63,265 bases of DNA from Marinobacterium jannaschii DSM 6295 (lineage in GTDB: Bacteria > Pseudomonadota > Gammaproteobacteria > Pseudomonadales > Balneatricaceae). Location of the stretch: assembly GCF_000620085.1 (NCBI RefSeq), contig NZ_JHVJ01000030.1:1-63265 (forward strand). The letters are read 5' to 3'. The notes under the pieces are model-generated. The model worked only from the letters and a program-made list of their open reading frames with translations. It made no database searches and was not told the origin of the DNA. How positions within the stretch are numbered: the stretch's first letter is position 1; each line of letters opens with the position of its first letter. Both the position numbers and the translations under genes were made by a program. Below, piece by piece: positions 1-63,265 of this stretch.

Positions 1-211
1 CATCACCGATGGGTTCATCACGAAAGAGTGCCATACCCAAGACCATCCATAGAACCTGATCAGACGGTAGACGTCGTCGGCGAATACTCGCCTTGTCAGT
101 CAGGGTCAGCGCTGACTCTATCCATTCAATCGGGATGTTCTGAGTGAAGGTGCTTTGATCTGAGAACTGGTGCAGCTCATCAATCTCAAGCAAGGTTTGG
201 TGTAGGGGCAT
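1..211 (-). CDS. IS4 family transposase, N-terminal fragment (cut by window edge)
   Basis: Reading from ATG at 211-209 the frame stays open to the window edge and gives about 70 residues. They include IPIEWIESAL, IRRRRLPSDQ and LGMALFRDEPI, the hallmarks of the N-terminal domain that precedes the DDE catalytic domain in IS4-family transposases. The catalytic part lies outside the window, so activity cannot be judged. No good ribosome binding site is visible because the start codon directly follows the T-run of a terminator-like hairpin, which may keep transposase expression low. The fragment lies downstream of folM in the same direction. Confidence 0.85.
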   Translation of the reverse strand, partial: MPLHQTLLEIDELHQFSDQSTFTQNIPIEWIESALTLTDKASIRRRRLPSDQVLWMVLGMALFRDEPIGD

Positions 212-248
212 AAAAAAAATCCAGCAACCGACAGGGATGCTGGATTTT
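212..248 (-). terminator. Terminator hairpin in the IS leader
   Basis: An 11-bp perfect stem (arms 216-226 and 238-248) is followed on the minus strand by a run of eight T that ends at the transposase start codon. It would stop transcription coming from cca/folM before it enters the transposase. It could belong to the IS or be the native end of the folM operon. Confidence 0.7.
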
Positions 249-347
249 ATTCAATTATGCCGTTTTTGGCTTAAGTGAACAGCATTGGCTTAACCAGCCG
301 CCTTTTTTGTGCCCGCAGGTTGGATGTCTGCTGAACAGTAACTGCGG

Positions 348-1094
348 TTAATGGCTGTACAGCGACTTACCGCCATCCACGGCCAGGACCTGCCCGGTAA
401 TAAAGGGCGCGCGGGCAAGGAAGGCGACAGCGCTGGCGATATCCTCTGGAGTACCCGCTCTTCCAAGCAGGGTCTTATCCAGAATAGCCTGCTGCTCTGC
501 AGGACTGATCGCTGCCGCAGCCTCGGGCCACAGGATTGGCCCCGGCGCGACACCGTTTACCCTCACCTCCGGCGCCAGTTCCTTGGCCAGTGACAGAGTC
601 ATCATCTGCAGACCCGCCTTGGCGATCGAATAGATTGGATAGCCGGGCAGGGCCCGTTGTGCATGGATATCAATCAGATTAATAACGGCGCCGTTATGCT
701 GTTTCAGCTGATCGGCCAGTCTGGCACAGAGGAAGTAGGCACCGCGCAGGTTGGAGTTGATCAGGCTGTCCCACTGCTGCTGGTCGCTGGATTCCAGCGG
801 TGTCGGGTAGAAGTCAGAGGCGTTATTCACCAGCAGGTCGATACGGCCGAAGCTATTTGTTGCCTCGACGGCCAGCTGCTCGACCTGATCCATCTGCTCC
901 AGATCCGCCTGCAGCAGGCGGCAGCTGTCGGTGCGGATCGCGTTGAGTTCTTGCGCCAGCGCCTCGGCACAGGCAAAAGAACGGCGATAATGCAGCAGTA
1001 CGCGATAGCCCTGATAGTGCAGGGTACGGGCGATCACCGCACCGATGCGTTGGGCGGCACCGGTCACCAGTGCCACTTTGGCCACTTCAGCCAT
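348..1094 (-). CDS. folM: Pteridine reductase, short-chain dehydrogenase (FolM-like)
   Basis: A 248-residue NAD(P)H-dependent short-chain dehydrogenase. The cofactor motif TGAAQRIG is at residues 11-18, NNAS at 90-93 and the catalytic YSIAK at 155-159. In place of the usual catalytic Ser there is Asp142 in IDIHA, and the TGxxxRxG form of the glycine motif carries Arg. Both are typical of PTR1/FolM pteridine reductases, which reduce dihydromonapterin or dihydrobiopterin to the tetrahydro form. I chose ATG 1094 because GGAG lies seven bases upstream; an earlier in-frame ATG at 1121 sits inside cca. The start overlaps the cca stop, so the two are translationally coupled. The name rests on family features; substrate is unproven. 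Confidence 0.8.
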   Translation of the reverse strand: MAEVAKVALVTGAAQRIGAVIARTLHYQGYRVLLHYRRSFACAEALAQELNAIRTDSCRLLQADLEQMDQVEQLAVEATNSFGRIDLLVNNASDFYPTPLESSDQQQWDSLINSNLRGAYFLCARLADQLKQHNGAVINLIDIHAQRALPGYPIYSIAKAGLQMMTLSLAKELAPEVRVNGVAPGPILWPEAAAAISPAEQQAILDKTLLGRAGTPEDIASAVAFLARAPFITGQVLAVDGGKSLYSH

Positions 1095-2226
1095 TGTCAA
1101 TCTCCAAGCTGAACTGCTCACACAGTTGTAACTGGCGGCGGGCTATCTCAGTCCCCAGAGCTTTGCCTTTAAAACCCTCAGCCATCAGTTGTTTGGGTGC
1201 GATTGCATTCAGCTGTACCAATAGTGCAGGCAGGGCCTGGTTAAGGGGCGAGGACCGGCCCCCGGACAAGGCTTCGCTGCAGGCGAGGAGGCCGGACAGG
1301 CGCTGTTCCCGGCGTAACAGATCTACACCCCCGATCAGTTCCAGCCGTTCTTCCCCACTGATCTGGTCAAACCGCTGTAATGCCTGATACCACTGGCGGC
1401 AGTGCAATGCCTGTTCTCGATAGAGTTTCGGGCTACGCAATCGCTCACACAGGGATTCGATCAGTGCGAGTGCGGTCGGGGATTCCAGTGATGCGGTTGC
1501 GAGGGTCAGCAGGACGCTAAAACGGTTACAGCTGTTGCTGCCCCGGGTCACCTTGTCGGCGATGCCATCGAGCTCTCCGTTTTGATAGAGCGGTAGTAGC
1601 TCTGGCAATAGTACTTCCAGTGCACCGGCTTGAAACAGCACATCAAAGAACACCATCGGTGAGGGCTCACCCAGCGCCCGTTCCAGCTCTTTCCATACCC
1701 GCTCGGCCGTCAGGTGCTCCAGCTCATCTCCGGCAGACAGTTGCTGCATCAGCGCGATAGTTTCGTCGGCCACACGGAAGCCCAGATGGGCATAACGGGC
1801 GGCAAAGCGAGCGACCCGCAGCACCCGCAGGGGGTCTTCGACAAAAGCCTCGGAGACATGGCGTAACAGTTTAAGCTGCAGATCCTGCTGGCCATTATAG
1901 GGATCGATCAGTTCGCCATTTGCCGACTTGGCGATGGCATTAATCGTGAGGTCGCGGCGGATCAGATCCTCTTCCAGCGTCACGTCCGGGCTGGCATGGT
2001 ACTGAAACCCGGTATATCCCTTGCCAGACTTGCGCTCGGTGCGGGCCAGCGCATACTCTTCGCCACTCTCGGGGTGAATGAACACCGGAAAATCCTGACC
2101 CACCGGCTTAAAACCCCGGGCCAGCATCTGCTCAGGTGTTGCCCCGACCACGACCCAGTCCTGGTCGTAGACCGGATAGCCCAGCAGCTCATCGCGGACA
2201 GCGCCGCCAACCAGATAAATCTCCAT
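1087..2226 (-). CDS. cca: CCA-adding tRNA nucleotidyltransferase
   Basis: Adds the 3'-terminal CCA to tRNA. The class II nucleotidyltransferase head is clear: GGAVRD at residues 7-12, metal-binding Asp21 and Asp23 in YDQDW, RRDLTINAIA at 90-99 and the DPLRVLRVARF segment at 131-141. At 379 residues it is shorter than the E. coli enzyme (412), and the region where that protein has its HD phosphohydrolase domain shows no HD motif, so this is probably the form without 2',3'-cyclic phosphodiesterase activity. The start overlaps the glpE stop (TGATG) and the end overlaps folM, placing it in the apaH-glpE-cca-folM operon. Confidence 0.95.
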   Translation of the reverse strand: MEIYLVGGAVRDELLGYPVYDQDWVVVGATPEQMLARGFKPVGQDFPVFIHPESGEEYALARTERKSGKGYTGFQYHASPDVTLEEDLIRRDLTINAIAKSANGELIDPYNGQQDLQLKLLRHVSEAFVEDPLRVLRVARFAARYAHLGFRVADETIALMQQLSAGDELEHLTAERVWKELERALGEPSPMVFFDVLFQAGALEVLLPELLPLYQNGELDGIADKVTRGSNSCNRFSVLLTLATASLESPTALALIESLCERLRSPKLYREQALHCRQWYQALQRFDQISGEERLELIGGVDLLRREQRLSGLLACSEALSGGRSSPLNQALPALLVQLNAIAPKQLMAEGFKGKALGTEIARRQLQLCEQFSLEIDNG

Positions 2227-2543
2227 CAGCGTTCGATCTGCTCCGGCTGCTCGACCCGCCAGCCCTCAAAGCCGCCGTTGACGCTGTAAACCTCATCAAA
2301 GCCCTGGTGGGCTAGATACTGGGCTGCTGACTGACTGCTGATGCCGTGGTAGCAGCATACCAGCAGCGGCTTATCCATATCAGCGGCGGCGATAAAGTCT
2401 GGCAGGTTTTCGTTGTTAACATTGATGGCGCCTGGCATATGCCCCTGGGCATAACTTTCAGGGTCGCGGATATCGGCGACAGCCGCGCCATTCTGCAGCA
2501 GGGCCAGGGCTTCGGGAGAGTCGATGCAGCGATACTGATCCAT
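2226..2543 (-). CDS. glpE: Thiosulfate sulfurtransferase GlpE
   Basis: A single-domain rhodanese of 105 residues, the usual GlpE length, expected in the cytoplasm. It transfers sulfane sulfur from thiosulfate to cyanide or thioredoxin through an active-site Cys. The active loop is CYHGIS, with catalytic Cys64; a second Cys lies just before it at 63. GHMPGAINV at 34-42 is the second rhodanese signature. The gene sits five bases from the apaH stop and overlaps cca, matching the apaH-glpE pair seen in Pseudomonas and relatives. Confidence 0.93.
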   Translation of the reverse strand: MDQYRCIDSPEALALLQNGAAVADIRDPESYAQGHMPGAINVNNENLPDFIAAADMDKPLLVCCYHGISSQSAAQYLAHQGFDEVYSVNGGFEGWRVEQPEQIER

Positions 2544-2548
2544 GAATA

Positions 2549-3406
2549 TTACCTTTGTAGAAAAGCAGGGGTATTAAGTTTGGGGTTATGGGTATTGCGC
2601 AGCCCTATACAGGCGTAGCTAAACAGCTGGCGGTCTTCTAGGCGCATCGCCGTCAGGGTGTTGCCCCAGACACAGCCGGTGTCGAGTGCAAAAACATGCT
2701 CCGCCTCGGCTTCACCCTCCAGCGCGGCCCAGTGGCCGAAGATGATCGGCAGATCCGGGTTTTTGCGTGGCTGGCGGAACCAGGGCAGGAAACCATCCGG
2801 CTGGGTGTCGAGGCCGCCCTTGGCACTGAAGTCCAGCGTACCCTGGGCATCGCAGAAACGCATCCGGGTGAAATAGTTCGTGATACAGCGCAGCCGGTCC
2901 CAGCCTTCCAGGTCCCGGTGCCAGCGATCCGGGTGATTGCCGTACATATGCTGAAAGTATTCGCGGGCCAGGGTGCCTCTGAGCACCGTTTCTACCTCTT
3001 TGGCCCGTTTGCGCGCTTTCTTGACACTCCACTGTGGCGGAATTCCCGCGTGTACCATCACATAGCCCAGGGATTCATCGGCGATCACCAGATTCTGCTG
3101 CCGCAGCCAGTGCATCAGCTCGTCACAGTCGGGGGCCTCGAGAATCTCATTCAGGGTATCACCACGTTTTGCGCTAGCGGCACCGTAGTAGACGGCCAGC
3201 AGGTGCAGATCATGGTTACCGAGCACGATCCGGGCTCGATCGCCCAGCTGTTTCAGGAAGCGCAGTGTTTCCAGTGACTTCGGGCCGCGATTGACCAGGT
3301 CGCCGGCGATCCAGAGCTGATCGTCCGGCGAGAACTGGATCTGTTCGAGAAGCTGCTGCAGTTCATCAAAGCAACCCTGAATATCACCGATCGCATAGGT
3401 AGCCAT
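2549..3406 (-). CDS. apaH: Symmetrical bis(5'-nucleosyl)-tetraphosphatase
   Basis: Hydrolyses diadenosine tetraphosphate to two ADP. At 285 residues it has the normal ApaH length and the calcineurin-like metallophosphatase motifs GDIQG (7-11), GDLVNRGP (35-42) and GNHDLHLL (63-70). It is first of a tight minus-strand operon with glpE, cca and folM. In most gammaproteobacteria apaH directly follows apaG; here apaG is more than 23 kb away on the same strand, with a block of unrelated genes between them. Confidence 0.97.
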   Translation of the reverse strand: MATYAIGDIQGCFDELQQLLEQIQFSPDDQLWIAGDLVNRGPKSLETLRFLKQLGDRARIVLGNHDLHLLAVYYGAASAKRGDTLNEILEAPDCDELMHWLRQQNLVIADESLGYVMVHAGIPPQWSVKKARKRAKEVETVLRGTLAREYFQHMYGNHPDRWHRDLEGWDRLRCITNYFTRMRFCDAQGTLDFSAKGGLDTQPDGFLPWFRQPRKNPDLPIIFGHWAALEGEAEAEHVFALDTGCVWGNTLTAMRLEDRQLFSYACIGLRNTHNPKLNTPAFLQR

Positions 3407-3654
3407 AGTGGTGCTTGCTGTCCTTTATGGGTTAACTGATTCTGCTGGCGATTCTACCAGATTCGGCAGCGGCAATGCCTCAGGCGGGTTGCCGGACGGG
3501 TGCAGGGTATTTGAATGAATAGAAAATCTAATGCTGTTGGGGCTAAATTCTGTGATTTATCGGCGAAAACTGTCACCTAAGTGCAATCAGTGGCTTTTAG
3601 CATGGCGCTTATCAATTTCCGAGTCACTCATCCATTAGTGAAGCTATTACTACA

Positions 3655-4950
3655 ATGAGCAAGCTTATCCTCATCATGGTCGACGGAATCAGTGCCGACT
3701 ACTTCGAAAGTATCCGTCACCAGTTGCCCCATCTCGACCGCCTGGCTCGCAGCGGGACACAGGTAAACGGTGTTACCCCGGAGATGTGCGGTACCTCCTG
3801 TCCGGGGCGGACCTCTATTGTGGCCGGTGTCGCCCCGTCCGAGCATGGCATCTATGGCAATCATATCTGGGATGGCGAGCAGTTTCGCTGGGCTAACCCG
3901 GAAGATGTGCGGGTGCCGACGCTACCAGCCTACGCCAAGGCGCAGGGTCTGGATGTGGCCGGTCTTGGTTACGGCATGATCCGGCCGCAGGACTGTTCGC
4001 TCTACAAAGGCCCCTGGTGGGTGGATGAGATGCTGATGCGTGGCCGGGATGCCGAGCCCATGCCAGCGGATACCGTCTGGCTCAGTGCCGGTGCCGACTA
4101 CGATGATCAGGGCCGCCTGGCGGCACTGCAGGCGCAGGGGATCAATCTGGAGATTGTCGCGCCGAATAAAAACCCGGATATCAAGCTGCAACTGGGGATG
4201 CTGGCCGACCAGCAACTGCTGGATGTGGCCGCCGGCCTGGCTGCCTCTGCACAGGCTCCGGACTTTATGCTACTGGAGATCGGTATCACCGATTACTTCC
4301 TGCACAAGTATGGCGCCGATCATGCCCTGACCGAATGGTCGCTGAGGGCGGCTGACGCCCAGATCGGCACCTTACTGGAGCGACTGGAGCAGGCGTCTGT
4401 GCTGGACCGGTACAACCTGTTGATCTGCAGTGATCACGGGCATGCGCCGATGTGCAGTGGTCTCTATGTCGACCGCCTGCTGGGAGATGAGGTGGTCTGG
4501 TCCAGCGAAGGTGGCGTGCTGATGGTGAAGCCGCGCGATCAGGCTCAGGCCATCTGGGTTCAGGCCGCACTGGCTGAATACGGTATCGAGCTTTGGAACA
4601 ACGATCACCTGCCGCCAGAGCAACAAGACCAGTTGCTGACCTTTGTGGTGCCTGAAGGCTCCGATATCAGCTTTGAAAGCCAGATTGTCGGTGCATCCGG
4701 TGTCTCCGGCCCATCCAAGTATCTGTCTAATCACGGTATGCGCCCCGGCAGCCGCGCCGATATGCGCTTCTGTATCTTCAATGGTCCGGCGATACCACGG
4801 CAACGCATTGAGTCCGGCCTGGCGAATCAGATCGCTCCGACCATGGCGGCAATCCTCGGTGTCGAAACACCCTGGCAGGCCGAGCCATTGTTTACCCCGC
4901 TGACACCGTCAAATACCTCGATTGAGTGCGCCCGCGACAGCGCCGAATGA
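3655..4950 (+). CDS. Alkaline phosphatase superfamily phosphodiesterase/phosphohydrolase
   Basis: A 431-residue protein of the type I phosphodiesterase/nucleotide pyrophosphatase fold, relatives of which include phosphonoacetate hydrolase. Metal ligands are visible in order: VDG (Asp10), the nucleophile loop GTSCPGRTSIVAG (residues 46-58; Thr47 or Ser48), HGIYGN (64-69), ITDYFLHKYG, CSDHGH and a C-terminal SNHGMRPG. There is no signal peptide, so it should act in the cytoplasm. It starts a plus-strand run with a peptide-type ABC importer 30 bases downstream, suggesting it cleaves an imported phosphate or phosphonate ester. The natural substrate is unknown; the phosphonate link is inference from the C-P lyase operon 15 kb away. 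Confidence 0.85.
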   Translation: MSKLILIMVDGISADYFESIRHQLPHLDRLARSGTQVNGVTPEMCGTSCPGRTSIVAGVAPSEHGIYGNHIWDGEQFRWANPEDVRVPTLPAYAKAQGLDVAGLGYGMIRPQDCSLYKGPWWVDEMLMRGRDAEPMPADTVWLSAGADYDDQGRLAALQAQGINLEIVAPNKNPDIKLQLGMLADQQLLDVAAGLAASAQAPDFMLLEIGITDYFLHKYGADHALTEWSLRAADAQIGTLLERLEQASVLDRYNLLICSDHGHAPMCSGLYVDRLLGDEVVWSSEGGVLMVKPRDQAQAIWVQAALAEYGIELWNNDHLPPEQQDQLLTFVVPEGSDISFESQIVGASGVSGPSKYLSNHGMRPGSRADMRFCIFNGPAIPRQRIESGLANQIAPTMAAILGVETPWQAEPLFTPLTPSNTSIECARDSAE

Positions 4951-4979
4951 TCTGACTTTACGAATAAGGAATAACTCCA

Positions 4980-6452
4980 ATGAAACGCCTGCTTTCTACT
5001 GTATTGATCTCTGCCGCTGTCCTGGCTGGCACTGCAACCGCCGGTACCTTCCGCATGGCCCATGATGTGGGTTACGCCGGTGCCGAATCCCTGGACCCGA
5101 TCTCACCCAGCCGCTTCTTCGATGCCAATCAGGTGTTGTACTCCCGCCTGGTGCGTCAGGATGCGAAAGGTATGCCCAGCCCGGATATCGCCACTGACTG
5201 GCAGGCTTCTGCCGATGCCAAAACCTGGACCTTCGAGCTGCGCAAAGGGGTGAAATTCCATGACGGTTCCGACCTGACCGCCGTTGATGTGAAGTACTCC
5301 CTGGAGCGTATCAAAGACCCCGAGATTGATTCGCCAGTGGCGGCGGTACTGGGTGTGATCGACCGTGTCGAGATCATCAACGAGCACAAAGTGGCGATCA
5401 AACTGTCTGCGGCACATGCCGATCTGCCGCTGCTGTTGATGGATTACCGCGTGCGGATGATCCCGGAAGGTTCCGGCGACACGATCGCTAAGACCGGTAT
5501 CGGTTCCGGCCCGTTTATGTTGGAGGAGCTGGATCCTGAGGGCACCACTGTATTGAAGGCTTTTCCTGACTACTGGGAAGGGCGTCCGGCGGCTGACAGA
5601 TTCGAGATTATCGGTATCGCCGATTCCCAGGCCCGTGTCCAGGCACTGATGGCCGGCCAGCTGGATTTTGAAGACAGCGTGATCTCGCAGCAGGTACGCC
5701 TGTTCCAGAACCCGAACTTCAAGACCCAGAGCATCGCCACCGGCGAATGGCGTGCCCTGGTGTTCCGCACTGATACCGCGCCATACGATGATGCCCGGGT
5801 GCGTAAAGCGCTGCGTCTGGCGGTAGACCGCGAAGGTATGATGAAACTGGCGTCCGGCGAAGGTGCAGGTACCGTGACCTGTGACCATCCGGTCTGGTCC
5901 GGTGACCAGTACCGTGCCGAAATCGATTGCAGCCAGAACATCGCTGAAGCCAAGCGCCTGCTGAAAGAGGCGGGCTACCCGAACGGTATCGATATCGAGA
6001 TCAGCGCGGCGGATAACGAGCCGGAGTGGATCCGCATGATTGAGGTCTACCAGCAGCAGGCGAAGCAGGCCGGTATCAGCGTCAAGCTGAAGGTAGCAGC
6101 CTCCGATGGTTACTGGAGCGATGTCTGGATGAAGGAACCGGCTTTCGCAACTCGCTGGTCCCAGCGTCCGGCCGATCAGGTACTGAACGAAGCGTTCCGT
6201 TCTACCGCCGCCTGGAACGAATCCTTCTTTAAGAATGAGACGTTCGACGGCAAGCTGGATGCGGCCCGCAGTGAGCTGGACTTCACGAAGCGTAAAGCGC
6301 TCTACGCCGGCTTGCAGAAGTCTCTGTGGGAAGAGGGCGGCGCGCTGATCCCATACCACCTCAACCAGACCCGCGTGATGCGTGCCGGTGTCACCGGCCT
6401 GGATCCGGTCGAGCGGTTCTCTATCCGCTGGAACAAAGTGGATGTGAAGTAA
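4980..6452 (+). CDS. ABC transporter substrate-binding protein, family 5 (Dpp/Opp type)
   Basis: A 490-residue periplasmic binding protein with a clean signal peptide (cleavage after residue 21, ATA). The mature protein has the family 5 pattern, with WTFELRKGVKFHDG near residues 87-100 and a conserved VRKALRLAVDREGM region. Family members bind peptides, nickel, glycosides, opines or phosphonate-like ligands, so the name alone does not give the substrate. It lies 29 bases behind the phosphohydrolase gene and ahead of two permeases and a fused ATPase. A stem-loop behind the stop probably lets this protein be made in excess of the membrane parts. Confidence 0.92.
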   Translation: MKRLLSTVLISAAVLAGTATAGTFRMAHDVGYAGAESLDPISPSRFFDANQVLYSRLVRQDAKGMPSPDIATDWQASADAKTWTFELRKGVKFHDGSDLTAVDVKYSLERIKDPEIDSPVAAVLGVIDRVEIINEHKVAIKLSAAHADLPLLLMDYRVRMIPEGSGDTIAKTGIGSGPFMLEELDPEGTTVLKAFPDYWEGRPAADRFEIIGIADSQARVQALMAGQLDFEDSVISQQVRLFQNPNFKTQSIATGEWRALVFRTDTAPYDDARVRKALRLAVDREGMMKLASGEGAGTVTCDHPVWSGDQYRAEIDCSQNIAEAKRLLKEAGYPNGIDIEISAADNEPEWIRMIEVYQQQAKQAGISVKLKVAASDGYWSDVWMKEPAFATRWSQRPADQVLNEAFRSTAAWNESFFKNETFDGKLDAARSELDFTKRKALYAGLQKSLWEEGGALIPYHLNQTRVMRAGVTGLDPVERFSIRWNKVDVK

Positions 6453-6475
6453 CGCTCCGCCGCTGGCGAACGGCT

Positions 6476-6508
6476 ACCGCTGACCCTAACAGGGTCGGCG
6501 GTTCTTTG
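6476..6508 (+). terminator. Intra-operon stem-loop, probable attenuator
   Basis: A 12-bp stem (arms 6476-6487 and 6491-6502, one G-T pair) closed by three bases and followed by TCTTT. It sits between the binding-protein gene and the first permease gene, where such elements commonly reduce read-through and stabilise the upstream message. Confidence 0.5.
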
Positions 6509-6572
6509 GTTTCCTGCCGCAACTGTCCCGGCGAAACCGTCCCTCTTTGACAAGCCTGTAAAAACTCTGCCG

Positions 6573-7520
6573 ATGCTGAAACTGATACTGCAACGACTGG
6601 CGCTGGCCATGCTGACACTCTTCGCTGTCTGCATCCTGGTGTTCAGTGTAACCGAAGCCCTGCCCGGCGATGTCTGTACCGCTTACCTGGGACGTGATGC
6701 CCAGGGAACCCGGCTGGAAAACTGTCGCCAGCAGCGCGGCCTTAATAAGCCTGCTTTCGAGCGCTTCAGCGACTGGGGTGCGGGGGTTATTCAGGGTGAC
6801 CTGGGTACTTCGCTGAAACGCGATAAACCGATCAACGATATGCTGGCCAACCGGATGCGCAACACCGCAGTACTGGCCTCGGCAGCGGCGGCGATCGGGA
6901 TTCCGCTGGCAATTCTACTCGGGGTCTTTGCCGCTTTGCGCCGCGACAAGCCATTGGATGTAGGACTGTCGACCGGAGCGATCTTCGCCATGACCATTCC
7001 GGAATTTGTTACCGCCACTTTACTGATCTTTGTTTTCGCCATTCAGCTGCAATGGTTCCCGGCGGTGACCACGGTGCGCAGCAGTGCGCCGATCTCGGAG
7101 CTGCTGCCCAATATCGTGCTGCCGGTGATCACCCTGGCCTTCGTGATGGTGGCACATATTATGCGCATGGTGCGCAGTTCGATGATCGAGGTGATGGCCG
7201 GTGACTTTGTGCAGATGGCCCGCCTCAAGGGCGTGCCTTACTGGCGCATCGTCTGGTACCACGCGCTGCCCAACGCCATGTTGCCGACTATCAATATTAT
7301 CGCCCTCACCATCGCCTGGCTGCTGGGCGGGGTGGTGATTATCGAGCAGGTGTTTAACTACCCCGGTGTCGGCACCCTGATGATCAAGGGGATCTACGAC
7401 CGTGACCTGCCGCTGGTACAGGCGATCGCCCTGGTACTGGCCGCCGTCTATATCGGCTGCAACCTGCTGGCGGATCTCGCCAGTCAGGCGCTTAATCCGC
7501 GCCTGAGAACAGCCCGCTAA
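6573..7520 (+). CDS. ABC transporter permease, DppB type
   Basis: A 315-residue inner-membrane permease. The start (MLKLILQRLALAMLTLFAVC) is the first membrane helix of DppB/OppB proteins, followed by a periplasmic loop, five more helices and the EAA cytoplasmic loop around DFVQMARLKGVPYWRI. It forms the translocation channel with the next gene product. Residues 30-60 contain two Cys in the first periplasmic loop, seen in some relatives. It is co-directional with the binding protein and ten bases from the next permease. Confidence 0.93.
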   Translation: MLKLILQRLALAMLTLFAVCILVFSVTEALPGDVCTAYLGRDAQGTRLENCRQQRGLNKPAFERFSDWGAGVIQGDLGTSLKRDKPINDMLANRMRNTAVLASAAAAIGIPLAILLGVFAALRRDKPLDVGLSTGAIFAMTIPEFVTATLLIFVFAIQLQWFPAVTTVRSSAPISELLPNIVLPVITLAFVMVAHIMRMVRSSMIEVMAGDFVQMARLKGVPYWRIVWYHALPNAMLPTINIIALTIAWLLGGVVIIEQVFNYPGVGTLMIKGIYDRDLPLVQAIALVLAAVYIGCNLLADLASQALNPRLRTAR

Positions 7521-7529
7521 GGAGGCACT

Positions 7530-8432
7530 ATGCAAGCAATCACTGCCAATACAGCGGATGCTGCTGTGAATAACTACCGTCAGACGCCGCGTTGGTTGCA
7601 GGTCTGGCGCAATATGCGCCGCTCACCCTCAGCATTGATCGGCCTGAGCATATTGCTGGGGCATATGCTGGTGGCGCTGCTCGCCCCCTGGCTGGCGCCC
7701 TATGACTGGACGCTGCAGAACGGCTATATCATGTTCCAGGCTCCAAGCGCCGAGTACTGGTTCGGCACCGATAATATGGGTCGCGACGTCTTTAGTCGTA
7801 CTCTGATGGGCGGTCGTGAGGCGATCAGCGTGACCCTGCTGGGCACCCTGCTGGCGATGGGCTGGGGCGGTTTTATGGGGATGTTTCTGGGCTTTGTCGG
7901 CGGCCGTCTCGATGAGTGGATGATGCGGCTGGTGGATGCCCTGCTGGCGATCCCCTGGCTGCTGTTCCTGCTGCTGATCATCTCCATGGTGGGGCAGTCC
8001 GGTGTGACCCTGATCTTTACCCTGGGCTTCTTCTACGGTATCGCGGTGATCCGGGTGGTGCGCGGCGCCACACTGGATTTCGTCGCCCGTGACTTCGTCC
8101 TGGCCGCCAAGACCCGGGGTGAAAGCCGTTTCACCATCGTCGTAAAGGAGCTGCTGCCCAACGTACTGGATGCAATGCTGGTGGAAGGCGCGATGCGCTG
8201 GGCCTGGATGCTGCTGGCCTTCAGCTCACTGTCGTTCCTGGGCTTTGGCGTAGTGCCGCCAACCCCGGACTGGGGCCTGATGATTGCCGATACCCGCGGC
8301 ATGATGTCAATTGCCCCCTGGGCTACGCTGTTTCCGGCCCTGGCCCTGTCGACCCTGATAATCAGTATTAACCTGACTGCCGACGCTTTTGGTAAAGCGA
8401 TGGGACTGGACCGTGCCAAGGCACCGGTGTGA
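7530..8432 (+). CDS. ABC transporter permease, DppC type
   Basis: A 300-residue inner-membrane permease with the DppC/OppC layout: a first helix near residues 30-55, the conserved FGTDNMGRDVFSR segment at the start of the transport domain, and an EAA loop around RDFVLAAKTRGESR. AGGAGG lies just before the start codon. It pairs with the upstream permease, and the fused ATPase gene starts ten bases downstream. Confidence 0.93.
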   Translation: MQAITANTADAAVNNYRQTPRWLQVWRNMRRSPSALIGLSILLGHMLVALLAPWLAPYDWTLQNGYIMFQAPSAEYWFGTDNMGRDVFSRTLMGGREAISVTLLGTLLAMGWGGFMGMFLGFVGGRLDEWMMRLVDALLAIPWLLFLLLIISMVGQSGVTLIFTLGFFYGIAVIRVVRGATLDFVARDFVLAAKTRGESRFTIVVKELLPNVLDAMLVEGAMRWAWMLLAFSSLSFLGFGVVPPTPDWGLMIADTRGMMSIAPWATLFPALALSTLIISINLTADAFGKAMGLDRAKAPV

Positions 8433-8442
8433 GGAGTGAGTC

Positions 8443-10500
8443 ATGAATAACCAAGCGGCAAACGCTGAAACCCTGATGCATGTGGATAACTATTCGCTGG
8501 GTTACAGCAACAGTAAGGGTCAGTTGGTCTCGGTACTGCGCAATGTCTCGCTGCAGATCCGCAAAGGTGAGGCGGTGGGACTGGTGGGGGAGTCCGGTTG
8601 CGGCAAGAGCACCCTGGCGCTGAGTATGCTGGGCTTTTTGCGCAGCGGCAGCCAGGTGCAGAGCGGAGCGATTCGCTATCGCAAACAGTCCCTGTTTGAG
8701 CTGCCGGAAAAGGAGCTGGCTAAACTGCGTGGCGGCCGTATCGGCCTGATCCCGCAGAATGCCGGTCAGTCGCTGACTCCGACCATGACCATCGGTGCAC
8801 AGATGATCGAAGCCCTGATGCTGCATTCGGAACTGGCTCCTTCGGCACGCCCGTCGCGTGCGATCGAACTGCTGGGTCTGGTGCGTCTGCCGACGCCGCA
8901 GCAGATGATGGATCGCTACCCTCATCAGCTGTCCGGTGGCCAGCAGCAGCGGGTGGCGATCGCCATGGCGCTGGCGGGCAATCCGGAACTGTTACTGCTG
9001 GATGAGCCGACCACCGGCCTCGATGTTACCACCCAGGCGCATATCCTGGAGTTGCTGCGCGAGCTGCGCCAGAAGCTGGGTACCACGATGGTGTTTGTCA
9101 GCCATGACCTGGGGGTGATCGCCCGTATCAGCGATCGGGTGGCGGTGATGTATGCCGGTCAGGTGATCGAACTGGGCGACAGCGGCGAGGTGCTGCGCCA
9201 GCCTGCGCACCCTTATACCCGGGGCCTGCTGGCCTCGATCCCGCGCCTCAATCAGCCGGGACTGCCGCCGTCGATGCAGGGTTATCCACCGGCGGTCGGT
9301 TCTGTCAGCAAAGGCTGTGCCTTTGCTGCCCGTTGTGAGCACTGCTCGCCGATCTGTCAGGATCTCGACCTGCCGCAGCGTAATCTGGCCGGACGTCAGG
9401 TGAAATGCCATCTGGATGATGAGGCGCTGCGCCAGCGGATTCCACTGCGCTCGGTTGAAGTGGAGGCGGCAGAGCTGGGCGATAACCTGATCCGGCTGGA
9501 TCAGGTCGCGGTCAGCTACCATAAACCGGACCTGCTGGAGCGCTGGCTGGGGCGTGATAAGCAGATCATCCCGACGGTGGATGGCGTCGGGCTGCTGTTG
9601 CGCCGGGGGGAAACCCTGTCGCTGGTGGGCGAATCCGGCAGTGGCAAGTCCACCATTATGCGCGCCGTCTCTGGCCTGCAGCCGCCGCTTCGGGGAGATA
9701 TCAGCCTCGGCGAGGAGAACCTCAACATGCCGGTGGAAAAACGCGATGGCCAGCTGAAACGTAAGGTGCAGATGATCTTCCAGAACCCGGATGCCTCGCT
9801 GAACCCGCGCCATACCATCGCCGAGATTCTGGAGCAGCCGCTGAAGCTCTACTTTGGCCTCAGCAAGGCGGAATGCCGCCAGCGCGCCGCCGAACTGCTG
9901 GCCCAGGTCCGCCTCGGCGAGCACTACCTCGACCGGATGCCAGCCCAGCTTTCAGGCGGTGAAAAGCAGCGGGTGGCGATCGCCCGGACCTTTGCCGGTC
10001 AGCCGGAACTGGTGCTTTGCGATGAGGTGACCTCTGCACTGGATGTGTCGGTACAGGCAGCAGTACTGAAGCTGCTGAAAGAGTTGCAGCGCGACAAGGG
10101 TGTCAGCTATCTGTTTATCGCCCACGACCTGGCGGTGGTGCAGGCGATCTCCGATCAGGTGGCGGTGCTCTATCAGGGCCGTCTTTGTCAGGTGGGGCCA
10201 ACCGGGCAGATCTTTAACGGCGCAGCCCATCCCTACACAGAGACCCTGCTGGACGCGGTGCTGCAGCCCGACCCGGATCACCAGCCGATCCTGCACAGCG
10301 ATGATGTGGTGGAAGCTTCACCTCCGGCCGCCGGATGTCCGTTCCAGCGCCGCTGCCCACGTAATCTGGGTGCGCAGTGCAACGAGCAGTCGCCTCCCTG
10401 GCAGGAGCAGGCGGGCAACCGTATCCGCTGTCATCTGCCGATCGAACAGTTGCAGCCTTCAACAATGATCGAGCCGTCGCAACGGGTCGCTGTTGGCTAG
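8443..10500 (+). CDS. Fused DppD-DppF type ABC ATPase
   Basis: A 685-residue cytoplasmic protein with two complete nucleotide-binding domains. The N-terminal half has Walker A GESGCGKST, signature LSGGQQQRVAIAMAL and Walker B LLLLDEPTTGLD. The C-terminal half has GESGSGKST, LSGGEKQRVAIARTF and LVLCDEVTSALD. Each half ends in the oligopeptide-transporter C-terminal extension with clustered Cys (CAFAARCEHC and CPFQRRCPRN), which binds an iron-sulfur cluster in some relatives. The fusion replaces separate DppD and DppF subunits and completes the importer. Confidence 0.94.
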   Translation: MNNQAANAETLMHVDNYSLGYSNSKGQLVSVLRNVSLQIRKGEAVGLVGESGCGKSTLALSMLGFLRSGSQVQSGAIRYRKQSLFELPEKELAKLRGGRIGLIPQNAGQSLTPTMTIGAQMIEALMLHSELAPSARPSRAIELLGLVRLPTPQQMMDRYPHQLSGGQQQRVAIAMALAGNPELLLLDEPTTGLDVTTQAHILELLRELRQKLGTTMVFVSHDLGVIARISDRVAVMYAGQVIELGDSGEVLRQPAHPYTRGLLASIPRLNQPGLPPSMQGYPPAVGSVSKGCAFAARCEHCSPICQDLDLPQRNLAGRQVKCHLDDEALRQRIPLRSVEVEAAELGDNLIRLDQVAVSYHKPDLLERWLGRDKQIIPTVDGVGLLLRRGETLSLVGESGSGKSTIMRAVSGLQPPLRGDISLGEENLNMPVEKRDGQLKRKVQMIFQNPDASLNPRHTIAEILEQPLKLYFGLSKAECRQRAAELLAQVRLGEHYLDRMPAQLSGGEKQRVAIARTFAGQPELVLCDEVTSALDVSVQAAVLKLLKELQRDKGVSYLFIAHDLAVVQAISDQVAVLYQGRLCQVGPTGQIFNGAAHPYTETLLDAVLQPDPDHQPILHSDDVVEASPPAAGCPFQRRCPRNLGAQCNEQSPPWQEQAGNRIRCHLPIEQLQPSTMIEPSQRVAVG

Positions 10501-10532
10501 GCGGTTGTAACCTCTGTCGGATACCGGAAGGC

Positions 10533-10570
10533 GCCGGTGCAGATTGGTTTGCACCGGTGTTTACTTTTTA
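10533..10570 (+). terminator. Terminator of the ABC importer operon
   Basis: An 8-bp perfect stem (10534-10541 with 10550-10557) plus a flanking G-T pair, followed by a T-rich stretch. It lies between the ATPase stop and the DHH gene, so the latter likely has its own promoter in 10571-10680. Confidence 0.6.
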
Positions 10571-10689
10571 TGACATCGGCCATGACTATTGCTGGCGAAG
10601 TGGTTATTTTGTCGTAGACTCTTAAATACTAAAATTGCAGCGGCTCTGTATAGCTGCTGCTCCTTCCACGGAACAAAAGGACGTTTCTC

Positions 10690-11619
10690 ATGGCAGAGAC
10701 AAAATACCGCCTGGTAACCCGTAGTGACTTTGATGGTCTGGTTTGTGCGGTGCTGCTAAAGCACATTGATCTGATTAACGAGATCAAGTTTGTGCATCCT
10801 AAAGATATGCAGGATGGCAAGATCGATATCACCGATCAGGATATCACCACCAACCTGCCTTACGTTCCCGAAGCCTGGCTGGCATTCGACCACCACCTCT
10901 CCGAGACCATTCGTAACGATAAGCAGGATAATCATATTATCGACCCTGATGCGCCTTCGGCGGCACGGGTGGTATTCGACTATTACGGTGGTTATGACAT
11001 CTTTCCACGTGAGTGGGAGGATATGATGGTAGCGGTGGACAAGGCTGACTCCGCCCAGTTCAGTCAGGATGAAGTGCTCCGGCCGCAGGGCTGGGAGTTG
11101 CTGAACTTCCTGATGGACGCCCGAACGGGACTGGGACGCTTCCGCCAGTTCCGTATCTCCAACTACAACCTGATGATGGATCTGATCGACTACTGCGGCA
11201 ACCACAGTATCGCCGAAATCCTGCAGCTGCCGGATGTACAGGAGAGGGTTGAACTCTATATGGCACAGCAGGATCTGTTTATCGATCAGATCAGACGCTG
11301 CGCCAGTGTACACGGCAACCTGGTGGTGCTGGACCTGAGAGAGGAGGAGACAATCTGGGCGGGCAACCGCTTTATGATTTACGCCCTCTATCCGCAGTGC
11401 AATATCTCCATCCATATGCTGTGGGGTCTGAAGCAGCAAAATACCGTACTGGCTACCGGCAAGTCGATCTTCGACCGCAGCTCGGCGACTAATGTCGGCG
11501 AACTGATGCTGAAGTATGGCGGCGGTGGCCACCAGGCAGCCGGTACCTGTCAGGTGGAAAACGATCAGGCGGAAACCGTGCTGGATGAACTGATCGCACG
11601 GATCAATGCGGACGGTTGA
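10690..11619 (+). CDS. DHH family phosphoesterase (exopolyphosphatase-like)
   Basis: A 309-residue cytoplasmic phosphoesterase of the DHH-DHHA1 superfamily. DFDG (13-16) and DHH (67-69) build the manganese site, and GGGGHQAAGTC near residue 280 is the substrate-binding glycine loop of the DHHA1 domain. Family members cleave short oligoribonucleotides (nanoRNase), pAp, pGpG or cyclic dinucleotides; annotation as exopolyphosphatase is by loose similarity. AAAAGGA precedes the start by a good distance. It stands alone between two terminators, and which of these substrates it uses cannot be told from the sequence. Confidence 0.85.
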   Translation: MAETKYRLVTRSDFDGLVCAVLLKHIDLINEIKFVHPKDMQDGKIDITDQDITTNLPYVPEAWLAFDHHLSETIRNDKQDNHIIDPDAPSAARVVFDYYGGYDIFPREWEDMMVAVDKADSAQFSQDEVLRPQGWELLNFLMDARTGLGRFRQFRISNYNLMMDLIDYCGNHSIAEILQLPDVQERVELYMAQQDLFIDQIRRCASVHGNLVVLDLREEETIWAGNRFMIYALYPQCNISIHMLWGLKQQNTVLATGKSIFDRSSATNVGELMLKYGGGGHQAAGTCQVENDQAETVLDELIARINADG

Positions 11620-11624
11620 GAGCA

Positions 11625-11698
11625 GCTGACAGCTTAAAGTCTTAAGCTGTCAGCACGCACTGCGAATTCTCAGTCTTGAAGCTGACCGCTTTCAGCTT
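11625..11698. repeat. Two REP-like palindromes behind the DHH gene
   Basis: The first palindrome has 13-bp perfect arms (11625-11637 and 11642-11654) and a four-base loop. The second has 7-bp arms (11679-11685 and 11692-11698). Both are built on the same core AAGCTGA/TCAGCTT, which suggests a dispersed repeat family rather than two independent terminators. Confidence 0.5.
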
Positions 11699-11712
11699 AT
11701 GGCTTAACCAAG

Positions 11713-11742
11713 ATGCCGGACCTTTTGGGTCCGGCATTTTTA
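11713..11742 (+). terminator. Terminator behind the DHH gene
   Basis: A 10-bp GC-rich stem (11713-11722 with 11728-11737) with a five-base loop and a T-tract on the plus strand. The minus-strand gene downstream ends 25 bases away. Confidence 0.85.
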
Positions 11743-11766
11743 TGGGTGTATTTCCGGGAGGTGGAT

Positions 11767-14505
11767 TCAGGCTGGTTGCAGCCCGATCCGACGTATTGCG
11801 TAACGCAGGCCGATTGTCAGTAGCAGCAACAGCGCCAGTGAGCTTAACCAGCCAATTGCCAGTACCATCTCCGCCAGACCGATCAGTGGCAGCAGCATCA
11901 CCCGGACCACTGCACGGGCACTGTCGTTTGTGGCGATCCAGCCTGCCAACGGTGGTGACAGGTGATAATAGCTATCGACCAACCACTGACCCCAGCCGTA
12001 GGGCAGCAGGGCCTGATCACGGAACAGCCGCAGTCGCTGCACGCTGGCCTGTTGATAAGAACCAAAGGCCGCCGTCGCAATAAAGCAGCCGCCACTGCTA
12101 TCCTCACTGCCGATAATCACATTGTTGCCTTCGCCGCCACCGACGGTGGTAAAGGCAAACAGGCCCTGGTCGGTGCCGCTGAGCAGGTCATCGAACACCA
12201 GTTTACGCACCTGTTCGTGATCCGGCTGGCAGCTGCTGCCATAGGCGCTCCAGCTGCTGCCGCCATCGCTGGATTCGCGGATACAGTTGCCGTAGGACAC
12301 CCAGACATGGTTGGCATCGGTGACATCGACCGCCACTGAATTGAACTGGCTGGCGCCTGAGGCGGTTGGCGTGACCTTACTCCAGCTCCAGCTGGAGAAG
12401 CCGCCACTGCTGCCGGACGGCAGTTCGCCCTTATAGACGTTGTTGAGGGTGGTGATATAGACGCTGTAGCTGCCGCTGATCTTAACGCCATCGATGGCGG
12501 TGACCACTTCGGTCTGCAAGTCGGTAAAGGCCGCATCGCTGCTGCTCGGCTTCCAGAAACTCTGGCTGCCGCAAAGGCTGAGGCGGGCGCGGATACCGGT
12601 TTCGCTGCTGCGGCTGGCGCCGGTTCTGTCGCCCACTCCCACCCAGACGGTCGTGTCGCTGACCCAGAGGGCATTGACCGGCATCTTCAGCAGGGTTGAC
12701 GGGTTTAGATCGTCGATAGTCCAGCTGGCACCGCTGTCGTCGGAGTAGAACACCCCGCCTTCGCTGCCGGTATCGTTATTGGCGGCGGTCATGTAAACGC
12801 GACTACAGCTGCCTCCCTGCTGGTATTCAATCGCGGTAGTGCTGGTGCGCTCGGAGCGGGCGCTCTCCAGCGGCTCGCCAACGCCATCAAAGTCGGCCGG
12901 ATCGAAGGTGCGGCTCCATGTTGTTGCCGCCTGGGGAAGCTGGTCGGCCTGGGTGTTGCGGTAGATCTTACCGTTCCCGGCCAGTACTTCGGCATTGTTG
13001 CTGGGGTTGATCGCTACGGCCGTGGGCGGCGCGCCATCATCCAGCGGGAAGATCGGGTAGACCCAGTCACCCGCCGTGGTGGTACTGGCCGGATCGCTGG
13101 GGTTGAAGTTCAGTGCCTTGCCCAGGCCGCTCTTGGTGGCGATCCATAGATCTTTATTGGTAGCCGAGTGGGCGTAGAAATCCATATCGTTAATTACCAC
13201 ACCCTCGATACCGAGGGCATTACCCTTTTCAGAGCCGACACTTCCGGGGCCGGCCCAGGCGCTGTGGCTGATCTCACCAATCGCCAGGTCGGTGGCGATA
13301 AACAGGGTGTCAGGGTTGTTCGGGTCGATCGCCAGCGAAGGGTCGTTAGCGTGGGTGGTGAAGTTGATTACCGTCGGGCCTGAGGGGCCGCTTGGGCTGA
13401 TCGTCGAGGAGAGGTTGGCCACCTGCAGCCAGGTGGGGGTACCGGCATCGTTATCCAGCTGAGAGGTCGAGACAAAGATATAACGGCTTTCGTTGCCACC
13501 GGAGGCGGTGCCTTTGAAGCGGATCACGCTGGGAAAGCCATCCATAAAGGCAAAGCCGGTACAGCCATTGGCGGGCAGGCTGCACTGGTAGTCCCAGCCC
13601 TGGTTCCAGCTGGTGCCGCCATTGGTGGATTTAAAGATCATGGCATTGACCGAGGAACCTGCGACATACAGTGTATTGCCGCTCGGATCGGCCGGATCGG
13701 ATGCGACCAGACGCAGGTCGACAGCACAGCTACTGATCGGGCAGCTACTGCTGCGCTGTTGCACCGGCGCCTGGGTAGGCAGGCTGAGGAGTAAGTCGCT
13801 ACCGGCAAAGTCGGTCAGGTAAAGGCGCAGGTTATTGCTGCCGTCACGTGTCAGGACATAGCCGCGAAACGGTGCATGCACTGCAAAAGAGATAATCTGT
13901 TCTCCACCGGGCGCAGTAAACACGGTGACAAAAGGTCCTGTCGCAGAGCCGCCATTCTGCCAGATCTTGCCCTGATTATCCGAGGCGTAGATACCGCTGC
14001 TATGGCCCACCAGCTGCTGGATCTCTGTGAGTTGGCTGCTGCCGGAATCGAGAGCGGCCTGCCAGCTGACCGCGCCGCTGCTGAGATCGCCACGATTGGC
14101 ACTGACCCAGAGCCCCTTATTGACGCTGCCGGAGGAGATGACGGCATAGACATTACTGCTGAACCTGGGGTTGACCTCAACCTGGGTGGCGGTGCCGGAA
14201 AAAGCACCGGTCGTGGTTGCGGAAGGGTAGGTGGTGGAACGCCAGCGGCTGCCATCCCACTTAAAGATCCCTTTCTGGCTGCTGTCTACCGCAATCAAAA
14301 GGTCGGTGTTACCACTGCCATCGTCCAGCGCTTCAATATCCGCCACCTGACCGCCATAGAGGCCCAGATTGATCCGCTCGACGGCGGCCTGAGCCGCTGT
14401 AGCAGTGAGAAAGAGGGAGAGAATGAGGCTTAGGGTTAGCATGGGTGTTCGGCATCGGGCGGAACTTAAAAGTTGTTGCCAGCCGGGGGTTCCTGATCTC
14501 TGCAT
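11767..14505 (-). CDS. Secreted protein with BNR/sialidase-like repeats and CFI-box C-terminus
   Basis: About 912 residues. A long n-region and hydrophobic core ending TAAQA give a signal peptide. The body has repeated segments of the BNR/VPS10 beta-propeller kind, such as STNGGTSWNQGW, SDDSGASWTIDD and SSDGGSSWSAYG, each with the SxDxGxxW Asp-box. The C-terminus has GGCFIATAAFGSY, an FRDQALLPYGWG segment and a final hydrophobic helix followed by basic residues, matching the CFI-box C-terminal domain, a probable sorting or anchoring tail of unknown partner. I chose ATG 14505 for its GGAG; an upstream ATG at 14544 lacks one. Ligand and role are unknown. Confidence 0.75.
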   Translation of the reverse strand: MQRSGTPGWQQLLSSARCRTPMLTLSLILSLFLTATAAQAAVERINLGLYGGQVADIEALDDGSGNTDLLIAVDSSQKGIFKWDGSRWRSTTYPSATTTGAFSGTATQVEVNPRFSSNVYAVISSGSVNKGLWVSANRGDLSSGAVSWQAALDSGSSQLTEIQQLVGHSSGIYASDNQGKIWQNGGSATGPFVTVFTAPGGEQIISFAVHAPFRGYVLTRDGSNNLRLYLTDFAGSDLLLSLPTQAPVQQRSSSCPISSCAVDLRLVASDPADPSGNTLYVAGSSVNAMIFKSTNGGTSWNQGWDYQCSLPANGCTGFAFMDGFPSVIRFKGTASGGNESRYIFVSTSQLDNDAGTPTWLQVANLSSTISPSGPSGPTVINFTTHANDPSLAIDPNNPDTLFIATDLAIGEISHSAWAGPGSVGSEKGNALGIEGVVINDMDFYAHSATNKDLWIATKSGLGKALNFNPSDPASTTTAGDWVYPIFPLDDGAPPTAVAINPSNNAEVLAGNGKIYRNTQADQLPQAATTWSRTFDPADFDGVGEPLESARSERTSTTAIEYQQGGSCSRVYMTAANNDTGSEGGVFYSDDSGASWTIDDLNPSTLLKMPVNALWVSDTTVWVGVGDRTGASRSSETGIRARLSLCGSQSFWKPSSSDAAFTDLQTEVVTAIDGVKISGSYSVYITTLNNVYKGELPSGSSGGFSSWSWSKVTPTASGASQFNSVAVDVTDANHVWVSYGNCIRESSDGGSSWSAYGSSCQPDHEQVRKLVFDDLLSGTDQGLFAFTTVGGGEGNNVIIGSEDSSGGCFIATAAFGSYQQASVQRLRLFRDQALLPYGWGQWLVDSYYHLSPPLAGWIATNDSARAVVRVMLLPLIGLAEMVLAIGWLSSLALLLLLTIGLRYAIRRIGLQPA

Positions 14506-14674
14506 GAGCATCTCCTGATTGCAGACTCCATATCCGTTATCCAAGTGTAGGCAGAGAATGGCGATTCGGCATGAATGGGTGCATGCAAAGTGATCAGTTG
14601 TCGGCCGGAGTCCGGTGCCTGCTGCCTCGGTAATGATTCAGTGGCGGTAGCCGGTCAGGACTATAAGGCGTGCT

Positions 14675-17032
14675 TTAACCGCTGCAGTCAGCGGTCTGTT
14701 GGCTGAGAAAGCGCTGCCGGAATTCGTCTGCACTGACCGGGCGGCTGAACAGGTAGCCCTGAAACCGCTCGCAGCCGAGATGTTCTAACTGCTGCAACTG
14801 GGAGGGGGTTTCCACGCCTTCGGCCAGGCACTCAATACTGAGGCTGTTCGCGATGGTCATAATGCCGCTGACGATTCCCCGCTTGGTCGGGTCGCTGTCG
14901 AGTTCCTGAACGAAGCTCTGGTCGATCTTCAGGGTATCCAATGGCAGCCGGTGCAGGTAGGTCAGGGAGGAGAAGCCGGTGCCGAAATCATCGATGGCGA
15001 TTCGGATGCCCATCGCTTTGAGCTGGACGAACAACTGGTTTGCGGCATCGGTATCGTGCAGGTAGATATTCTCGGTAATCTCCAGTTCGAGTGCGTCTCC
15101 GGGCAGCTGATGGCGCTGCAGCGCAGTTTGCACCGTCATCAACAGTTCATCCGGGTTGTGGCAGTCCTGGGCTGATATATTCACCGCCACATAGAGGTCC
15201 GGCTGGCTGTTACGCAGTTGTTTAATGGTTGTCAGCGACTGCTCCAGCACCCAGCCGGTCAGCTTCTCGATTAAGCTGCTCTCTTCCGCCAGCGGAATAA
15301 AGTCCCCCGGGCTGACCCGGCCCAGCTCCGGGTTCTGCCAGCGAAGCAGTGCTTCGATAGCGATCACCCGCTCGCCCAGCAATTGGGGCTGAAACAGCAG
15401 GTAGAGTTCGTCATTTTCGATCGCATTGTGCAGGGCGCTGTGTAACTGCTGGCGGTAACGTATCTGTTCTGACAGCTGTCCTGAATAAAACTGGTACAGG
15501 TTACGGCCCAGTGCCTTGGCGCGATACATGGCGATATCGGCAAATTTCACCAGATCCGCTTCATCCGTGGTGTGTTCCGGGGCCAGGCTGATACCGATAC
15601 TGGCGCCGATAAACAGGTGATGTCCCTCCAGGGAAAAGGGCATGGACAGGGTGGTGATGATACGTTGCGCCGTCGCGCTGGCTTTCTGGCTGGCCTCCTT
15701 GCCCGGTAACAGGACGACAAACTCATCCCCCCCCAGGCGGGCGACCATATCGTTTTCACGTACAACCTTAAGGATGCGTTTGGCGACCTTCTGCAACAGC
15801 TGGTCGCCCACCCGGTGCCCCAGGGAATCGTTGACCGCCTTAAAGCGGTCAAGATCGATAAACAGCAGCGCGAAGGGCGATCTCTGACAGAGCTGTGCCA
15901 TCTGTTTCAGGGCACGGTTAAACAGGTGGCGGTTGGGGAGGCTGGTCAGGGGATCATAATTGGCCTGATAGGCGACCCGCTGCTGAGCCTGAATACGCTC
16001 CAGCGTCGTACCAATAAAGGCCGCCAGGGTTTCCAGTACCCGGGTTAAGCGGTCACCGTCAGCGACCTCTATTGCCGTTGCGACGTTCAGAATACTTGTG
16101 ACCGTTCCGTTGCAGCGAACCGGAATACTCCAGCCGGAGATCAGGCCTGCTTCAGACAGGCTCTGATGTTCCGGATATTCCGTCTGACTCATATTGGCAA
16201 TAAACAGTGAGCGGTTTTGATTCAGTACCCAGCCCAGGGACGAGTTCTCGGCAGAGATAGCGGCATGCCCTTCGACAGCCCGCCTGCCGGAGAGACGTGA
16301 AATGCTGAAGCTATGTGTGGCTTCATCATAAACGGCATAGCTGGTGCGTTGGGCGGGCAGAATTTCCTGAATCGCTTCGGAGATGACCCGTAGCAGATCG
16401 CTTTCGGTGGTTGTGGCGGTGACCTCCTGGGCGGTGCGGTTAACGGTCTCCAGTTGCTGGGCATAGCGCTGATACTGACTCACCGCGTTACTGCGCTGCT
16501 GCAACAGTCGCCGACGTTCAAGGTTAATCGATACCAGTCGGGCGACCAGGCTTAGGAGTTCAAGGCTGTGGTGATCAAACCGGGCCGGGTCATTGACCGC
16601 ACAGTTCAGCGTGCCGATCGCTTTTTCCTGCACCACCAGCGCGGCATTCATGCAGGCGGTGAGGCCTCCTGCCAGCAACGCCTGTGCATCGGTTTCCGGT
16701 GAATCGCTGCCCAGCCGGTTGGAGATGGTGGTTTGCCGGTGAAGGGCATTGCCTACCAGAGTGTTATTGATCGGCAGGGACATACCGACAGGCATTACAC
16801 CTTCGCTGCCACTCAGGGCGAAGATATCCAGCGCCGTATCGTCGGCATTAAGTAAGGTAACGCTGGTGCGATCATTGGGGATCAGCTCATTAAGATGCTG
16901 TGCCAGGGTGACGTAGATCGCCTGTTCTGATTCAGCGTTGGTGATTTTGACAATAAAGCGACCCAGCGATAAAGCGCATTCCGGTGCCAGCTCAATGTGA
17001 TCCTGATTGATAAGGCTTTCTGATAGTTCCAT
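14675..17032 (-). CDS. GAF-GAF-GGDEF-EAL cyclic di-GMP turnover protein
   Basis: About 785 residues without a signal peptide. Two GAF-like sensor domains (roughly 25-175 and 205-355) precede a GGDEF domain (about 370-530) and an EAL domain (about 545-785). The cyclase motif is intact, as is an inhibitory I-site, RENDMVARLGGDEF, with RxxD five residues ahead. The EAL part keeps IEALLRW and DDFGTGFSSLTYL, so both synthesis and hydrolysis of c-di-GMP look possible. I chose ATG 17032 because the first GAF domain begins soon after; the frame extends to a GTG at 17149 with no ribosome binding site. Its ligands are unknown. Confidence 0.92.
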   Translation of the reverse strand: MELSESLINQDHIELAPECALSLGRFIVKITNAESEQAIYVTLAQHLNELIPNDRTSVTLLNADDTALDIFALSGSEGVMPVGMSLPINNTLVGNALHRQTTISNRLGSDSPETDAQALLAGGLTACMNAALVVQEKAIGTLNCAVNDPARFDHHSLELLSLVARLVSINLERRRLLQQRSNAVSQYQRYAQQLETVNRTAQEVTATTTESDLLRVISEAIQEILPAQRTSYAVYDEATHSFSISRLSGRRAVEGHAAISAENSSLGWVLNQNRSLFIANMSQTEYPEHQSLSEAGLISGWSIPVRCNGTVTSILNVATAIEVADGDRLTRVLETLAAFIGTTLERIQAQQRVAYQANYDPLTSLPNRHLFNRALKQMAQLCQRSPFALLFIDLDRFKAVNDSLGHRVGDQLLQKVAKRILKVVRENDMVARLGGDEFVVLLPGKEASQKASATAQRIITTLSMPFSLEGHHLFIGASIGISLAPEHTTDEADLVKFADIAMYRAKALGRNLYQFYSGQLSEQIRYRQQLHSALHNAIENDELYLLFQPQLLGERVIAIEALLRWQNPELGRVSPGDFIPLAEESSLIEKLTGWVLEQSLTTIKQLRNSQPDLYVAVNISAQDCHNPDELLMTVQTALQRHQLPGDALELEITENIYLHDTDAANQLFVQLKAMGIRIAIDDFGTGFSSLTYLHRLPLDTLKIDQSFVQELDSDPTKRGIVSGIMTIANSLSIECLAEGVETPSQLQQLEHLGCERFQGYLFSRPVSADEFRQRFLSQQTADCSG

Positions 17033-17329
17033 ATTCACTGTCCGATTCCTGAGACTGCTCCCTTCAGAACTATCACCCCTGTGAGTAATCTGGTTAATGT
17101 CCTGATAATCCAAGATAGCACAGCACTCAGGCAGCTGCTTTTCACCCACCGAATAACATTTCAGATTTAGTTATTGCCCGCTACGGGACAAGGGCTGCCG
17201 TCCATGAATAGCGCTGGCGCGGCTCAGCTGCTTTCGCCGCTCCGGATCACATTGTCCGGTTGTTCCCTCATGGGATCACTTCGAACAAACCCTTGGTCAG
17301 TCAGTGAAGACATAGAATGCTGCTAGGTT

Positions 17330-17620
17330 TCAGGCTTCGATCAGGAATGCTAAGGCCGCAGAGGACTTCGTCGGCACCATTTCGATGATTTCATAGTTGG
17401 CAAGTTGCTCGCGATAAAAGGGATCTTGCGCCAGTATCTGCTCCAGCTTTACACGATTCTCGACCGTAGCCAGGATAACTCCGCCGGTACGAGGTTCTTT
17501 ACGGCCCGATAGCTGGAAGTACCCACGCTCGTACTGGCTGTTCAGGAACTCAATATGTTGCGGAATATGCTGATCAATTTGTTCCAGCGGGGCGGTATAG
17601 GTAAGGGAAACGATAAACAC
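17330..17620 (-). CDS. YciI family protein
   Basis: A 96-residue single-domain protein with the YciI pattern: an N-terminal beta strand (MFIVSLTYTAPLE), a conserved His in QHIEFLN and FQLSGRKEPRTGGVILA. YciI proteins are small ferredoxin-like-fold proteins, some with dehydrochlorinase activity; the role of this one is unknown. It is a single gene between the GGDEF-EAL gene and a LysR gene. Confidence 0.8.
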   Translation of the reverse strand: MFIVSLTYTAPLEQIDQHIPQHIEFLNSQYERGYFQLSGRKEPRTGGVILATVENRVKLEQILAQDPFYREQLANYEIIEMVPTKSSAALAFLIEA

Positions 17621-17730
17621 TTTGATTCCTTGTGCGACAGGTTGTTTTTGGCCGTTAAAATATTTACGGAGCGTCAGTAACTGTGTTGTTGCTGGGGAAA
17701 TTCTATAGATAACTCTAAGCTAACTGCGAG

Positions 17731-18591
17731 CTAATTCAGCCGCTGGCTGATCTGCTCGATCAGCAGCTCGACACTGAGGGGCGGATTGCCCGCAAAGGTA
17801 TGCAGTGCGTAGACCGGTACCGGCGATAACTGGAAACCGGGCAGCAGCTCAACCAGCAGTCCCTGTTGCAGGCTTTGTTGGAAAATAAAGTCCGGCAAGA
17901 TACCAACACCGGCGCCGGACTCCAGCAGGGTGCGACAAAGTTGCAGCGAGTTGGCCCGGCTGCTGGGGCGGTAACTGAGGCAATGCTCCTCGCCCTCGGC
18001 ATTCACCAGGCGGTGCTCAATCCGCGTGCCCTGCCAGGTATTTGCTACATAGGGCAGGGCTTCTGCGCCCCTCTCCTGTAATTGCGGTGCGACACAGAGC
18101 ACATCGCGAAACTGGCCGATACGGCGCTGGCGCAACTGGCTGGAGGCGGAGCTGCCGACCCGGATCGCCAGGTCGATCTGTTGCTGCATCAGGTCTAAAT
18201 GCGCATCGCTGGCGATCAGTTCCGGCCGCAGCGCCGGGTGCTGGGTAACCAGCTGGCCTACCAGTGGTGCGATCAGGGATGTCATCAGCGCATCGGGTGC
18301 GGTGAGTCGGATAGGTCCACCCACTGTCTTATGCTGGCTCTGAACTTCAGTCCAGGCTTCTTCGGCAATACGGTTCAGCTCACGACAGCGTTGATAGAAT
18401 TGCTCTCCCGCAGCGGTCAGGTGCTGACGTCTTGTGGTGCGTTTCAGCAGCATCACACCTAACTCGGCTTCGAGGTTCTTCAGGTGCTGGCTGACCACCG
18501 ATTTCGATAGTTCAAGCTGCCCGGCGGCGGCGCTGATCGAGCCTGCTTCCACCACCCTGGCAAACAGCGACATCTGGCGCAGCTGGTTCAT
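17731..18591 (-). CDS. LysR family transcriptional regulator
   Basis: A 286-residue LysR regulator. The N-terminal winged helix-turn-helix (about residues 1-60) contains SISAAAGQLELSKSVVSQHL, and a substrate-binding domain follows. It is divergent from a small NTF2-like gene 107 bases away and probably regulates it together with its own promoter. The type of HTH resembles AaeR/DsdC-like LTTRs only loosely; the effector is unknown. Confidence 0.92.
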   Translation of the reverse strand: MNQLRQMSLFARVVEAGSISAAAGQLELSKSVVSQHLKNLEAELGVMLLKRTTRRQHLTAAGEQFYQRCRELNRIAEEAWTEVQSQHKTVGGPIRLTAPDALMTSLIAPLVGQLVTQHPALRPELIASDAHLDLMQQQIDLAIRVGSSASSQLRQRRIGQFRDVLCVAPQLQERGAEALPYVANTWQGTRIEHRLVNAEGEEHCLSYRPSSRANSLQLCRTLLESGAGVGILPDFIFQQSLQQGLLVELLPGFQLSPVPVYALHTFAGNPPLSVELLIEQISQRLN

Positions 18592-18698
18592 GTTTGATTG
18601 TCCGCTTTATCTAAACACAGGTTTCTGATTGTACTGTTTTTCGTTGTTTTCAGCTGACTAGAATAGAAACCATCACTGATTAAGCGGAGACAATCATT

Positions 18699-19070
18699 AT
18701 GGATTCACAAGTTCTGCAACCTTGTCAGGCTGGAATTGCTGCCTGGCAAGCGGCGTTTAACCGTCAGGATGCAGCGGGCTGTGCGGCGCAGTATGAGGCC
18801 GATGCTGAGATGCGCGCTAAACCCTTCGGGACTTTCAAGGGGCGTGAGGCGATTCAGGCGTTCTGGCAGCAGATTATCGATCAGGGCTTTAGCGATGTGC
18901 AGTACAGCGATGTCGATTGGCAGCCTGCGGGGGAGGATGGCTACTACCTGTCATCCCGCTGGACCATGAACAAGGCATTCGGCCTCGTACATCGCGAGCA
19001 CTGGAAGATCCAGCCGGACGGCACCGCGTTGCTGCATGACGATGAGTTTGAAGTGCTGGGTGAGCGCTAG
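18699..19070 (+). CDS. NTF2-like (SnoaL/DUF4440-type) small protein
   Basis: A 123-residue protein with the cone-shaped NTF2-like fold pattern: an N-terminal helix with WQAAFNRQDAAGCAAQYEADAEM, then FKGREAIQAFWQQII and three strands. Members are ketosteroid-isomerase-like enzymes or stress-related binding proteins; the sequence does not decide which. GCGGAGA precedes the start. It is read away from the LysR gene, its likely regulator, and ends in its own terminator. Confidence 0.82.
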   Translation: MDSQVLQPCQAGIAAWQAAFNRQDAAGCAAQYEADAEMRAKPFGTFKGREAIQAFWQQIIDQGFSDVQYSDVDWQPAGEDGYYLSSRWTMNKAFGLVHREHWKIQPDGTALLHDDEFEVLGER

Positions 19071-19092
19071 ATCCTCTGGCAAGGATGACAGT

Positions 19093-19118
19093 GCCATCTG
19101 AGTTAGCCAGATGGCTTT
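19093..19118 (+). terminator. Terminator between the NTF2-like gene and a convergent LysR gene
   Basis: An 8-bp perfect stem (19093-19100 with 19108-19115), seven-base loop, short T-run. It lies just before the stop codon of the convergent LysR gene. Confidence 0.55.
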
Positions 19119-19127
19119 GCTGTTTGC

Positions 19128-20045
19128 CTAGCTACTTTTTACCGCCTGCGGGCTTTCGGCAATCTGCTCCAGCAACCAGTCGCGGAAGGCGATCACTTTT
19201 GGCGTCATCTGACGATTGGGCAGCACCAGATAGTGGGAACCGCTGGACTCCAGGGTGAAGGGGTGGGCTTGTACCAACTTGCCGCTGGCCAGGACCGGTT
19301 CCAGGTGGAAGCTGCGGGTCAGCAACAGGCCGACATGGTTGCAGGCGGCCTCGATCGCCATGGTGCTGGTATCGCTCTCCAGCATAGGCTCGATATTGAT
19401 ATCCATAATGCCCTGTTTACGGAACCAGATCGGCCAGTTCTCGCGATCGCCGATGGTGCTGAGCAGCGGATATTGCAATAGCTGCAGCGGATCATCCGAT
19501 ACCGGATGAGCATCGAGAAACTCGGGGCTAGCCACCACCAGCCACTTCTCCTGGGTCAGGCGCTCGACCTTCATACCGCCCCAGTCCCCAAAGCCGTTGG
19601 AGATCTCCAGGTCGGCTTCCTCCACTTCATCCTGTGAAGGCCATACCGCAGACATCAGGCGGATACGAATACCGGGATTCTTATCGTAGAAGTCCTTCAG
19701 CCGAGGTGTCAGCCAGCGGTGGATAAAGCTGGTGCCGCACTTGATGGTGAGCAGGGCGCGGTGATCGGTGCCAAACAGTTCATTGGTACTGGTCAGCAGG
19801 CTGTTAAAGGCATCGGTCAGTACCGGCAGGTAGGCCCGCGCTGCATCGGTGAGTTCCAGTTTGCGCGGTTTGCGGTGGAACAGCTGGGTATCCAGGTATT
19901 CCTCCAGCAGCTTTACCTGCTGGCTGACAGCGCCCTGGGTGACATGCAGCTCTTCGGCGGCACGGGTCAGGCTGCGCAGGCGGGCGGAGGCTTCAAAGGC
20001 CTTCAGGGCGTTCAGGGGCGGCAGGGACTTGCGGCGGTTGCTCAT
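19128..20045 (-). CDS. LysR family regulator, GcvA-like, divergent from phn operon
   Basis: A 305-residue LysR protein of the GcvA type: LPPLNALKAFEASARLRSLTRAAEELHVTQGAVSQQVKLLE at the N-terminus carries the DNA-binding helix-turn-helix and is the GcvA/AmpR signature, followed by a ligand-binding domain. It is the only regulator next to phnG, separated by about 296 bases, and is read in the opposite direction. The usual phosphonate regulator PhnF (GntR family) is missing here, so control of phn by this protein is a reasonable inference from position; no binding site could be proven. Confidence 0.9.
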   Translation of the reverse strand: MSNRRKSLPPLNALKAFEASARLRSLTRAAEELHVTQGAVSQQVKLLEEYLDTQLFHRKPRKLELTDAARAYLPVLTDAFNSLLTSTNELFGTDHRALLTIKCGTSFIHRWLTPRLKDFYDKNPGIRIRLMSAVWPSQDEVEEADLEISNGFGDWGGMKVERLTQEKWLVVASPEFLDAHPVSDDPLQLLQYPLLSTIGDRENWPIWFRKQGIMDINIEPMLESDTSTMAIEAACNHVGLLLTRSFHLEPVLASGKLVQAHPFTLESSGSHYLVLPNRQMTPKVIAFRDWLLEQIAESPQAVKSS

Positions 20046-20341
20046 AGGGCGATGTTTATTGTTAGATTTTTTAAGGAAAAGAGGTGGTCAGCTCTCAGGG
20101 CGACCGTTATTCATACCAGCCTATCTTTACGGAATTGTTGCGATAAGTCCGCTGATTTCTTATGCCAGGTAGTTTTTTAGCGCTTTAAGCCTGTGCCCGG
20201 GCGACAGAGCCCCGTCAATAGGGGAGCTAACTTATCCCTGAGAAAATCTCGGGAATTCAGGAAGAAATGCTCCATTTTTTTCCGCCTGGCACCTCCCCAC
20301 AATGGCGTTATCTGAAGTGACAAACCTAACAGGTAACGAAG
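20046..20341. promoter_or_regulatory. Divergent control region between the LysR gene and phnG
   Basis: About 296 bases without a gene. It contains AT-rich stretches near the LysR start (20050-20085) and a small hairpin with CCC-GAGA/TCTC-GGG arms at about 20236-20253, followed 20 bases later by a T7 run. I see no convincing Pho box and no strong sigma70 hexamer pair. LysR-type T-N11-A half sites are too short to call by eye. Confidence 0.35.
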
Positions 20342-20812
20342 ATGACAGCCTCAACCGACCAGCAGGTCCAGGCGCGCCAGCGCTGGATCTCTGTGCTGGC
20401 TAAAGCGGACAGCGAACAGTTGCAGCAGCTCTGGCAGCAGTGCCTGATGCAGCTGGGCGCCGCGCCGGACTACCAGTTTATCCGTAAGCCGGAATCAGGC
20501 CTGACCATGCTGCGCGGCCGTATCGGCGGCAGCGGCCAGCCCTTTAACCTGGGTGAGATGACCCTGACCCGCTGTGCCCTGCGACTTGAGAGTGGCACTC
20601 TGGGGGTGAGCTATATCCAGGGCCGCAATCATCAGCATGCCCTGCTGGCGGCACTGGCCGATGCCCTGCTGCAGCAGGACGAACATGATCTGATCCAGCG
20701 GCAGCTGATCACGCCATTGGCGAGTCAGCAGCGGGCCGATCGGGAGGCCCGTGACAGCGCCAGCGCCGACACTAAGGTCGACTTTTTCACACTGGTAAGG
20801 GGAGAGGACTGA
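20342..20812 (+). CDS. phnG: C-P lyase subunit PhnG
   Basis: A 156-residue core subunit of the carbon-phosphorus lyase complex. With PhnH, PhnI and PhnJ it forms the core; PhnI with PhnG, H and L attaches the phosphonate to the ribose of ATP. The characteristic segments are RQRWISVLAKAD at the N-terminus and FNLGEMTLTRCALRL in the middle. Its stop overlaps the phnH start, so the two are translationally coupled. First gene of the phnGHIJKLMN operon. Confidence 0.95.
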   Translation: MTASTDQQVQARQRWISVLAKADSEQLQQLWQQCLMQLGAAPDYQFIRKPESGLTMLRGRIGGSGQPFNLGEMTLTRCALRLESGTLGVSYIQGRNHQHALLAALADALLQQDEHDLIQRQLITPLASQQRADREARDSASADTKVDFFTLVRGED

Positions 20813-21420
20813 TGGCTGTTGTAAGTGACCAGCTGATCGCCGGGTTTAGTGATCCGGTACAGGATTCCCAGACCCTGTTCCGTACCCTGCTGAAAGCGAT
20901 GAGTGAGCCGGGCCTGATCCGCCAGATCGAACAACCTGAGCGCGCCCCGGGCCCGCTGTCATTGGCGGGCTGGGCTGTGGCGCTGGGGATGCTGGATGCC
21001 GATACGCCCCTGTGGCTGAGCCGCTCGCTGATGCAGGACAGCACCCTGAGCAGCAACCTGCGTTTCCACTGCCAGTCACCGTTGACTGCGTGTGCGGCAG
21101 AAGCTGACTTTGCGCTGGCGCTGGCAGCAGAGCTGCCGGAACTGGCGAGCTTTAATCAGGGCTGTGCTGAATACCCGGATCGCTCTGCGACCCTGATTAT
21201 TCAGGTGGAAGGGATCAGCGATGAGCCGGACTGGACTCTGACCGGCCCCGGAATCGAGTCCGAGCGTGGCCTGACTATCAGGGGCCTGCCCCAGGCGTTC
21301 ACAGAACAGCTGATCGCCAGCCGACGTCGCTTCCCGCTGGGCGTGGATTGCATCTTTGTCTGCGCCGAGCAGCTGGTGGCCCTGCCCCGTTCAACCCAGA
21401 TCCGCATCGGAGGTGCCTGA
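20812..21420 (+). CDS. phnH: C-P lyase subunit PhnH
   Basis: A 202-residue core subunit of C-P lyase. The N-terminal GFSDPVQDSQTLFRTLLKAMSEPG is the PhnH signature, and the C-terminal RRFPLGVDCIFVCAEQLVALPR is also conserved. It is structurally related to PLP-dependent transferases but lacks the cofactor. It overlaps phnG by one base and ends two bases before phnI. Confidence 0.96.
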   Translation: MAVVSDQLIAGFSDPVQDSQTLFRTLLKAMSEPGLIRQIEQPERAPGPLSLAGWAVALGMLDADTPLWLSRSLMQDSTLSSNLRFHCQSPLTACAAEADFALALAAELPELASFNQGCAEYPDRSATLIIQVEGISDEPDWTLTGPGIESERGLTIRGLPQAFTEQLIASRRRFPLGVDCIFVCAEQLVALPRSTQIRIGGA

Positions 21421-21422
21421 GC

Positions 21423-22562
21423 ATGTATGTAGCTGTTAAAGGGGGCGAGAAGGCGATCGACAACGCCCATGCCCTGATGGCCAAGCGCCGTCGCGGCGAT
21501 ACTGGAATCGCCGAACTGAGTGTCGAACAGATCCGCCAGCAGTTGCCGCTGGCAGTGGACCGGGTGATGAACGAAGGCTCGGTCTATGATCCGCAATTGG
21601 CAGCCCTGGCGCTGAAACAGGCCAGCGGCGATGCCGTCGAGGCGATCTTCCTGCTGCGTGCCTATCGCACCACGCTGCCGCGTATTGGTTATTCCGAGCC
21701 GCTGGATACCGAGGCGATGCAGATCGAGCGTCGTGTCTCCGGCACCTTTAAGGACCTGCCGGGCGGCCAGATCCTGGGGCCGACCTATGACTACACCCAC
21801 CGCCTGCTGGACTTCAGCCTGCTGGCCGATGCTCAGGCTGAGGGCGCAGAAGAGGCGGCTGAGTCTGCTGATTCCAAGCTCGCTGTTGAAGTCGAAGCCT
21901 GCCCAAGGGTGCTGGAGCTGCTGAACAAAGAGGGGCTGATCGAGAACTCGCGCCAGCCGGACGAAGCCGACCAGGTGCCGGGCGATCTGACCCGCCAGCC
22001 GATCAGCTATCCGGCCGACCGTGCCCTGCGCCTGCAAAACCTGGCGCGCGGCGACGAAGGCTTTCTGCTCTCCCTCAGCTACGCCAGCATGCGTGGCTAC
22101 GGCGACAGCCATCCCTTTGCCGGTGAGATGCGCTGTGGTCGGGTGACGGTAGAGCTGGTGCCGGAAGAGCTGGGTTTCCCGATTGAGGTAGGCGAAGTAC
22201 AGCTGACCGAGTGTGAAATGGTTAACCAGTTCCACGGCAGCAAAGAGCAGCCGCCGCAGTTTACCCGAGGTTATGGCCTGGTGTTTGGGTACAGCGAGCG
22301 CAAAGCGATGAGCATGGCGTTGATCGACCGCTCCCTGCGTTGCGAGGAGCTGGGCGAGCAGGTGCTCTACCCGAACCAGGACCAGGAGTTTGTGCTCTCC
22401 CACAGCGACTGTGTTTCCGCCAACGGCTTTGTTTCCCATCTGAAACTGCCGCACTACGTCGACTTCCAGTCTGAACTGGAGATGATCCGTCGCCTGCGCA
22501 GTGAAAGCGTCGAGGTACAGAGTGGTGACAATGCAACCGAACAGCCGGAGGCAGAGGCATGA
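21423..22562 (+). CDS. phnI: C-P lyase subunit PhnI
   Basis: A 379-residue subunit that supports nucleosidase-like transfer of phosphonate to the 1' carbon of ATP ribose, releasing adenine. The N-terminus MYVAVKGGEKAIDNAH is diagnostic and fixes the start at 21423; the reading frame extends upstream into phnH. QLTECEMVNQFHGSKEQPPQFTRGYGL (conserved PhnI region, cited in part) carries His residues of the zinc site. Its stop overlaps the phnJ start in ATGA. Confidence 0.96.
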   Translation: MYVAVKGGEKAIDNAHALMAKRRRGDTGIAELSVEQIRQQLPLAVDRVMNEGSVYDPQLAALALKQASGDAVEAIFLLRAYRTTLPRIGYSEPLDTEAMQIERRVSGTFKDLPGGQILGPTYDYTHRLLDFSLLADAQAEGAEEAAESADSKLAVEVEACPRVLELLNKEGLIENSRQPDEADQVPGDLTRQPISYPADRALRLQNLARGDEGFLLSLSYASMRGYGDSHPFAGEMRCGRVTVELVPEELGFPIEVGEVQLTECEMVNQFHGSKEQPPQFTRGYGLVFGYSERKAMSMALIDRSLRCEELGEQVLYPNQDQEFVLSHSDCVSANGFVSHLKLPHYVDFQSELEMIRRLRSESVEVQSGDNATEQPEAEA

Positions 22563-23413
22563 GCCAGACTGAAGGTTATAACTTCGCTTACCTGGATGAG
22601 CAGACCAAGCGTATGATCCGCCGCGCCATCCTCAAGGGGGTGGCAATCCCCGGCTATCAGGTGCCTTTTGGTGGCCGTGAGATGCCGCTGCCGCATGGTT
22701 GGGGTACCGGTGGTATGCAGGTGACTGCTTCGGTGATCGGTGCCGACGACCGCCTTAAAGTGATCGATCAGGGCGCCGACGATACCACCAATGCGGTCAG
22801 TATCCGCCGTTTCTTCGCCCGTACCGCCGGTGTCGAGACCACCGAGCGTACCGTTGAGGCAAGCCTGATCCAGACCCGGCACCGAATCCCGGAGACGCCG
22901 CTCAGCAACGATCAGATCATCATCTACCAGGTGCCGGTGTCCGAACCGCTGCGTTTTATCGAGCCGCGCGAGACCGAGACCCGCAAGATGCACGCCCTGC
23001 GGGAGTATGGCGCGATGCAAGTGAAGCTGTATGAAGATGTGGCCCGCTTCGGCCATATCGCCACCAGCTATGACTACCCGGTGCTGGTGAACGACCGCTA
23101 CATGATGTCGCCGTCGCCGATCCCGAAATTCGACAACCCGAAGATGGACCGGATGCCGGCACTGCAGCTGTTTGGCGCCGGTTTCGAGAAGCGGATCTAT
23201 GCGGTACCCCCTTACACCTCGGTGAAGAGTCTCGACTTTGATGATCATCCGTTTGAGGTGCAGCAGTGGCAGGAGAGCTGTGCCATCTGCGGCAGTGATC
23301 ACAGTTTCCTCGATGAGGTGATCACCGATGATAACGGCAGCAAGATCTACGTCTGCTCCGATACCGACTACTGCGCCGGGCGCGTCGCTGCCTCTGAGGA
23401 GCCACAGCAATGA
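22559..23413 (+). CDS. phnJ: C-P lyase, radical SAM subunit PhnJ
   Basis: A 284-residue radical S-adenosylmethionine enzyme that cleaves the C-P bond of 5-phosphoribosyl 1-phosphonate. Cys241, Cys244, Cys266 and Cys272 reproduce the positions known for E. coli PhnJ, in which the first three hold the [4Fe-4S] cluster and the last forms the thiyl radical. Gly32 in PGYQVPF matches the proposed glycyl radical site. The enzyme therefore looks catalytically intact. Coupled by ATGA overlaps to phnI and phnK. Confidence 0.98.
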   Translation: MSQTEGYNFAYLDEQTKRMIRRAILKGVAIPGYQVPFGGREMPLPHGWGTGGMQVTASVIGADDRLKVIDQGADDTTNAVSIRRFFARTAGVETTERTVEASLIQTRHRIPETPLSNDQIIIYQVPVSEPLRFIEPRETETRKMHALREYGAMQVKLYEDVARFGHIATSYDYPVLVNDRYMMSPSPIPKFDNPKMDRMPALQLFGAGFEKRIYAVPPYTSVKSLDFDDHPFEVQQWQESCAICGSDHSFLDEVITDDNGSKIYVCSDTDYCAGRVAASEEPQQ

Positions 23414-24207
23414 ATGAAGTACAGAGCTGGCAGGATATCGAGCCCCTGCTAAGCGTGCGAAACCTGACCAAGTTCTACAGCCCGGGCAAGGGCTGCGGCG
23501 ATGTCAGTTTTGATCTCTATCCGGGTGAAGTACTGGGGATCGTCGGCGAGTCCGGCTCCGGCAAGTCGACCCTGCTGAACAGCCTCTCCAACCGCCTGCG
23601 TCCGGACAGCGGTGAAATTCTCTATAACAGTGAGCAGTTTGGCGAGCTGAATCTCTACGCGGCGGAGGAGTCGGAGCGGCGCATTTTGATGCGCTCTGAA
23701 TGGGGCATTGTGCACCAGCACGCCCGTGACGGCCTGCGGATGAATGTCAGTGCCGGGGCAAATATCGGCGAGCGCCTGATGGCGGTCGGCGAGCGGCACT
23801 ACGGTGATATCCGCCAGCGGGCGCTGCAGTGGCTGGAAGCGGTGGAGATCGAGGCTGGTCGTATCGATGATAAGCCGAGCCAGTTTTCCGGCGGTATGCA
23901 GCAGCGGCTGCAGATCGCCCGCAACCTGGTGACCCATCCACGGCTGATCTTTATGGATGAGCCCACCGGCGGGCTGGATGTCTCGGTGCAGGCGCGTCTG
24001 CTCGACCTGCTGCGCAACCTGGTGGCCAACCTGGGGCTGTCGGTGATTATTGTTACCCACGACCTGGCGGTGGCGCGTCTGCTGGCGCACCGCCTGATGG
24101 TGATGCGCCGTGGTGAGGTGGTCGAGAGCGGCCTGACCGACCAGGTGCTGGACGACCCACAGCACCCGTACACCCAGTTGCTGGTTTCCTCCATTTTGCA
24201 GAATTGA
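23410..24207 (+). CDS. phnK: PhnK, ABC-type ATPase of the C-P lyase complex
   Basis: A 265-residue soluble ABC ATPase without a membrane partner. It binds the C-P lyase core. Walker A is GESGSGKST near residues 45-53, signature FSGGMQQRLQIARNL, Walker B LIFMDEPTGGLD. The start overlaps the phnJ stop in ATGA. It resembles DppD-type ATPases, but position and the pairing with PhnL identify it. Confidence 0.95.
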   Translation: MNEVQSWQDIEPLLSVRNLTKFYSPGKGCGDVSFDLYPGEVLGIVGESGSGKSTLLNSLSNRLRPDSGEILYNSEQFGELNLYAAEESERRILMRSEWGIVHQHARDGLRMNVSAGANIGERLMAVGERHYGDIRQRALQWLEAVEIEAGRIDDKPSQFSGGMQQRLQIARNLVTHPRLIFMDEPTGGLDVSVQARLLDLLRNLVANLGLSVIIVTHDLAVARLLAHRLMVMRRGEVVESGLTDQVLDDPQHPYTQLLVSSILQN

Positions 24208-24260
24208 TGAGCTTTACGGACCCGCTATTACCGCGACGCTTTGCTTGCGGGGCCCTGTTA

Positions 24261-24336
24261 TTGGGATTCGCAAGCTCATCCCAACCTACGGTCGCATCTG
24301 TAGGTTGGGAAGCGGAGTGTAGCGACAAATCCCAAC
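24261..24336. repeat. REP/BIME-like palindromic repeat between phnK and phnL
   Basis: Two REP-like units face each other. Perfect 10-bp arms CCCAACCTAC (24280-24289) and GTAGGTTGGG (24300-24309) flank a 10-base centre, and each outer flank ends in its own TTGGGATT or AATCCCAAC segment, so each unit is itself a GTTGGG...CCCAAC hairpin. Such units are common dispersed repeats in gammaproteobacteria. Here it lies inside an operon, in the only large gap of phnGHIJKLMN. Confidence 0.75.
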
Positions 24337-24402
24337 ATGAATTTTTCCCGCTCTTCTTGCGAAAGGGAATAGCGCGGGCCGTAAACAACAGGTATCAGAC
24401 CG

Positions 24403-25089
24403 ATGACAACCATGATCGAAGTTAAAGGGGTGGAGAAGCAGTTCACCCTGCACAACCAGGGCGGCGCCAGTTTTGATGTGCTCAAGGGCAATGACCTCAG
24501 CGTGACTGCCGGGGAGTGCGTGGTACTGCACGGTCAGTCCGGCGCCGGTAAAAGTACCCTGCTGAAGGCGCTGTATGCCAACTACAAGGTCAACAATGGC
24601 AGCATAAGCCTGCGCGATGGCGAGGAGCTGGTGGATATCACCACTGCGCTGCCACGGCGCATTATCGCCCTGCGCGAGCGCACTCTGGGTTATGTCTCCC
24701 AGTTCCTGCGGGTGATTCCGCGGGTGCCTACCTTGCAGGTGGTGATGCAGCCGCTGCTGGACCTGGGCGAAGAGGAAGCGGTTTGCGAGGCCAAGGCGAA
24801 AGAGCTGCTGAGCCGCCTCAATGTGCCGCAGCGACTCTGGACGCTGGCGCCTTCGACCTTCTCCGGCGGTGAGCAGCAGCGCGTCAATATCGCCCGTGGC
24901 TTTATCGTTGATTACCCGATCCTGTTGCTGGATGAGCCGACTGCCTCGCTGGATGCCGCCAACCGCCGGGTGGTGGTAGAGCTGATTGATGAGGCTAAGC
25001 AGCGAGGCGCGGCGATTGTCGGCATCTTCCATGATGAGGATGTACGCGAGGCGGTCGCTGACCGGCTGGTCGACCTGCGGGCCCTGTAA
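24403..25089 (+). CDS. phnL: PhnL, ABC-type ATPase of the C-P lyase pathway
   Basis: A 228-residue ABC ATPase. Walker [10 protein letters not shown], signature [14 protein letters not shown], Walker [13 protein letters not shown]. PhnL is needed with PhnG, H and I for the first step, forming alkylphosphonate ribose triphosphate from ATP and phosphonate. It starts 195 bases after phnK, the gap being filled by the palindromic repeat, so its expression may be lower than that of phnGHIJK or depend on read-through. Confidence 0.95.
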
Positions 25090-25144
25090 CGGATATGAGT
25101 AACTGGCAGCCTGAAACGTGGGCTGCCTAATCTGAGCAAAGACA

Positions 25145-26293
25145 ATGCAAGAACAGATTCTGAGTAACGCGCAGTTGATCCTGCGTGATGAAGTTAAGAC
25201 CGGCACCCTGCTGGTTCGTGGCGGTAAGATCGCCGATATCAGCTTTGGCAACAGCAACCTGTCCCAGGCGGAAGACCTGCAGGGCGACTACCTGCTGCCG
25301 GGCCTGGTGGAGCTGCACACCGATAACCAGGAGAAGTACTTCACGCCACGGCCGAAGGTGGACTGGCCGGCGCATCTGGCGATGGCGACCCACGATGCCC
25401 AGCTGGCATCTTCCGGTATCACCACCTCGTTTGACTCGGTGGCGCTGGGCGATATCGCCGGTGACAGCACCCGGGTAGAGAAACTGGATAGCATGATTGC
25501 CAGTATCGTGGCTTCGGAGCAGGCGGGTCTGAACCGGATTAACCACCTGCTGCATCTGCGCTGTGAGGTGACCTTTCCGAAGATGATGGCGTTCTTCGAG
25601 CGCTATATCGGTAATGAGATGGTGAAACTGGTATCGGTGATGGATCACGCGCCGGGCCAGCGCCAGTTCCCGCCGGAGAATCTCGGCAAGTACCGGGACT
25701 ATTATCAGGGTAAGTACGGTTTCAGCGACCAGCAGATGGATCGGTTTATAGTCGAGCAAAAGGCCAATGCCGCCAAATACAGCGACAAGTACCGCCGCCA
25801 GCTCTGCGAGATCTGCAATGAGCGTGGTATCGCTCTGGCCAGCCATGATGATGCCACCTTGGAACATGCTGAGGAGTCGGCTGCCCTGGGAATGCAGGTG
25901 GCGGAGTTTCCGACCACTGTCGCGGCGGCGCAGGCCTCCCATGAGCTGGGCTTGAAGGTGCTGATGGGAGCGCCGAACATTATCCGTGGCGGTTCCCACT
26001 CCGGCAACGTAGCGGCGAAGGAGCTGGCGGAGCTGGGTTGCCTGGATATTCTCTCGTCCGACTACTATCCATCGGGCCTGCTACCGGCGGCGTTCAAGGT
26101 GGCTGAGCTGGATAACGGTTATGACCTGGCGGCCGCGGTGGCGCTGGTGACGGCAAATCCGGCGTTGGCGGCCAACCTGTTTGATCGTGGCGAGCTGAAA
26201 ACCGGCCTGCGCGCCGACCTGGTTCAGGTCCATAAGCATGAACTGATGCCGATGATCCGCCGGGTCTGGAATCTGGGCCAGCGGGTCTTTTAA
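25145..26293 (+). CDS. phnM: PhnM, alkylphosphonate ribose triphosphate diphosphatase
   Basis: A 382-residue amidohydrolase-fold enzyme that removes pyrophosphate from 5-triphosphoribosyl 1-phosphonate to give the PhnJ substrate. Metal-site segments are LVELHTDNQEKYFTPRP, VMDHAPGQRQF, ALASHDDATLEH and GAPNIIRGGSHSGN. The length matches the family. It starts 55 bases after phnL and ends 10 bases before phnN. Confidence 0.96.
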   Translation: MQEQILSNAQLILRDEVKTGTLLVRGGKIADISFGNSNLSQAEDLQGDYLLPGLVELHTDNQEKYFTPRPKVDWPAHLAMATHDAQLASSGITTSFDSVALGDIAGDSTRVEKLDSMIASIVASEQAGLNRINHLLHLRCEVTFPKMMAFFERYIGNEMVKLVSVMDHAPGQRQFPPENLGKYRDYYQGKYGFSDQQMDRFIVEQKANAAKYSDKYRRQLCEICNERGIALASHDDATLEHAEESAALGMQVAEFPTTVAAAQASHELGLKVLMGAPNIIRGGSHSGNVAAKELAELGCLDILSSDYYPSGLLPAAFKVAELDNGYDLAAAVALVTANPALAANLFDRGELKTGLRADLVQVHKHELMPMIRRVWNLGQRVF

Positions 26294-26303
26294 GGAGAGC
26301 AAT

Positions 26304-26883
26304 ATGACCGGTACCCTGTTCTATCTGGTGGGCGCCTCCGGCGCTGGCAAGGACTCCTTGCTGGAAGGGGTACGCCAGCGCCTGCGCCCGGAGCATTACT
26401 GCTATGTAGCACACCGTTATATCACCCGACCGGCTGCTGCCGGGGGGGGAGAACCATGTGGCCCTGAGCGAAGTGGAGTTTAGCGAACGCCTGAAACACG
26501 ACTCCTTTGCCATGCACTGGCACAGTAACGGCCTGAGCTACGGTATCGGTAGTGAGATGGACCTGTGGCTGGAGCGGGGGATCAATGTGCTGGTCAACGG
26601 TTCACGTGGCTGGTTGCCCGAGGCGCTGGACCAGTATGAGAATCTGGTGCCAGTCTGGGTGCGGGTTGAACCCGGGATGTTACGCCAGCGGCTGGAAGCG
26701 CGTGGCCGCGAGGATCAGCAGGCGATTGAAGCCCGCCTGGCGCGTAATGCCGAACTGGAGCAGGCGATGCCGCCGGGCACCCTGTTTGTGGATAACTCCG
26801 GCTCGCTGGAGCAGGGGGTGATGCAGTTGCTGGATATCGTCGCCGAGCAGGGCTGGCGCCAGCCAGTGACTAATAAAGGCTGA
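26304..26883 (+). pseudogene. phnN: phnN, ribose 1,5-bisphosphokinase, frameshifted in a G8 run
   Basis: PhnN phosphorylates ribose 1,5-bisphosphate to PRPP, returning the C-P lyase product to metabolism. AAGGAGAG precedes ATG 26304, and the first 46 codons read in frame with Walker A GASGAGKDS and HRYITRPAAAG. At G26442-G26449 there are eight G; seven would continue into ENHVALSEVEFSERL and give a full 192-residue protein ending at 26883. As written, translation stops at a TAG near 26480. It may be a sequencing error, a recent mutation, or a slippage-prone contingency tract. Both halves are otherwise well conserved, which argues against long decay. Confidence 0.9.
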
Positions 26884-26919
26884 AACCGGCAGGGGCGAAA
26901 CGGCCGGGACAGGAAAAGC

Positions 26920-26958
26920 AAAAAACCGCTGCAGCGAAGAAGCTGGAGCGGTTTTTTT
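26920..26958. terminator. Bidirectional terminator between phnN and apaG
   Basis: A long stem with A-rich left arm (AAAAAACCGCT from 26920) and matching right arm AGCGGTTTTTT, plus inner pairs. The A-run and T-run let it work in both directions for the convergent phn operon and apaG operon. Confidence 0.9.
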
Positions 26959-26978
26959 GTAGCCGCAAACGAAGCTGC

Positions 26979-27365
26979 TTAGTGCAGGGCGTTGGGCTTG
27001 GCCAGAGTAAAGGGGGTAATCGGCGCGGTAAAGGTCTGACCGTCGTCAGCCTTCATCTGGTACTGCCCCTGCATGCTGCCGACGCTGGTCGCCAGCACGG
27101 TGCCGCTGGTATAGCTGTAGCTTTCGTCCGGCGCGATCACCGGTTGCTCACCCACCACACCTTCGCCTTCGACCTCCTGTACCTGCTCGTTGCCATCAAC
27201 GATCATCCAGCGGCGGTTAAGCAGCTGCACCGGCTGCTCATTCCGGTTGGTGATGGTGATATGGTAGGAGAACACGAACCGCTTGCTCTCAGGGTCAGAT
27301 TGATCTGGCAGGTATGCCGTCTCAACAGCGATATCAACGTTGTTACCCAAGGTCAGGTCATCCAT
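26979..27365 (-). CDS. apaG: ApaG, Co2+/Mg2+ efflux-associated protein
   Basis: A 128-residue single-domain ApaG protein with an immunoglobulin/fibronectin-like beta fold. The conserved features are FSYHITITNRNEQPVQLLNRRW and the glycine-rich VGSMQGQYQM. Biochemical role is uncertain; mutants are linked to cobalt resistance and Ap4A metabolism. It is last in the minus-strand run lptD-surA-pdxA-rsmA-apaG. In relatives apaH follows directly; here the run ends at a terminator. Confidence 0.95.
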   Translation of the reverse strand: MDDLTLGNNVDIAVETAYLPDQSDPESKRFVFSYHITITNRNEQPVQLLNRRWMIVDGNEQVQEVEGEGVVGEQPVIAPDESYSYTSGTVLATSVGSMQGQYQMKADDGQTFTAPITPFTLAKPNALH

Positions 27366-27373
27366 AAAGTGAA

Positions 27374-28198
27374 TTAGTCTTGTTCAGGTGATACGGCTTT
27401 GTCAGTCAGGTAGTCACTGATTCTGACAAACTCTTCCAGCGTCAGGCGTTCAGGACGCAGGCCCGGATCGATACCAAGCTGCTCCAGCGCTTCTGCACCC
27501 AGCAACGGTTTGAGGTTGTTACGCAGGGTCTTACGGCGCTGGCCGAAGGCTGTGCGCACCACCAGATCCAGCTGCTTCACATCCTTGGCTTCGTGCGGCA
27601 GCGTTTTATAAGGTGTCAGGCGGATAATCGCGGAGTCGACCTTCGGACGCGGGTCAAAGGCTTCCGGCGGTACGATAAACAGCGGTTCCACGGCACAGTA
27701 ATACTGCGTCATGATACCGAGGCGGCCGTAGTTGTTTTCGCCCGCGCCTGCAGCCATCCGGTCGACCACCTCTTTCTGCAGCATAAAGTGCATATCGAGG
27801 ATATCCCCGGCATGGCTCAGCAGGTGAAAGATCAGCTGGGTGGAGATGTTGTAGGGCAGGTTGCCGACCACGCGCAGCGGCGTACCATGCTCCTGGCTCA
27901 GGGCATGGAAATCGAACTTCATCGCGTCTTCTTCAAAGATACGGAACTTATCGCCGTAGCTGAAGAACTTGGTGCGCAGGATCGGTGGCAGATCGCGGTC
28001 CAGCTCGATAGCATCCAGAGCGCCGGCATCACCAAGAATTTCTTCGGTCAGCGCGCCCAGCCCCGGGCCGATCTCAACCATATGGTCTTTTTCAGACGGC
28101 GCAATACTGCGCACGATACGGCGGATAATGGCCGGATCCTGCAGGAAGTTCTGCCCGAAGCGTTTCCGGGCTTTATGCATAGCGGGTTTTTTACTCAT
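27374..28198 (-). CDS. rsmA: 16S rRNA dimethyladenosine transferase RsmA/KsgA
   Basis: Dimethylates two adjacent adenosines in the 3' hairpin of 16S rRNA. 274 residues. KRFGQNFLQDP at the N-terminus, the SAM-binding VEIGPGLGALTE and the catalytic NLPYNIS are all present. It lies ten bases from pdxA and eight bases from apaG in the conserved order. Confidence 0.98.
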   Translation of the reverse strand: MSKKPAMHKARKRFGQNFLQDPAIIRRIVRSIAPSEKDHMVEIGPGLGALTEEILGDAGALDAIELDRDLPPILRTKFFSYGDKFRIFEEDAMKFDFHALSQEHGTPLRVVGNLPYNISTQLIFHLLSHAGDILDMHFMLQKEVVDRMAAGAGENNYGRLGIMTQYYCAVEPLFIVPPEAFDPRPKVDSAIIRLTPYKTLPHEAKDVKQLDLVVRTAFGQRRKTLRNNLKPLLGAEALEQLGIDPGLRPERLTLEEFVRISDYLTDKAVSPEQD

Positions 28199-28208
28199 CG
28201 ATTCTTTT

Positions 28209-29204
28209 TCAGTGGGCCTGGTGACGGTGATGCGACATCTCGGCGGCGTAGTCGATTGCGGTCAGCAGACTGCCATGGTCAGCCTTTCCGGTACCGGCCA
28301 GGTCAAGGGCGGTGCCGTGGTCGACTGAGGTGCGGATGATCGGCATGCCAAGGGTGATATTCACCGCCCGGCCAAAGCCTTTGTATTTTAGGACCGGCAG
28401 ACCCTGATCGTGATACATCGCCATCACGGCGTCAGCGTCGGCCAGATATTTTTCGGTAAACAGGGTATCGGCAGGTAGCGGGCCGATAAGGTTGATGCCC
28501 TGGTTACGCAGTTGTTCCAGTACGGGTTCGATTACCTCGATCTCCTCCCGCCCCATATGTCCGCCTTCTCCGGCGTGCGGGTTGAGTCCGGCAACCAGAA
28601 TGCGCGGTGCGGCAATGCCAAAATCCTGTTGCAGGTCCCGGTGCAGCACACTCAGTACCTGTTCCAGCAGCGGTGCGGTAATTGCACCCGGCACGGCACT
28701 CAGTGGCAGATGGGTCGTTGCCAGGGCAACGCGCAGCCCTTCAGTGGCCAGCATCATAACAACCTTCTGGCTGCCGGTCAGCTGTTCGAGGAATTCGGTA
28801 TGGCCGCTGAACGGGATACCGGCATCGTTGATAACGCCCTTATGCACTGGTGCCGTGACGATGGCATCGAAGGTACCGTCGAGGCATCCCTGGGTAGCCG
28901 TGCGCAGGGTTTCCAGCACATAGGCGGCGTTGCGGCTGTCCAGGGTACCGGCAACGCATTCCTGTTCCATCCGTACCGGCAGCACAGTCAGGCTGCGTGG
29001 CAGGGTCGGGCGTGGTGTCGATTCGGGATCAAATTGTTCCAGATTGATCTCGAGATTCAGCTGAGCGGCACGCTGGCGCAGCAGATCAGGATCTGCCACC
29101 ACCACCAGTTCGTGGGCATGTCCCCGCTGGGCAATCTGGATACAGAGATCGGGCCCGATGCCGGAGGGTTCTCCGGCGGTAATTGCCAGTCGTTGTACGC
29201 TCAC
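28209..29204 (-). CDS. pdxA: 4-hydroxythreonine-4-phosphate dehydrogenase
   Basis: Oxidises 4-phosphohydroxy-L-threonine in pyridoxal 5'-phosphate biosynthesis. About 331 residues from a GTG start at 29204, chosen because AGGAG stands seven bases upstream and the next residues ([19 protein letters not shown]) begin the conserved PdxA N-terminus. Metal-binding His in the TAPVHKG segment and GHTEFLE are present, as is [16 protein letters not shown] near the C-terminus. It follows surA by 13 bases. Confidence 0.96.
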
Positions 29205-29217
29205 TCGGAATCTCCTT

Positions 29218-30513
29218 TTACTTGATCTCAACGTAGGCCTGGGAACGTAACTCCCGCAGCCAGCTGTTCAGTTCTTCATTGAACCTGCGTTTACGGATGC
29301 TCGCCCGGGCACGGTTTTCCTGCACGGTCTTACCGATATCCTCAGTACGGATATCACGTACGGTCAGCAGGTGCCAGCCAAAGCGTGACTTGAATGGGCG
29401 TGAGATATTCCCCTTGCGGGTTTCATACATCACTTTTTCAAATTCGGGGACCATCTGACCGGCCTGAACCCACTCCAGATCACCGCCTTCTGAACCGCTG
29501 GCCGCATCGTCAGAGAACTGACGGGCCAGAGTGGCGAAATCCTCGCCATCCTGCAGGCGGCGATAGATCTCTTCTGCCTTGCGCTTGCTCTGGGCGTCGT
29601 TACGGATTTCGGTGGCTTTTAACAGGATATGGCTGACCAGGCGCTGCTCGACCAGTTTGACGCTGCCGCCGCGCTTATCGTTCAGTTTCAGCAGGTAAAA
29701 GCCGTTTGGTGTTTTGATCGGCTGGCTGAAGTCACCGGTTTTCAGGTTCTCCGCATTGCTGGCCAGCAACGACGGCAGTTCAGAACCTTTACGCCAGCCC
29801 AGGTCACCGCCCTGCAGGGCGTTCGGAGCATTGGAGTTGGCGATCGCCAACTCTGCAAAATCCTGCCCCGCTTTCAGCTGGCTGTAGAGCTGATCGGCTT
29901 TCTCTGCGGTCTTCTGAATGATTTCCGGTGAAGCCTGCTCGGGCAGGGACAGCAGGATAATGCTGAGCCAGTAATCACTGCTGGCGCCACCGTTTTTCTT
30001 TTCTGCGTCGAGGAAGTTCTGCAGTTCCTGGTCGGAGATGCGGATGCGACGGTTGATATTGGCCTGCTGCACCTGGGAGAGCAGGATTTCACGACGGATC
30101 TGCTCCCGGGCCTGGTCGTAGTCCCGGCCTTCGGCGATCAGCTCGCTGCGGAACTGGGCCAGTGACATACCGTTTTTCCGGGCGATATTGCTCATCGCCG
30201 CATCCAGCTGGCGCTCGGATACCCGGATACCCTGACGCTTCGCCAGTTGTAACTGGATATTGTCGACCACCAGCCGGTCCATCACCTGCTTGCGCAGTAT
30301 CTCCTGGGCTGGCATACGGGTGTTACCGGCCCGCAGGCGTTCGACCACCAGGCTGAGGCGGCTTTCCAGTTCGGATTCAAGAATGGCGTCATCGTTTACA
30401 ATGGCGACAATACGATCCAGCTGAACGACGTCTGCCATGACAGAGACGGAGCAGGTGGTGGCGGCCAGAGAAAGGGCCAGCATACCGCCTAGTTTAGAAA
30501 GGGTCTTGTTCAT
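29218..30513 (-). CDS. surA: Periplasmic chaperone and peptidyl-prolyl isomerase SurA
   Basis: About 431 residues with a signal peptide (core [16 protein letters not shown]). SurA escorts outer-membrane proteins, including LptD. After the N-terminal chaperone domain ([21 protein letters not shown]) come two parvulin domains, the second carrying [19 protein letters not shown] and [17 protein letters not shown] chose ATG 30513; the frame also opens at a TTG 12 bases upstream. The start lies inside the end of lptD, so the two genes are coupled. Confidence 0.95.
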
Positions 30514-32908
30514 CACGTTCTTCAAATCCGTAGATATCGTTCAGGAATTCATCGTTACTGCTGCGCAGTGAACCCAGGCCTTTCAGCAGGAAGCGCAGGA
30601 AGATGCCGTTATCATACTCGGAGGCATCAGTCAGCCAGCGGCGGGTGGTGAATCGGATCGCCCAGCAGCAGCTCTCGTATTCGACGCCCAGTGCCGTATC
30701 CAGGTTCTCTGAGTCTTCCAGATCATATTGCCAGCGTCCCATAGCCGTCCAGTGGTTGTTGATCGGCCAGATGGCGGAGGTATCAAACTGGTTACGGACC
30801 TTGTCTTCGAAACGGTAGCTGAAATCGATGCGGTGGTTGAGGTCTCCGGTATAGCGTACCCGGAAGTTACTCTTCTCTGCCTTGAGGTTTTCGTGGGCAA
30901 AGATGTTTTCCAGCGTCAGGCGCCACTTCGAATTGAGGTACCAGTTGGCACTCTGGGCTACATCAGACTGACCGTCGGTTTCCACTGCTGCGCCGTCGAT
31001 AGTGACGTCGCGGTCATCAAAGTAATAGGCCTGGCCGATACTGAAGTTAAACCATTCGAACCCCCGTTCCTCATACAGGCGGGTGGTTATCCCCAGCGAC
31101 AGCTGCTGGGCGTCACCGATACGGTCGCGGCCACTGAAACGGTTGGTCTGGAACAGGGTGCTGTAGTTGAAGTCACGCCGGGCCGTATCGAAATCCGGCG
31201 CATCGCTCTGATCTTCATCCTTAACGTAAAGGCCAAACAGTCTGGGCTCCAGTGTCTGAATCCCGCCGGATGCAGTATCCCGCTCGAATACCAGGCCACT
31301 GTCAAAGCTCAGGACCGGCACCGCATAGTTTGGAGTCTCATCCAGTCCGGTGGTCTGATTATCCAGACTGTACTGGGTCAGCCAGGCTTCCGCTTTGGGT
31401 TCCAGAAATCCCCAGGCCTGTCGCATCGGCACCGAGATAGCCGGGTGGTAATGGACTCGGCTGCCGACAATCCGGTCGGTTCCGGTCAGGCCGGAAATGT
31501 CGCGGTCAAATGAGACGATCTCCACCAACTGGTTGAATTCTGTGGTTTCATCAATCGTCTCGCTGTTGAACAGTACCTGAGGCAGGCGGCGGTACGGCGT
31601 GAGACTGTTATCGATGGTCTGGTAGGTATGCAGCCGTGTTGTCAGGGACCAGTTGTCCTTGCGATAGACCATCTCGGCTTTCTTATCGAGGTGGGACTGC
31701 CGGCTGATCTCCAGATCGGTGGTCAGGTCATCGAAGTAGTCATCATCACTGACCGCTGTCAGGTCGACGCTGGTGGTCAGTCCTGGTGCCAGGGTGGCAT
31801 TGTGCGTCAGGGCACCGAGCCAGCGATCGTCACCGAATGCTTCGTCGTTGGCCAGGTAAGCGGCGCTGAAACGGGCTTTTTGCCAAGGACCGAGATAGCG
31901 GAACTCATTCTCAAACATCAGTCCACGCTTGCTGATATGACGTGGCGTCAGGGTATCATCGTAGTTCGGTGCCAGGTTGATATAGTAGGGCAGCGCTATA
32001 TCCAGACCGTTGTCGTTGGTGTAGCTGATGCTTGGGTAGAGGAAACCACTGCGGCGACGGTCATCGATTGGAAACGACAGGTAGGGGGCATAGAGGATCG
32101 GTACCGGCCCGACCTTAAGCACCGCATCTTCGGCTGTGCCGACCCCTTCGATCTGGTCCAGAGTGATTCGGTCGGAGTGCAGGGTCCAGTCGCTGTTTCC
32201 CGGCGGACAAAAAGTATAGAGGCCTTCGTCCAGCATCAGTCGCTCTGTGGTGGCATCGCGGTAGATCCGCTCGGCCATGCCGCGCAGGTGGGCACGATGC
32301 AATACAAACTGGGCATCGTTGAATTCACTCTGCTCGGTGTCCATCTCCAGCGTGGCATTATCACTCACCAGCAGCACGCCCGGTTCGCGGTATTCAACCT
32401 GTTGCAGGAATACCGCCGTGTTATTGCGCTGGTCCAGTCGGGCAGAGCGGGCGGACAACTGTTTATTCAGATGCCTGAGGCTCACTCCGTCACTGAGGTT
32501 GCTGACTGAGCCCAGTTCGGTGGAGGATTGACCGGCTTCCAGGTAGACCGGTTGTTCCGGATCGCTGCTTTCCGGGATCGGTGCCAGAGCGGGTTCGGCA
32601 TAGTAGCCACGGCAGACGTTTCCGGCCTGATGGACCGGGTTATTAACCCAGTCCATCGGGTGAAAGACCGGGCCCCGGGATAGCGGCGCATTAATAATAG
32701 CCTGTTGACTAAGTGGCTGTCCCGCACTGGCACCCGCTGTCGTTGTCTGGTCAGCTGCAACACTGGCACAGTCCCACTCGCCCGAAGGCGTCGCTTTACA
32801 CTGCCAGTTTCCGGCAGCCGTTGCGGATTGAGTCAGTGGAATCTGGGAAACTATCAGGGTGCCAAGCAACCATAGGGGGCTCTTGCATGAGCGTTTGTTC
32901 AGGGACAT
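30494..32908 (-). CDS. lptD: LPS-assembly outer-membrane protein LptD
   Basis: An 804-residue protein that inserts lipopolysaccharide into the outer leaflet with LptE. Signal peptide at the N-terminus (cleavage near TATAA), then the periplasmic OstA-like domain and a large beta-barrel. Cys residues in NWQCKATPSGEWDC and the paired Cys in ESCCWAIRF near the C-terminus correspond to the disulfides needed for LptD maturation. It starts the minus-strand housekeeping operon and is divergent from amgK. Confidence 0.96.
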   Translation of the reverse strand: MSLNKRSCKSPLWLLGTLIVSQIPLTQSATAAGNWQCKATPSGEWDCASVAADQTTTAGASAGQPLSQQAIINAPLSRGPVFHPMDWVNNPVHQAGNVCRGYYAEPALAPIPESSDPEQPVYLEAGQSSTELGSVSNLSDGVSLRHLNKQLSARSARLDQRNNTAVFLQQVEYREPGVLLVSDNATLEMDTEQSEFNDAQFVLHRAHLRGMAERIYRDATTERLMLDEGLYTFCPPGNSDWTLHSDRITLDQIEGVGTAEDAVLKVGPVPILYAPYLSFPIDDRRRSGFLYPSISYTNDNGLDIALPYYINLAPNYDDTLTPRHISKRGLMFENEFRYLGPWQKARFSAAYLANDEAFGDDRWLGALTHNATLAPGLTTSVDLTAVSDDDYFDDLTTDLEISRQSHLDKKAEMVYRKDNWSLTTRLHTYQTIDNSLTPYRRLPQVLFNSETIDETTEFNQLVEIVSFDRDISGLTGTDRIVGSRVHYHPAISVPMRQAWGFLEPKAEAWLTQYSLDNQTTGLDETPNYAVPVLSFDSGLVFERDTASGGIQTLEPRLFGLYVKDEDQSDAPDFDTARRDFNYSTLFQTNRFSGRDRIGDAQQLSLGITTRLYEERGFEWFNFSIGQAYYFDDRDVTIDGAAVETDGQSDVAQSANWYLNSKWRLTLENIFAHENLKAEKSNFRVRYTGDLNHRIDFSYRFEDKVRNQFDTSAIWPINNHWTAMGRWQYDLEDSENLDTALGVEYESCCWAIRFTTRRWLTDASEYDNGIFLRFLLKGLGSLRSSNDEFLNDIYGFEERDEQDPF

Positions 32909-33034
32909 TCAGTTAGTCCATTTCCGGCGAATTCTGCCTGAGCAGTTTTGCGCCGAACTCCTGTCGAGTAACATAGTGGGTCAAACCAAGAATGATAATG
33001 CTTCAATGGGTTATGTGCTAGGGGATCGACCTGA

Positions 33035-34078
33035 ATGGATCCAAGAGAAAGTCAGCTGAGCGGCTGGCTTGGGCAGATTTTGCCCGGAGTTGTGAATGTG
33101 TCGCCCGACTGGTCGGTCAAGGGACTGGGTGGTGATGCCAGTGTGCGCCGATATTTCCGCGTGGCCGATGGTGAACGCAGCTGGATTGCGGTGGACTCAC
33201 CGCCGCAGCTGGTGCCCTGTGAGCCATTTATAGCCATCGCCGACAGCCTGCAACGGCAGGGTATCCGGGTGCCGGAGGTTATTGCCGCCGCGGCTGAACA
33301 GGGGTTGATGTTGCTGGAAGACCTGGGTGACAGCCTGTTACTGGATCAGCTGAATCCGCAGACGGCCACGGGACACTATCGCGATGCCATCGATCTGCTG
33401 TTAAAGCTGCAGGCATGTGATGCGCCACAGGAGCATCTCCTGCCGGATTATGATGGCGCTTTTCTGCAGCGAGAACTGGACCTGATGCCCGAATGGTTTC
33501 TGGCAGCCCTGTTGGGGCTGGAGATCGATCCGTCGGAACAAAAGATGCTGGACGCTGTCTCTGGACTGCTGCTGAATTCGGCACTGGAACAACCGCAGGT
33601 GTTGGTTCATCGTGATTACCACAGTCGCAACCTGATGCTCAGCCATGAACAGCTGGTGATGATCGATTTTCAGGATGCCGTCCATGGCCCGCTCAGCTAC
33701 GACCTGGTCTCGCTGTTGCGGGATTGCTATATCCGCTGGCCGCAGCAGGATGTTGAAAACTGGTGTCTCTACTATCTGAACCAGCTGGACAGGGCGGATA
33801 TCACCGCACAGCAGTTTATGCGCTGGTTTGACCTGATGGGAATGCAGCGCCATATCAAGTGTCTGGGTATCTTCGCCCGACTGAAATTGCGCGATGGCAA
33901 ACAGGGCTACCTGAAGGATATCCCGCTGGTACTGGCCTATATACAGCAGGTTGCCGGGCAATACGAGGCGCTGACGGAGTTTAATCAATGGCTCGAGTGC
34001 AGAGTTAAGCCTGCTATGCAGCGCAGTGGCTACTTTACCCAGGCACAGCTTCAGCTGGCGGACGGGAATACCGGATGA
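33035..34078 (+). CDS. amgK: N-acetylmuramate/N-acetylglucosamine kinase AmgK
   Basis: A 347-residue aminoglycoside-phosphotransferase-fold kinase. HRDYHSRNLML and MIDFQDAVHGPLSYDLVSLL are the catalytic and metal-binding loops. In Pseudomonas AmgK phosphorylates the anomeric position of MurNAc and GlcNAc in the cell-wall recycling route that bypasses de novo UDP-MurNAc synthesis and the fosfomycin target. The pairing with murU and the position divergent to lptD match Pseudomonas. The start has GGGGAT nine bases ahead. Confidence 0.93.
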   Translation: MDPRESQLSGWLGQILPGVVNVSPDWSVKGLGGDASVRRYFRVADGERSWIAVDSPPQLVPCEPFIAIADSLQRQGIRVPEVIAAAAEQGLMLLEDLGDSLLLDQLNPQTATGHYRDAIDLLLKLQACDAPQEHLLPDYDGAFLQRELDLMPEWFLAALLGLEIDPSEQKMLDAVSGLLLNSALEQPQVLVHRDYHSRNLMLSHEQLVMIDFQDAVHGPLSYDLVSLLRDCYIRWPQQDVENWCLYYLNQLDRADITAQQFMRWFDLMGMQRHIKCLGIFARLKLRDGKQGYLKDIPLVLAYIQQVAGQYEALTEFNQWLECRVKPAMQRSGYFTQAQLQLADGNTG

Positions 34079-34764
34079 AAGCAATGATTCTGGCCGCCGG
34101 TGAAGGACGGCGGATGCGCCCCCTGACCCTGTCAAAGCCCAAGCCATTGTTGCCGGTCGCGGGGAAACCGCTGATCGAATACCACCTGCAGCGGCTGCAG
34201 CAGGCCGGTTTCCGTGAGCTGGTGGTCAATCATGCCTGGCTGGGTGAGCAACTGGTTAGCTTTTTGGCTGATAGCCGCCGGGAAGGGCTGAAGATAAGCT
34301 TGTCTGCTGAAACGCAGGCGTTGGAGACCGCCGGTGGTATCTGTAAGGCATTACCGCTGCTGGCGGACGCCGGCGAGAGCTTTGTTGTTGTGAATGGCGA
34401 TGTATTCACCAACTATCCCTTTACGCAGCTACGTCCCCTGCCCGCAGGTAAGCTCGCCCACCTGATTCTGGTGGAAAACCCGGCGCATAACCCACAGGGC
34501 GACTTTAATCTGTCGGCCGGGATGCTGAATGATAACAGTGGGCCGCGTTACACGTTCAGCGGTATCAGCGTGCTGTCGCCGCAGCTGTTTGCCGGTCTCA
34601 ATGCGGGTGAGCCTGCTGCACTGGGACCCCTGTTACGCCGGGCGATCGCCGCCGGACAGGTTAGCGGTGAATACTTTGATGGCTTCTGGACCGATGTGGG
34701 TACGCCGCAGCGGCTGGCAGAAGTAGAACAGATGGTTTTGGAGAACAGAATAGATGGCGTTTGA
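34075..34764 (+). CDS. murU: N-acetylmuramate alpha-1-phosphate uridylyltransferase MurU
   Basis: A 229-residue sugar-1-phosphate nucleotidyltransferase. MILAAGEGRRMRPLT is the nucleotide-binding loop, KPKPLLPVAGKPLIEYHL the following conserved segment, and FWTDVGTPQRL the C-terminal signature. It turns MurNAc-1-phosphate and UTP into UDP-MurNAc, downstream of AmgK. It overlaps amgK in ATGA and the next gene by 11 bases. Confidence 0.93.
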   Translation: MKAMILAAGEGRRMRPLTLSKPKPLLPVAGKPLIEYHLQRLQQAGFRELVVNHAWLGEQLVSFLADSRREGLKISLSAETQALETAGGICKALPLLADAGESFVVVNGDVFTNYPFTQLRPLPAGKLAHLILVENPAHNPQGDFNLSAGMLNDNSGPRYTFSGISVLSPQLFAGLNAGEPAALGPLLRRAIAAGQVSGEYFDGFWTDVGTPQRLAEVEQMVLENRIDGV

Positions 34765-35587
34765 CGCAGAAAATATCGGTCGTGAGCTGGGAGAGAGCGT
34801 AAAGCGTCACTCCACAGCGATTGTGGTAGGCAGTCTGATCGGTTTGGCGAGCGGAGGTATCTGGGGGCTGTTCTTCGGCGGACTGATCGGTTTCTGGATC
34901 TCCCGCGGCCTGAAACGGGCAGTACAGAAATACAATCCCCAGGAATCCTTTTTTCGCGCGACGTTTGCCGTGATGGGCAAACTGGCTAAGGCCGATGGCC
35001 GGGTTACTGAAGATGAGATCGCCTTTGCCCGCGGAGTGATGGACCAGATGCGGCTGGATGAAGAGCGCCGCCGTTCGGCGATCGAGCTGTTCAACCGTGG
35101 CAAAGAGGATGACTTCGATATCGCAGAAGTGCTGCGACCGCTGGCGGCTTTCCTGCGCTATCGGCCGAATGTGCGGGTGATCTTTGTTGAGATCCAGCTA
35201 CAGGCGGCGATGGCGGATGGTTCGGTGAGCGAAAATGAGCTGAAGATCATCCAACAGGTTTGCCTGCAGTTGCAGATGACTCAGCAGGAGATTATGGCAC
35301 TGGTGGCGCGCATGCAGGCACAGCAGTCTTTCCACCATCAGGGTGGCTTTGGCAGTGCCGAGAGCGCCGCAATGCTGCTGAAGGATGCTTATGGCACTCT
35401 GGGCGTCAGTGAGGACGCATCTGACGCGGAAGTGAAGAAAGCCTATCGTCGTCTGATGAGTCAGCATCATCCGGATAAGCTGGTCTCTAAGGGCCTGCCG
35501 GAAGATATGATCGAGCTGGCTAAGGAGAAGGCGCAGGAGATTCAGGCCGCTTATGAACGGATCAAGACAGCGCGCAAAGTAAGCTGA
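34754..35587 (+). CDS. djlA: DjlA, membrane-anchored J-domain co-chaperone with TerB domain
   Basis: A 277-residue protein. An N-terminal hydrophobic segment with Gly repeats (GSLIGLASGGIWGLFFGGLI) anchors it to the inner membrane. A TerB-like helical domain (about 65-190) is followed by a C-terminal J domain with the HPD tripeptide in QHHPDKL. It stimulates DnaK ATPase. Its start overlaps murU by 11 bases, so amgK, murU and djlA form one operon. Confidence 0.94.
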   Translation: MAFDAENIGRELGESVKRHSTAIVVGSLIGLASGGIWGLFFGGLIGFWISRGLKRAVQKYNPQESFFRATFAVMGKLAKADGRVTEDEIAFARGVMDQMRLDEERRRSAIELFNRGKEDDFDIAEVLRPLAAFLRYRPNVRVIFVEIQLQAAMADGSVSENELKIIQQVCLQLQMTQQEIMALVARMQAQQSFHHQGGFGSAESAAMLLKDAYGTLGVSEDASDAEVKKAYRRLMSQHHPDKLVSKGLPEDMIELAKEKAQEIQAAYERIKTARKVS

Positions 35588-35615
35588 CCGATTCGGTCTG
35601 ATTGTGGTACGCCCC

Positions 35616-36818
35616 TTAGACGCCGGGAGACCCGCCCGGCGGTGCTTCTGTCGGAGGCGACTCCGGCGTATCAACCTCCTGCAGGGCTCTGACGTTCTTC
35701 TCATCTGCTTCAACTATATAGCGCTGTAGCATCCCTTTTACGTGCCTGACCAGCCAGCGCTCCTGCTGTTTCCAGTTGAAGGCCGCCGCAGGCATACGGC
35801 GCTGGCGATAGTTCTCCTGATTGAGGTGACGTGCTTGACGCATGCGTTGTTCCGGCCCGCCTTCAAGATAGAACGCCTGCGGTCGGCTGCCATGATAGAG
35901 GTCCAGTGTCGTGCCTTTGATATCAGCCAGCAGGCTCATCAGATTGGGGGCTCCGGGGAATTCCGGCTGACGGGCATTCATCATCACCAGGCGAACGTCC
36001 TGGCTGGCCTGATGTTCCTGTACATATTTAGCGGCCCAGGTTGCGCCGGTACCCACTCCCAGCACAATAATCCGGTTGTGGCCGCGGCTGCGCATCATCT
36101 CGTAGGCGGCACCGGCATAACGCTGGATCACCGCATCATAAGGTTCGGCCGGCTCTTCCGGTTCGGCATCCGGTGATTCCTGAGCCGGAGCCGGGTCACC
36201 GGCGCTGCTGTTGTTGTCCGATTCGTTGCCCGCTCCTGTCTCGCTGGGAGAGGCTTCTGCGCTCTGATCGCTGCTGGTTTCGTCTTCTGTCGTGGCCGCA
36301 GCTTCATCACCGGCTTGATCTTCCGATGCCGGCTCTGTGGGCGGAGTCAGACTGACCAGTGTGGGCAGGGTTCGCTCCGGTACCGGCATCCGTGGCGGGC
36401 GGGGCATATAGAGCGCAAGGGTATACCAGCCCGCATCGGCAAGACCCTGTCGTAGCGGGTTGATCGCGGCGGGCCACTCAGGATGGGCATCCTGATCAGG
36501 AAACAGAATAACGCCACCCAGATGACGGCCTTTACCCTCAGCAAGGTAGAGTGACATCACCTGTTCTTTACCACTGTCGAGCCAGACAATTTCTGACCCC
36601 GGGCTGTGCAGGCGCACTAGGTCGGCGATAGTATTCTGGTCGGGGTTAGCGGGAATTCTGGGAGGCAGCGGCTCGACCGGCGCATCTGCCGCGTCTCCGG
36701 CCTGCTGAGCGCCGGACTCGGTGTCAGTGCTGGCCTCCGCTGGCGTTTCTTCGTCAGCGGCCAGTACGGGTTGGCCCAGGAGCAACAGCAGACTGAGCAG
36801 GCAGGTACGGAGTTTCAT
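35616..36818 (-). CDS. DUF3530 family secreted protein, alpha/beta hydrolase-like
   Basis: About 400 residues with a signal peptide from ATG 36818 (CLLSLLLLLGQPVLA). Two structured parts are separated by a very acidic Ser/Glu/Asp/Thr/Pro-rich linker of roughly 90 residues (about 180-270). The second half has VLGVGTGATWAAKYV, resembling the nucleophile elbow of alpha/beta hydrolases but with Gly-x-Gly-Thr-Gly, no Ser. The family is found mainly in Pseudomonas-like bacteria and has no firm function. The gene is convergent to djlA, 28 bases away, and divergent from rpe. Confidence 0.78.
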   Translation of the reverse strand: MKLRTCLLSLLLLLGQPVLAADEETPAEASTDTESGAQQAGDAADAPVEPLPPRIPANPDQNTIADLVRLHSPGSEIVWLDSGKEQVMSLYLAEGKGRHLGGVILFPDQDAHPEWPAAINPLRQGLADAGWYTLALYMPRPPRMPVPERTLPTLVSLTPPTEPASEDQAGDEAAATTEDETSSDQSAEASPSETGAGNESDNNSSAGDPAPAQESPDAEPEEPAEPYDAVIQRYAGAAYEMMRSRGHNRIIVLGVGTGATWAAKYVQEHQASQDVRLVMMNARQPEFPGAPNLMSLLADIKGTTLDLYHGSRPQAFYLEGGPEQRMRQARHLNQENYRQRRMPAAAFNWKQQERWLVRHVKGMLQRYIVEADEKNVRALQEVDTPESPPTEAPPGGSPGV

Positions 36819-36991
36819 CTGATCAATTATCAACAACCTTCGCGAACTCAGCAAGAAAGCATTTGCTGCCCCTATGTGCCGAAGCGCAGCCTCAGGTACA
36901 ATAGCCGCCATTAAAATCAGGCACGCGGAGCCTGAATACCCAATCTCCGGCGACAGGACGTCAGCCACTGATTCAATGACAAGAGAAGATC

Positions 36992-37666
36992 ATGTCCGAC
37001 TTCAAAATTGCTCCTTCGATTCTTTCTGCTAATTTTGCCCGTCTGGGAGAAGAGGTGGATAACGTGCTGGCGGCTGGTGCCGACTATGTCCATTTCGATG
37101 TGATGGATAACCATTACGTGCCTAACCTGACCATCGGGCCTATGGTGTGCAAGGCGCTGCGTAAGCACGGTATTACGGCTCCGATTGATGTGCACCTGAT
37201 GGTCAAGCCGGTTGATCGTATCATCGGTGACTTTATTGAAGCAGGTGCTTCTATTATCACCTTCCACCCGGAAGGTTCCGAACATATCGATCGCTCCTTG
37301 CAGATGATCCGGGACGGTGGCTGTAAGTCCGGTCTGGTGTTTAACCCGGCGACACCGCTGAGTCATCTGGAATATGTCATGGACAAGGTGGATATGGTGC
37401 TGCTGATGTCGGTGAACCCGGGCTTTGGCGGTCAGAAGTTTATTCCGGGCACGCTGGATAAACTGCGTCAGGCGCGCAAGATGATCGACGACAGCGGCTA
37501 CGATATTCGTCTGGAGATTGACGGCGGTGTGGGTATCCAGAATATCCGCGAAATCGCCGAAGCGGGTGCAGATACCTTTGTTGCCGGTTCCGCCATCTTC
37601 AATACCGAAGACTATAAAGCCACTATCGATGCCATGCGCGCTGAACTGGCACAGGCCGCTAAGTGA
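36992..37666 (+). CDS. rpe: Ribulose-phosphate 3-epimerase
   Basis: A 224-residue TIM-barrel enzyme that interconverts ribulose 5-phosphate and xylulose 5-phosphate. [15 protein letters not shown] at the N-terminus, [12 protein letters not shown] (metal-binding His and Asp), DVHLMV and [10 protein letters not shown] are all present. It is followed immediately by gph in the usual rpe-gph pair. Confidence 0.98.
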
Positions 37667-38349
37667 TGATGCAGCGCCTGTTTAACGGTCGTGATCCGGC
37701 GCTGGTGCTGTTCGATCTGGACGGTACCCTGGTCGACAGTGTGCCGGACCTGGCCCGGGCGATCGATCGCATGTTACAGGCGCTGGGACAGGCGCCTGCC
37801 GGAATCGAGCGGGTCCGCCACTGGGTCGGTAATGGTGCCCAGGTGCTGGTTAAGCGGGCACTGGCCGGACAGCATGATGTGGGTGATATTGAGCTGCCGG
37901 CAGCACTGTTTGAGCGCGGTTATGCCCTGTTTCTGGACTACTACGGCGAAGCGACCGCGGATCAGAGTGAACTCTATCCCGGCGTTATCGAGTGTCTGGA
38001 TGGCCTGAAAGCACGCGGTATTACGATGGCGGTAGTGACCAATAAGCCGATCGCCTTTACCCGTACCATGTTGGACGGCTTTGGCCTGACGCCATACTTT
38101 GCGGTGGTATTGGGTGGCGACAGCCTGCCTACCCGCAAGCCTGATCCGCAGATGCTGCTGGCGGCGATGGCGGAATGCGGCGCTACAGCGGCGCAGTCGC
38201 TGATGGTGGGGGATTCGCTGAACGATGTCGGAGCTGGTCGCAATGCCGGTTGTGCCGTGGCCTGTGTGCCTTACGGCTACAATCATGGCCAGCCGATCGC
38301 GGACGCCAGGCCTGACCTGATTGTTGAGCGGCTCGATCAGTTACTCTGA
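37666..38349 (+). CDS. gph: Phosphoglycolate phosphatase
   Basis: A 227-residue HAD phosphatase that dephosphorylates 2-phosphoglycolate. FDLDGTLVDSVPDL holds the nucleophile Asp, VVTNKPIAFT is motif II and GDSLNDVGAGRNAG motif IV. Its first ATG overlaps the rpe stop (TGATG). The 3' end overlaps the convergent LysR gene by nine bases. The trp genes that often follow are absent, so the context has been rearranged. Confidence 0.96.
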   Translation: MMQRLFNGRDPALVLFDLDGTLVDSVPDLARAIDRMLQALGQAPAGIERVRHWVGNGAQVLVKRALAGQHDVGDIELPAALFERGYALFLDYYGEATADQSELYPGVIECLDGLKARGITMAVVTNKPIAFTRTMLDGFGLTPYFAVVLGGDSLPTRKPDPQMLLAAMAECGATAAQSLMVGDSLNDVGAGRNAGCAVACVPYGYNHGQPIADARPDLIVERLDQLL

Positions 38350-39255
38350 CTGCTCGATCTTAAACAGGGTTCGCCGGGCGCTGTTGGTAACTGCCAGCAC
38401 GCCGGGATGGCGGATCCTGCGCTCCAGTGAGATGGCATAGAAACGCTCCGGAATCGCCTCCACCCGTGCCAGCGTTTTAACGTTGTATTGCCGCTCGATC
38501 TGCGCTTCCAGTAGCGCCGGGCCGCAGAATATCCCCTTACCCGCCATACCGAAAGTGCCCAGCAGGGCATGATCGACACACTCCACCACGATCTCCGGAC
38601 TGAGTCCCTGACTGTCGAACCACTTGCGCAGGCTGGCACCGATAATGGTATCGCTGGTGGGCATCAGCATCGGTGCGCCCTCCAGCGAGCGGGGGAAGCC
38701 CGGTTGATAGCGCTCGACCAGCTCTGCACTGGCAAACAGCGACATCGGGCAGTCGCCCAGCAGGTGGTTATAGGCCTTGACGTTAAAGCCCGCATCCACC
38801 GGTCGGTCTGTCAGCACCATATCTACTTTATGCGCCGCCAGGTCGGCTAGCAGGGTTTCCATACTGCCCTCCCGACACTCCAGGTGTACCGCTTCATCCA
38901 GCTCCAGCGCCGGTTCCAGCAGGTGGTAGGAGATCAGTTTTGGCAGCACATCGGCGATGCCTACACTGAAGCGTCGCAGCGACTGGGCCGGGTTTTTCAG
39001 TTGTTCCTGCAACGCCTCACCCATAGAGAAGATCTGTTCGGCATAGGCCTGGGCATGACGTCCGGCATCGGTCAGTCTCAGGCCGCGGCCGGCGCGCTCG
39101 AACAACTCAACCCCCAGCTGATCCTCCAGCAACTTCAGCTGGCCTGAAATCGTCTGGGGTGTCAGGTTCAGAGTTTCACTGGCCTGGGCAATCGACCCGG
39201 CCTGGGCGACGGCAAGAAAATAGCGCAGGTGTTTGAAGTTGAGCTGGTGAAGCAT
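38341..39255 (-). CDS. LysR family regulator, NhaR-like
   Basis: A 304-residue LysR regulator. The N-terminus LNFKHLRYFLAVAQAGSIAQAS matches NhaR proteins, which activate the sodium/proton antiporter nhaA and envelope genes in enterobacteria. No nhaA is present here, so the target is open. It is convergent with gph and divergent from the small transcript candidate at 39329-39481, which makes that transcript a possible target. Confidence 0.88.
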   Translation of the reverse strand: MLHQLNFKHLRYFLAVAQAGSIAQASETLNLTPQTISGQLKLLEDQLGVELFERAGRGLRLTDAGRHAQAYAEQIFSMGEALQEQLKNPAQSLRRFSVGIADVLPKLISYHLLEPALELDEAVHLECREGSMETLLADLAAHKVDMVLTDRPVDAGFNVKAYNHLLGDCPMSLFASAELVERYQPGFPRSLEGAPMLMPTSDTIIGASLRKWFDSQGLSPEIVVECVDHALLGTFGMAGKGIFCGPALLEAQIERQYNVKTLARVEAIPERFYAISLERRIRHPGVLAVTNSARRTLFKIEQSE

Positions 39256-39316
39256 AGTTCGTAAAAATCTTATTAAATTTGCATTAAATACGAATTTTAT
39301 TGTTGGTTGGTGTGAC

Positions 39317-39322
39317 TATACT
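39317..39322 (+). promoter_or_regulatory. Possible -10 element of the small transcript
   Basis: TATACT, one base off the consensus TATAAT. The matching -35 region 17 bases upstream is weak, so an activator may be needed. Confidence 0.35.
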
Positions 39323-39328
39323 GAAAAC

Positions 39329-39481
39329 CAGTTGTAAGGGAACAGTTTATTTCACCCTCAATGAATAAACGGTTTCTTCTAAGGTCTCCCTCAAAAGACG
39401 GTCTTCTGCAAAGACTAAAAACTTAGCAGGCTCTAATCACAATGCTATTTGCCCGCCCCGACCTTGTCGGGGTTTTTTTTT
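39329..39481 (+). ncRNA. Candidate small RNA or short mRNA, about 150 nt
   Basis: Between the NhaR-like gene and the convergent MFS gene the plus strand carries a -10-like element, then hairpins with arms 39345-39351/39364-39370 and 39401-39405/39411-39415, and a strong terminator with nine T. The minus-strand side of the terminator has no T-run, so it serves a plus-strand transcript. A 21-codon frame (39361-39426) lies inside but has no good ribosome binding site, so a regulatory RNA or a leader peptide are both possible. Confidence 0.45.
39456..39481 (+). terminator. Strong intrinsic terminator
   Basis: CCCCGAC (39456-39462), three-base loop, GTCGGGG (39466-39472), then nine T. Points only to the plus strand. 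Confidence 0.9.
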
Positions 39482-39514
39482 GCCCGAAATTCGGCGGCAG
39501 GACTTTTAGCCGAG

Positions 39515-40900
39515 CTAACGCGGCCAGCGCAGGTGGTGTTCGTCAATACTGAACGGGTGGCTGTGGCGGACCGCTTCATGATCGTGCGGGTGGGAGTGAG
39601 GCTCCGGGCCTTCCCAGCCTTCGTGACTGTGCTGGTGGTGGTCATCGCCATGACTGTGCAGATGCTGGTGCCTGAGTGGATCATGGCTGTGCTCCAGAGT
39701 CAGTGAGTCAGTCGTGGGCCAGCTGCGCCAGGCGTAGCCGGTGGCCAGCAGGCTCAGCAGCGCCAGTAGCAGGAACAGGGACCCCAGTGAGAGGCTGCCC
39801 ACCAGACCCGCCAGTGGGTAGGCGATCAGCCAGCAGCCATGGGACAGGGCGAAGTTGGCGGCGAAGTAGGCATTGCGATCCTGCGGCTGGCAAGAGAGCC
39901 GGATCACCCGGCCGGTGGGAACCAGGATCAGCGCGTTGGTGATGCCGAGCAGGAACCAGAGCGTCAGCAGTGCGGGCCAGCTGTCGACCAGCAGGCCGCT
40001 GAACAGCGCCAGTGAGCTGATCAGTGCCCCACTGAGTAATACCGGACGGTCCCTGGTGACATTCAGCAGTGAGGGGATCAGCAATGCAGCCAGCATCGCA
40101 CCGCAGCCATAGGTTGCCATGGCAAAGGCGACGTCTGCTTCAGTCATGCCAAACTGCTCGCGCACGAAGACCACGGTGTTGACCAGCACCATCGCGCCGG
40201 CCAGCGAGACTACAAGGTGTAAGCCGAGCACCGCACGCAGGCGCGGCGTCTTCAGGTAGGCACGGCAGCCAAACAGGGTGTTGTAGAGAAAGCCCTGTTG
40301 TCGCTCCACCGGGCGGTTGCCCGGCAACTGCATCAGCAGAATCACGCAGGCAGCGATCAGGAAGGCCAGGCTGTTGAGGTTAAACAGGGTGCTGTAGTGG
40401 CTAAAGCCCAGTAGCAGCGCAGCCAGCAGCGGGCTGGCCAGATTCTCCAGCTCCATCGCCAGGCGGGAGAGGGAAAGGGCGCGGGTATATTCCTCGTCAT
40501 CCGGCAATATATCCGGCAACATCGCCTGAAACACCGGCGTATAGGCTGCGGCGCAGGCATTGAGGGCAAAGATTAACAGCAGCAGTTGCCACAGCTGGTC
40601 GACCCAGGGCAGCGGCAGCAGGATCAGGGCGCGAAGCAGGTTCAGGCTGCTCAGTAGTGGCCTGGCCGGACGGCCTTCGGTCAGGGCGCTGGCGATCGGT
40701 GCCACCAGCAGGTAGGCCACCATCTTGATCGTCAGGGCGAGTCCCAGTACCAGACCGGCAGAGTCAGGATTCATTTCATAGGCCAGCAGTGCCAGGGCGA
40801 TGCTGGTCAGGCCGGTGCCCAGCAGTGAGATCAGTTGTGAGGCAAACAGGCCGCTGAAGCGGCGGTTAGCCAGCGGCGACAGCAGGGCGGGCATTTTCAC
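39515..40900 (-). CDS. MFS transporter with His-rich C-terminal tail
   Basis: About 461 residues with roughly twelve membrane helices of the EntS-like MFS type. The C-terminal 60 residues are hydrophilic and hold 18 His, in repeated HSH, HDH and HHQH clusters, typical of metal-binding tails of nickel, cobalt or zinc transporters. I chose GTG 40900 because AGGAG lies seven bases ahead; the ATG two codons later is an alternative. It overlaps cbiO by 35 bases and is last of the cobalamin-riboswitch operon. Direction of transport is not determined by the sequence; I infer a cobalt or nickel carrier. Confidence 0.85.
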   Translation of the reverse strand: MKMPALLSPLANRRFSGLFASQLISLLGTGLTSIALALLAYEMNPDSAGLVLGLALTIKMVAYLLVAPIASALTEGRPARPLLSSLNLLRALILLPLPWVDQLWQLLLLIFALNACAAAYTPVFQAMLPDILPDDEEYTRALSLSRLAMELENLASPLLAALLLGFSHYSTLFNLNSLAFLIAACVILLMQLPGNRPVERQQGFLYNTLFGCRAYLKTPRLRAVLGLHLVVSLAGAMVLVNTVVFVREQFGMTEADVAFAMATYGCGAMLAALLIPSLLNVTRDRPVLLSGALISSLALFSGLLVDSWPALLTLWFLLGITNALILVPTGRVIRLSCQPQDRNAYFAANFALSHGCWLIAYPLAGLVGSLSLGSLFLLLALLSLLATGYAWRSWPTTDSLTLEHSHDPLRHQHLHSHGDDHHQHSHEGWEGPEPHSHPHDHEAVRHSHPFSIDEHHLRWPR

Positions 40901-41561
40901 AGGATCTCTCCTCCAGCAGTTTACCCGCTTCCAACCGGATATGGCGGTTACAGATCTGGCTGAGGAAGTCAGGCTCATGCGAGATGATAATCATCGCCTG
41001 GGGCAAGGTTTGCAGGGTATCGATCAGGCGCTGGCGGGCCTTCTGGTCGAGGGCATTGGAGGGCTCGTCCAGCAGCAGGACCTCCGGCTCCATCGCCAGT
41101 ACCGCCGCCAGTGTCACCATCCGCTTTTCGCCGCCAGAGAGCTGGTGGGTGATGCGCTCTTCAAAGCCGGACATGCCCAGCCGGGTTAAAGTGTCACGGG
41201 CGATCTGCATCGCCTGTTCACGGCTCTTGCCCAGGTTAAGCGGTCCGAAAGCAACATCTTCCAGTACCGTGGGACAGAACAGCTGATCGTCCGGGTCCTG
41301 AAACAACAGGCCGATGCGGGCGCGCATCGGCACGAAGTCACTTTCCTGTTCGCAGCACTGGCCAAAGGCGATCACCTCGCCCTGTTGCTTTTTCAGCAGG
41401 CCGGTCAGGAGATGGAACAGGGTGGTCTTGCCGGCCCCGTTATCGCCGGTCAGGGCGATCTTTTCCCCTCGCTGTAACCGGAAGTTGGCTTGGTCGAGCA
41501 CCTTGCCGCGACGGGGGTAGGCGTAGCTGAGGTTTTTCAGTTCGATCAGGGGGCTTTGCAT
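40866..41561 (-). CDS. cbiO: Cobalt ECF transporter ATPase
   Basis: A 231-residue ABC ATPase. Walker A GDNGAGKTT, Q-loop FQDPDDQLFCPTV (the ECF/Cbi-type form), signature LSGGEKRMVTLAAVLA and Walker B VLLLDEPSNALD. I chose ATG 41561, four bases past the cbiQ stop; the frame also opens further upstream inside cbiQ. With CbiQ it powers uptake through CbiM. Confidence 0.93.
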   Translation of the reverse strand: MQSPLIELKNLSYAYPRRGKVLDQANFRLQRGEKIALTGDNGAGKTTLFHLLTGLLKKQQGEVIAFGQCCEQESDFVPMRARIGLLFQDPDDQLFCPTVLEDVAFGPLNLGKSREQAMQIARDTLTRLGMSGFEERITHQLSGGEKRMVTLAAVLAMEPEVLLLDEPSNALDQKARQRLIDTLQTLPQAMIIISHEPDFLSQICNRHIRLEAGKLLEERSCENARPAVAAG

Positions 41562-41565
41562 CAGG

Positions 41566-42375
41566 TTATCCACCATTGGAGAGCAGGAGCGGGCTGTTGA
41601 GTTCCAGTCCGGCAATAATCGCCAGAATCGCTGTCGCCAGCAAACAGCAGAAGCTGTCCTGCCTGCGCCAGTGAATCTCATCCAGCAGGTAGAGCTGGCC
41701 CTTAAAGCCGCGGCACTTCATTGCCATCATTATGCGTTCTGAGCGCTCCAGCGAGCGTACCAGCAACATCCCGAACAGGTAGCCGAAGGTGCGCCAGGTA
41801 TGCAGGTCGCTGCGGGCGACAAAGCTGCGGGCGCGCATCGCCATACGCATGCGTTTGTACTCGCGGTTGATTACGTCCAGGTAGCGTACGGTAAACAGCA
41901 TCAGGTGCACCAGCTTCTCGGGAACCTTCAGCCGGGCCAGCGCGTGTCCCAGGGTGCTGGCATCCATGGTGCCGACCAGCGTCAGCAACATCAGGATCAC
42001 CGCATTGGCCTTGAGGATAATCACCAGGGCCTGGTGCAGGCCCTGCCAGCTGGCACTCAGGCCTGCCAGTGTCAGAAAGCTGTCGCCGGGTACGCTGAAG
42101 GGGAGCAGGATCAGCAGGAAGATCATAAACAGGTCCATCGCCAGCACCCGGCGCAGGGTGCGTTTGCGATCGACCCGGGCGATCATCGCGGTAACCAGCG
42201 AGACCAGCAGGGCAGAGATCAGTGCCGGATAGTGCTGGCAGCTGACCACCAGCAGCGCAAACAGAAACGTCAGTACCGCTCGCAGGCGGGGGTCCAGCCG
42301 GTCTATCGCACTGCTGGGGTGTTTCAGTTGCTGGCCCTTCCAGCTGACGGTACTGTGTTCGAGAAACTTAGGCAC
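41566..42375 (-). CDS. cbiQ: Cobalt ECF transporter transmembrane protein
   Basis: A 269-residue inner-membrane T component with about five helices and the CbiQ-type cytoplasmic motifs around RMRMAMRARSF and RSLERSERIMMAMKCRGF, the coupling helices that touch the ATPase. It starts at GTG three bases past the previous stop. Part of the K-M-L-Q-O operon. Confidence 0.92.
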   Translation of the reverse strand: MPKFLEHSTVSWKGQQLKHPSSAIDRLDPRLRAVLTFLFALLVVSCQHYPALISALLVSLVTAMIARVDRKRTLRRVLAMDLFMIFLLILLPFSVPGDSFLTLAGLSASWQGLHQALVIILKANAVILMLLTLVGTMDASTLGHALARLKVPEKLVHLMLFTVRYLDVINREYKRMRMAMRARSFVARSDLHTWRTFGYLFGMLLVRSLERSERIMMAMKCRGFKGQLYLLDEIHWRRQDSFCCLLATAILAIIAGLELNSPLLLSNGG

Positions 42376-42378
42376 TGC

Positions 42379-42996
42379 TTAATTCCGCTGTTGTGAGGCA
42401 ATGGTCAGCTTCTTCTCCTTCTGCCGTGTTGCCACCCAGGCACCGACGCCGAAAAGGCCGAAGATATAGCCAATGCCGCCTAGTATATCCTGAAACTGAC
42501 GTTTCTCTTTCAGTGCGCTGATCTCTTTGCGCAGTGGCTTGATCTGACGCGCCACCGCCTGGCGGATCTCTTCGCTTAAACCCGCTGCTGCAATCCCGGA
42601 AGCGGCACCCGCCTGCACTGCTGCAGTGATTGCCGCTTTATCAGCTGTCATGCCGCTGGAGCCGGGCAGGCCCGATAGCTCGTCGGCAGGCAGCATGAAG
42701 TCGGCGATATGCCCGGCACTGAGATCGGCGAAGAAGTGATGATCGGCCGCGACCTCAGCCTGCCAGCTGAAGAACCCCTCGTCGTCGATCACGGCCTCGC
42801 CGACCTTCTGACCTCCAACCGATACCTGAACCAGGGTGCCTGCCTTGGCCATATCGCCGTTGGAGAAGCCGATCTCGCCCTCAATCAAGTGACCGTTGCC
42901 GTAGGCGGATGCCAGTACCTTGTGCGCCAGTGCATTAGCGGACAGCAGGCTGCTGGCAATAATCAGGCAGCCGACAAGCTGTTGTGGTCTGCTCAT
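42379..42996 (-). CDS. cbiL: Auxiliary membrane component of cobalt/nickel ECF transporter (CbiL/NikL)
   Basis: A 205-residue protein with a signal peptide (cleavage near NALA), a beta-rich domain that resembles carboxypeptidase-like modules (HKVLASAYGNGHLIEGEI...), a helical region and one C-terminal membrane helix (LGGIGYIFGLFGVGAWVA). This is the layout of the L component that, with a DUF4198 K protein, replaces CbiN/NikN in KMLQO-type transporters. The start overlaps the cbiM end. Confidence 0.8.
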   Translation of the reverse strand: MSRPQQLVGCLIIASSLLSANALAHKVLASAYGNGHLIEGEIGFSNGDMAKAGTLVQVSVGGQKVGEAVIDDEGFFSWQAEVAADHHFFADLSAGHIADFMLPADELSGLPGSSGMTADKAAITAAVQAGAASGIAAAGLSEEIRQAVARQIKPLRKEISALKEKRQFQDILGGIGYIFGLFGVGAWVATRQKEKKLTIASQQRN

Positions 42997-43607
42997 GCCC
43001 GGTCTCCGCTAACGCCGAGGATCTCCGGTTTTACTTTGCTCAGCAGCAACACGGTGGCGCCGGTGAGGAAGCCTTCCAGCAGCATTACCGGGATATGGGA
43101 GGCAAATGCCAGCTTGGCTGCGGTGATAAAGCCTTCGCCGGACAGCGCCAGGGAGGCGCCAACCAGCAATGCGGTAAAGGCGATCGCCAGGGCACCGGCG
43201 GCCGCACCCCATAATGCAGCGACCTTAGGATTGAGATGGCGCACGCCGTGGCCGCATATCAGATAGACCAACAACGCGGGCAGGGCGATATTAAAGGTGT
43301 TGACCCCCAGCACCAGCAGGCCGCCGAAGCCGAAGAACACCGCCTGTAGCAGCAGGGCGATCAGCAGGGCCGGGAAAGCCGCCCAGCCCAGCGCAATACC
43401 GATCAGGCCATTCAGTATCAGGTGGACACTGGAGAAACCGACCGGCACATGCACCAGCGAGGCGATAAAGAATACCGCACTGAGGATGCCTGTCTGGGGC
43501 AAGCGATCCATATCCATCTTTTTCAGCCCAATAGCCACACCTGCAGCACTCAGCAGCGCGCCGGCGATAACCACTTCATTGGCGAGGGCGCCATCAACAA
43601 TATGCAT
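42993..43607 (-). CDS. cbiM: Cobalt ECF transporter substrate-specific component
   Basis: A 204-residue S component with about six to seven helices. The N-terminus MHIVDGALANEV carries His2, which with the N-terminal amine and later residues coordinates the metal in CbiM/NikM. FSSVHLILNGLIGIALG and INTFNIALP-like motifs are conserved. Cobalt rather than nickel specificity is inferred from the cobalamin riboswitch, not from the protein itself. Confidence 0.93.
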   Translation of the reverse strand: MHIVDGALANEVVIAGALLSAAGVAIGLKKMDMDRLPQTGILSAVFFIASLVHVPVGFSSVHLILNGLIGIALGWAAFPALLIALLLQAVFFGFGGLLVLGVNTFNIALPALLVYLICGHGVRHLNPKVAALWGAAAGALAIAFTALLVGASLALSGEGFITAAKLAFASHIPVMLLEGFLTGATVLLLSKVKPEILGVSGDRA

Positions 43608-43622
43608 AGTGGGGTCCTGATA

Positions 43623-44420
43623 TCAGGGGGTCAGGGATTTGGCTTCGATCCAGAGTACCGCATCCTGAGATAGCTCTTTACCCTTATGTTCCTTGTCCGG
43701 ACCGACACCCAGTGCGGCAAAGCCCCAGATCCCGGCGACGGGAACGCCAAAGGTGAAGGTGCCGTTGGCATCGGCACGGATACTCAGGGTTTCATAGAGG
43801 CCGCTGGGATAGTTGTAGGTTGCTTTATCGTCGAAGCGATTAGCCTGCATATCCGGCTTATAGTTGATCAGCTCCACCTCGATTTCGGCAAAGGGAACCG
43901 GCTTGCCTTCACTCTTTACTACCCCGGAGAAGGTACCACCTGCGTAGACAGCATAAGGTGCCTGCAGCGGCACAATCTCAGCCTTCAGGCCCAGCTCATT
44001 TTCCCAGTCAGTCGGCAGGCCGCCGACATTAATAATGGTCTTGGTGATCTGCTGGATATAGGCGTCTTCTGATACTTCCAGGTAAGGTTCAGGGGTCAGC
44101 AGGTAAACATAGTCGCCCATACCGCGAAGCTTGGCCAGGGCCTGCCAGGCCGCGGCCTGTTCTTCACCACCGGACCAGCCGATCGGCTCCAGCTTGCTGC
44201 TCAGGTCCTTCTCTTTACCTTTATGGATCAGTTTCAGTGACTGTGGCCTGGCCATATCCATCACGCCGCCGTTGCTGCCAGGATGGGCAAATGGCATTTT
44301 CAGGGTCAGGCTTTTGCCTCTCTCCAGCGCCAGTTCGGGGGTGTAGATCAGCTGGAAATGGGCCTGAGCTGACAAGCTGCTCAGCGCCAGTATAGCGCCT
44401 GCTAGTAGTGCTTTTTTCAA
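43623..44420 (-). CDS. cbiK: DUF4198 periplasmic metal-transport protein (CbiK/NikK type)
   Basis: A 265-residue periplasmic protein with signal peptide ending SAQA at residue 20, so the mature protein begins with His. The DUF4198 pattern includes HFQLIYTPE, LTLKMPFAHPGSNGG, PLQAPYAVYAGGTFSG and FTFGVPVAGIWGFAALG. Proteins of this kind precede nikM/cbiM in KMLQO operons and may deliver metal. The symbol follows the NikK naming and should not be confused with the chelatase CbiK. Confidence 0.85.
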   Translation of the reverse strand: MKKALLAGAILALSSLSAQAHFQLIYTPELALERGKSLTLKMPFAHPGSNGGVMDMARPQSLKLIHKGKEKDLSSKLEPIGWSGGEEQAAAWQALAKLRGMGDYVYLLTPEPYLEVSEDAYIQQITKTIINVGGLPTDWENELGLKAEIVPLQAPYAVYAGGTFSGVVKSEGKPVPFAEIEVELINYKPDMQANRFDDKATYNYPSGLYETLSIRADANGTFTFGVPVAGIWGFAALGVGPDKEHKGKELSQDAVLWIEAKSLTP

Positions 44421-44612
44421 GGGAACCTCTCAAACATTAGAAATTGAGAAGGAGGACACAGGGCAGGGGTAGATCTGGAGATCAGATACGACAAGCCGCA
44501 CCGGGCCAGCAAGCCTGATGCCGAAAAGCGGATTCTAAATTACCCTCGCCGGTAAAGCCCTCCGCTTTACCAATACGAACCGCAAGGAACGGAAGTTCCT
44601 TTTCACGGTGTT

Positions 44613-44799
44613 TCTGGCCGGTATCCGGGCTTATGAGGGGGAGTCCAATACTCCCGGTATCCGCCTTCCCATGCCCTGGCGGGGCTCAGTGGCTTAAAAT
44701 GGATACCTTTACTCATCTACCGTTGCGGGGGCAGCGTCGGCTTAGCTGAAACAATTGAACCGACTTCCCGATTAAAGCGACTGCTTGGTCGCTACCAGA
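44613..44799 (-). promoter_or_regulatory. Cobalamin (B12) riboswitch
   Basis: On the minus strand the conserved core runs in order: an outer stem TCTGGT/GCCAGA (44799-44794 and 44618-44613), CGGGAAGTCGGT, GACGCTGCCCCCGCAACGG, AAGCCACTGAG, ATGGGAAGGC and the B12 box AGCCCGGATACCGGCC (44631-44616). Downstream hairpins (44584-44601 and 44551-44571) lack a T-run, so control of translation is more likely than termination. It precedes cbiK and must control the cbiKMLQO-MFS operon: high cobalamin turns cobalt uptake off. Confidence 0.93.
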
Positions 44800-44809
44800 G
44801 ACAGCAGGG

Positions 44810-44837
44810 ATTATTGCAGGCATGGGCCTGAAGTCAA
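44810..44837 (-). promoter_or_regulatory. Promoter of the riboswitch operon
   Basis: On the minus strand: -35 TTGACT, 16-base spacer, -10 AATAAT. The spacer contains the palindrome CAGGC-CCAT-GCCTG, a possible operator. Transcription would start about 10 bases before the riboswitch. Confidence 0.6.
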
Positions 44838-44899
44838 TCAATTCGCAAGCAGGGAATGAGAAGCTTTCTCAGTTGATGCTGAATGGAATTCATAAACGA

Positions 44900-44928
44900 A
44901 AAATGGCTCCTGCAAGAGGAGCCATTTT
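44900..44928. terminator. Terminator behind pyrC
   Basis: A 12-bp perfect stem (44900-44911 with 44917-44928) and a five-base loop. On the minus strand it ends in a T-run, stopping pyrC transcription before the riboswitch promoter. The A-run makes it possibly bidirectional. Confidence 0.85.
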
Positions 44929-44962
44929 AGCTGTCACGATTCAGCATAGGGCCGCAAGGGGC

Positions 44963-45991
44963 TTATTTCACTTTCCAGCTGATCTGCTCACCGGCACGGA
45001 TCGGCACTACGCTGGAATCACCCAGAGGGTAAGTTGCCGGTACATCCCAGCTTTCCTTAACCAGTGTAATGGTGTCGCTGTTGCGCGGCAGTCCATAGAA
45101 GTCGGGACCATTGAAAGAGGCGAAAGCTTCCAGTTTATCCAGCGCACCTGCTTCTTCGAAGGCTTCGGCGTACAGCTCAATTGAGGCATGCGCGGTATAG
45201 GCACCGGCACAACCACAGGCCGCTTCCTTCTTGTCCTTATAGTGCGGTGCCGAGTCGGTACCGAGGAAGAACTTGTTGCTGCCGCTGGTGGCTGCCTTAA
45301 TCAGTGCTTCCTGATGAGTGTTGCGCTTCAGGATCGGCAGGCAGTAGTAGTGCGGGCGAATACCGCCCGCCAGCATATGGTTACGGTTGTACAGCAGGTG
45401 GTGGGCGGTAATGGTGGCGCCCAGGTTTTCACCGGCGGCCATCACGAAATCGGCGGCATCTTTAGTGGTGATATGTTCCAGTACGATCTTCAGGTTCGGG
45501 AAGTCATTGACCACCTGTTTCAGGGTGGAATCGATATAGGCCTTCTCGCGATCGAAGATGTCGATGGAGGAGTCGGTCACTTCGCCGTGCAGCAGCAGCA
45601 GCATGCCGACTTCCTGCATCGCTTCCAGTGCTGGATAGATGTTATTGATGGAAGTCACACCGGAAGCGGAGTTGGTGGTCGCACCGGCCGGATACAGCTT
45701 GGCGGCATAGATCAGGCCGCTTGCCTTGGCTTTGCGGATCTCTTCCGGAGAGGTGTTATCGGTCAGGTAAAGCACCATCAATGGATCAAAATTACCCTGC
45801 GGGCCCGCTGCCATAATCCGCTGGCGATAGCTTAACGCCGTTTCGGTGCAGGTCGCTGGAGGTACCAGGTTTGGCATGATGATCGCGCGGCCCATATAGC
45901 GGCTTGCATCACGTACGGTATCGACCAGTTGCTCACCATCTCGCAGATGGATGTGCCAGTCGTCGGGGCGGGTAATTGTCAGTGTGGTCAT
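44963..45991 (-). CDS. pyrC: Dihydroorotase, class II
   Basis: A 342-residue enzyme that cyclises carbamoyl-aspartate in pyrimidine synthesis. Zinc ligands: [10 protein letters not shown] (two His), the carboxylated Lys in YAAKLYPAG, the His in [19 protein letters not shown], and Asp in [21 protein letters not shown]. It is a single minus-strand gene between a 1.3-kb gap and its terminator. Confidence 0.97.
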
Positions 45992-46643
45992 ATCAGGCTC
46001 AGTGTCGGAGTGTTGCGGAAAGTGTCTGTGGCTGTCTCAGGGGCAGGCCAAGACTAATTATCTCCTGTCGGCAGGCAAATAACTATCCCTGTCATCAGCA
46101 CGGCCTGGCGGTGTGCCGGGTTAGTCAAAGCCCAAAGGTGGCAACCGGCCTGTTCCTGAATTGCGTGAAAGATCCGGAATGTTTTGAAGCGGCCTGGGAG
46201 ACGCTGGATCCGGAGTGCCCAGGCGATGATGGTTTCCTGATTTTGGATTTCTTCACATTTTCTCCACGATTGTGGCCGGGTCTTCGGAAATTTAACTGAT
46301 AGAATAATTGTGAGCCTTAAATAACAGACCTGAAAATAAGTAAAAAGTGTCGCAGATTGGAGTCATCTTTGTGGTCTTTGAATTGTAATGAATTAATTAC
46401 GGTAAGCGATTTCTGGGTGTGAATAGATATTAAGTGATCGATAAAGAATTATTATCGTACGGTTGTTTAAATCAGATGTTACTAATGTATTTAAACGATT
46501 GTTTGAATAAGGTTTTTCTAATGTTTGCAAATGGGCTGATTTTACAGGCGATTTGAATTTGAGATCAGCGAAGATCGTGACCTTGGTGTACTTTTGGTTG
46601 TTTTGTGCTCTGCTGTTTTTTGTCAAAGGTCATGTAAATACCG
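45992..46643. other. Gene-poor, AT-rich interval upstream of the biosynthetic locus
   Basis: About 650 bases with no convincing gene. The first 300 bases are GC-balanced and the next 340 clearly AT-rich. Short frames (plus 45976-46299; minus 46393-46626) lack ribosome binding sites and recognisable domains. The motif TTTAAAYGATTGTTT-like appears twice near 46465-46505. The AT-rich stretch may hold silencer or regulator sites, but nothing specific can be named. Confidence 0.4.
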
Positions 46644-46671
46644 TTGATTGATCAATGCCTTATGCTAGAAT
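46644..46671 (+). promoter_or_regulatory. Sigma70-type promoter
   Basis: -35 TTGATT (46644-46649), 16-base spacer, TGC then -10 TAGAAT (46666-46671). The TG before the -10 gives an extended -10 form. Transcription would begin near 46678, just before a structured RNA candidate, about 650 bases ahead of the MMPL gene. Confidence 0.55.
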
Positions 46672-46692
46672 TGCCGAAATTGACTGATTTTT

Positions 46693-46768
46693 GTACGAAA
46701 AATAACCTACTCACTGGTAGGCAATTTGTGGGGCTGCTTGCGTAGCCGGCCTCAGGCTTTTTTCGTAC
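46693..46768 (+). promoter_or_regulatory. Structured leader RNA candidate with switchable hairpins
   Basis: A perfect 10-bp outer stem GTACGAAAAA/TTTTTCGTAC (46693-46702 and 46759-46768) encloses a hairpin with arms 46706-46710 and 46717-46721 and a second with arms 46732-46737 and 46742-46747 (one G-T pair). The bases 46744-46747 can instead pair with 46755-46758 to make a terminator-like hairpin running into the T6 tract. The arrangement of exclusive pairings resembles an attenuator or riboswitch. I recognise no known family. Confidence 0.45.
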
Positions 46769-46780
46769 TGAAAGAAAAGT

Positions 46781-46804
46781 GAAATGATAACTTTCTATCA
46801 TTTC
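46781..46804 (+). repeat. Perfect hairpin in the long leader
   Basis: GAAATGATA (46781-46789), six-base loop, TATCATTTC (46796-46804). No T-run follows. It may be an RNA hairpin or an operator palindrome. Confidence 0.5.
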
Positions 46805-46894
46805 AGCGACCGACATCCTGTGATACCTGTAGATACCTTGGTCCTATTGTTTATTTTAAGAGATCAAAACCGGTAGGTTGGTCTGTACTGGTCG

Positions 46895-46914
46895 ATCTTA
46901 AGGCTTCTTAAGAT
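46895..46914 (+). repeat. Perfect hairpin in the long leader
   Basis: ATCTTAAG (46895-46902), loop GCTT, CTTAAGAT (46907-46914). Tetraloop hairpin or operator palindrome. Confidence 0.45.
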
Positions 46915-47203
46915 TCACTTAATATTCACTGAGTATGATGCCCTGGCGGATGTCGGGGGCTTGATATTAAGTTTCTGGTTTTTAGTCATCCGTATGTTTA
47001 ATGGCGCTGGTTATCTTTAGTTAATTTTGAGGCGCTTTATACCCGTTTTTTGTCTGGATGGATTATTTTCCGAAGAACTCGGAAAAAGTCGGTCTGGATT
47101 TTCTGACGCCCCGGAAAGGGTGTTTGGCGTGGGGACGGCCAGAGGCTGTATCTCATCAGGTAATTAAACAATTAGTATCTAAGAACTCCGTCATATTCAT
47201 GGG

Positions 47204-47238
47204 GGATTGGGAACCTGTGCCTGTAAGGATTGGGAACC
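47204..47238. repeat. 12-nt direct repeat about 100 bases before the MMPL gene
   Basis: GGATTGGGAACC occurs at 47204-47215 and again at 47227-47238, 23 bases apart, close to two helical turns. The pair is flanked by GGGGG on one side and CCCCC on the other. An activator site is one possible meaning. Confidence 0.45.
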
Positions 47239-47329
47239 CCCTGGGTGAGTGTAAAAACGGGAGTTGGCTCTGCTGATTGTTACTGCCGGTTGGGTGCGTC
47301 TTAGGCTTTAACAAATAGGGTGAGAAAAA

Positions 47330-49681
47330 ATGGATCTTTCCAGGTTGTATGAGAAGCGCTGGTGGGTAGTGCTTCTTAGCATTCTGAGCATTATTGTAGT
47401 GGCCACCGGTGCTGCGAACGTCGTGCAGACGGCCGACTACAAAGTCTACTTCGATAAAGGCGACGAGCTGCTGATGCGCTCGGAAAAACTGGGAGATGAT
47501 TACTCCCGGAGCGACAACGTGCTGTTCGTACTGGCACCGAAAAACGGTGAAGTATTTACACAGCAAACCCTTGCTGCGGTTAAGACACTAACCGAAAAGG
47601 CATGGAAGCTACCCCTGTCGACCCGGGTCGACTCCATCACCAACTACCAGCATAGCTATGCCGACCAGGATGAGCTGATTATTGCTGATCTGGTGGCCGA
47701 CCCGGCTGCACTGGATGCGCAGCAACTGGCGGCGGTGAAAACAACCGCGCTGGCTGAGCCGAACCTGAAAAGACGCCTGATCTCTGAAGACGGCAAGGTG
47801 ACAGCGGTCAATGTCACCATCAACTTTACGGATGGCAAGGTCGATACCGAGACCCGTGAAGTGGTTGCCGCAGCCCGTGCCCTGGTGGCCGAGACCGAGG
47901 CGGCGCATCCGCAGATCGACCTCTACCTGACCGGTATCGTGCTGATGAATAACGCCTTCCCGGAAACTTCCGAGAAGGACGGTGCCACCCTGGTACCGGC
48001 GATGCTGCTGATCATTCTGGTGGGCCTGTTCCTGCTGCTGCGCTCTGCCGCTGCCGTTGGTGTAACGCTGCTGGTGATGTTGCTTTCCATTGCCGCTTCC
48101 ATGGGTGTGGCTGGCTGGATGGGTTATAAGATCAACCCGGTTTCCGGCGCGGCGCCGATTATTATCCTCACCGTGGCGGTGGCGGACTGTGTGCATATTC
48201 TGATCAGTTTCTTCCACAACTTCCGCAATACGGCGATGTGTAAGGGCGAAGCGATGGGCGCGGCGATCAAGAGCAATGCCCGTCCGGTACTGCTGACCAC
48301 GCTGAGCACCGGTATCGGTTTCCTCAGCATGAACTTCTCCGATGCTCCGCCGTTCCGCGAGCTGGGTAACATCGTTGCCGGTGGTATCTTCGCGGCCTGC
48401 TTCCTGTCGCTGACTCTGCTGCCAGCGCTGCTGACCCTGCTGCCACTGAAGAAGGGCAAACAGGAGGGCAAGCAGAATCTACGCCTGTCCAACGCACTGC
48501 TGTCACTGTCGAAGAAGGTCTGGGCGGCACCGCGTCAGATCCTGATTGGTGGCCTGATCGCCTCTGTCCTGCTCAGTGCGGCGGCGTTTAAGAACGAGCT
48601 GAATGAAGATTTCGTGCGCTACTTTGACGAGAGCTTCGATGTCCGCGTCTCCACCGAATTCACCCTGAAGAACCTGACCGGTATCAGCGTGGTGGAGTAT
48701 GACTTTGCCGCCCCTGAGGGTAACTCTGTCAGCGATCCGGCTTACCTCAACAAGCTCGACAGCTTCGCCCAGTGGCTCTACCAGCAGCCGGAAGTGAAGC
48801 ACGTTAATACGTTCTCCGACACCATCAAGCGCCTGAACAAGAACCTCAATGGTGATCGCGAAGAGGCCTATCAGATTCCTGACAGCAATGATCTGATCGC
48901 CCAGTACATCCTGCTGTACGAAAACTCCCTGCCGTTTGGCCTGGGTATTACCGACCGCGTGCTGTTCGATAAGTCCGGCAGCCGGGTTACTGTGACTCTG
49001 GGTGATGTCACCAACAACCAGTTGCTGGCTTTCGAGGCCCGCTCACAGGGTTGGTTGAAGCAGAACTTCCCGCAGGCGATGCGCAGCGAAGGGCTGGGCT
49101 GGTCGATGATGTTTGGCGGCGTAGCGCAGAAGAATATCGCCAGCATGCTGGAAGCGACCTTCCTGGCGGTGCTGCTGATCTCAGTGATCATGGCCTGGTC
49201 GTTCCGTTCGGTGAAACTGGGCGTGCTGAGCTTGCTGCCTAACCTGGCACCGGCCTTTGTGGCGCTGGGTGTCTGGGGCCTGACTGTCGGCTTTATCGGC
49301 ATGGCGGCCTCAATCATCACCGCGCTGACCTTTGGCATCGTGGTGGATGACAGCATCCACTTTATCAACCGCTACATGCATAACCGCCGCAGTTTGGGGA
49401 TGTCCCTGAAGGACGCACTGGAGAACACCTTTGTCACTGTCGGTAAGGCGATTGTGGTGACCTCGGTGATCCTGGTGATCGGCTTCGCACTGCTGACCAC
49501 ATCCGGTTTCAAGGTTAACAGCGTGATCGGTTACCTCTCTGCTATCACCATCTTCGTTGCGGTGGTGATGGATCTGGTGCTGCTGCCAGCACTGCTGATC
49601 AAACTGGACAAATGGCTGTTCCCTTCAAACAGCGATGCGAACGCAACGGCCGCTGACAAAGCGACCGTCTCCGCCCAGTAA
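47330..49681 (+). CDS. MMPL/RND family exporter
   Basis: A 783-residue membrane protein with the RND layout: one N-terminal helix, a periplasmic domain, helices 2-6 (about 210-385), then a repeat of the pattern (helix near 400, second periplasmic domain, five helices from about 600). The membrane Asp in VADCVHILISFFHN and VVDDSIHFINRY carry proton relay positions. Relatives (MmpL, HpnN-like) export lipids, lipopeptides or pigments. It opens the FAAL-NRPS operon, 36 bases ahead of the ligase gene, and very likely exports its product. AGGGTGAG precedes the start. Confidence 0.9.
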   Translation: MDLSRLYEKRWWVVLLSILSIIVVATGAANVVQTADYKVYFDKGDELLMRSEKLGDDYSRSDNVLFVLAPKNGEVFTQQTLAAVKTLTEKAWKLPLSTRVDSITNYQHSYADQDELIIADLVADPAALDAQQLAAVKTTALAEPNLKRRLISEDGKVTAVNVTINFTDGKVDTETREVVAAARALVAETEAAHPQIDLYLTGIVLMNNAFPETSEKDGATLVPAMLLIILVGLFLLLRSAAAVGVTLLVMLLSIAASMGVAGWMGYKINPVSGAAPIIILTVAVADCVHILISFFHNFRNTAMCKGEAMGAAIKSNARPVLLTTLSTGIGFLSMNFSDAPPFRELGNIVAGGIFAACFLSLTLLPALLTLLPLKKGKQEGKQNLRLSNALLSLSKKVWAAPRQILIGGLIASVLLSAAAFKNELNEDFVRYFDESFDVRVSTEFTLKNLTGISVVEYDFAAPEGNSVSDPAYLNKLDSFAQWLYQQPEVKHVNTFSDTIKRLNKNLNGDREEAYQIPDSNDLIAQYILLYENSLPFGLGITDRVLFDKSGSRVTVTLGDVTNNQLLAFEARSQGWLKQNFPQAMRSEGLGWSMMFGGVAQKNIASMLEATFLAVLLISVIMAWSFRSVKLGVLSLLPNLAPAFVALGVWGLTVGFIGMAASIITALTFGIVVDDSIHFINRYMHNRRSLGMSLKDALENTFVTVGKAIVVTSVILVIGFALLTTSGFKVNSVIGYLSAITIFVAVVMDLVLLPALLIKLDKWLFPSNSDANATAADKATVSAQ

Positions 49682-49717
49682 TCCTAAAACGACAAGCGAG
49701 CCGTGGAGCTGCCTGAT

Positions 49718-51478
49718 ATGGATAATTCAGGTGGCTCTGCCCTGAAAGCCATGAAAGAACTAATACCTTTTGAGGGTGATTCACTGATCGACCTGATCCG
49801 CTTCCGTGCGCGTGTTCAGCCCGATCAGCTGGCCTACACCCATCTGAAAGAGAAGAAAAACGAGATCGCCGAGATCAGTTACCGCGAACTGGAAGAGCGG
49901 ATTCTGATCCTGGCAGCCCGCCTGCAGCGCCGACAGGTAGCCGGTGAGCGGCTGATCCTGATGTACCCTTCGGGGCTGGATTATCTGGTGGCTTACTTTG
50001 CCACCCTATTTGCCGGCGCCATTGCGGTACCTGTTTATGAGCCGCGCCAGAGCACCCATTACAATCGACTGGAGAGCATCCTAAAGGATGCAAAACCCAG
50101 GCTGTTGCTGACCGATCAGGCGACGCTGCAGCGCTCCAGCGAAGAGAGTATCGCCAGCCTGAGCCTGTTCGGTGCCGAATGGTTCTGCACCGACAGCGAC
50201 GAGGCTGAGCCGGTCAGTGCCGCTGACTGGCAGCCGATCGAGCTGGCGCAGGACGATGTGGTGTTCCTGCAGTATACCTCCGGCTCCACCGGTAACCCCA
50301 AAGGGGTGATGGTGAGCAACGGCAACCTGATGCACAACTCGGCGATGATCAAGGCGGCGACCAAGCCCCATGCGGATTTCGTCAATGTCTCCTGGCTGCC
50401 GCCTTACCACGATATGGGGCTGATCGGGGCACTGCTGCAACCGCTCTACAGCGGTTACCACTGTGTCTTTATGTCGCCGGTAACGGCAATCCAACGTCCG
50501 ATTCGCTTGCTGGAGGCGATCCAGAAATACCGCGGCACCATCTGCGGCGGGCCGAACTTTATCTACGAAGCCTGCGTCAGCCGGATCCGCGATAAGCAGT
50601 TGGATGGCTTAGACCTGAGCAGCTGGGAAGTCGCCTTCAACGGTGCCGAGCCGATCAATGCCGACACCCTGAGCCGTTTCAGCGAGCGTTTCGAGGCCTT
50701 TGGCTTTAACCCGGATGCCCATTTCCCTTGCTACGGCATGGCCGAGACCACCCTGTTCGTGTCCGGTGCCGAGACCTTTGCCGGGGCTGTGGTTCGTGGT
50801 TACGACAAGGAGGGCCTGGCCCGGGGTGAAGCGATTGCGGCGCAGGGTGATAAAGCCCGCGAACTGGTCAGCAGTGGCCGGGTGTTCGAGTCGGAGATGA
50901 CGGTCAAGATCGTCGATCCGGTCAGCTGTCTGCCCTGCGATGAGCGCCGCATCGGCGAGATCTGGATCCGTGGCGGCAGCGTCGCCAGCGGCTACTGGCA
51001 GCGCGACGAGGTGCCGGGTGAGGATTTCTTCGGCCTGATCGAGGGTGATAACGCCCACCGCTACCTGCGTACCGGCGACCTGGGCTTCTTCGATGGCCAG
51101 GAGCTGTTTATCTCCGGCCGCACCAAGGACCTGATCATCATTCGCGGCAAGAACCACTACCCGCAGGATATCGAGTACAGCGTAGCCGGCGCCCATGCCG
51201 AACTGAAGCCGGACTCCGGTGCCGCCTTCGCGGTGGATATCGACGGCTTCGAGCAGCTGGTGATGCTGCAGGAGCTGAATATCCGTATCGACGAAGCCGG
51301 GCAGGGGGAGATCCTTGAGGAGATCCGCACGGTGGTGTCGCGTCAGCACGAGATGCAGTTGGCGGACCTGCGCTTTATCCGTCCCGGTACTTTGCCCAAG
51401 ACCACCAGCGGCAAGATCCAGCGTCAGGCAGCGAAGCGGATGTACCTGGCGATGCTCAACGGCGATAGCCATAAATAA
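49718..51478 (+). CDS. Fatty acyl-AMP ligase (FAAL)
   Basis: About 586 residues of the ANL adenylating superfamily. FLQYTSGSTGNPKGVMVSN is the phosphate loop and WLPPYHDMGLIG is diagnostic for FAALs, which activate fatty acids as acyl-AMP and pass them to a carrier protein instead of CoA. CYGMAETTLFVSG, YLRTGDLGFF and the C-terminal PKTTSGKIQRQ (catalytic Lys) are intact. I chose ATG 49718 because GGAG lies nine bases upstream; GTG 49703 is an alternative. The partner should be the carrier protein at 53283. Chain length is not readable from the sequence. Confidence 0.93.
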   Translation: MDNSGGSALKAMKELIPFEGDSLIDLIRFRARVQPDQLAYTHLKEKKNEIAEISYRELEERILILAARLQRRQVAGERLILMYPSGLDYLVAYFATLFAGAIAVPVYEPRQSTHYNRLESILKDAKPRLLLTDQATLQRSSEESIASLSLFGAEWFCTDSDEAEPVSAADWQPIELAQDDVVFLQYTSGSTGNPKGVMVSNGNLMHNSAMIKAATKPHADFVNVSWLPPYHDMGLIGALLQPLYSGYHCVFMSPVTAIQRPIRLLEAIQKYRGTICGGPNFIYEACVSRIRDKQLDGLDLSSWEVAFNGAEPINADTLSRFSERFEAFGFNPDAHFPCYGMAETTLFVSGAETFAGAVVRGYDKEGLARGEAIAAQGDKARELVSSGRVFESEMTVKIVDPVSCLPCDERRIGEIWIRGGSVASGYWQRDEVPGEDFFGLIEGDNAHRYLRTGDLGFFDGQELFISGRTKDLIIIRGKNHYPQDIEYSVAGAHAELKPDSGAAFAVDIDGFEQLVMLQELNIRIDEAGQGEILEEIRTVVSRQHEMQLADLRFIRPGTLPKTTSGKIQRQAAKRMYLAMLNGDSHK

Positions 51479-51492
51479 CAGGAATAACAACA

Positions 51493-53286
51493 ATGGAAGC
51501 TACAATTTCGCAGCTGGCTAAACTGCCACAGCACCAGGCGGCGATCGACGTTGAGTACGCCCTGGGTGATCCCAATGATGAAACCAGCCTGATGTCCTAC
51601 AAGCGGGTGATGGAGCTGGATGAGGCTGAATTCTTCCAGGAGGAGTTCTTTCAGTACCTGCTGTCGATCAAACTACACCACAACTATGTGCCGGCGGAGC
51701 TGGGCGGCAAGTTTAAAAGCTACGAGCAGCTCTACGCCCTGGGGAAGGTACTGGCGCGTCGTGACCTGGCCACCGCTGTGACCATGAGCACCATGATCTG
51801 GTCAAACCTGGTATGGATCGGCGGCGATCAGGCGTTGAAAGAGCGTTGCGCCGAGATCACTAAATCCTACAACGGTGCCATGTGCCTGGCCTACTCCGAA
51901 GAGGATCATGGTGCCGACCTGCTGGCCAATAAGCTGACTGCCACCGAAACCGACGATGGCTTTATCCTCGACGGGGAGAAGTGGCCGATCAACCGCGCAT
52001 CCCGCTCCGAAGTGGTGATGTTGCTGGCACGCACCGCCAACGATCGCGGTGCCCGTAACCTGTCCCTGTTTATGGTGGAGAAGAGCAAGATCGATTGCTC
52101 CACCTTTACCTACCTGCCGAAGGTGAAGACCCATGGCCTGCGTGGCTGTGATATCTGCGGCATCCGTTTCAGCGGTACCAAGCTGCCGAAATCGGCACTG
52201 ATCGGTAAGGTCGGTGACGGCCTGGAACTGGCGATCAAGACCTTCCAGGTGACCCGTACTCTTTGTGCAGCGTTGTCGGTGGGTGCGCTGGAAAATAACC
52301 TGCGGGTGGTAATGGAGTTTGCCCTGGAGCGCCAGCTTTATCGCGGTAATGTGTTCGATATTCCTAACGCCCGTCACTATCTCAGCGGAGCTTTCGCCGA
52401 CCTGCAGGTGAGCGATGCCATGGGCACCGCCCTGTCGCGTGCCCTGCATGTGATCCCACAGCAGTTCAGTATCCTCTCAGCGGTAGCCAAGTGTTTCGCA
52501 CCGTATAAACTGGATAAGGCGCAGAAAGACCTGGCCACCGTGCTGGGTGCGCGCTTCTTCTTCCGTGAGAAGCACAAAGAGGGGATCTTCCAGAAGTCCC
52601 TGCGAGACAGCCAGGTGGTGAGCCTGTTTGATGGCAGCTCCGAGGTCAATCTCTACTCCATGACCACCCAGCTGCCGATCCTGGCGCGCCGCCAGCGCAA
52701 GGCATTTGGCAAGGGCAAACTGGTGGATCCGCAGACCCTGAGCGCCATTTTCGATGAGAGTCAGGCGGTGGAAACCTTTGATGGCAGCCGACTGGATCTT
52801 TCCAGCCATGGCCGTGACTTCATTATGGAGAGCTTCCCCCAGGCGATCGCCGCGCTGCAGCAGATTGAAGCGCCGAACGAGACCCAGGTCTGCATCCTGC
52901 AACTGGCCGAGACTTTGTTTGCCAAGCATAGCGCCAACATGGCTCGGATTCTGGAAGGGGGTGAGCGCAAGATCGAGCTGCAATCGCCAACTATGTTCAC
53001 CCTGGCACGCCAGTACTGCATTATCCACGCTGGTATCTGCGCCCTGAACTACTGGCTGCATAACCTGCAACACAGTGACAGTTATGTCGCCGCCGGTGAC
53101 TGGCTGGCCCTGGGCCTGCAGCGCCTGCTGCTGGAGCTGCATATCGATGATCAGGAGATCCCGGAGGCGATCAATCAGCGTGTCGCCGATGAACTGCTGG
53201 CCCGTAGCACCGAACAGGACAGCTACAGCCTGGTCTCCCTGTCCCTGCCTGAAAAACAACTTGAAGCCGTTGAGAAAATCGCATGA
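51493..53286 (+). CDS. Acyl-CoA-dehydrogenase-like flavoprotein, probable acyl-ACP desaturating enzyme
   Basis: A 597-residue protein. Residues 1-400 follow the acyl-CoA dehydrogenase fold (CLAYSEEDHGAD, ILDGEKWPINRAS, QVTRTLCAALSVGALENNLRVV), and about 200 more residues form a helical C-terminal extension. Where most relatives have catalytic Glu in YEGT, this has FDGS with Asp380. Its gene lies between FAAL and the carrier protein, so the likely substrate is the acyl chain on the carrier, oxidised to an unsaturated acyl group, as in tambjamine- or pyrrole-type pathways. Its stop overlaps the carrier gene in ATGA. Confidence 0.88.
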   Translation: MEATISQLAKLPQHQAAIDVEYALGDPNDETSLMSYKRVMELDEAEFFQEEFFQYLLSIKLHHNYVPAELGGKFKSYEQLYALGKVLARRDLATAVTMSTMIWSNLVWIGGDQALKERCAEITKSYNGAMCLAYSEEDHGADLLANKLTATETDDGFILDGEKWPINRASRSEVVMLLARTANDRGARNLSLFMVEKSKIDCSTFTYLPKVKTHGLRGCDICGIRFSGTKLPKSALIGKVGDGLELAIKTFQVTRTLCAALSVGALENNLRVVMEFALERQLYRGNVFDIPNARHYLSGAFADLQVSDAMGTALSRALHVIPQQFSILSAVAKCFAPYKLDKAQKDLATVLGARFFFREKHKEGIFQKSLRDSQVVSLFDGSSEVNLYSMTTQLPILARRQRKAFGKGKLVDPQTLSAIFDESQAVETFDGSRLDLSSHGRDFIMESFPQAIAALQQIEAPNETQVCILQLAETLFAKHSANMARILEGGERKIELQSPTMFTLARQYCIIHAGICALNYWLHNLQHSDSYVAAGDWLALGLQRLLLELHIDDQEIPEAINQRVADELLARSTEQDSYSLVSLSLPEKQLEAVEKIA

Positions 53287-53558
53287 CTGATATGACTACC
53301 GCCGCCCCAGCCGTGACCGATGTACAGAACAAAGTTGTCGAACTGCTGGCCGAGTGCCTGAAAGTCGACCGCTCCGAGATCGACCTTGAGAAACAGCTGA
53401 CCAGCTACGGCCTGGATTCGATCGATGCCGTCACTATGGTCGGGGATATCGAAGACTGGCTGGAGATCGAACTGCCCAGCACCCTGTTCTGGGACTGCGA
53501 GAACATTCGTGAAGTCGCCAGCTTCATTGTGGATAACTTCGACGACCTGGCTGAGTAA
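53283..53558 (+). CDS. Acyl carrier protein
   Basis: A 91-residue carrier protein. Ser46 in SYGLDSIDAV is the attachment site of phosphopantetheine, and the acidic helix II region (DIEDWLEIELP) is typical of stand-alone ACPs. The preceding gene overlaps by four bases and the NRPS follows 72 bases later. It should hold the fatty acyl chain made by the FAAL, be the substrate of the dehydrogenase and deliver the chain to the NRPS condensation domain. Confidence 0.95.
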   Translation: MTDMTTAAPAVTDVQNKVVELLAECLKVDRSEIDLEKQLTSYGLDSIDAVTMVGDIEDWLEIELPSTLFWDCENIREVASFIVDNFDDLAE

Positions 53559-53630
53559 TCAGCGGGCAGGCGGGCCACAGAGCCCGTCTGCCAATACCGG
53601 CCACGTATCAGGATTTTCAAGGACGCTTCT

Positions 53631-56600
53631 ATGACCCTTTCCGTCAGACCGATTACCGATGTGCAGAAGGGACTGGTCTACCTGCAACAGATCAATCCCC
53701 AGACCGCTGCCTACAATGTGGTGTTTGCCGCCAAGATTGAAGGAGAGTTTGATTTCGACTCCTTGCAGGCCGCTTTTTATCACCTGCAACAGCAGCACCT
53801 TGTGTTGCGCGAGCTGTTTGCCGAGGAAAATGGCGAGCTGATCGCCCGCGAACAGTCGACGCTGAAACTGGATATCCGCCGTGAGGATATCGCGTCGCTC
53901 TCCCCTGAGCAGGCGCACGCCCATATCTATGCCGCCTCCAGGGTGGCGTTCAATCTCTATCAGGATCTTTGTCTGAGGGTTGAACTGTTCCGTCTCAGTG
54001 AGAGCGAAACCGTGATGACGCTGGTCGCGCATCATGCCAATTTCGATTTCTGGTCACTGGCACTGCTGCTGGAGCAGCTGGCGGGGCATTATCAGGCCCT
54101 GAGTGCGGGTGACAGCCTGGCGCTGGACAGCGAGGCGATCCAGTTCGATCAGTACGTTGATCACCTGCAAGCGCTGCAGCAGAAGGATAAGTACCAGGCT
54201 GCCCGCGAGGAGCTATTGGCAGGCTTGCGGGGCAGCGACGGGGTGCTGAATCTCTCCACCGACCACTCGCGGTCACGCCTTAACCCGATGTCGGGTACTT
54301 CCTACAGCTTCGCCATTCCTGCGGATCTGACGGCAGCCGTGCATGAAACCGCCAAGGCACATAAAGTCACCCCGTATATGTACCTGCTCAGCGCCTTCCA
54401 GCTGGCGCTGCACCGCTACAGCGGTCAGGATGATCTGCTGGTGGGTACCCCGGCGGCCGGTCGCGATAAGCGTAAGTGGAACGGGGTGATGGGTAACTTC
54501 GTCAATACCCTGGTGCTGCGCAGTCAGGTCGATGAGACGAGCGACTTCGCCCAGATGCTGGCCAACACCTACCAGCGCGTCGTTACTTCGGTGCGTCACC
54601 AGAGCGTGCAGTTCCCGCAGCTGGTGGAAGGGCTGGGGCTGAAGCGTGACAGCAGCCGTACGCCGCTGATTCAGGCCAGTTTCGCCTGGGACCGGCTGCC
54701 GCAGTTTGCCGATATGGCTCACTTTTTCAGCCACTCCGATTGCAGCGCCACTGTAGAGTGGGGCGGCCTGAACCTGAGTCCGTACTGGATTCCTCAGCAG
54801 GAAGGTCAGTTTGATCTGGCGCTGGAGATGGGGGCCGAGATCGCCGGTGAGCTGACCGCCACCCTGAAATTCCGCGACGACCTGTTTGAGGCTGAAAGCG
54901 CCGCCTGCTTCGCGGCTAACTTTGTTGAGCTGCTGGGGCAGGTGACCGCCGATCCACAGCAGAATATTCACCAGGTGAAGCTGGTCGATGCTGAACAGCA
55001 GCAACGGATACTGGGGCTGGCCGACTCCGATATTCCGGTCAGTCCGGCGGTGAATACGGTGCATGGCCTGTTTCAGCAGCAGGCGGGAGAGACCCCGGAT
55101 GCGATCGCCGTGCGTGATCCGGATGGTGCTATGAGCTACCAGCAGCTGGAGACTGAATCCAGCCGTATCGCCGCCCTGCTGCAGTCGGAATACAAGGTGG
55201 CGGGTAAGCGGGTGGCGATCTGTCATCAGCGCAACCGCTACCTGCTGGTCAATCTGCTGGCGATCTTTAAGGCCGGTGCCAGCTATGTACCGATCGATCC
55301 CAATGTACCGGCGGCGCGCTCGCAGATGATCATCGAGGATGGTGACCTGAGCCTGCTGATCCAGGACGAGGCGATCAATCACCTGGATTTCTCTGCCGAA
55401 CTTCCGGTAGTCGGTGCCAGGATGCTGGGGATCGCGGCGGCTGCGGCGGAATCCCTGCCAGCCGCTCAGCCAGCGGCGCAGGTATCGGGCGATGATATCG
55501 CCTATATGATCTTTACCTCCGGCTCTACCGGACGGCCCAAGGGCGTATCCGTGCCGCACGGCTGCGTGGTGAACCTGCTGAGCAGCTTTGCCCAGTATCC
55601 GGGGATACGCCAGCAGCAGAGCCTGCTGGCGGTAACGACGATCTCTTTTGATATCTCGGTGCTGGAGCTGTTCCTGCCGATTACTCACGGTGGTGAGACT
55701 ATCATTATCGGCAGTGACGCTTCGGCCGATCCGCAGCAGCTGATCGCCTATATGGAGCAATTTCGGCCGCAGATCATGCAGGCGACCCCATCCCACTGGC
55801 GTATGCTGCTGGAAGCCGGCTGGCAGGGTGATCAGGCACTGACGGTCTACTGTGGCGGTGAGGCGCTGCCGCGCTCGCTGGCGGAGCAGCTGCTGGAAAA
55901 CTGTGCCGATCTCTACAATGTCTACGGCCCGACCGAGACCACCATCTGGTCGACTATCGAACACTACCGTGGCGGTGATGTCAGCATCGGCCGACCGATC
56001 GCCAACACCCAGGTCTATGTGGTGGACAGCAACCACCAGATCGTACCCCAAGGCGTGGTAGGCGAACTCTGCATCGGCGGTGACGGTGTCACTCAGGGCT
56101 ACTTTGAAAAGCCACAGCTGACCGCTGATGCCTTTATTGAGGCAGACTTCGTCACCGGAACTATCTACAAAACCGGCGACCAGGCGCGGATTAACTCCCG
56201 CGGCAAGCTGGAATGCCTGGGCCGGATCGGCAACCAGGTGAAGATCCGCGGTTTCCGTATCGAGCTGGACGATATCGAAGAGAACCTGCGCAAGATCGAT
56301 GGCATCAGCAACGCCGTGGTGGCAGCCAAAGCGCAGGCTGACGACAAGGTGCTGGTCTGCTACTACGTGGCTGAGGGCGAAAGCGCGGTCGAGAGCAAAG
56401 CAATCCGTGAGCAGCTCAAGGCAGCGTTACCCGCCTATATGGTACCGAACCTGTTCCAGCCAATGGCGCAGTTGCCGATGACCGCCAATGGTAAGGTTGA
56501 CCGCAAGCAGCTGCCGGAGCCGCAGGCGCAACAGAGCGATCGCGAATTGATGGCACCGCGCGGCGAGCTGGAATCCCGGTTGCTGAGCCTGTGGCAGCAG

Positions 56601-57647
56601 GTGCTGAAGCAGGAACTGATCAGTATTGAGGATGACTTCTACGATATTGGTGGACACTCTCTGCTGGCGGTACAGCTAACTGGCAGGATCAACCAGCAGC
56701 TGGGGCTTGAACTGGATAATCAGTTTTTGCTGAGTAACACCACCATCGCCGCGATGGCTGCCGCGATCGAGTCGGGCGAGACCGACAACGCCCACCCCAC
56801 CCTGGTCACCCTCAATAAGGGTGATAGTAGTCGCACGCCGCTGTTCCTGATGCACCCGATCGGCGGCACGGTTTACTGCTATATGGCGCTGGCCCAGGCG
56901 ATGGATAAGCAGCAACCGCTCTATGCCTTCCAGTCGCCGGGGATCGAAGAGGCGGAAGAGGCTGAGGTCGGTATCGAAGAGATCAGCCGTCATTACGTCA
57001 GGGTGATCCAGGAAGTACAGCCGGAAGGCCCAATCCTGCTGGGCGGTTGGTGCTTCGGTGGCGTGCTGGCCTATGAAGCAACCCGTCAGCTGCAGGCGGC
57101 CGGACGTGAAGTGGCGCAGATCTACTCCTTCGACACCCGTGCACCGATCGTCGCTAACCACCCGGACGATGGCGACGATGCCACCCTGCTGTCCTGGTTT
57201 GCCCGCGACCTGGCGGTACCGCACAACAAGACCCTGCATATCCCGCCCGAAGAACTGCGCGAGATCGAGGTCGACGAGCAGTTTGAGTATGTACTTGAGC
57301 GCGCCAAGGCGATCGGCGTAATCGACGCCGATGCCGATGAGGAGAAACTGCTCAACTACTTCTCCGTCTATATCGCCAACGGCATGGCACTGCAGATGTA
57401 CGAAGAACACAGTGTCGATGTGCCGCTAACCCTCTATTTCGCCCGTGATGAAACGGTCGACTACGGCCCGCTGCTGGGCTGGGATCAGCTGCTGCAGCAG
57501 GGACTGTGCAAGGTCGATATCGCCGGTGACCATAACTCGATTATGTATAAGCCGCAGGTGCAGCAGATCGCTGATGACCTGAGCTGCCGCCTGAACGACT
57601 ACCATTTTCAAACCACGGCCGAGGTCGTGACAGAGGAGGTTGCCTGA
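53631..57647 (+). CDS. One-module non-ribosomal peptide synthetase, C-A-T-TE
   Basis: 1338 residues. Condensation domain about 1-430 with HH at 134-135 and Asp139 (HHANFDFWS). Adenylation domain about 470-975: IFTSGSTGRPKGV, NVYGPTETTIWST, YKTGDQARI, NGKVDRKQLP; the specificity code read by eye is DILQYGVIWK (Asp674 first), closest to the glycine code. Carrier domain with Ser1010 in GGHSLL. Thioesterase about 1075-1338 with GWCFGG: Cys1141, Asp1168 and His1301 as likely triad, Cys instead of Ser. It should join the acyl chain to glycine and release the product. AAGGA precedes the start. Confidence 0.94.
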   Translation: MTLSVRPITDVQKGLVYLQQINPQTAAYNVVFAAKIEGEFDFDSLQAAFYHLQQQHLVLRELFAEENGELIAREQSTLKLDIRREDIASLSPEQAHAHIYAASRVAFNLYQDLCLRVELFRLSESETVMTLVAHHANFDFWSLALLLEQLAGHYQALSAGDSLALDSEAIQFDQYVDHLQALQQKDKYQAAREELLAGLRGSDGVLNLSTDHSRSRLNPMSGTSYSFAIPADLTAAVHETAKAHKVTPYMYLLSAFQLALHRYSGQDDLLVGTPAAGRDKRKWNGVMGNFVNTLVLRSQVDETSDFAQMLANTYQRVVTSVRHQSVQFPQLVEGLGLKRDSSRTPLIQASFAWDRLPQFADMAHFFSHSDCSATVEWGGLNLSPYWIPQQEGQFDLALEMGAEIAGELTATLKFRDDLFEAESAACFAANFVELLGQVTADPQQNIHQVKLVDAEQQQRILGLADSDIPVSPAVNTVHGLFQQQAGETPDAIAVRDPDGAMSYQQLETESSRIAALLQSEYKVAGKRVAICHQRNRYLLVNLLAIFKAGASYVPIDPNVPAARSQMIIEDGDLSLLIQDEAINHLDFSAELPVVGARMLGIAAAAAESLPAAQPAAQVSGDDIAYMIFTSGSTGRPKGVSVPHGCVVNLLSSFAQYPGIRQQQSLLAVTTISFDISVLELFLPITHGGETIIIGSDASADPQQLIAYMEQFRPQIMQATPSHWRMLLEAGWQGDQALTVYCGGEALPRSLAEQLLENCADLYNVYGPTETTIWSTIEHYRGGDVSIGRPIANTQVYVVDSNHQIVPQGVVGELCIGGDGVTQGYFEKPQLTADAFIEADFVTGTIYKTGDQARINSRGKLECLGRIGNQVKIRGFRIELDDIEENLRKIDGISNAVVAAKAQADDKVLVCYYVAEGESAVESKAIREQLKAALPAYMVPNLFQPMAQLPMTANGKVDRKQLPEPQAQQSDRELMAPRGELESRLLSLWQQVLKQELISIEDDFYDIGGHSLLAVQLTGRINQQLGLELDNQFLLSNTTIAAMAAAIESGETDNAHPTLVTLNKGDSSRTPLFLMHPIGGTVYCYMALAQAMDKQQPLYAFQSPGIEEAEEAEVGIEEISRHYVRVIQEVQPEGPILLGGWCFGGVLAYEATRQLQAAGREVAQIYSFDTRAPIVANHPDDGDDATLLSWFARDLAVPHNKTLHIPPEELREIEVDEQFEYVLERAKAIGVIDADADEEKLLNYFSVYIANGMALQMYEEHSVDVPLTLYFARDETVDYGPLLGWDQLLQQGLCKVDIAGDHNSIMYKPQVQQIADDLSCRLNDYHFQTTAEVVTEEVA

Positions 57648-58111
57648 TGAGCAACACTAAAGAGATCACTATGGAGAAGGAATACGTCCTCAAGGCCCCG
57701 CTGGCCGAGGTCTATGCGTTCCTCTCCAACCCGGAAAACGACGATATCTGGCAGGGCTCCTGCGACCGCGTCGAGATGCAGCAACCCGGCGAGCCGGTTG
57801 CCGCAGGCTCCAAGTACAACATTCACTTCAGCTTTCTCAGCCGCAAGATGAGCTTCGAAGCCGAAGTCAGCGAGTACGAGTTTGAAAAGAGCTACGGCTA
57901 CCAATCCACCGAAGGCCCGATGCCTTATGAAGGCCGCTACGTCTTTACCGAAACCGAAGAAGGCGTCCACGTGAACTGGACCTTCGGTGCCACCCCCGGA
58001 AAATTCTTCGGCATCATCCCCAAAGCCCTGATCCGCAAGACCATGGATAAAAAGGTGCTGGAAGATATCGAACGCCTGCAACAGCACTTTGCCAGCGCAA
58101 CCATCAACTAG
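57647..58111 (+). CDS. SRPBCC (START-like/polyketide-cyclase-type) protein
   Basis: A 154-residue protein of the SRPBCC ligand-binding fold: an N-terminal strand KEYVLKAPLAEVYAFLSNPENDD, a central sheet (FEAEVSEYEFEKSYGYQS) and a long C-terminal helix. Members bind hydrophobic molecules and some catalyse aromatisation or cyclisation of polyketides. It overlaps the NRPS stop (TGATG) and is the last gene before the terminator, so it likely acts on or carries the product of the NRPS. Exact reaction unknown. Confidence 0.85.
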   Translation: MSNTKEITMEKEYVLKAPLAEVYAFLSNPENDDIWQGSCDRVEMQQPGEPVAAGSKYNIHFSFLSRKMSFEAEVSEYEFEKSYGYQSTEGPMPYEGRYVFTETEEGVHVNWTFGATPGKFFGIIPKALIRKTMDKKVLEDIERLQQHFASATIN

Positions 58112-58133
58112 CTTTCTCTCCCACCCCTCCTGA

Positions 58134-58172
58134 GAAACCAAAGCCGCGCCCCCACGCGGCTTTGGTTTCTTT
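58134..58172 (+). terminator. Terminator of the FAAL-NRPS operon
   Basis: A 15-bp perfect stem (58134-58148 with 58155-58169), six-base loop, followed by three T and three A. It ends the operon 23 bases after the SRPBCC stop. Confidence 0.9.
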
Positions 58173-58496
58173 AAATAGGCTCTATGGCCAGCTCCCGATT
58201 TAAGCCGCTAACAAAATTGGTTAGTCGCGGTATAAAACTTAACTTGCCTATTTACTGCACAATAGGGTTAAATTCGCGTCATTAATCATGGAATGTCTGA
58301 TGTTGTCGGAAGGGAATCTGATTCTGCTATTCAGTGGTTTGTTACTGCCTTAGTGCACTACCAGTAAGCCCTCTTGCATCGGGCTTAGCATAGGCTAGCG
58401 ACTTTACTTCTTCTAATTCCCTTCCCGCACCAGCCTTCCCTGCACCCTATCTGATTGTCGGGGTGTTCGAATTTATGCTGAGTAAGGGAATCTCCG
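58173..58496. other. Interval before the lipoprotein gene
   Basis: About 320 bases, moderately AT-rich, without a gene. A small palindrome TAAGCCC/GGGCTTA lies around 58365-58387 with no T-run, so it may be an operator or leader hairpin. GTAAGGG (58483-58489) shortly before the ATG could serve as ribosome binding site. I see nothing else nameable. Confidence 0.5.
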
Positions 58497-61400
58497 ATGC
58501 GCCGCAATCCTGAGTCCAAATCGTCGTTGGCAGCCTCCATCCGCAGGGCCATTAAGGCCACCTGCCTGACCTCATCTGTTCTGCTGTTAACCGCTTGTGG
58601 CGGTGGAGGTGGTGGGGGAAGTTCCTCTGATCCGATTCCGGTAGATCCAGATCCAGATCCGATTTCGGTTCCGACGGTTCCGCAGCCGGTTAGTGGTGGC
58701 GGCGTTAAAGGCCCTATGGCAAACGCGCTTGTAACGGCGTACCGCATCGATACCACTAAAGCTGGTTTTGTTGGTACAGAGCTGGCCAAAGCGTCGACCA
58801 ACAGCGTGGCTGAAATCGTCGGACTCAGCATCGACCTGAATTTTGGCCTGCCATTTATCCTGGTGATCGAGGCCGATGATGACACTATCGACCTAAACAG
58901 TGGCAAGGCGCCGGTTATCAAGCAGCTGAAGACGGTGGTTACGCCTGAGATGCTTCGGGCTGGTAAGCCACTTTATGCCACACCACTGACCTCGATGGCG
59001 GTCGATATGGCCGTGGCCATGAGCGATAGCAACCAGGCGCCGTATCAGGGTGATGGCAATGGCACGGTCACCCTTGACGAGTTTACAAGCGCCCTGGCAG
59101 TAGCCGCCGGACAGGTGGTTTCCAGCCTCGGTTATGGTATGGAGACCGGCACGGATCTCTACCGCGCCGTGCCGCTGATCGATGAGAACACGGCCAGCGA
59201 AGAGGCCAAGAAAGCGGCAGTGCGCTACCGTACCGCGGTGGAGTCTGTTGCGGCAACCGTGGTTGAACTGCAAGGCAAAGCGGGTGAGTCTGCGGCCACC
59301 GAAGAGGTGATGAAGAACCTGGCAGAGGATCTGGCGGATGGTGAAATCGATGGCCGTCTGAAGGACCGTGAGCTGGAGCTGCTGAAAGATATCAATGACC
59401 TTGGCGATATTGTCACCAAAGACCCGGCGCAGCGACATATCCCAGATACCGATATTTTGATTGGCGACCTTGAACGGCATCTGGCCAAAGAGGCCAAAAT
59501 GCGCGGCGTTGACGTCGACGTTGAAGATCTGGAAACAGGTGTTATTGCCCTCGACCCGGAGCTGGCGGCGCTGCTGGCCGATGCCGACCGGGATGGTGTG
59601 GCAGACAAGCAGGATCGCTTCCCTTTTAATCCCGAAGAAACCGCAGACCGGGATAACGACGGCGTCGGTGATAATGGCGACCGCTTCCCGGATGATGCCA
59701 GTGAAAGCCGCGACAGCGATAACGACGGCTATGGCGATAACGCAGACCGTTTCCCACACGACGTCAGTGAGCATCAGGATAGTGACGGTGATGGTGTAGG
59801 GGATAATGGCGACCGCTTCCCGGATGATGCAAGTGAAAGCCGCGATAGCGACGGGGATGGCTATGGTGACAATGCCGATCTATTTCCAGAAGATGCCACA
59901 GAATATGAGGATAGTGATGGCGATGGGATTGGGAATAACTCAGATGCGGAGCCTAATATCCCGCTAATCGGGCCTGATAAAGATCGAGATGGAGTTGCTG
60001 ATTCTAAAGATGCTTTTCCTGAGGATGCGCGAGAGCAGTATGACACTGATGGAGATGGTGTAGGAGACAATCAAGACCGTTTCCCAAACGACCGAAATGA
60101 GCATTCCGATCTTGATGGAGATGGTATTGGAGATAACTCAGACGGTACACCACTTGGAAGCTTTGATGGGAATATCTCAGTTGGCAGCTCTGTTATTTTC
60201 TATGTAGAGCAGGACGGTGCTGTTGAGTGGAACATTTATAGTGCTCCCGAAAATAGTGCCTACGCGGATATTAACCACGTTGGTAAAGAGTTTTTAATTA
60301 CTCCAGATGTAGTTGGAAGGTATGACTTTCAAGTGAAGTTAACAACACCTGGAGGTCAACCTTACTATTTGAATGAATTTATGTATGCGCACAACTCCGA
60401 ACCTGCGGTTGTGGTTAATGGTAATGGTGGAGTGAAAGTTAACGAGCTAACTGTGTTGGATGCGTCACGGAGTTCTGATGCAGATGGTCATTTGCTTTCT
60501 TTTAGCTGGGAGCTTATTTCTGCTCCGGATGGTAGTGTGCCAAGTATAATCGGTGATCGAGGGCCGAAACTTAGCTTTATTGCCGATAAGCAGGGGGAAT
60601 ACGTATTAGAACTAACAGTATCGGATGGCTGGTCATCTAAGAAGACGACCATAGATATAGGTGTTAGCCCCTATCAGCTAGAGTTGTTACCATTTAGTCC
60701 TGTTGATGCAGAATATAGCGAATATTTGGACAGTATTATAGCTGCATCGACTGATGGTGGTTTTCATATATATAATCCATTTGACCGGTCTCATAAACTT
60801 ATAGATATTCCTTTTGAGGCGAAAAGTGTGAGTGCTTTCAGGGAGGAGTCTTATGCAATAGTTGCCGGTGATAATTCGGTGGGCTTTTTAAATCTTGATA
60901 GTCTTGAACTGGAAGTTTCAATAGTTGGCTTGGATGGGATATCAGAAGCTATCCTAGGGGAAGGAGGGTATGTATACTTATTTCCTGCTGAAGGTTACGA
61001 AGATATTACCGTTGTTGATCGGCTAGGGAGTATTGAAAAGCATGATTATTTCTGGGGGCACGTAGCACGAGGTAAAATGCATCCTGATGGTAAATCAGTT
61101 TATCTTGTTGACTTAGATAGTATCCCTGTTGATATGGCTAAATACCGAGCTGATGCAGGAAGTGTTCGATTTTTAGGTAGTGATCCGTATCATGGTGCTT
61201 ATCCAATATGCGACGATTTATGGCCTTCTAATGATGGATTGAGAATGTTTTCTGCATGTGGAAATGTTTTCAGGTCTTCAGATTATGAAGGCCAAGATAT
61301 GAAATATAATGGTGCACTGGAAGGCTTTGAAAAGGCTAGTTACATTCGTCAAATTGATAGGGAAATACTTGTTGTTTCAGCTCCTGGTTTGGGAGAAGCA

Positions 61401-62921
61401 CAGCAGCTAAATAGCTCTTTCGTTTATAAATATGATAATGATGATTTGAGCTATAAAGGCAAGGATAGACTGCCTGTATTTAAAACGCCTGATGGGAATT
61501 ACCCGTCGATTGGTAAATATATATTTTATAGCAAAAGGTACAGTAAGCACTTTGTTGTAACTGAGGCTTTTAACCCAACAGAAGAAGCACCAGTCTTTGG
61601 AATTGCATCTTTGGATGTTAATACAGTTGATAATCAATTGGTTGCGAATATTTCAGGCCCCTCGTCAGCTATAGTCGGCACAGTGGTTACTCTTGAAGGC
61701 CGTCCTGATACAAGTGTTGCTTCAGGCGAACTCAAGTACTTTTGGCGTATATTGAATAAACCTCAGTCAAGTAATATCTCCGTTAGTGATAACGAAAATT
61801 TCTCATCATCTTTGCATTTAACAGCTGACGTTCCTGGGGTCTATCAGGTAGCTCTACAAGTTAGCAATAACGGTGTGGCCGGAAAAGAGACAGTTTTTGA
61901 ATTGCATGTGTCTGATGTAAGCGGGGAAATTTTTACGAGAATTCCAACAGCTGCAATTGATGCTGAATATTCGGACTCTCTCGAAAGGCTAGTCTGGATA
62001 GGCGCTACACCCTCTAAGTTATATCAGTTCAGTGTCAATGATAGGCGGATTACAGAGCTCAGCCTACCTGGGGTTCCATACTCTCTATCAGTATCACCTG
62101 ATGGTAAAAAAGCAGTGGTGGGGTACGCTGGACAGCTGTCCTATATAGACTTAGCTGATAACTCAATATTGAAGACAGTGACGCTGCAGGAGTTGACAAG
62201 CTTCCCTTATACTGTAACGCCTTATGACATTGTGCTTACTGATGGTGGATATGCTTATGTTATGCCTAATGCGGGAAGTTGGGTAAAAATCCAGGCAGTT
62301 AATCTGAACAGTGGTGCTATAACCTTCAACGAAGGGAGGGATGAATATAATAAAGGAAAAATGGCGTTGAGTGACGATCAGCGTTATATCTATATCGCTA
62401 CAACTGTTATTACTTCGAATTACATCAAGAAATATGCAATTGATAGTGGTTATGTAGCACTTGTAGGCTCATCTCAAGGCAAGACTTCAAAGCCTACATG
62501 TGGAGGTGTTTGGTCATCAGAGGATAACGCAAGTATATTCACCCGTTGTGGGAATGTGCTTTATTCCTCTGAATCGGAAAACGATATGGAGTTTTTTGGT
62601 GAATTAGAGCGTTACGGAAGCCACTCTTATATCAAAAGCCTTGACCGTAGAGAAAGTGAAGTAGCAGTGCTTTACGAAGCATGGCCTTCAAGGCTCGGAG
62701 TGGGGGATGAAGAGCAAGGAGTGTCCTTTTATAGCACCTCATCGTTTGAGCTATTGCGTCGAGAGTCACTGCCAGAATTCCCTACACAGGATGGCAGTTA
62801 TGAGGCCTTTGGGCGTTTTCTGTTCTATAACTCAGACGGTAGCCAGCTAATCGTAATCGTTCAGTCTGATGAGGCATCCGGCCTGTTAAAGGATTACGGT
62901 ATTTTTGTGATCGACCAGTAG
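58497..62921 (+). CDS. Large surface lipoprotein with TSP3 repeats and PKD/beta-propeller modules
   Basis: 1474 residues. The N-terminus has a lipobox LTAC followed by a run of Gly and Ser, so it should be a lipoprotein, probably on the cell surface. Residues 60-350 form a conserved alpha/beta region. Nine 22-residue thrombospondin-type-3 repeats (about 362-550), rich in DxDxDG, should bind calcium. After them come two similar modules, each a PKD-like domain plus a seven-bladed-propeller-like part (DAEYSEYLDS and DAEYSDSLER open the two propellers). The 5' part is GC-rich, the 3' part clearly AT-rich. Ligand unknown. Confidence 0.88.
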   Translation: MRRNPESKSSLAASIRRAIKATCLTSSVLLLTACGGGGGGGSSSDPIPVDPDPDPISVPTVPQPVSGGGVKGPMANALVTAYRIDTTKAGFVGTELAKASTNSVAEIVGLSIDLNFGLPFILVIEADDDTIDLNSGKAPVIKQLKTVVTPEMLRAGKPLYATPLTSMAVDMAVAMSDSNQAPYQGDGNGTVTLDEFTSALAVAAGQVVSSLGYGMETGTDLYRAVPLIDENTASEEAKKAAVRYRTAVESVAATVVELQGKAGESAATEEVMKNLAEDLADGEIDGRLKDRELELLKDINDLGDIVTKDPAQRHIPDTDILIGDLERHLAKEAKMRGVDVDVEDLETGVIALDPELAALLADADRDGVADKQDRFPFNPEETADRDNDGVGDNGDRFPDDASESRDSDNDGYGDNADRFPHDVSEHQDSDGDGVGDNGDRFPDDASESRDSDGDGYGDNADLFPEDATEYEDSDGDGIGNNSDAEPNIPLIGPDKDRDGVADSKDAFPEDAREQYDTDGDGVGDNQDRFPNDRNEHSDLDGDGIGDNSDGTPLGSFDGNISVGSSVIFYVEQDGAVEWNIYSAPENSAYADINHVGKEFLITPDVVGRYDFQVKLTTPGGQPYYLNEFMYAHNSEPAVVVNGNGGVKVNELTVLDASRSSDADGHLLSFSWELISAPDGSVPSIIGDRGPKLSFIADKQGEYVLELTVSDGWSSKKTTIDIGVSPYQLELLPFSPVDAEYSEYLDSIIAASTDGGFHIYNPFDRSHKLIDIPFEAKSVSAFREESYAIVAGDNSVGFLNLDSLELEVSIVGLDGISEAILGEGGYVYLFPAEGYEDITVVDRLGSIEKHDYFWGHVARGKMHPDGKSVYLVDLDSIPVDMAKYRADAGSVRFLGSDPYHGAYPICDDLWPSNDGLRMFSACGNVFRSSDYEGQDMKYNGALEGFEKASYIRQIDREILVVSAPGLGEAQQLNSSFVYKYDNDDLSYKGKDRLPVFKTPDGNYPSIGKYIFYSKRYSKHFVVTEAFNPTEEAPVFGIASLDVNTVDNQLVANISGPSSAIVGTVVTLEGRPDTSVASGELKYFWRILNKPQSSNISVSDNENFSSSLHLTADVPGVYQVALQVSNNGVAGKETVFELHVSDVSGEIFTRIPTAAIDAEYSDSLERLVWIGATPSKLYQFSVNDRRITELSLPGVPYSLSVSPDGKKAVVGYAGQLSYIDLADNSILKTVTLQELTSFPYTVTPYDIVLTDGGYAYVMPNAGSWVKIQAVNLNSGAITFNEGRDEYNKGKMALSDDQRYIYIATTVITSNYIKKYAIDSGYVALVGSSQGKTSKPTCGGVWSSEDNASIFTRCGNVLYSSESENDMEFFGELERYGSHSYIKSLDRRESEVAVLYEAWPSRLGVGDEEQGVSFYSTSSFELLRRESLPEFPTQDGSYEAFGRFLFYNSDGSQLIVIVQSDEASGLLKDYGIFVIDQ
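59580..60146 (+). repeat. Tandem 66-bp repeats encoding calcium-binding TSP3 units
   Basis: Nine units with the protein pattern DxDxDGxGDNxDxFPxD. Units two and four are nearly identical in DNA over about 45 bases (from 59670 and from 59802, exactly 132 bases apart), indicating recent duplication. GC content falls along the array from about 59890. Confidence 0.85.
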
Positions 62922-62940
62922 TCATAGCAATCTAGAGAAA

Positions 62941-62979
62941 GTACAAAGACCAGCCCCTCGTGCTGGCCTTTGTACTTTA
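62941..62979 (+). terminator. Terminator of the lipoprotein gene
   Basis: A 14-bp stem with one mismatch (62941-62954 with 62962-62975), loop CCCTCGT, then TTTAT. It lies 19 bases after the stop codon. Confidence 0.8.
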
Positions 62980-63265
62980 TGTTCGGAATTTATTAACCCC
63001 TCCGTTTACTTTCCCCTGCAAGGGATTCGCGCCCCGTGCTACTATGTTGCACGGGATTTTTGGCCTGATCGCGGGGTTCACGGGGCTTCGTTCCGGAATC
63101 TGCTTGATGTGGCCTGCCGGGCGCTGTAACGTTTCGCCTTTGGTAACTCACAGGGCTTCTCTCTCCATGCTGTTAATGATCGATAACAGGCATCGACTTC
63201 CGCAGTTATCCACATCTTTCCAGTAAGCCCCGCCAGATCAGTACTTTAAGCATAGTCGACTTCCG
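62980..63265. other. Gene-free right edge
   Basis: No supported gene. It contains TTATCCACA (63206-63214), identical to the DnaA-box consensus, and the direct repeat TCGACTTCCG at 63193-63202 and 63256-63265. On the minus strand a short frame (63207-63265, open to the window edge) could be the end of a gene but shows no domain. The region could be the edge of a mobile element; not provable here. Confidence 0.3.

Follow-up and report, generated by a model that had tools for sequence, protein, structure and literature searches.

Introduction

The closest described relative of the locus discussed here is the A1S_0112-0119 operon of Acinetobacter baumannii, for which the published description lists a fatty acyl-AMP ligase (FAAL), an acyl-CoA-dehydrogenase-family flavoprotein (ACAD), an ACP, an NRPS, an RND exporter, a porin-like protein, an epimerase/hydrolase and a PPTase (PMC5376624). 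According to the same source, the NRPS of this operon, A1S_0115, is the ortholog of AB3403, and the product, acinetin 505, was no longer detected after deletion of the ACP gene A1S_0114; the compound is reported from both inside and outside the cells. The structure of acinetin 505 is given there as a proposal; it combines an alpha-thio glycine with an acyl chain that is neither N- nor O-linked and that carries no unsaturation, and the authors mention the glycine part as a possible substrate of the dehydrogenase (PMC5376624). Transposon mutants in A1S_0112 and A1S_0115 lost motility and pellicles (PMC4457973), mutants in A1S_0113 and A1S_0116 were described as motility-deficient (PMC7997844), and deletion of abaR lowered all three genes tested (PMC9657202; see also PMC9162365).

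Part of this gene set is also familiar from lipopeptide biosynthesis. A cassette of FAAL, ACAD and ACP is reported to go with unsaturated acyl starters in Streptomyces-type lipopeptides, where gene disruption assigned the cis-3 double bond of friulimicin to LipB, and the 2,3 double bond of laspartomycin is credited to a LipB homolog (PMC9113097). Desaturation by ACAD-type enzymes was likewise proposed for rotihibin (PMC8552735). The main text of a review on FAALs is without Acinetobacter (PMC11837247), and for that reason the acinetin-type family may be under-noticed.

The locus compared here with these systems belongs to Marinobacterium jannaschii DSM 6295 and lies in a stretch of 63,265 nucleotides of contig NZ_JHVJ01000030.1 that was analysed as a whole and is called the window below. 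An earlier note on this DNA had described an operon at 47330-58111 with a combination of genes that it did not recognise from a named pathway. The operon is real and well formed, and the kind of pathway is one that is already known: it probably belongs, as a distant member, to the lipid-glycine pathways of the acinetin 505 (A1S_0112-0119) type.

Organization of the operon

Six open reading frames, all on the plus strand, fill the region and are tightly packed (Table 1), with intergenic distances of 21, 14, -4, 72 and -1 bp along the operon. The -4 bp overlap is that of the ACAD and ACP genes, and the -1 bp overlap that of the NRPS and SRPBCC genes. The co-directional arrangement and both start-stop overlaps had been read correctly in the earlier note, and its six gene identities agree with the Pfam and NCBIfam families. 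A terminator had also been proposed, and a strong hairpin is indeed present past the last stop codon, with a folding energy of -31.5 kcal/mol for a 74-nt stretch (z -7.6) that none of 200 shuffled sequences equalled; it is absent from the list produced by a consensus scan. The GC content of the six genes is 0.551-0.601, with a GC3 of 0.73-0.76, versus 0.470 and 0.414 for the next gene downstream. That gene, which starts at 58497, 385 bp further on, was not counted in.

Table 1 Features of the operon in the window
Feature	Position	Strand	Basis
MMPL/HAE3-type RND exporter, 783 aa, without LolA-like tail	47330..49681	+	Pfam MMPL 3.3e-39
Fatty acyl-AMP ligase (FAAL), GTG start	49703..51478	+	NCBIfam fatty-acid--AMP ligase models, below cut-offs
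Acyl-CoA-dehydrogenase-family flavoprotein (ACAD), 597 aa, proposed acyl-ACP dehydrogenase	51493..53286	+	Pfam Acyl-CoA_dh_M, Acyl-CoA_dh_1
Free-standing ACP, GLDSIDA phosphopantetheine site	53283..53558	+	Pfam PP-binding 6.8e-17, translation
One-module C-A-T-TE NRPS	53631..57647	+	Pfam; best PDB match 4zxh
SRPBCC-fold protein, 154 aa	57647..58111	+	Pfam Polyketide_cyc2 1.2e-11
Terminator-like hairpin, 17-pair stem, 6-nt loop	58132..58171	+	Folding energy compared with shuffles

The downstream gene (58497-62921, plus strand) encodes a lipoprotein-like protein of 1474 aa with matches to PKD and thrombospondin type 3 repeats and with two C-terminal halves that look similar by eye. GC content is 0.421 in 60001-63000, versus 0.55-0.61 across nearly all of the window.

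Both PPTase matches in the genome are located on contigs other than that of the operon; judged by its length, the 265-aa frame on one of these (C3) would be an Sfp-like PPTase.

Occurrence of related loci

Eleven loci with related genes were examined, and in seven of these the six-component set was found: in all three A. baumannii records (L019, L026, L027), in Pseudomonas sp. KNUC1026 (L007), where all six components were matched, and in L021, L022 and L023. This count includes partial matches, since the NRPS frame is interrupted in L019 and L027 and the FAAL of L007 is in two frames. Incomplete sets are those of L008 from Streptomyces, which yielded no match for FAAL or MMPL, of L020, where the contig stops inside the NRPS and the SRPBCC gene of the same genome (G261) is on another contig (L046), and of L024 and L025, where the ACAD stands in a different context; another partial copy is L047. 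A search of genomes for the six-gene set had been suggested earlier, and the finding that the genes recur together elsewhere points to more than chance.

The order MMPL-FAAL-ACAD-ACP-NRPS-SRPBCC of the window is shared by L021 (genome G365) and L022 (G137), and its first five genes by L020, as far as the contig reaches into the NRPS. Proteins of these three loci are 38-52% identical to those of the window. Unlike in the window, the SRPBCC gene of L021 and of L022 is immediately followed by a PPTase gene.

In a class sample of 369 genomes, the ACAD was found at E <=1e-40 in seven, the window's own genome counted, and the SRPBCC profile matched at E <=1e-15 in five, namely that of the window, G137, G261, G365 and G393. 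These five are the genomes that carry the cluster; since four of them contributed rows to the profile, the independent result is the match in G261 together with the absence elsewhere, and a chance figure for the co-occurrence of SRPBCC and cluster was discarded on the same ground. Among 57 relatives (five of the same genus, the own genome included) the ACAD was present at E <=1e-40 only in the window's genome. In a phylum sample, the SRPBCC profile matched 33 of 398 genomes, the 32 besides the window's being weak matches of 60-76 bits versus 222. As the ACAD and SRPBCC proteins thus occur in few genomes of the class, relative and phylum samples, the distribution of the operon is sporadic, with the restriction that none of these samples is known to include an Acinetobacter. 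A comparison of 20 kb around pyrC in three genomes of the same genus (ORFs of at least 90 aa) gave matches of the window only to pyrC itself (3/3) and to an opposite-strand ORF over pyrC (2/3), and since the shared ORFs are limited to these two, no empty site can be defined in the genus.

Some further observations were made on these loci. The weak matches of the phylum sample, which were set aside, represent a second, weaker SRPBCC family (L048-L066 and others), and 30 of the 32 are from one taxonomic family. The two overlapping frames of the FAAL of Pseudomonas sp. KNUC1026 lie at 8251-10007 of L007, and the gene may be broken or misread. In two of the three A. baumannii records (L019, L027) the stop codon that interrupts the NRPS falls within the condensation domain; the NRPS of the third is intact. 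All three records, of 3.7-4.1 Mb in a plasmid collection, look like chromosomes filed as plasmids.

The acyl cassette

The FAAL matches Pfam AMP-binding (9.7e-66), and in NCBIfam it aligns best with positions 1-556 of a large NRPS/PKS model (5.4e-158). Fatty-acid--AMP ligase models come next, from 2.6e-127 downwards in strength, and none of these NCBIfam matches reaches its curated cut-off; matches in the PDB are 7r7g and 3kxw. Identity to its partners in L007, L019-L023, L026 and L027 is 37-47%. The ACAD is 34-46% identical to its partners in the same loci and in L008, and only 31-32% to those in L024 and L025. The order FAAL-ACAD-ACAD-ACP, with two ACADs in a row, is found in annotated Streptomyces and Burkholderia loci, and the window ACAD is about 35% identical to the ACADs of loci L028 and L029.

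An alignment of ten ACADs shows a conserved family. Of the two positions for the catalytic base of acyl-CoA dehydrogenases, the C-terminal one was judged by eye to be acidic in three of the ten rows (a Glu in the window protein) and the other in none, and alignment with solved ACADs shows an insertion at the base region. Because of the few rows with an acidic base residue and this insertion, the desaturation chemistry of the ACAD must be considered uncertain.

The NRPS

Condensation, AMP-binding, PP-binding and Thioesterase matches of Pfam are united in a single NRPS protein, with the C domain at residues 7-461, the A domain at 481-955, the T domain at 983-1046 and the TE from 1070. Its best match in the PDB, which is AB3403/ABBFA_003403, was found with an E value of 6.5e-269, and the NRPS of A. 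baumannii L026 matches the same structure over its full length (2929 bits). The idea that no named pathway resembles the operon was therefore abandoned, the NRPS being closest to AB3403 and the same six components being present in A. baumannii.

Seven NRPSs could be aligned (window, L007, L008, L026, L021, L022, L023); those of L019 and L027 (interrupted frames), L020 (contig end), L047, and L024 and L025 (other kinds) were left out. The positions of the A-domain code, which follow the GrsA numbering, were placed by motif and not by a tool. In this way the code DILQYGVIWK was obtained for the window, DILQLGVVWK for A. baumannii, DIVQIGAIWK for L008 and DILQLG-x-x-WK for the other four, so that DILQ-x-G-x-x-WK holds for six of the seven, L008 being the exception. 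The A. baumannii NRPS that has the code DILQLGVVWK is an ortholog of the protein that was crystallised with glycine and AMP (PMC5376624), and with its glycine-like code the A domain of the window would be of the glycine type. The motif HHxxxDFW, the serine of the carrier motif GGHS and the TE motif GGWCFGG, with a cysteine as nucleophile, are present in 7/7.

Exporter and SRPBCC protein

The window MMPL is 50-52% identical to the first gene product of L020, L021 and L022. Its identity to the A. baumannii, L007 and L023 exporters is no more than 22-24%, and it represents an MMPL subtype other than that of A. baumannii. A Pfam scan of the window protein gave no LolA-like match, while a LolA-like tail was found in all three related exporters scanned (L019, L007, L023). 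The exporter gene is the last one in the A. baumannii, L007 and L023 clusters and leads the window operon. Among the NCBIfam matches of the window exporter are HAE3 and hopanoid-transporter models; every match is far below its cut-off.

An MMPL of the window subtype (42%) is also found in L024 (7718-19491), beside an ACAD and opposite a 2319-aa NRPS-like frame, as another pairing of MMPL and ACAD.

The SRPBCC protein is 35-46% identical to its six partners, and 26 columns are invariant across the seven sequences, including D32, Q36, S38, C39, Y57 and K131. Its predicted structure has a mean pLDDT of 92 and matches WhiE aromatase/cyclase (3tl1) and onion lachrymatory factor synthase, but also ligand binders (PYL receptors, PR-10), and since it resembles ligand binders and cyclases alike, the fold gives no decision on function. 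The nearest solved structures by sequence profile, 2m47 and 2d4r, are both uncharacterised. In each A. baumannii record (3/3), SRPBCC and MMPL were matched to one and the same open frame, with identical limits; in L019 this frame has 1216 residues, with Pfam matches to SRPBCC at 1-141, then MMPL, and a LolA-like domain at 1028-1216. Such a shared frame suggests that the SRPBCC protein is tied to handling of the product for export. In the cited descriptions of the operon, A1S_0116 is listed as an RND transporter only, without an SRPBCC part; a literature search for SRPBCC, MMPL and nonribosomal peptide together found no paper in the library searched.

In Streptomyces L008, the SRPBCC gene directly follows the NRPS gene, a ketoacyl synthase takes the place of the FAAL, an MFS gene is near, and neither MMPL nor FAAL was found within 21.6 kb (about 10 kb on each side). 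This arrangement would leave room for an enzymatic role of the SRPBCC protein. As a locus, L008 (5294-18863) has an ACAD-ACP-NRPS-SRPBCC core with ketoacyl synthases replacing the FAAL, and a formyl transferase is found nearby together with the MFS gene.

Proposed pathway and alternatives

The observations from which the pathway was drawn up are the gene set, the operon geometry, the protein families, the glycine-like code, the TE cysteine and the recurrence of the set; from these we infer the catalytic steps, the chain length, the position of the double bond and the direction of transport. The FAAL would turn a fatty acid into an acyl-AMP and load it on the free ACP, after which the ACAD would take 2H from the acyl-ACP. 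The A domain would load glycine on the T domain, the C domain would join the acyl chain to the glycine, and the TE, with its cysteine nucleophile, would release an N-(unsaturated acyl)glycine, either as such or cyclised. The SRPBCC protein may bind the greasy product or finish it, and the MMPL exporter may move it out of the inner membrane. A route through FAAL, ACP, dehydrogenase and NRPS with incorporation of glycine had been put forward earlier, and it is supported by both the families and the A-domain code. A role in surface behaviour may be considered by analogy with Acinetobacter only.

Subtraction of Cys-Gly from the formula of acinetin 505 (C23H43N3O7S) leaves C18H33NO4, and this equals N-palmitoylglycine + O - 2H. 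On this arithmetic alone, the formula would suit a hydroxy-hexadecenoyl-glycine to which glutathione has been added at the double bond, and the lack of observed unsaturation in acinetin 505 would follow from the addition of a thiol at that bond. This reading departs from the published proposal, with its alpha-thio glycine and its chain that is not N- or O-linked (PMC5376624). For this operon and its relatives, the same elements can be joined to a dedicated lipid relay for export, a tentative reading that we consider rather doubtful as a whole: a cytosolic SRPBCC carrier would receive an electrophilic N-(2-enoyl)glycine from the NRPS and hand it to the MMPL, an exporter that carries its own LolA-like domain in Acinetobacter, Pseudomonas and L023, and acinetin 505 would be the spent, glutathione-derived adduct. 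LipB of friulimicin introduces a 3,4 and not a 2,3 double bond (PMC9113097), which counts against the proposed pathway.

Cyclisation by the SRPBCC protein was already suggested in the earlier note, and it is possible, if on balance not what we expect, that this protein is an enzyme which together with the cysteine TE cyclises the acyl-glycine, for example to a tetramic acid, oxazolone or lactam. The invariant residues, the predicted fold similarity to WhiE and lachrymatory factor synthase, and the position next to the NRPS in L008, with MFS and ketoacyl synthase genes near and no MMPL found, are in agreement with this, and cysteine TEs are able to cyclise, as in the case of ObiF, by which a beta-lactone is formed (PMC6668435). 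Against it stands the frame shared by SRPBCC and exporter in 3/3 A. baumannii records, with the LolA-like end seen in L019, and ligand binders are equally present among the predicted fold matches. The earlier suggestion is left in balance: the exporter fusion points to handling of the product, the arrangement in L008 the other way.

Instead of the acyl chain, the substrate of the ACAD may be a carrier-bound glycyl or acyl-glycyl group of the NRPS, to give an electrophilic glycine-derived unit, which would suit the interpretation of the mass spectra as an alpha-thio glycine without acyl unsaturation (PMC5376624) and the difficulty of placing the catalytic base residue in the alignment. We regard this as unlikely, since the gene is located between those for FAAL and ACP, as in lipopeptide clusters of which the relatives desaturate the acyl starter, and since the formula alone equally fits addition of a thiol to an acyl double bond. 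It is even harder to envisage, and seems quite improbable, that the product is an outer-membrane or envelope lipid for the cell itself instead of a secreted metabolite. Such a function would be in line with the HAE3 and hopanoid-transporter matches, which are far under cut-offs, and with the LolA-like tails of the three related exporters, but the window exporter is without such a tail and acinetin 505 was detected both in the cells and outside them (PMC5376624). A lipid-glycine pathway of the acinetin 505 type is the reading that we prefer.

Comparison with known systems

According to the papers cited above, the acinetin 505 cluster is needed for surface motility and pellicles of Acinetobacter; a distant relative in another organism offers a second, independent system for finding the product. 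What the comparison newly adds is the SRPBCC partner, the cysteine TE that is kept in 7/7, and a testable formula reading of acinetin 505.

The window operon combines FAAL, ACAD, ACP and a one-module C-A-T-TE NRPS, together with an RND/MMPL exporter of a different subtype and an SRPBCC protein. The A. baumannii A1S_0112-0119 cluster has the same components, including a glycine-type NRPS with cysteine TE, at protein identities of 22-43% to the window. The match to a characterised cluster of like gene content and known product, which the earlier note had named as a finding against its reading, thus essentially exists, with a product structure that is proposed only. The two differ in that A. baumannii has SRPBCC, MMPL and LolA-like parts in one open frame behind the NRPS, whereas an MMPL without LolA-like tail leads the window operon. 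The A. baumannii cluster is furthermore described with a porin-like gene, an epimerase/hydrolase gene, a PPTase and a neighbouring AbaI/AbaR system. None of the porin-like, epimerase/hydrolase and PPTase genes is in the window operon, and for the porin-like and epimerase/hydrolase proteins (A1S_0117-0118) weak, partial matches exist elsewhere in the genome. A LuxI search gave no match in the window's genome, nor in any of 14 control genomes, and for want of a positive control no quorum-sensing claim is drawn from it. Of the two nearest ideas named in the earlier note, the pyreudione-type one-module NRPSs have a TE that releases a tetramic acid through Dieckmann cyclisation, and lipid desaturation of the tambjamine type uses a FAAL-type ligase together with an acyl-ACP dehydrogenase.

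The lipoinitiation cassettes of friulimicin, laspartomycin and rotihibin have FAAL, ACAD and ACP genes as neighbours, as in the window, but they differ by two ACADs (in L028, L029 and rotihibin) and by larger NRPSs; the gene table of L028 and L029 is incomplete, and among its annotated features (12 and 14, respectively) there is no SRPBCC or MMPL. ObiF, the obafluorin NRPS, shares with the window NRPS the C-A-PCP-TE architecture and a cysteine as TE nucleophile, and differs by its aryl starter, its beta-hydroxy amino acid and a fused MbtH-like domain (PMC6668435).
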